Below are positions 1 to 16,921 of a stretch of DNA of 16,921 bases, one piece after another. The first letter of the stretch is position 1. Every line of letters begins with the position of its first letter. The notes under the pieces were generated by a model. The model made no database searches. It was not told where the DNA came from and saw only the letters and a list, made by a program, of their open reading frames with translations. Location of the stretch: the NCBI GenBank assembly GCA_010027825.1, contig RGUK01000025.1, positions 1-16,921 on the forward strand, read 5' to 3'. Origin of the DNA: a bacterium. GTDB taxonomy: Bacteria; Dependentiae; Babeliae; Babeliales; RVW-14. The translations under genes and the position numbers were made by a program.

Positions 1-101
1 CCCCCACTCTCAACCATACACCCCCCCCCATTCTCTAACATCTTACTCTCCTTCCCCAAAAACCACTTTACACACACAATTCTGCGTTAAAGTATCTCCG
101 C
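1..101. other. Left-edge non-coding stretch
   Basis: No supportable gene is present. The stretch is C-rich on this strand and includes a run of nine C at 21-29. On the minus strand an ATG at 39-41 opens a frame that runs off the left edge after about 13 codons. That could be the start of a further minus-strand gene, but it is too short to call. Confidence 0.4.
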
Positions 102-776
102 TTATAGTTCCCCAAGAAAAAAAAATTTCTTTATTTTCTCATGTAATTCTCTTTTTGTTATACCCGAATACGTAGACTTTAATGTATCAATCATTCTCGC
201 CAAAGACTCCACCACCATAACTGTGTATTCTTTGTCACAATGGTAATGATCCTCATGTGCGTTGCATGAGTATCTGTGTAATATGTACTTCACTATGTTC
301 ATCAATATCTCCGCATTATGCGTCATCACCGCACTTTGCGAGCCCTCCAATGCCTCCAATGACACCTTCACCCCACATTCCGTGCTCGTTATGTACAGCA
401 TTTGCTCCTTTAAAATTTCCTCATACACCTTCCCCCTCGCCTCCCTTAACTCACTCTCCAACTGCAATACCTTTTCATCCCTTAACGCTTTTAATTTTTC
501 TCTTATAAACTTGTATAATCCTTGTGCCTGCGGTATGTATTGCTTACACGCCAACAATGTTTCGTACAACCCAAACTCCGTAAAAAACCATACCCCCGAC
601 ACCTGCATCAACGTATCGCCTTCCGCCAACGTGTTTGCATACTGCATAATGTACTCGCTCACTCCCTTCACCGAATCAACCGCTATCAATGGCTCATTTA
701 TTGTGTTGTATACCGTCAGTTTCATAGAGTGATATTCAAGCGCCACTACCACCGCCAATCCCGTGTCTACCTCCAT
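102..776 (-). CDS. BRO-like protein (degenerate Bro-N half plus coiled coil)
   Basis: A 224-residue protein. Residues 60-99 (WFFTEFGLYETLL..., ending KLKALRD) follow the pattern of the second half of Bro-N domains: aromatic-rich strand, 'E.GLYelil', 'P.A..f..' and '..vLp.iR'. A charged, probably coiled-coil segment follows at about 93-127 (KALRDEKVLQLESELREAR), as is common in BRO proteins. The first half of Bro-N is not obvious, so the domain is truncated or strongly diverged. A Cys/His-containing patch (CNAHEDHYHCDKE) lies at about 170-182. BRO proteins of large DNA viruses are usually DNA-binding and occur in multigene families; a DNA-binding role here is inferred. The ATG at 774-776 is the first in frame. 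The gene lies downstream of the J-domain gene on the same strand, with 169 nt between them. Confidence 0.45.
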   Translation of the reverse strand: MEVDTGLAVVVALEYHSMKLTVYNTINEPLIAVDSVKGVSEYIMQYANTLAEGDTLMQVSGVWFFTEFGLYETLLACKQYIPQAQGLYKFIREKLKALRDEKVLQLESELREARGKVYEEILKEQMLYITSTECGVKVSLEALEGSQSAVMTHNAEILMNIVKYILHRYSCNAHEDHYHCDKEYTVMVVESLARMIDTLKSTYSGITKRELHEKIKKFFFLGEL

Positions 777-881
777 TTTGCTTCTTCTATCTCGCTTCCC
801 TCATTTTCACTTTCTTTTGCAATGCCGAGACCATAAGATGGTCAGGACGCATACAAACCCGCGGCCGCCCACGTAGGGCCT

Positions 882-905
882 GTCAAGGGCCCGAAGGGGC
901 CTGAC
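882..905 (-). terminator. GC-rich hairpin downstream of the J-domain gene
   Basis: A 5-bp stem GGCCC (888-892) / GGGCC (897-901) closes a 4-nt loop. After a 2-nt bulge (886-887) it is extended by GTCA (882-885) / TGAC (902-905). It sits about 40 nt past the stop of the minus-strand J-domain gene, so it may end that transcript. Its surroundings (840-911, including a NotI-type GCGGCCGC at 861-868) are far more GC-rich than the flanks. Confidence 0.4.
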
Positions 906-930
906 TGGCCCGTCTTTATTATCAAATATT

Positions 931-951
931 CCTAAACCCTAAACCCTAACC
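931..951. repeat. Short telomere-like CCCTAAA tract
   Basis: About 2.7 units of CCCTAAA, the plant/green-alga/haptophyte-type telomere repeat, occur here as CCTAAACCCTAAACCCTAAC. The TAG stop of the J-domain gene (946-948) falls inside it. It is too short to be a functional telomere, and a similar 14-mer occurs by chance within coding sequence near 15731. Confidence 0.4.
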
Positions 952-1527
952 ACCCTTTGATCGCGCCCTGTACAATTCCTTTTCCGAATCACTCGCATGC
1001 GCCCAATGCCACGCCAACGTTTGCTTCAATGATGCTATTGACTCCTCCAAACCCTTTATGCTCTTTTCAAATACCCCCGATATTACTTGAGATGAAATAC
1101 CTGATGTGTCAATGTCTAACTCCATCGCAATCTTTACAAGCACTAAGTACTCGTGGGTATTGTACGCCTTGTTTATCCTCTTAAATGTGTCCTCCTTTCC
1201 CTTCACCTTGTCCGGGTGCGTTAATAATGACAACCTCTTATACAACGCCTTAAACACCGCCGGTATGCCTTCGGCATTGGTGTCAGCAGTGTCTTTACCT
1301 TCGGCCTCGGCCTCAGGGTCCACTACTTGTGCGAGGTCAGGGCCCTTACAAGCAGTTCGCTTGTACTCCTCCAGCTCTTCCGGTGTGTAGTACTCCTCCA
1401 AAAACTTCTTGTTGTACTCGTCAAATAACATCTTTGTCTCAATGTACTCCATGTCCAAGTAATCATACTTTGATAAGTACTTTCGTAATTGCACCTTTGC
1501 CAAATATGAGTCCCCAATGGTGTCCAT
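946..1527 (-). CDS. J-domain (DnaJ-like) protein
   Basis: A 193-residue protein with a recognisable J domain at about 85-130. It includes helix II 'FKALYKRLSLLTHPDK' with the diagnostic HPD tripeptide at 104-106 and helix III 'FKRINKAYNTH'. J domains stimulate Hsp70 ATPase activity, and HPD is the essential contact. There is no Gly/Phe region, zinc-finger domain or C-terminal substrate domain, so this is a J-domain-only (class C-like) co-chaperone. The N-terminal 60 residues are acidic, Tyr-rich and helical, and an acidic linker (70-87) precedes the J domain. A role in recruiting host Hsp70 or in virion assembly is inferred. The start is supported by an AT-rich divergent intergenic region (1528-1629) shared with the fibre island. 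Confidence 0.75.
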   Translation of the reverse strand: MDTIGDSYLAKVQLRKYLSKYDYLDMEYIETKMLFDEYNKKFLEEYYTPEELEEYKRTACKGPDLAQVVDPEAEAEGKDTADTNAEGIPAVFKALYKRLSLLTHPDKVKGKEDTFKRINKAYNTHEYLVLVKIAMELDIDTSGISSQVISGVFEKSIKGLEESIASLKQTLAWHWAHASDSEKELYRARSKGG

Positions 1528-1629
1528 TACATTGTACCCCTACAAAAAATTTACCTTATTTACGACCATTTTTAGTTCACACTTAATTATTGACGTACAT
1601 TTATTTTATTGGGTTATTGTATAAAAAAA

Positions 1630-2001
1630 ATGTCTCAAGAATCAAAGCTCAGAAAACAATTTGGTTCTCTTTTCACTGAATCCTTTAGCGTACCTAAAAG
1701 TACAGTTCAACAAACTTCCAGTATCACCGCCGGTGTCACCATCAACTCCCCCGCCGGCTCAATCATCACCAACACCACCGGCAACGTTGCCACCTCCGGT
1801 AGCGCCAATATCACCGTCACTAACTCCGCCATCGATGCCAATAGCATCGTCATCGGCAGAATCTCCGGCTACTCCGGCTCCGGCTTCCCCGTCTCATACG
1901 TCAACAATATCACCACCGGATCCTTCCAAGTCCATATCAAAAACTTCCACGGAACCAACGCCGTTAGCGGCGGCTTCAAATACGACTTTTACACAATCTA
2001 A
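1630..2001 (+). CDS. Small Gly/Ser/Thr-rich beta protein, probable virion structural or spike protein
   Basis: A 123-residue protein. The ATG at 1630 follows an AT-rich leader (ATTGTATAAAAAAA) and is preferred over an upstream in-frame TTG. After a short charged N-terminus (MSQESKLRKQFGSLF), the sequence becomes rich in Ser, Thr, Gly, Asn and Val. It ends in alternating strand-turn patterns (SIVIGRISGYSG..FPVSYVNNITTGSFQVHIKNF...). The pattern 'hydrophobic strand, Gly-Ser-Gly turn, P-V, N-N-x-T-x-G-S-F, strand' resembles C-terminal modules of phage and giant-virus fibre or decoration proteins; this is a family-level impression, not an identified domain. It heads three consecutive plus-strand fibre-type genes, which supports a structural role. 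GCC/ACC-rich codons give locally high GC content. Confidence 0.5.
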   Translation: MSQESKLRKQFGSLFTESFSVPKSTVQQTSSITAGVTINSPAGSIITNTTGNVATSGSANITVTNSAIDANSIVIGRISGYSGSGFPVSYVNNITTGSFQVHIKNFHGTNAVSGGFKYDFYTI

Positions 2002-2067
2002 TGAACTTATTTTATACAAACTTATTTTACACAATTTTTTATTTCGTTGTGCAATGTAATACTAAAC

Positions 2068-2838
2068 ATGGGTAATGTTATCTCCGCTTCAACATCTCAA
2101 CTAGATGCCATGTATCAAACACGCGGCAACTATGCACTCGCCACTCAATTCAGTGGTTTAAATGCCACTGCCAACGCATTACAAAGTACGGCAGGTTCGC
2201 TCTTTACCGCTGTTGGTGGTTTAAATGCCACTGCCGGCACACTCTTCACCGCTGTTGGTAGCTTAAATGCCACTGCAGGCGCCCTACAACAAACGGCCGG
2301 CGCACTACAACGTACGGCTGGCGCCCTCTTTACCGCTGTTGGTAGCTTAAATGCCACTGTAGGCGCGCTTCAAAAGTCACTCATGACCCTGAGTGACAAC
2401 TACAATCCTAGCAGCGGTACACTCAAATTAGGTAATTGGTCTCTCAGAGTCGTTAATGGTGACCTTGCCATTGTTAATAGCTCCGGAAATACTGTCACCT
2501 CATTCAGTCACAATGGCACAGTCAATATGTCCAACAATTGGCGAGTGCGTCCTAATAGCGACTGGCTGAACTTTGAAAAACTAGTCACCTCTGGCAACAC
2601 TTGGGATTGGACCATGGCCATCAAAGAAGATGGCTACTTTGAAGCTAAAGACATTAAATCAAACAAAAACATCAATATAAACGGTATCATACTTTCCAAT
2701 AACTCCAATGTACTTTCCCTTGGCAATAGCATAAAAACCGGAGGAGACATCCTGGCCACAGGAAATGTAAGCGCTGCAAACATTTTGGCCAGCAACGACA
2801 TCAAATCTAAGTATGCTTACGCCTCCAACTTAATTTAA
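2068..2838 (+). CDS. Fibre-like structural protein with MGxxxS N-terminus and LNATAG repeats
   Basis: A 256-residue protein starting at ATG 2068 (MGNVIS). Gly2 and Ser6 match the eukaryotic N-myristoylation consensus. Residues about 10-25 (SQLDAMYQTRGNY) match the equivalent part of the next gene. Residues about 30-100 are seven-residue-like repeats of the type LNATAGxLFTAVG and LQQTAGA, expected to form a fibrous coiled stalk. Residues about 115-256 form a beta-rich head with 'SGTLKLGNWSLRVVNGDLAIVNSSGN' and a repeated Asn/Ser/Ile pattern. Stalk plus head is typical of virus fibres, so host attachment is inferred. The gene may originally have been longer: see the finding on 2831-2907. It is co-oriented with both neighbouring fibre genes. 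Confidence 0.6.
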   Translation: MGNVISASTSQLDAMYQTRGNYALATQFSGLNATANALQSTAGSLFTAVGGLNATAGTLFTAVGSLNATAGALQQTAGALQRTAGALFTAVGSLNATVGALQKSLMTLSDNYNPSSGTLKLGNWSLRVVNGDLAIVNSSGNTVTSFSHNGTVNMSNNWRVRPNSDWLNFEKLVTSGNTWDWTMAIKEDGYFEAKDIKSNKNININGIILSNNSNVLSLGNSIKTGGDILATGNVSAANILASNDIKSKYAYASNLI

Positions 2839-2916
2839 ATCCGGAGACATCGTTCCTGTATGTACGCACATCAACATGCTGCCACTAAATATTTTTTTTA
2901 TTTTGTAAAATTAAAT

Positions 2917-3297
2917 ATGGGTAATTCTCCTAGTTTTACACAATCGCAAGCAGACGAATTGTACCCTAAAATTACACAATACAACTCTCTAAACAATACA
3001 GTCGGCTCCCTTAAATCAACACTTCTTGGGTCTATTGGCAATCTACAAGGCACACTTGACACCCGCATTACCGGAATTGACTCACGTGTTACCAATTTGG
3101 CAAATAGTTTCAATTCAGTCATTGTTTCAACCATTGGTTCGCTCTTCACCACAATTGGGAAGTTAGATCAAAATGTTAACAATCTACAAGGTACTTTTAA
3201 CACACTTGATGGAACTGTTGGTTCGCTCTTCACCACAATCGGGAGGTTAAATCAAAATGTTAACATGGTTCGCTCTTCACCACAATCGGGAGGTTAA
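2917..3297 (+). CDS. Fibre protein, N-terminal part (stalk) of a frame-broken gene
   Basis: A 126-residue frame. The ATG at 2917 gives MGNSPS, again an N-myristoylation-type start. An upstream in-frame ATG at 2860 is less likely, because it would add a segment with no counterpart in the previous gene. The stalk carries repeats of the type VGSLFTTIG(K/R)L(D/N)QNVNNLQGTFNTLDG. The frame ends in an unrelated tail (MVRSSPQSGG) and a stop at 3295-3297, caused by a 47-bp tandem duplication. Without one copy of the duplication it would read straight into the 3360-4067 frame and give a single protein of about 367 residues. It is therefore best read as the 5' half of one split fibre gene. Confidence 0.65.
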   Translation: MGNSPSFTQSQADELYPKITQYNSLNNTVGSLKSTLLGSIGNLQGTLDTRITGIDSRVTNLANSFNSVIVSTIGSLFTTIGKLDQNVNNLQGTFNTLDGTVGSLFTTIGRLNQNVNMVRSSPQSGG

Positions 3298-3312
3298 ATC
3301 AAAATGTTAACA
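3219..3312 (+). repeat. 47-bp tandem duplication that breaks the fibre gene
   Basis: Positions 3219-3265 and 3266-3312 are identical 47-bp copies starting TGGTTCGCTCTTCACC and ending AATGTTAACA. Because 47 is not a multiple of three, the second copy is read in another frame by the upstream gene. In the downstream frame the second copy encodes the same stalk motif, GSLFTTIGRLNQNVNNLQG, and continues without a stop into 3360-4067. Confidence 0.9.
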
Positions 3313-3359
3313 ATCTACAAGGTACTTTTAACACACTTAATGGGAAAGTTGATCTAAAT

Positions 3360-4067
3360 ATGACCATGACCCAACAAACCCTTCAGGACAATAACAATAA
3401 TATACGTAATCAAACATTGTGGTGCGCCACAGGTGAAGTGTGCGAAATCCCTCGCAAAGCCATGTCAAACAATACACTGTGTGTTAAATTTGGGAATGAT
3501 GATGAACCCATCATGTGTATACCAACAATGATGCCTGCAATATTACCTTCCTTAAGAAGCACCATAAGCGCGTATTATGCGACGAAAGCCGGTGGTGGTG
3601 TTATCGAAATCTTGCCCACTGATAACCCTGCCACACGAATTAATAAAATCAATATTGCACTACCTCCAAGTCAAGGTAAATCAGACCTCCTAGGCGCTAT
3701 TGGCTTGCCAGCTCTTAATGGCGTCGGTATGATTATCCTCCCCCCAACTTCTGGACTTGCGTTTGCCATCAATGTTGTCAAGGCGGGTAAATACACATTT
3801 GCTTTCGATGTATTTGGCCCCGCATGGAATAGCGATAGTTTCATCTTAGACTTGACCGGTCCCGGTCAAAATATACAACAGTCAGAATGGTTAGGTGCAG
3901 GTGATGGCCCAAAAATAGTTGAAAAAGTATGGAGAACATTAGATCTCCAGCAAGGATTTTACAAACTTACTATTACTGGCAGAGAACCAACTGGGCTCGT
4001 CAATGTAAAAATTAGACCTGTCACCACTACTGCCCCATCCCCTGCCCCTGCCCCTGCCCCACGTTGA
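3360..4067 (+). CDS. Fibre protein, C-terminal part (head) of a frame-broken gene
   Basis: A 235-residue frame from ATG 3360. The same frame is open and stalk-like back through the second 47-bp repeat copy (to 3267), so this ATG is probably internal to an ancestral gene begun at 2917. Residues 20-60 hold Cys-containing segments (WCATGEVCEIP, TLCVKFGNDDEPIMCIP). Residues about 120-220 look like a beta-sandwich of the carbohydrate-binding type: 'AGKYTFAFDVFGPAWNSDSF' followed later by 'VWRTLDLQQGFYKLTITG'. The tail is a (PA)n stretch. A glycan- or receptor-binding tip is inferred. Whether this half is expressed alone is uncertain, since the region upstream of 3360 does not resemble a promoter. 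Confidence 0.6.
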   Translation: MTMTQQTLQDNNNNIRNQTLWCATGEVCEIPRKAMSNNTLCVKFGNDDEPIMCIPTMMPAILPSLRSTISAYYATKAGGGVIEILPTDNPATRINKINIALPPSQGKSDLLGAIGLPALNGVGMIILPPTSGLAFAINVVKAGKYTFAFDVFGPAWNSDSFILDLTGPGQNIQQSEWLGAGDGPKIVEKVWRTLDLQQGFYKLTITGREPTGLVNVKIRPVTTTAPSPAPAPAPR

Positions 4068-4118
4068 TCACATGTAGTATTTGTGTAATATTTAGTATAC
4101 AAGGTGTTTTTGTACTCG

Positions 4119-5129
4119 TTAGAAATAATCAAGGCCAAGAAGGGCTTGATGCTCTTTTAATTTATTAGCTTTACCTATGTCTATTTTGTTGAAGAATGTT
4201 TGCTTAGGAATAGGTTTTTGCTGTATGCCGAAAAATTGGGAATACAATGCCGCATTATTTTTTCTATCCTTGTTCCATGTGTCTACAAAACGATTGTATA
4301 ACTCAATGGACTCTTTTACTTTATGTATCTCTGAACTTTTTCCTAAACCTCCCATGATTCCCAAGCAAATAAGTAATATATATCTCAGGTGAACCAACGC
4401 GCTCGCTGTGTAACTAAACGCGCGCGATCCACGAAGTCCATCAGCAATGTACACGTCTTGTTTTCCTACACTTAATTTCATCCATTTGTTTACTGAATTG
4501 TTCAACTGGATAATCAAATTGTAGTCTTTCGTAAACCATGCCAAGTTTATCACGTTGCGTACACGACACAACTCCGCATTGCCTTTAGATTCGTTCTCAT
4601 TCCATAGATTAGATTTCCATGTATCATTCATGTTCATATTTTTTGTGCGTAAGTCTGCTGCCCATGCCATCATATAATCTCTTATGCCACGCGGAAGTGT
4701 GTCCATAACAAAACACATTGCAGTAGTCACCCTGAGTAAAATGTCTTGATAATCTGCCGACCAAAACGTCTTTGTCTCTGACAAACTACGCTCTTTCGAA
4801 CACCGTTGTAAGTAATCAACTATCGCAGCCGTATTTTGTTTTACATTAATTTTTGCATGAATCTCCTTCATCATATCATCTAGTACAAACGCCACGTCAA
4901 GATACCTCTTCTTGAAAGCTGCGTTACTCTCTTGTATTTTACGATCTATAATACTATTTGTAGGAGGGTCTTTGTAAGGATTAGGCAAAACAGGCCATAC
5001 CATTGGGAACACAAAGCTCAAGTCACGTGTCGTAAAAGTCTCCCTGGATCTACATGGGGAACCCTGTTTCTGTTTGCACAAAACGAAAATTACGAAAATC
5101 AATAATATATATATCAATTGGCGTGGCAT
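4119..5129 (-). CDS. Membrane-anchored protein with faint polysaccharide lyase 8-like pattern
   Basis: A 336-residue protein. Residues 5-18 (LIYILLIFVIFVLC) form an N-terminal signal anchor, and 249-263 is a second hydrophobic segment. The rest is mostly helical. Residues 184-255 match by eye the pattern at the end of the alpha/alpha toroid of PL8 lyases (hyaluronate/chondroitin lyases; baculovirus ODV-E66 has this fold behind a similar N-terminal anchor): 'N..L..V..VINLA..T.D', a spacer of about 25 residues, then 'DVYIADG' and 'FSYTASALVHL'. The position of the catalytic His is not conserved (DGLRGSRAFSY), although a Tyr remains. The C-terminal beta domains of PL8 enzymes are absent. Any enzymatic role is therefore doubtful; an unrelated virion membrane protein is equally possible. 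It converges with the fibre island. Confidence 0.4.
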   Translation of the reverse strand: MPRQLIYILLIFVIFVLCKQKQGSPCRSRETFTTRDLSFVFPMVWPVLPNPYKDPPTNSIIDRKIQESNAAFKKRYLDVAFVLDDMMKEIHAKINVKQNTAAIVDYLQRCSKERSLSETKTFWSADYQDILLRVTTAMCFVMDTLPRGIRDYMMAWAADLRTKNMNMNDTWKSNLWNENESKGNAELCRVRNVINLAWFTKDYNLIIQLNNSVNKWMKLSVGKQDVYIADGLRGSRAFSYTASALVHLRYILLICLGIMGGLGKSSEIHKVKESIELYNRFVDTWNKDRKNNAALYSQFFGIQQKPIPKQTFFNKIDIGKANKLKEHQALLGLDYF

Positions 5130-5164
5130 TTTTATAATTTACCTCCATTTTAATTTTATAAAAA
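5129..5164 (-). terminator. AT-rich perfect inverted repeat between tandem genes
   Basis: TTTTTATAA (5129-5137) and TTATAAAAA (5156-5164) form a perfect 9-bp stem with an 18-nt loop. It lies 37 nt past the stop of the repeat-rich protein gene and touches the start codon of the next minus-strand gene. It could end the upstream transcript, help start the next one, or do both. Confidence 0.45.
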
Positions 5165-5200
5165 CGCTTAAACTGTGCGAGAAACAAGTCCTGGATATTA

Positions 5201-6439
5201 TTACACACGAGTTGCCAGTTTGGCAGCAAGAGGTTTAGGTGCCTCAGTGTCCGTGGGCGCTTCGCTGTCCGTTGGCGCTTCGCTGTCCGTTGGCGCTTCG
5301 CTGTCCGTTGGCGCTTCGCTGTCCGTGGGCGCTTCGCTATCCGTTTCAGCAGTGTCCGTGGGCGCTTCGCTATCCGTTTCAGCAGTGTCCGTGGGCGCTT
5401 CGGTGTCAGTGTTCTCTTTGTTAACTCCTGTGGCGTCACCCCCAGATTTTTCTTGCTCCAACTCCTGTAAATATGTGATCGCCTGCCTCAATTTATTGCT
5501 ACCGAAACTAGATCGAATGTTGTCAGTGTAGGTTCCTGCGGTGTCCCCTGCGATGTCCCTTGTGGTGTCCCCTGCGGTGTCCCCTGCGATGTCCCTTGTG
5601 GTGTCCCCTGCGATGTCCCTTGTGGTGTCCCCTGCGATGTCCCTTGTGGTGTCCCTTGCGATGTCCCTTGTGGTGTCCCCTGCGGTGTCCCCTGCGGTGT
5701 CCCCTGCGGTGTCCCCTGCGGTGTCCCCTGCGGTGTCCCCTGCGGTGTCCCCTGCGGTGTCCCCTGCGGTTGTATTAGACTTTTTCGCAATTGGTTTCTT
5801 AGCGGCGCTTTTTGCAGGGCTTTTTGCAACAGGTTTCTTTGCAGGGCTTTTGGCCATTGGCTTTTTTGCAGGGCTTTTGGCCATTGGTTTCTTAGCGGCG
5901 CTTTTTGCAACGGGTTTCTTTACAGGCTTCTTTACAGGGCTTTTGGCCATTGGCTTTTTTGAAGGGCTTTTGGCCATTGGTTTCTTAGCGGCGCTTTTTG
6001 CAATTGGTTTATTTACAGGCTTTTTTGCAATTGGTTTCTTTACAGGCTTTTTTGCAGGGCTTTTGGCCATTGGCTTTTTTGCAGGGCTTTTGGCCATTGG
6101 CTTTTTTGCCATAGGTCTTCTTTTAGCCTTCCCTGATGTTTTGTCTTTTGTAAGCTTTGAAAACATTTTTAAACCCTTTTGTACCATCTGTTTCTTGTTA
6201 CCTCCCTTTTGAGTCGAAACAGCTTCGTTAGCTTCGCACCTTATGCACCTGGGATAATACCCACGCTTCATCAAACTGTTTAACGCTCGAGATATTTTTT
6301 TTACTGTGCGCTTTATACTTTTTGGAGGACCCTTGAATGTCAAATTGATGTTGGGTCTCTTGGGAATTCCTGTAGAATCTGTGAGCGAGTCTATAGACCC
6401 CGTAGACCCAAGTGAACCTGCACTATTTAAATTGTACAT
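5201..6439 (-). CDS. Repeat-rich basic/acidic protein, putative DNA-binding core protein
   Basis: A 412-residue protein in clear blocks. Residues 1-100 form a unique N-terminus with basic patches and a CIRC motif (RTVKKISRALNSLMKRGYY, then RCIRCE). Residues 101-221 are Lys/Pro/Ala repeats (KKPMAKSPA type), like histone H1 tails and other SPxK DNA-binding tails. Residues 225-304 are (TAGD)n/TRDIAGD tetrads. Residues 305-335 form a short helical unique segment (LRQAITYLQELEQEK). Residues about 344-400 are acidic SEAPTD/TAETD repeats, and a KPLAAKLATRV end follows. A basic tail on one side and an acidic tail on the other suggests DNA packaging or a nucleoprotein/core role; this is inferred from composition. 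The ATG at 6437-6439 is the first in frame. Several long open frames on either strand within the repeats are shadows. Confidence 0.6.
   Translation of the reverse strand: MYNLNSAGSLGSTGSIDSLTDSTGIPKRPNINLTFKGPPKSIKRTVKKISRALNSLMKRGYYPRCIRCEANEAVSTQKGGNKKQMVQKGLKMFSKLTKDKTSGKAKRRPMAKKPMAKSPAKKPMAKSPAKKPVKKPIAKKPVNKPIAKSAAKKPMAKSPSKKPMAKSPVKKPVKKPVAKSAAKKPMAKSPAKKPMAKSPAKKPVAKSPAKSAAKKPIAKKSNTTAGDTAGDTAGDTAGDTAGDTAGDTAGDTAGDTTRDIARDTTRDIAGDTTRDIAGDTTRDIAGDTAGDTTRDIAGDTAGTYTDNIRSSFGSNKLRQAITYLQELEQEKSGGDATGVNKENTDTEAPTDTAETDSEAPTDTAETDSEAPTDSEAPTDSEAPTDSEAPTDSEAPTDTEAPKPLAAKLATRV
5251..5409. repeat. 18-bp (and 15-bp) tandem repeats, acidic block
   Basis: Units of CCGTGGGCGCTTCGCTGT and one-base variants repeat in tandem, interrupted twice by a 15-bp CCGTTTCAGCAGTGT unit. 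All units keep the frame and encode the SEAPTD/TAETD repeats of the minus-strand gene. Confidence 0.85.
5536..5771. repeat. 12-bp tandem repeats, AGDT block
   Basis: About twenty 12-bp units of GTGTCCCCTGCG and variants (GATGTCCCTTGT) encode the tetrad AGDT/TRDI on the minus strand. Variants are arranged in higher-order pairs at 5541-5670, while 5680-5771 is nearly homogeneous. This suggests recent expansion at one end. Confidence 0.85.
5790..6115. repeat. Imperfect Lys/Pro/Ala-coding repeats, basic block
   Basis: Imperfect repeats built from TTTGCAGGGCTTTTGGCCAT and related units, with lengths in multiples of three, encode KKPMAKSPA-type repeats on the minus strand. They are more diverged than the 12-bp array next to them. 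Confidence 0.75.
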
Positions 6440-6465
6440 TTTTAATACAAACCAGTATTAAAAAT
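6438..6465 (-). terminator. AT-rich perfect 11-bp inverted repeat before a start codon
   Basis: ATTTTTAATAC (6438-6448) and GTATTAAAAAT (6455-6465) form a perfect stem with a 6-nt loop. It starts 9 nt beyond the stop of the 6474-7304 gene and overlaps the ATG of the next minus-strand gene. It fits a hairpin transcript end like those known in mimivirus, but a promoter role is also possible. Confidence 0.5.
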
Positions 6466-6473
6466 TTCCGTTT

Positions 6474-7304
6474 TTACATTGGATACACTGGTAAGAAAAA
6501 CATTAAAAACTCCCTTAATCCTGGGATCCTTGTCCCACGGGGTGGTGAAGGTAACTTTTCTAGAGCAAGTTTATTCTTCTTTGCATTGTATGGTACAATA
6601 ACCCCTGCTTCCCTCACAGATGCCTCCACCTTTTCGTGCAAAGGCCCTACCACCGCATGCACCCCATTCACAAACACCAAAAAATCATCAAATTCAATCG
6701 ACCTTAACAACTTTGCCGGATCCGTGTCCAAATTGCGAAGTCTGCGGTAAACGTAATACAACGTCCAATATTGACAACTGTTGTCCATCACCGTCTTGTA
6801 CATTTTCGATGAGTTCGATAAACGATCCCTTAATTGTGCCTGTGGCCTCATACATATCTCCCCAGCCGGATAATACACAAACCCTGAATACCCCATGTAA
6901 TCTAATACACCGCTCGCCAATCCCACGTCCGTTTCAAACTCAATCGTCTCAACTTCATGGTCAATGTCACCGTCAGGGTCAAACCTCTCCGCTGTCCTAT
7001 GCACCGTGTCCACAATCATTATCGTTGCATGACCAAAGTTCCCACCTAGAATATCTATTAGTATTACATGTAGTGTACATTTTGAATCATGCACTTCTGG
7101 AAACACATTCGACCACACAAAGGTATCGCCAGCCGTCGTGTCCACAACCCAATACGACCGCGTACACCCATTCTCGACCCCCGTCGACTGCAAGTACTCT
7201 TTGATCCACTTAAATCTACGCTCCGCAGAACTGTACATCTTGTGTATACGTCTGTGGAAACTAAAGCTCAAGTTCACCGGCTTGATAATGTGCCTTACAA
7301 CCAT
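6474..7304 (-). CDS. Putative cysteine-protease-like protein (His/Asp/Gln/Cys motif family)
   Basis: A 276-residue protein. It carries ordered motifs seen in a family of NCLDV proteins thought to be related to Ulp1/papain-like cysteine peptidases: GHATIMIVDT with His92, ERFDPDGD with Asp109, a Gln-containing turn at 153-157 (RPQAQ), and DNSCQYWTLYYVYRRL with Cys177. The order His, Asp, Gln, Cys, with the Cys at a helix N-terminus followed by an aromatic-rich helix, fits such a fold. The active-site assignment is inferred and unproven. The C-terminal 60 residues are basic, then hydrophobic (FLMFFLPVYPM), possibly a membrane-association tail. An internal Met23 (MYSSAERRF) is an alternative start. 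The RING gene lies 34 nt upstream on the same strand. If it is a protease it may mature virion proteins or remove ubiquitin-like tags; neither is shown. Confidence 0.5.
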   Translation of the reverse strand: MVVRHIIKPVNLSFSFHRRIHKMYSSAERRFKWIKEYLQSTGVENGCTRSYWVVDTTAGDTFVWSNVFPEVHDSKCTLHVILIDILGGNFGHATIMIVDTVHRTAERFDPDGDIDHEVETIEFETDVGLASGVLDYMGYSGFVYYPAGEICMRPQAQLRDRLSNSSKMYKTVMDNSCQYWTLYYVYRRLRNLDTDPAKLLRSIEFDDFLVFVNGVHAVVGPLHEKVEASVREAGVIVPYNAKKNKLALEKLPSPPRGTRIPGLREFLMFFLPVYPM

Positions 7305-7338
7305 TTAATAATAATACCTCCCGAGAATTTAGTTCCAC

Positions 7339-8100
7339 CTAAAAGTGCATTGTCCCCCTACACAATGGGCACCTTGGACCTTCTCCACCATTCAAATCCG
7401 ACAACTCTATGTGCTTGGCCATGCACTTCCCACAAAATGAGTGCTTGCACCTAAGTGTAATAAGAGTCTTTGTGTCCATGCACACCGGACACTCTGTGGT
7501 CGTGCTTGTACACTTTACACCCTTCACGTGAATGTCCTCCGAAATAACCTTGTCTAACGTCCTCAGCACCCCTGCATTCTCCATGTTGTAATCCACAAAA
7601 TTTATTAATGGCTTCGTCAAACCAACCTGCCGCACCGACAAGTCAATCAACCTGTCCAATAACCCTATGCCCCTCACACCGTTCAGGTAGTCCAATAAGG
7701 CATCCTGCTCAAGCAACACAAGCCCAGATGATGTCAGCGCTATGGCATCACTTGCCACCACTTTTGAGATACTATGTAACCCCGTCAATTGCACCTCAAA
7801 TGTACACATGTGCATCTCCGACTGCAAGCTCAATGCCATCGTGCTCCGCGTCACACACATAGTCTCAGTCAATTTTGTGTAATCCGTGTCATGTATCAAC
7901 CCTAATGTCTCAAAATCCCGAAGCAAACTCGTCAACTGGAATGGCATAAAAGCAACGTGCAACGTTCCGTTGGGGTTGTGTGTCCCCGATAACACATTCC
8001 TCACAAAGTCCCCCACCACATACCACGAAATCTTGTGCCGCCTACACACAATGTCCATCGACCTGATGAACTGCAACCTCGCCCGATGATGGATCTCCAT
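7339..8100 (-). CDS. RING-finger protein with degenerate nucleotidyltransferase-like N-terminus
   Basis: A 253-residue protein starting at ATG 8098-8100. The frame stays open further upstream, but that part is tandem-repeat promoter sequence, and the TATA box at about -95 supports this start. C-terminal RING finger: Cys204, Cys207, Cys218, His220, Cys223, Cys226, Cys244, Cys247 (C3HC4), suggesting an E3 ubiquitin ligase. Residues 24-52 (ISWYVVGDFVRNVLSG...NGTLHVAF) match the opening of poly(A)-polymerase/CCA-type nucleotidyltransferase folds (yvvGG.vRd.L.g...DiDv), but the catalytic D-x-D is replaced by T-L-H. The N-terminal domain is therefore probably inactive and may bind substrates. The middle region (110-190) is unassigned. 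A role in degrading host defence proteins is inferred from RING proteins of other viruses. Confidence 0.7.
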   Translation of the reverse strand: MEIHHRARLQFIRSMDIVCRRHKISWYVVGDFVRNVLSGTHNPNGTLHVAFMPFQLTSLLRDFETLGLIHDTDYTKLTETMCVTRSTMALSLQSEMHMCTFEVQLTGLHSISKVVASDAIALTSSGLVLLEQDALLDYLNGVRGIGLLDRLIDLSVRQVGLTKPLINFVDYNMENAGVLRTLDKVISEDIHVKGVKCTSTTTECPVCMDTKTLITLRCKHSFCGKCMAKHIELSDLNGGEGPRCPLCRGTMHF

Positions 8101-8194
8101 CAGAATCCCCGGCGTGTAGATTGGTGCGTGTCGTGTCTGTAGGTCGCTTGGGTCGATTAGTCGTAAGTGGGTATATTGATGTGCGTAGGATGCC

Positions 8195-8279
8195 TTTATA
8201 TAGCATACTCTTGATGTGTACCTTGGTGTGGGTGTACCAAGTATGTGTGGGTGTACCAAGTGGTGCAGGTGTACCAAGT
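8195..8279 (-). promoter_or_regulatory. Promoter of the RING gene: TATA box plus three ACTTGGTACAC-type repeats
   Basis: On the minus strand, TATATAAA covers 8202-8195, about 95 nt before the ATG. Upstream of it are three copies of the 12-mer GGTGTACCAAGT (as read on the plus strand) at 8231-8242, 8250-8261 and 8268-8279. On the gene's strand each reads ACTTGGTACACC. The nearest copy is 29 nt from the TATA box. The same core occurs at the same distance from the SNF2 gene's TATA-like box. Confidence 0.6.
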
Positions 8280-8324
8280 GGTGTAGGTGTGAGAGCTGCG
8301 GGTGTGTGCCACCAAGTGTGTGGT

Positions 8325-8363
8325 ACCTTAATTTAAAAGTAATTAAATTAATGTAATTAAGGT
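8325..8363 (+). promoter_or_regulatory. Inverted repeat upstream of the D5_N gene
   Basis: ACCTTAATT (8325-8333) and AATTAAGGT (8355-8363) are a perfect 9-bp inverted repeat around an AT-rich core, 13 nt before the ATG at 8377. The genes here diverge, so it cannot be a terminator. GGTACCTTAATT (8322-8333) recurs at 12152-12163 before the SNF2 gene. Confidence 0.45.
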
Positions 8364-8376
8364 TGTATTTGTACAC

Positions 8377-9291
8377 ATGGGCATTGGTACAATTACCATC
8401 AACAACTTCTACAAGAGACCCGAATACGAGTTTCAATGTAATATCCCACTTGATACTTCCATTTTTAAAAATAATGCGGTGACAGAAATGTATAACCAAA
8501 TCATTGATGGCCACAAGCTCATTGTCATAAGTAAACTCATTAGCACACTTGAACCCGACTTTGTGTACACAAACGGATTGTGGTTCTACTTTACAGGAAA
8601 CTACTGGAAACGCGACGATGAAGCACTTTTTTTACGCACTCGAGTACTAAGCGTCGTGGTGTCCAACCTTCAAAAAATTGTTCAGTTTTACAAAGACACC
8701 GCCTTGGCTGGTGGTAGTGTGGCCCGCAATGTAAAGTGCTTGATTAACAAAATGCATAAACCCGAGGTTGTCGAAGAAATCATCCAAGGAGCTAAAATGT
8801 ACTACTTTGACGAATCCCTTTTCGAAAAACTAGATACACGCAACCACCTCGTGCCATTCACCAATGGCGTGTATGACCTCCTCCATTGCACCTTTCGCAA
8901 AACAACAAAAATGGACCTTGTTTCAAAAACCACCAAGTACAAGTACAACCCAGATGCCAATGATCACTCCGTAAATACACTTTTAATTGAATGTATTCCC
9001 GACGAAACACATCGTACCCAAGTCCTTAAGAAATTGTGCGAATACCTCAATCGCGACATCAGTAACCCAGGAATCTGCTTCAATATCGACACACCTCTTC
9101 TAAACCTCATGAAGTCCACACTCGGTGAAATCTACCCCCGCAAACGCCCAAACAAACGCACAAAAACTATTGAACTTCCACGCCCACGACAAACCCAAAT
9201 ACTCGTACATTTCACCGACGTCAAAGTACGCCAAACTTTCATGAATATCCTTATAAGAACCTACTCCGAGTACATCAAGTGTGTACACTAA
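8377..9291 (+). CDS. D5_N-like primase-helicase fragment lacking the helicase P-loop
   Basis: A 304-residue protein. Residues 62-82 (FVYTNGLWFYFTGNYWKRDDE) and 157-190 (HLVPFTNGVYDLLHCTFR...TKYKYNP) match the D5_N region of NCLDV D5-type primase-helicases ('W..F.g..W', 'l.f.NGVyDl....fR'). Full D5 proteins continue into an SF3 helicase with a Walker A of the type GxxxNGKS. At the matching place here, residues 232-252 read GICFNIDTPLLNLMKSTLGEI: the flanking 'LLNLMK.TLGE' is kept, but the Gly-Lys-Ser core is missing. The frame then ends within about 50 Lys/Arg-rich residues. It is therefore a truncated or repurposed paralogue without ATPase activity. The ATG is preceded directly by GTACAC, as for the gene at 14700. 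Confidence 0.65.
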   Translation: MGIGTITINNFYKRPEYEFQCNIPLDTSIFKNNAVTEMYNQIIDGHKLIVISKLISTLEPDFVYTNGLWFYFTGNYWKRDDEALFLRTRVLSVVVSNLQKIVQFYKDTALAGGSVARNVKCLINKMHKPEVVEEIIQGAKMYYFDESLFEKLDTRNHLVPFTNGVYDLLHCTFRKTTKMDLVSKTTKYKYNPDANDHSVNTLLIECIPDETHRTQVLKKLCEYLNRDISNPGICFNIDTPLLNLMKSTLGEIYPRKRPNKRTKTIELPRPRQTQILVHFTDVKVRQTFMNILIRTYSEYIKCVH

Positions 9292-9311
9292 AACAAGTGT
9301 GTACACTAAAA
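9276..9311 (+). repeat. 18-bp tandem repeat spanning the stop codon
   Basis: CAAGTGTGTACACTAAAA occurs at 9276-9293 and again at 9294-9311. The first copy encodes the last residues and stop of the D5_N gene. Each copy contains the palindrome GTGTACAC, and further AGTACACAG copies follow at 9312 and 9370. Confidence 0.8.
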
Positions 9312-9429
9312 AGTACACAGTTTCAACCTAGTTAGAGTAAGTCGCCGACGTGGCCTTAGTGTACATTAAAGTACACAGACATAATATCAGTATGAATGAA
9401 CAAAAACTTAGTAATAGTACTATGTAAAT

Positions 9430-9488
9430 AAAGTTATTATTATCAGTATTGTTATGTATTATCAGTATTGTTATAAAGTTATTATTAT
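9430..9488. repeat. AT-rich nested direct repeats in a convergent intergenic region
   Basis: AAAGTTATTATTAT occurs at 9430-9443 and 9475-9488, flanking two tandem 19-bp units (TATTATCAGTATTGTTATG, 9438-9456, and a near-copy at 9457-9475). An AATAAA lies at 9427-9432. The stretch separates two convergent genes and probably holds their transcript ends. A weak 6-bp stem AGAGGG/CCCTCT (9492-9497/9518-9523) reaches the stop of the minus-strand gene. Confidence 0.6.
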
Positions 9489-9521
9489 GTGAGAGGGCCT
9501 AATTGTGCCGAATGCTCCCCT

Positions 9522-9911
9522 CTACCGACTAGTATTATTATTAGATTTAGTAATTGTTGGTGTCACAGTCACTGTAGCCTCAACAGTGGTGTCTTTAAAG
9601 TCCATTGTTAACTGATCAATGATATTCACTTCGTACATTTGACTTGTATCTATTGCCGCGCCCTTGAATGTTACTTTGTATTCCTCCGGATGGTATGACT
9701 GTACCTTTACCTTTTTTATTTTACCAAGATCAATGACCTTGTTAAGAAGATCTTTTGTTACGCCAATGTTTTTTGTTTCATTTGTTGTGCTGGTGAACCA
9801 GACATCCACCAACGGCCTCGACAACACCTGGATAGCACCCAACGTCATCGATACCGTCAATAATACACAGCTCACTAGCAATTGTACTATACTAACAATT
9901 TTGCCGTCCAT
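9522..9911 (-). CDS. Small single-pass membrane protein, function unknown
   Basis: A 129-residue protein I do not recognise. Residues 5-27 (IVSIVQLLVSCVLLTVSMTLGAI) form one hydrophobic segment, a signal anchor or signal peptide. The remainder alternates polar and hydrophobic residues, is Thr/Val-rich toward the end (TTVEATVTVTPTITKS) and carries N-glycosylation-type sites (NETK, NNTS). This suggests an exposed beta-rich domain on a virion or cell membrane. The ATG at 9909-9911 is the first in frame. It neighbours another small membrane protein on the same strand. Confidence 0.6.
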   Translation of the reverse strand: MDGKIVSIVQLLVSCVLLTVSMTLGAIQVLSRPLVDVWFTSTTNETKNIGVTKDLLNKVIDLGKIKKVKVQSYHPEEYKVTFKGAAIDTSQMYEVNIIDQLTMDFKDTTVEATVTVTPTITKSNNNTSR

Positions 9912-9951
9912 TACCTAATGACAATAATATTTTGTTGCTAAATTGGTAAAA

Positions 9952-10236
9952 ATGGTTCACTGGGAAGCAACATTCCACAATTTGAAATGCATTCTTGGGT
10001 TCTACATACATACCTACATAGCAAAGTACGTACCACAGTACGTGTACACCTTACGTGCACCTTCGGTGACTGCACCTTCGGTGACTGCACCTTCGGTGAC
10101 TGCACCTTCGGTGACTGCACCTTCGGTGTCCCGTGTAAACTTACCCACCTCCACCTCCTCCCCCAGACATCATCATCCCGGCGCTCGACATACTAATTAT
10201 ACTTATCACACAAAATATAATGCAACTTACTACTAA
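9952..10236 (+). CDS. Doubtful small reading frame with (APSVT)5 repeats
   Basis: A 94-residue frame from ATG 9952 in a good eukaryotic context (AAAAATGG). An aromatic, hydrophobic start (FHNLKCILGFYIHTYIAKYV) is followed by five APSVT units encoded by the 15-bp repeat array, then a Ser/His/Tyr-rich tail. Its end overlaps the last 96 nt of the better supported minus-strand gene at 10141. The 15-bp array keeps several frames open, so this could be chance. No similarity is recognised. Confidence 0.2.
   Translation: MVHWEATFHNLKCILGFYIHTYIAKYVPQYVYTLRAPSVTAPSVTAPSVTAPSVTAPSVSRVNLPTSTSSPRHHHPGARHTNYTYHTKYNATYY
10056..10130. repeat. Five 15-bp tandem repeats with internal dyad
   Basis: TGCACCTTCGGTGAC repeats five times (10056-10070, 10071-10085, 10086-10100, 10101-10115, 10116-10130). 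The first four are perfect and the last ends GTC. Each unit contains the dyad CACC-TTC-GGTG, so the array could fold into a row of short hairpins. It lies between two minus-strand membrane-protein genes, in the upstream region of the 9522-9911 gene. Confidence 0.9.
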
Positions 10237-10476
10237 ATTGGTCAAGTTTCCGTACTTTTCAGCTTTCTTGCCTTTGCCTTTGTCAGTCTTTCCTGATTTT
10301 CCTGCCTTTCCATTTTTCCCGGTCTTCCCGGTACCTTTGCCGGTACCTTTGCCGGTGCTTTTTCCGGTACCTTTGCCGGTGCTTTTTCCAGCGCCTTGTT
10401 TTCCACCGCCTTTTCCGGATTGCTTTCCACTGCCTTTTCCGGATTGCTTTCCACCGCCTTTGCCGCTTTGACCCAT
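10141..10476 (-). CDS. Gly/Lys-rich membrane protein
   Basis: A 111-residue protein. Residues 1-72 consist almost only of Gly, Lys, Ser and Thr, in repeats such as GKGTGKSTGKGTGK and QSGKGGGK. Residues 80-97 (LVVSCIIFCVISIISMS) form a membrane span, and a Met/Gly tail follows (GMMMSGGGGGGG). The layout is a strongly basic, unstructured N-terminus facing one side, probably nucleic acid or an acidic surface, anchored by one span. A virion membrane or core-linking role is inferred. It starts MGQS, but lacks the Ser/Thr at position 6 preferred for myristoylation. It shares an AT-rich divergent region (10477-10529) with the NlpC/P60 gene. Confidence 0.6.
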   Translation of the reverse strand: MGQSGKGGGKQSGKGSGKQSGKGGGKQGAGKSTGKGTGKSTGKGTGKGTGKTGKNGKAGKSGKTDKGKGKKAEKYGNLTNLVVSCIIFCVISIISMSSAGMMMSGGGGGGG

Positions 10477-10529
10477 TTAATAGTAATATGTAAAAAAAAT
10501 TACATTTTAAATTTAGGTAAATTAAGATA

Positions 10530-11225
10530 ATGTACACCGCACCCATCGCAACTACCATATCTAGCAGTACCATTGGTACCATAGTAAATCGAAGTGCTTG
10601 GTTGACTATCATAATTGTCATGTCCCTGTTGCTGGTAATTAGAATCGAAATGTGGATTGATGACAAACATCGTGTAAATGTAAACGATCTCGAAAACACG
10701 TGCAAAACAGGCGACCTTGTACTTTTTCGCTGGTACTACATGGATGCTGGGTTTAGATTGTTTAGCAACTTCTCTCATGTCGGATTGATCGTGCGTAAAC
10801 CAAGTGGTGTGTACATTCTTGAAATGCATCCCGAAGGCGAATACCTCGACTATCCAAGCGGCGTGCACCTTCACCCCTTACGAGATCGCGTTGAGTCATA
10901 TGCGGGTCCGTGCTACTTCTTGCGCTACCTTGGCGATCATGAAAGTATCCTAAACGTAACAAATTTCCGGTTTAATGAAATTTCCAATTTAGAATTTGAT
11001 ACCAACTTCCGAAATAACTTTGTACTTAACTACTTCTTGTGTACGGTGTGCGGTATCAAATTACCAAAGCCAAAAAAGATGTTTTGCTCCCAATTCATCG
11101 GGTATGTCCTCCACCTCGCAGGTGCTATAGATGATTACACAAACTTGTCACCCAGCAACTTCACCAACCTAAAGTCAAAAAATGGAGAGCTCTTGTACGG
11201 CCATAAATTACGCTTGGTTAATTAA
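10530..11225 (+). CDS. Membrane-anchored NlpC/P60-type (poxvirus G6R/YiiX-like) protein
   Basis: A 231-residue protein. Residues 23-38 (AWLTIIIVMSLLLVIR) form an N-terminal span. Residues 58-200 fit the permuted NlpC/P60 papain-like fold: 'TGDLVLFRW', then FSHVGLIV with His83, a following LEMHPEG strand with Glu98, and later MFCSQFIGYVLHLAGAI with Cys186 at a helix start. SPSNF at 207-211 is also typical of this family. In the permuted family His comes before Cys, as here, so the catalytic residues appear intact. Members include poxvirus G6R and bacterial YiiX/YaeF, proposed to act on lipids or amide bonds; the substrate is unknown. It overlaps the convergent RING-H2 gene by 8 nt at its end. 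Confidence 0.75.
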   Translation: MYTAPIATTISSSTIGTIVNRSAWLTIIIVMSLLLVIRIEMWIDDKHRVNVNDLENTCKTGDLVLFRWYYMDAGFRLFSNFSHVGLIVRKPSGVYILEMHPEGEYLDYPSGVHLHPLRDRVESYAGPCYFLRYLGDHESILNVTNFRFNEISNLEFDTNFRNNFVLNYFLCTVCGIKLPKPKKMFCSQFIGYVLHLAGAIDDYTNLSPSNFTNLKSKNGELLYGHKLRLVN

Positions 11226-11226
11226 C
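11217..11226. other. Palindrome supplying both convergent stop codons
   Basis: GTTAATTAAC is a perfect 10-bp palindrome. Its TAA (11223-11225) ends the plus-strand NlpC/P60 gene, and its TTA (11218-11220) ends the minus-strand RING-H2 gene. Confidence 0.8.
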
Positions 11227-11802
11227 ATACAATTGGTTGTTGACATATGACACCTGGAAACCCTCTAGCGATCCATGGTCCTTTATGTAACGAAACGCAT
11301 TTGAAATCATCACTAATACACTGCCCAAGTTGTCATCTGATACCGTGCTTACCCCCGACTCAATAAGTTCACATACATACTGCACACTTGACACATAGTA
11401 ACTACTAAACGACCTCGATAACCTCACCACAGATCTCACAACATTTATCACAACCGATTGCGTACTTATATCATTTTCAAATATCTCCTCAAAAATAGGT
11501 TTCACAACCGTCCTATCAAACACCTTCATTGACTCCCTCGGGTCAAATTGTTTTCTACACAACGGACACTCCGCCTTTGTCACTTGCGATAAACAACCTA
11601 TGTGAAAATAATGCCCACAACTCAACCGTATCCTCGATGCCGATGTCCTCATCTCCGATAAACACACCGCACAATCTTCCGTACTCTTCACCACACAAAG
11701 GTGCTTCCCGCAATAATGACCCCCATTGTACTGATTATTCGCCCTAAACCTGCATTGTTCTCCCTTCATCGTCACATGCATACACTTATGTACCGTTTCC
11801 AT
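11218..11802 (-). CDS. RING-H2 finger protein with N-terminal Cys/His zinc motif
   Basis: A 194-residue protein. Residues 7-35 (KCMHVTMKGEQCRF...YCGKH) form a small Cys/His motif of the 'KG.qC......yC..H' type seen in several giant-virus proteins. A RING-H2 follows at 43-82: CAVC, then RLSCGHYFHIGCL, then CPLC, giving the usual Cys3-His2-Cys3 ligands. This suggests an E3 ubiquitin ligase. The C-terminal 105 residues are helical with no recognised domain. It diverges from the SNF2 gene across a 389-nt repeat-rich region, with a TATA box about 70 nt before the ATG. A role in redirecting host ubiquitination is inferred from viral RING proteins in general. Confidence 0.75.
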   Translation of the reverse strand: METVHKCMHVTMKGEQCRFRANNQYNGGHYCGKHLCVVKSTEDCAVCLSEMRTSASRIRLSCGHYFHIGCLSQVTKAECPLCRKQFDPRESMKVFDRTVVKPIFEEIFENDISTQSVVINVVRSVVRLSRSFSSYYVSSVQYVCELIESGVSTVSDDNLGSVLVMISNAFRYIKDHGSLEGFQVSYVNNQLYVN

Positions 11803-11815
11803 TGCGTGCGTAGAA

Positions 11816-11879
11816 GCGTGTGTGTATAAACGTGTGTGTATAAGCGTGTGTGTATAAACGTGTGCAGCCCCTTATATAA
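11816..11879 (-). promoter_or_regulatory. TATA box and repeat leader of the RING-H2 gene
   Basis: TTATATAA at 11872-11879 lies about 70 nt before the ATG at 11802. Between them is a 28-bp-period repeat built from GCGTGTGTGTATAAA and CGTGTGTGTATAA (11816-11864). It would lie in the 5' leader if transcription starts about 30 nt past the TATA box. Upstream, the minus strand carries GGTACACGC near 11929-11921, a relative of the GGTACACACGC element facing SNF2. Confidence 0.5.
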
Positions 11880-11940
11880 CCCCCGCCAAACGCAAATTCG
11901 CGTTCAATTAGTACTTGCGTGTACCTAGGGAACCTGAAGA

Positions 11941-12101
11941 ACCCCGGACAAGCCTTGGCACCCCGGACAAGCCTTGGCACCCCGGACAAGCCTTGGCACC
12001 CCGGACAAGCCGGGGACTTGGTACACACGCCTAGGAAGCTGGCTGGAGAACCCCGGACAAGCCTTGGCACCCCGGACAAGCCGGGGACTTGGTACACACG
12101 C
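11941..12101. repeat. 19-bp GC-rich tandem repeats with a duplicated 52-bp block
   Basis: ACCCCGGACAAGCCTTGGC repeats from 11941 (11941-11959, 11960-11978, 11979-11997) and ends in the variant ACCCCGGACAAGCCGGGG (11998-12015), followed by ACTTGGTACACACGC. The block from 11979 to 12030 is copied at 12050-12101. The variant CCCCGG-ACAAG-CCGGGG can form a 6-bp stem with a 5-nt loop, and does so twice. This fills most of the 389-nt gap between the divergent RING-H2 and SNF2 genes (11803-12191), where I see no gene; open frames there are repeat products. Confidence 0.85.
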
Positions 12102-12163
12102 TGTGTGTATCCAAAAACGGGTATTTAAACAAGGTACAAATTTTGACACAAGGTACCTTAATT
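12087..12163 (+). promoter_or_regulatory. Promoter of the SNF2 gene: ACTTGGTACAC, TATA-like box, GGTACCTTAATT
   Basis: ACTTGGTACAC occurs at 12016-12026 and 12087-12097. The nearer copy ends 24 nt before TATTTAAA (12122-12129), which is 62 nt before the ATG at 12192. GGTACCTTAATT at 12152-12163 is identical to 8322-8333 before the D5_N gene. Confidence 0.55.
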
Positions 12164-12191
12164 CGTGCCAAAGTTTACACACGCCCTAAAA

Positions 12192-13667
12192 ATGCACACT
12201 CCTGAAATCACCAAGTGTATAAATCAAATGAACCACACAATACGCGGACGCCTTGAAGGACACTACCAACATACAGGCGTCAGATGGATGCTGTCAAGAG
12301 AACTCACCACCACGGACGTCAAAGGCGGCATCCTCGCCGATGATATGGGCCTCGGTAAAACAATACAAACCATCGCCGTCGTGTGCGGAAACCAACTACC
12401 CAAAACATTGATCGTCACAACCGTCGGCACCGTGGGCCAATGGAAAGATGCACTAGTCTCCTTTGGTGGCATGTTTCCTATCGTCGTCAACTCCAGCTTT
12501 TCCGGCATCATCCCCGAGGACGCACGCGTCGTTGTCACAAGCTACAGCACCTTCCAAAAACGAGACATTAACAGCCCCTTCGAAAAAGTGGTATGGTCCC
12601 GTGTGATACTCGACGAAGGACACACCATTCGCAATCACAAAACACGTGTTCACATACAATTAAGTAAACTTGAATGTAGTATCAAGTGGATCCTCTCTGG
12701 CACACCCATACAAAACTCCCTTAAAGAACTCCTAAATCTCGCCAAATGGATCGGCATCCAAACAAGTGATCCCGATGAAATATACAAGACATATGTCCTC
12801 AGACGCACCCAAGAAAAAGAAAGCTTGCTTAATAGCAGACTCGCCCTTCCCGGACTCAAAACTGAAGTGGTCAAACTCGACTTCAAGTACCCCGAGGAAC
12901 GCGAATTGTACAATAAAATCACACTCGACTCGAACGCAACCGCGAGTAGTATGGAGTGCATCGAAACCCTGGTGCGCTGCAGACAAGTGTGCGTGTCCAG
13001 TGTCTTGTACAACAATGGGATCGCTAAAAAGAAAAACAAAGACGTCTTGGGCGATGTCAACTCCGAAATCCCAAGAAAACGCACCTTCAGCGAACGGGAA
13101 TGTCATGGGGACTTGTGTGTGCAAGGTAGTACAAAGCTGGAATACCTCGTCGATGACATCAAAAAATACACATGTTCGCATCGAGGTGAAAAATGCCTCG
13201 TGTTTTGTAGCTTCACCCTTGAAATGAAACTTATACAAAAAGGCCTCCTCGACCTCAATGTCCCCTGCGTGATCTTTGATGGGAGCTTGTCAAGAGACTC
13301 CAAAGACAATGTACTTTATAACTTCAAAAATAGCAGCATCCCCGTATTGCTCTTGCAAATCTCTTGTGGTAGCACCGGCCTCAACCTTCAACATAGCAAT
13401 AGAGTGTACATTGTCTCCCCCAACTGGAACCCCTGCATCGAACTCCAAGCTATCGGACGAAGCTATCGCAAAGGCCAAACAAATATTGTGACCTGCATCA
13501 GACTCGTAATGCGCGATACCGTAGAAGAACGTTGCCTCTATATACAAGAAAAAAAAATGAAGCTTATTGCCGAATCCTTTGATGACGACTCGTTTTTACA
13601 TAGACTTTCAGATACCTCCTTGGTAAAATTGGATTCATGTGATCTCAATTACATACTTCACGCGTAA
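12192..13667 (+). CDS. SNF2-family helicase-like ATPase
   Basis: A 491-residue protein from ATG 12192; an upstream GTG in the same frame is not needed. All core SNF2/superfamily 2 motifs are visible: motif I ADDMGLGKT (49-57), motif II DEGH (141-144), motif III LSGTPIQN (168-175), motif V STGLNLQ (394-400), and motif VI QAIGRSYRKGQ (419-429), close to the family's QA.GR.hR.GQ. The region between the two RecA lobes (about 230-330) is short and contains a Lys/Arg patch and three Cys. No bromo-, chromo- or RING domain is present, so this is a minimal motor. Such viral enzymes are thought to remodel DNA-protein complexes during transcription; the exact role is inferred. It shares a repeat-rich divergent promoter with the RING-H2 gene. 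Confidence 0.92.
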   Translation: MHTPEITKCINQMNHTIRGRLEGHYQHTGVRWMLSRELTTTDVKGGILADDMGLGKTIQTIAVVCGNQLPKTLIVTTVGTVGQWKDALVSFGGMFPIVVNSSFSGIIPEDARVVVTSYSTFQKRDINSPFEKVVWSRVILDEGHTIRNHKTRVHIQLSKLECSIKWILSGTPIQNSLKELLNLAKWIGIQTSDPDEIYKTYVLRRTQEKESLLNSRLALPGLKTEVVKLDFKYPEERELYNKITLDSNATASSMECIETLVRCRQVCVSSVLYNNGIAKKKNKDVLGDVNSEIPRKRTFSERECHGDLCVQGSTKLEYLVDDIKKYTCSHRGEKCLVFCSFTLEMKLIQKGLLDLNVPCVIFDGSLSRDSKDNVLYNFKNSSIPVLLLQISCGSTGLNLQHSNRVYIVSPNWNPCIELQAIGRSYRKGQTNIVTCIRLVMRDTVEERCLYIQEKKMKLIAESFDDDSFLHRLSDTSLVKLDSCDLNYILHA

Positions 13668-13714
13668 TTGAACCTCGGTTTACACGCAGTTATTTTTTAT
13701 GTGTGTTTTTTAAA

Positions 13715-14638
13715 ATGGAACTTTTAGAAACGTGTAATGAACTCATCAAAACTCACCTTGAACTGTCATGTATTGCCCCCGGACTCATAGAACCCATAAA
13801 GTATGTTCTTACAGGAGGCAAACGCATCCGGCCTATGATAAGCTTGGATATATACAACACCAAGGCAGCGGCAGGAGGTGTCACCGGCATTTGCTTCCTG
13901 TCCACAGAATACCTCCACTCAGCAAGTCTAATCATCGACGACCTTCCGTGCATGGACAACGCTCAAACACGTAGGGGTAACGATTGTATTCACTTAAGGT
14001 ACTCCGAAGCCATCGCACAACTAACTACCGCCGCCCTTCTGGCCTTGTGTACACACTCGTTAGGATACGACCTTAACAAAGCAGTTGACTCGGGCGTCAT
14101 TTCTAAAGCAACCGCAACCGAAATTACAATGTACGCCCTCCGTATTCTCGGAACTTCGCTGCTCACTGTAACCGAAGGCCAACTTCTCGACATCGCAAGT
14201 ACCGACATCGCAAGTACCGACATCGCAAGTACCGACATCGCAAGTACCGACATCGGAAACGTGATAAAGTCCGCTTCAGAACACTTCGACGTAAATGATA
14301 TTATCATTAAAAAAACCGGAACGCTCTTCCAAATGTGCTTTGAACTTGGATGGATCCTCGGCACCGGGAGCGTAGATGGAACAGAAAAAGTCCGTGACCT
14401 GGCTAATCTCTTTGCCATGGCTTTTCAAATCGCCGATGACATCGAAGACATGTCAATCGACCTCCAAACAAATAAAAAGAATGTAAACCAAAACTATGCC
14501 CTAGCTTACGGCCGAGAAACAGCTGTAAAGGACGGGAATACTTTCCTTGACAAGTTTGTAGTTCTACTCGACGAAATGCAGTTGTCCAGCCCATTCTTTC
14601 ACCAACTCGTAAGTCATCTTCGATCCAAACTTGTTTAA
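13715..14638 (+). CDS. Polyprenyl (geranylgeranyl-type) diphosphate synthase
   Basis: A 307-residue protein. Motifs of trans-isoprenyl diphosphate synthases are in order: GGKRIRP (34-40), first Asp-rich motif DDLPCMD (75-81, the DDxxxxD form of bacterial and plant enzymes), GQLLD (155-159), KTG (200-202), and second Asp-rich motif FQIADDIED (237-245). The enzyme should condense isopentenyl diphosphate with allylic diphosphates using Mg2+ held by the two Asp motifs. Small residues just before the first motif (Ala70, Ser71) would fit products of C20 or so, but chain length is not certain. An insertion of four perfect IASTD repeats (160-179) lengthens the loop between GQ..D and KTG by about 20 residues. 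ATG 13715 is chosen over an upstream GTG. Asfarviruses also encode a prenyltransferase of this superfamily. Confidence 0.92.
   Translation: MELLETCNELIKTHLELSCIAPGLIEPIKYVLTGGKRIRPMISLDIYNTKAAAGGVTGICFLSTEYLHSASLIIDDLPCMDNAQTRRGNDCIHLRYSEAIAQLTTAALLALCTHSLGYDLNKAVDSGVISKATATEITMYALRILGTSLLTVTEGQLLDIASTDIASTDIASTDIASTDIGNVIKSASEHFDVNDIIIKKTGTLFQMCFELGWILGTGSVDGTEKVRDLANLFAMAFQIADDIEDMSIDLQTNKKNVNQNYALAYGRETAVKDGNTFLDKFVVLLDEMQLSSPFFHQLVSHLRSKLV
14191..14250 (+). repeat. Four perfect 15-bp repeats inside the prenyl synthase gene
   Basis: CATCGCAAGTACCGA repeats four times without a mismatch, in frame, encoding IASTD units. The DNA identity suggests a recent expansion. Confidence 0.95.
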
Positions 14639-14639
14639 A

Positions 14640-14667
14640 TAAACTAAATTTTCTTAAACTAAATTTT
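14640..14667 (+). promoter_or_regulatory. AT-rich direct repeat before the propeller gene
   Basis: TAAACTAAATTTT occurs at 14640-14652 and 14655-14667 (15-bp period), between the prenyl synthase stop and the ATG at 14700. It may be part of the promoter of the downstream gene. GTACAC directly precedes that ATG. Confidence 0.35.
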
Positions 14668-14699
14668 GTCGAACATTATTAACAACACCCTCAGTACAC

Positions 14700-16283
14700 A
14701 TGTCTCAATACGAAGAGGACACTAACGCTTACAGCTATTTTACATCCGATGAGTCATCTTTGGAAGACTCTGATACCTTTTCCGTCGAGTCCTGTGTAAA
14801 CGAAAGTCCTATTACGCTGATGCCTTACACCGAATCGGACATTGACGTGTTCACAGTCAAATTACCAAGTGAAATGAGAAAATTTAAAATTGGCTCTTGC
14901 ATGTCAAAAGAGGAACTTTCCGGTGCTTTGTTGTCTGATCAAAACACCGACACACCTGACTATATCATGTGCGTGTACACAACACCTAGGCAGTCCCGTG
15001 ATCATCTCACCGGGATGACAGGTAAACCCACAATTAGAACTGTTATACGATTGATGTCCAGTCAAATATACATCACAGCTGGATCCGCCAAACGCATAAT
15101 GGAAGCATCCACTAAAACTTGGTATGCCTTGCCGCTGTTTGGTGGCAAACGAAGAAGAATAGGAAATGTTTCAGGCTTGTACGGAGCAAGCATGAATCAT
15201 GGACAAATTCCAGGTTTTTTAGTCTATAAACTATATACTCGTGAAGAAATACGTTCAGGCATCAAAGCAGTGGAAACGTTAGACGACTATCTTATCACAC
15301 CCGAACAATACCTATTGTACAGCCCCGCCCCCACCCCTGCCGAATTCGTAAAGAATACTGTTGCCGCTATCCTTGGGCATCAACGGTTAAGCCCAGAACA
15401 CGTGTTTGAACATGGATTACCACATGTGAACAAGATCATGGCCGAAAAAAATATAATGTCAGTTTTGGGATCCGGAAACACAATTCTGTGGAAATTAGAT
15501 TCTGGCAAAAAATGGGAGTTCGATGTTTTCGAACCTAGCGAAACCTTTGTAGATGCCCTTTTCAAAAATGATACATTGTACACCCTTACACCTAGACAAC
15601 TTTATATTACTAAGCCAGATGATGAAGTAATCAACAATAACTCGGGTGCTGATTTTTCTTGTTTGGCAGTCTGCGGAATTAAATTATTGTTAGGGAACCG
15701 AGATGGAGAGGTACAAATTGTACGTGAAGACCTAAACCCTAACCTCTATTATCACATACAAAAAGTGAGCAACTTCTCTCTTGAAGTGGTGAGCGGAACT
15801 GTGTGTAACAGTGACACCAATGATGACGAGTACATTTACATTGGTGACAAGTCAGGAAGCGTAGATAAATTTCGATTACAAAATTTCGAACTCAAATTGG
15901 AAGGCAGCTTTGTCTATAGCGATAAACGTGTGGCCTCCATTCATATCTACAAAAACAATTTGTACATTGGTTACGAAAAAGGAACATTAGCATTGGCGTC
16001 TGTGGACTCGGGTACATTGCTAAGTAAAGTCAGGGTCGGTAGTGGTGACGTCAAGGTACTTTACGTAGGACGCCTTGTAGACAAAGAGTATGTTATCCTC
16101 CACACCGACAATCACTTGTACATGACCAATTTTGATTTGACTAGACCCGCGACTCACATTGCAGAAGCAGAATTCTGTACAATTGACTCAGGGTACGTGT
16201 ATATTCAAAAACGTGGCGAAATGAAGATCATAAGAAAAACTCTTGAAGATACCTTAACGTCGACAATGTACACTTTTTTTTAG
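14700..16283 (+). CDS. Beta-propeller-like protein with acidic N-terminus
   Basis: A 527-residue protein. The first 50 residues are acidic, Ser/Tyr-rich and probably disordered. Residues 55-245 are an unassigned mixed domain with a basic stretch GGKRRRIG (148-155). From about 250 to the end, repeated units of 40-50 residues have short strands and 'G..dG.v' turns: NRDGEVQIV (333-341), YIYIGDKSGSVDKFRL (378-393), LYIGYEKGTLALASVDSGTLL (421-441), and LHTDNHLYMTNFDL (467-480). They resemble WD40 or PQQ-type blades without strict WD dipeptides. A protein-binding scaffold is inferred; the partner is unknown. It follows the prenyl synthase gene after 61 nt, and a hairpin plus AATAAA follows its stop. 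Confidence 0.6.
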   Translation: MSQYEEDTNAYSYFTSDESSLEDSDTFSVESCVNESPITLMPYTESDIDVFTVKLPSEMRKFKIGSCMSKEELSGALLSDQNTDTPDYIMCVYTTPRQSRDHLTGMTGKPTIRTVIRLMSSQIYITAGSAKRIMEASTKTWYALPLFGGKRRRIGNVSGLYGASMNHGQIPGFLVYKLYTREEIRSGIKAVETLDDYLITPEQYLLYSPAPTPAEFVKNTVAAILGHQRLSPEHVFEHGLPHVNKIMAEKNIMSVLGSGNTILWKLDSGKKWEFDVFEPSETFVDALFKNDTLYTLTPRQLYITKPDDEVINNNSGADFSCLAVCGIKLLLGNRDGEVQIVREDLNPNLYYHIQKVSNFSLEVVSGTVCNSDTNDDEYIYIGDKSGSVDKFRLQNFELKLEGSFVYSDKRVASIHIYKNNLYIGYEKGTLALASVDSGTLLSKVRVGSGDVKVLYVGRLVDKEYVILHTDNHLYMTNFDLTRPATHIAEAEFCTIDSGYVYIQKRGEMKIIRKTLEDTLTSTMYTFF

Positions 16284-16289
16284 TATATC

Positions 16290-16321
16290 CGCAGTCGTGG
16301 TCAACTGCGCTGTGTAATAAA
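16290..16321 (+). terminator. Hairpin followed by AATAAA after the propeller gene
   Basis: CGCAGT (16290-16295) and ACTGCG (16304-16309) form a 6-bp stem with an 8-nt loop, starting 7 nt past the stop codon. AATAAA follows at 16316-16321. A short hairpin right after the stop fits the transcript-end signal known from mimivirus. Confidence 0.5.
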
Positions 16322-16451
16322 GGCTTAGCAGGCAACATCAGGTGGCAGTGGGGGTGACAGTGGGAGACGTGTGTGGCAGGGCTTGTGTACTGATAAGGCA
16401 GTCCAACTGTGTAATAAAAGCACAGCACACACAGCAAAACCCTGCTGTGCT
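16322..16451 (+). other. G-rich non-coding stretch ending in AATAAA and a 9-bp hairpin
   Basis: Between two TGTGTAATAAA signals (16311-16321 and 16408-16418) lies a G-rich stretch unlike its neighbours, with no convincing reading frame. The second signal is followed at once by AGCACAGCA (16419-16427) / TGCTGTGCT (16443-16451), a perfect 9-bp stem. It could be a long 3' end with two alternative termination points, or a small non-coding transcript. Confidence 0.4.
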
Positions 16452-16453
16452 GC

Positions 16454-16488
16454 AATTGTTACGTAATTGTTACGTAATTGTTACGTAA
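16454..16488 (+). promoter_or_regulatory. Three TTACGTAA palindromes at 11-bp spacing
   Basis: AATTGTTACGT repeats three times (16454-16464, 16465-16475, 16476-16486), placing the palindrome TTACGTAA at 16459-16466, 16470-16477 and 16481-16488. The spacing is about one helical turn, so all three sites face the same side of the DNA, 58-88 nt before the TPR gene's ATG. TTACGTAA is the core site of C/EBP and PAR-type bZIP factors in animals; whether the host here has such a factor is unknown. Confidence 0.55.
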
Positions 16489-16513
16489 TAGCAAACGCGT
16501 ATGGAATTGAATC

Positions 16514-16543
16514 AAATTGTATATACCTTTTAATATACAATTT
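16514..16543 (+). promoter_or_regulatory. Perfect 11-bp AT-rich inverted repeat before the TPR gene
   Basis: AAATTGTATAT and ATATACAATTT (16514-16524 and 16533-16543) are perfect complements with an 8-nt loop and end 3 nt before the ATG. The left arm includes TATAT, so it may overlap the promoter. The layout matches the inverted repeats before the 5129 and 6439 starts. Confidence 0.5.
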
Positions 16544-16546
16544 AAT

Positions 16547-16921
16547 ATGGAACGACTAAGCGAACTAGTGAAGTCTCAAAAAAGAGGGAACCTGCATTTT
16601 TGCGAGTACATAGAGCAATTGTTAAGTAACGAAAAATACGAGCAGGCGTCCACGTTGTGTTTGGGTGAGCTTGAAAACAATTATAATAACTCCCAAGTGT
16701 TTATGTTGTTGGGGAAGGCGTTGAGATGTCAATCACAGTGCAATGACGCTGAGAATGCCTTTTTATATGCCATTCAATTGGACCCATACAACACGGATGC
16801 TCATTACGAGCTTGGAAGATTGCGTGGAGAACTACACAGTTATCACAGAAGCAACGACATACACAAGCAGTTGACGGGGCATTATACAGTCAAATACAAT
16901 GAAACCATTTTGTATTCTTGT
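16547..16921 (+). CDS. TPR-repeat protein, partial (runs off right edge)
   Basis: Translating from ATG 16547 gives 125 open codons to the window edge with no stop. Residues 17-44 (LHFCEYIEQLLSNEKYEQASTLCLGELE) and about 48-92 follow the tetratricopeptide pattern. The second is clear: 'SQVFMLLGKALRCQ', then 'DAENAFLYAIQLDPYNTDAHYELGRLRG', with the typical Gly/Ala/Asp-Pro positions. TPR arrays are protein-binding scaffolds of paired helices, and the partner cannot be told. The start is well placed, directly behind an AT-rich inverted repeat. TTG is the favoured Leu codon here, unlike in the nearby genes. Confidence 0.7.
   Translation, partial: MERLSELVKSQKRGNLHFCEYIEQLLSNEKYEQASTLCLGELENNYNNSQVFMLLGKALRCQSQCNDAENAFLYAIQLDPYNTDAHYELGRLRGELHSYHRSNDIHKQLTGHYTVKYNETILYSC

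What the first reader, a model, noticed from the sequence alone, without database searches (positions are those of the whole stretch)
2917..4067. A 47-bp tandem duplication splits one fibre gene into two frames
Two identical 47-bp copies (3219-3265, 3266-3312) shift the frame by two. The first frame ends at once in an alien tail, while the second copy re-enters the same stalk motif in the frame of the 235-residue head protein. Removing one copy joins both into one protein of about 367 residues. Because the change is exact and reversible by recombination or slippage, it could be an on/off switch for a receptor-binding fibre head, comparable to phase variation. It could also be a fixed mutation or an assembly error.
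Basis: seen in the sequence. Interest (0 to 1): 0.75.

Follow-up and report, generated by a model that had tools for sequence, protein, structure and literature searches.

The report
Split viral fibre gene, 47-bp duplication
In a DNA contig that is likely from a giant virus, an exact 47-bp tandem duplication puts the stalk and the head of what is probably one fibre gene into different reading frames, most likely an ordinary frame-breaking mutation (or an assembly error) rather than a proven on/off switch.

Summary
Two identical 47-bp copies (3219-3265, 3266-3312) abut exactly, and 47 is not a multiple of three. The stalk frame (2917-3297) ends ten residues after copy 1. The head frame opens at 3264, inside copy 1, and its first ATG (3360) lies within the stalk.

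The stalk has 84-nt units of 28 residues (four heptads). Of 13 exact tandem arrays inside genes of the window, the 47-bp one alone has a period that is not a multiple of three.

That the halves were one gene is supported twice: a paralogue with stalk and head in one frame lies directly upstream, and remote relatives carry single-frame fibre-like genes with the same hinge motif.

An on/off switch is not shown. No single-frame version of the head was listed from 5.8 billion proteins, the junction has no microhomology, and reads could not be examined. The blunt, perfect junction is also what an unmerged contig overlap would leave. Splicing and frameshifting have little support. Verdict: likely a recent frame-breaking duplication, with an assembly error the main rival; modest interest.

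The parts
2068..2838 (+). Upstream paralogous fibre-like gene, stalk and head in one open frame (256 aa, starts MGN)
   Evidence: BLASTP to the first half 32% over 127 columns, E 3e-13
2917..3297 (+). First half: MGN start, coiled-coil stalk, then ten alien residues and stop (126 aa)
3135..3218 (+). Stalk unit 1, 84 nt = 28 residues = 4 heptads
3219..3265 (+). Copy 1 of the 47-bp tandem duplication
3266..3312 (+). Copy 2 of the 47-bp tandem duplication, identical to copy 1
3266..3349 (+). Last 84-nt stalk unit, read in the head's frame
3264..4067 (+). Second half: open frame with the end of the stalk, hinge motif LWCATGEVCEIP and head; first ATG at 3360 (235 aa)

Best explanation
What is likely one fibre gene of a probable giant virus holds an exact 47-bp tandem duplication in its repeat stalk that puts stalk and head into different reading frames, most likely a recent frame-breaking mutation that would leave a headless fibre. 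Shown: the exact duplication, the two frames, the heptad pattern of the repeat units, the single-frame paralogue upstream and single-frame fibre-like genes in remote relatives. Inferred: that this is a giant virus, that the protein is a receptor-binding fibre, and that the main product is a short stalk ending in ten alien residues. The head would be made only if translation starts inside the stalk (first ATG 3360), or from genomes without the duplication. A perfect 47-bp direct repeat could in principle be lost again precisely, but nothing here shows that it is.
For: Exact repeat and frames. From unit 1 through copy 1, 12 of 12 a/d positions are hydrophobic, against 2 of 31 others, in the best of seven registers; a 47-nt step breaks frame and heptad register. 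12 of 13 exact in-gene tandem arrays have a period that is a multiple of three; the 47-bp one is the exception. Upstream paralogue in one frame. Two distinct single-frame fibre-like genes in a relative found through its D5 gene, with stalk, hinge WC[AG]DG..CK.P and head. The copies are identical while the 84-nt units differ at 7 of 84 bases, which suggests that the 47-bp event is younger.
Against: One contig only; an assembly error leaves the same trace. The head has no relative in the database, so the one-gene claim rests on the paralogue, a 14-residue hinge and the shared stalk repeat. The relatives are remote: of 19 window proteins only the D5 protein matched the six loci by tblastn. The heptad pattern is much weaker outside the repeat units: 9 of 15 against 7 of 38 in the head frame up to the hinge, 9 of 14 against 9 of 35 in the proximal stalk. 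The in-gene arrays are not independent (7 of 13 lie in one gene, some overlap), and Tandem Repeats Finder also lists three poor arrays of period 14 (60-71% matches) in that gene.
Confidence: 0.5

Rival explanations
1. Assembly error: two contig ends that overlapped by 47 bp were likely concatenated without merging, in a repeat array, so the real genome would have an unbroken gene.
For: The duplication is perfect, has exactly 2.0 copies and a junction without microhomology, as an unmerged overlap would give; it lies in an imperfect 84-nt repeat array, where assemblies can break (general knowledge). It is the only exact in-gene tandem array of 13 that breaks the frame.
Against: The window is rich in other exact short tandem arrays, including another blunt two-copy one of 18 bp at 9276-9311, so real duplications may occur here. 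There is no run of N at the joint. How the contig was assembled is unknown.
Confidence: 0.28
2. Phase-variation-like switch: the 47-bp duplication would be gained and lost at high frequency in the virus population and turn the fibre head off and on.
For: A perfect direct repeat in a fibre-like gene is a plausible substrate for precise loss; spontaneous, reversible sequence duplications are reported for pneumococcal capsule genes (passages of PMC4243769).
Against: No microhomology that would favour repeated formation. No reads. Caveat: the head's own 90% cluster holds a second sequence that could not be read.
Confidence: 0.12
3. Recently born intron: a tandem duplication of a segment with AGGT can supply GT and AG splice sites, so the extra segment would be spliced out of the mRNA.
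For: Each copy holds one AGGT; the AGGT duplication model of intron gain is described in the abstract of PMC4974935. Splicing in a giant virus is known: a Faustovirus capsid gene (PMC6247863, title and start of abstract in the listing).
Against: 2440 of 13818 (17.7%) 47-nt sense segments of this window's genes hold AGGT anyway, segments of the copies themselves included. I saw no other plainly interrupted gene in the ORF list (not tested systematically). Nucleocytoviruses generally lack spliceosomal introns, with exceptions such as pandoraviruses and some chloroviruses, and mirusvirus introns peak near 80 bp (passages of PMC12768974).
Confidence: 0.04
4. Recoding: the ribosome would shift by -1 in the 3264-3297 overlap of the two frames, or hop between the identical copies, and make the long protein in part of the rounds.
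For: The two open frames overlap by 34 nt, stop codon included, and the copies offer identical codons 47 nt apart.
Against: No X XXY YYZ slippery site starts at 3231-3300; folding of 3219-3359 is unremarkable, z -1.48, 17 of 200 shuffles as good; no Rfam match in 2800-4200.
Confidence: 0.03
5. Two real genes: a stalk protein and a separately started 235-residue head protein.
For: The head frame has an ATG at 3360 with 235 residues behind it. The A/T fraction of the 40 bases before it, 0.70, is within the range of 15 other starts (0.55-0.90).
Against: That ATG lies in the stalk; the longest A/T run before it is 6, as short as or shorter than in 14 of 15 other starts; the paralogue and the relatives' fibre-like genes are single frames.
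Confidence: 0.03

Closest known systems
Reversible sequence duplications in pneumococcal capsule genes (serotypes 3, 8, 37), seen as passages and reference titles in PMC4243769
   Same: A sequence duplication inside an open frame that silences a surface-structure gene and can be lost again.
   Different: There reversibility and phase variation are reported; here there is one contig, no second allele and a probable virus of eukaryotes.
[quoted passage not shown]
   Same: Tandem duplication of a coding segment that holds AGGT.
   Different: No transcript here; an AGGT is found in 17.7% of segments of this size.
Single-frame fibre-like genes of IMG/VR contigs of samples 3300027260, 3300027261 and 3300027314 (L002-L004)
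   Same: MG start, stalk, WC[AG]xGxxC hinge, head, in a locus with a D5-type gene.
   Different: Single open frame, another stalk sequence, no BLASTP similarity to the window's head beyond the hinge.
Coiled-coil fibres in general, for example phage fibritin (weak match of the first half to phrog_1056, E 0.003)
   Same: Heptad stalk between an anchor end and a head.
   Different: Similarity of coiled-coil type only; no homology shown. The first half also matches Baculo_PEP_C (E 4.5e-7, 30.5 bits, below its cut-off of 38) and phrog_7303 (E 2.4e-5), probably for the same reason.

Membership tests
Phase-variable gene (reversible tandem duplication) | Repeat whose unit number decides the reading frame | tested here: met
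   47 nt, remainder 2 modulo 3; frames 2917-3297 and 3264-4067
Phase-variable gene (reversible tandem duplication) | Both forms present in the population | not testable with these tools
   No reads; only the window's own version found; the exact upstream fibre protein is on 4 contigs, the other ones could not be read
Phase-variable gene (reversible tandem duplication) | Interconversion at measurable frequency | not testable with these tools
   Needs a virus culture or a time series
Spliceosomal intron born by duplication | GT and AG borders supplied by AGGT in each copy | tested here: met
   One AGGT per copy, but 2440 of 13818 segments of that size have one
Spliceosomal intron born by duplication | Spliced transcript | not testable with these tools
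   No RNA data
Programmed -1 frameshift | Slippery heptamer in the overlap of the frames | tested here: not met
   No X XXY YYZ start in 3231-3300
Nucleocytoviricota (giant viruses) | Hallmark genes such as D5 helicase-primase and major capsid protein | tested here: inconclusive
   D5_N (E 7.4e-12), SNF2 helicase and polyprenyl synthetase found; no capsid family among the matches of the 19 sequences scanned
Receptor-binding fibre | Trimeric stalk with receptor-binding head | tested here: inconclusive
   Heptad pattern met in the repeat units; trimer and binding not tested; head model poor (mean pLDDT 48.1), best Foldseek match a collagen-binding domain (E 7.3e-5, TM by query length 0.30)

The most novel reading that the evidence does not exclude
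A giant virus switches the head of a surface fibre off and on by gaining and precisely losing a 47-bp tandem copy inside its coiled-coil stalk: phase variation of a fibre in a virus of eukaryotes.
Probability: 0.1. Interest if true: 0.7.

Novelty: new member of a known kind. Interest (0 to 1): 0.27.

Why it matters
If the duplication is real and polymorphic, it would be a length-based switch of a surface fibre in a virus of eukaryotes. A full-text search for 'giant virus' with 'phase variation' listed 9 papers; none reports this by its title or the start of its abstract, which is all I saw. If it is a fixed mutation, it shows a fibre gene caught while breaking beside a single-frame paralogue. 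If it is an assembly error, it warns that fibre stalk repeats in contigs can look like split genes.

Tried and rejected
Relatives of the head: 1 protein listed among 430 candidates, the window's own. Upstream fibre: 1 of 3585 candidates, its own. IMG/VR: no relative of the head, SNF2 helicase, upstream fibre or first half. No match of 2047-4067 in phage records. A degenerate stalk pattern: 0 IMG/VR stretches. GTDB genomes: none for the D5 relative P0004. A first hinge pattern had the wrong spacing (4 stretches, not used). The corrected one gave 36 stretches; 3 (L027, L029, L036) hold a fibre-like gene, and these are the contigs already held as L002-L004; in what one search printed of the other 33, none looked like a fibre (some were not printed, as the motif is not read through there).

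PDB by sequence: 1 match, E 0.77. The structure of the head piece alone came out poor, so its fold matches are only a lead; that table does not say which part of the model was aligned. Rfam: 0 in 2800-4200; tRNA: 0. Bacterial-type promoter and terminator scan: uninformative. Ribosomal frameshift: no slippery site. Paper searches were seen as listings; abstract and outline of PMC4974935, passages of PMC4243769, PMC12768974 and PMC10218751 (the last, on microhomology in yeast, was not used). One search listed 10 of 28 papers; by title none concerns such a switch in a giant virus.

In my start list one start is 3 bases off (1633 used, ATG at 1630), and the GTG starts at 12165 and 8514 were left out of the A/T-run check.

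Full report
Observation. The two 47-bp copies are exactly as described. The period-47 match stops at once on both sides, so the junction has no microhomology. The first frame, from ATG 2917, runs through copy 1 and ends after MVRSSPQSGG; the second frame opens at 3264 and ends at 4067; its first ATG, 3360, gives 235 residues.

Anatomy. The stalk holds 84-nt units (3135-3218 and 3266-3349, 7 of 84 bases different) with the 47-nt piece between them. One unit encodes 28 residues, four heptads; from unit 1 through copy 1, 12 of 12 a/d positions are hydrophobic, against 2 of 31 others, in the best of seven registers. Outside the repeat units the pattern is weaker: 9 of 15 against 7 of 38 in the head frame up to the hinge, and 9 of 14 against 9 of 35 in the proximal stalk. 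From one contig it cannot be told whether 47 nt were gained or part of a unit was lost. I listed exact tandem arrays (period 4 or more, at least 16 nt) and sorted them by genes that I chose from the ORF list: 13 lie inside genes, and 12 of these have a period that is a multiple of three; the 47-bp array is the only exception. 7 of the 13 are in one low-complexity gene (5201-6439) and some overlap, so they are not independent. Of 5 arrays outside or at the edge of genes, 3 have periods that are not multiples of three. Tandem Repeats Finder adds, inside 5201-6439, three poor arrays of period 14 with 60-71% matches.

Were the halves one gene? Three lines say so. (a) The gene directly upstream, 2068-2838, has the same MGN start and stalk type as the first half (32% over 127 columns, E 3e-13) and carries stalk and head in one frame. 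(b) With an alignment of D5 proteins six IMG/VR loci were found. Three of the six (L002-L004; the 285-residue gene is identical in L002 and L003 and in the printed parts of L004, so evidently one virus kind) have fibre-like genes in one frame: MG start, stalk, hinge LWCADGGVCKMP, head; L002 has a second one with MWCGDGDYCKLP. The second half of the window's gene has LWCATGEVCEIP between stalk and head (9 of 14 identical, E 1e-4 for the single comparison, nothing else alike). The hinge pattern occurs 0 times in 50 shuffles of 199,732 residues, but I wrote the pattern after seeing the matches. L001, L005 and L006 have no such motif. The upstream fibre and L002's second fibre are weakly alike (19% over 150 columns, E 0.001). 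(c) The ATG at 3360 lies inside the stalk, and the A/T runs before it are short (longest 6; of 15 other starts one has 5, one 6, 13 more), although its A/T fraction, 0.70, is ordinary.

What the contig is. D5_N, SNF2 helicase, RING fingers and polyprenyl synthetase and the D5 relatives, of which the one in L002 has a UL52-type primase domain in the same protein, suggest a giant virus. No capsid family was among the matches of the 19 sequences scanned, so this stays an inference. Of 19 window proteins only the D5 protein matches the six loci by tblastn at E 1e-3. The host is unknown.

Switch or not. A switch needs both forms in one population. No close relative was found in IMG/VR. Reversible duplications of this kind are reported from pneumococcal capsule genes (passages of PMC4243769), so the idea is reasonable but untested.

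Assembly error. A perfect, blunt, two-copy duplication inside a repeat array is what an unmerged overlap of two contig ends would leave. Against this, the window holds many exact tandem arrays, including a second blunt two-copy one at 9276-9311, and no N at the joint. I cannot decide without reads.

Splicing and recoding. Each copy holds one AGGT, so GT...AG borders exist, as in the AGGT model of intron gain (abstract of PMC4974935); but 2440 of 13818 segments of that size do. Nucleocytoviruses generally lack such introns, with exceptions such as pandoraviruses and some chloroviruses (passages of PMC12768974); a spliced Faustovirus capsid gene is on record (PMC6247863, listing). There is no slippery heptamer, no unusual fold (z -1.48) and no Rfam match.

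The head. Without relatives, the model is poor (mean pLDDT 48.1; the blocks from about residue 131 on score 49-73). The best Foldseek matches are collagen-binding domains (E 7.3e-5, TM by query length 0.30), with carbohydrate-binding modules further down. That would fit a binding head, but a model of this quality proves nothing.

Verdict. A recent, frame-breaking duplication in a fibre-like gene is the most likely reading (0.5), an assembly error the main rival (0.28), a switch possible but unsupported (0.12; 0.1 with the giant virus included).

Noticed in passing
8377-9291 (+): A short D5-type protein (304 aa). It and two relatives of similar length (P0004 and P0005, 61% and 57% identical) lack the GDGANGKS stretch that P0006-P0008 have; possibly a conserved, non-catalytic D5 relative.
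   Followed up: partly
P0004, longest contig 79,220 bases: A D5 relative filed in NCBI under 'bacterium' (EB118_08810); its contig is perhaps viral.
   Followed up: no
5201-6439 (-): A 412-residue low-complexity protein with AKKPMAKSP and GDTAGDT repeats and seven exact tandem arrays, each with a period that is a multiple of three.
   Followed up: no
3257-3266: The copy junction creates a perfect 10-bp palindrome, ATGTTAACAT, whose 8-bp core ends copy 1; read by eye.
   Followed up: no
9276-9311: A second exact, blunt two-copy tandem duplication (18 bp), across the end of the D5-type gene.
   Followed up: no
11941-12011 and 10056-10128: Exact intergenic arrays of 19 bp x 3.7 and 15 bp x 4.9.
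   Followed up: no
2917-3297: The first half matches the baculovirus envelope-protein family Baculo_PEP_C at E 4.5e-7, below the curated cut-off; perhaps only coiled-coil likeness.
   Followed up: no
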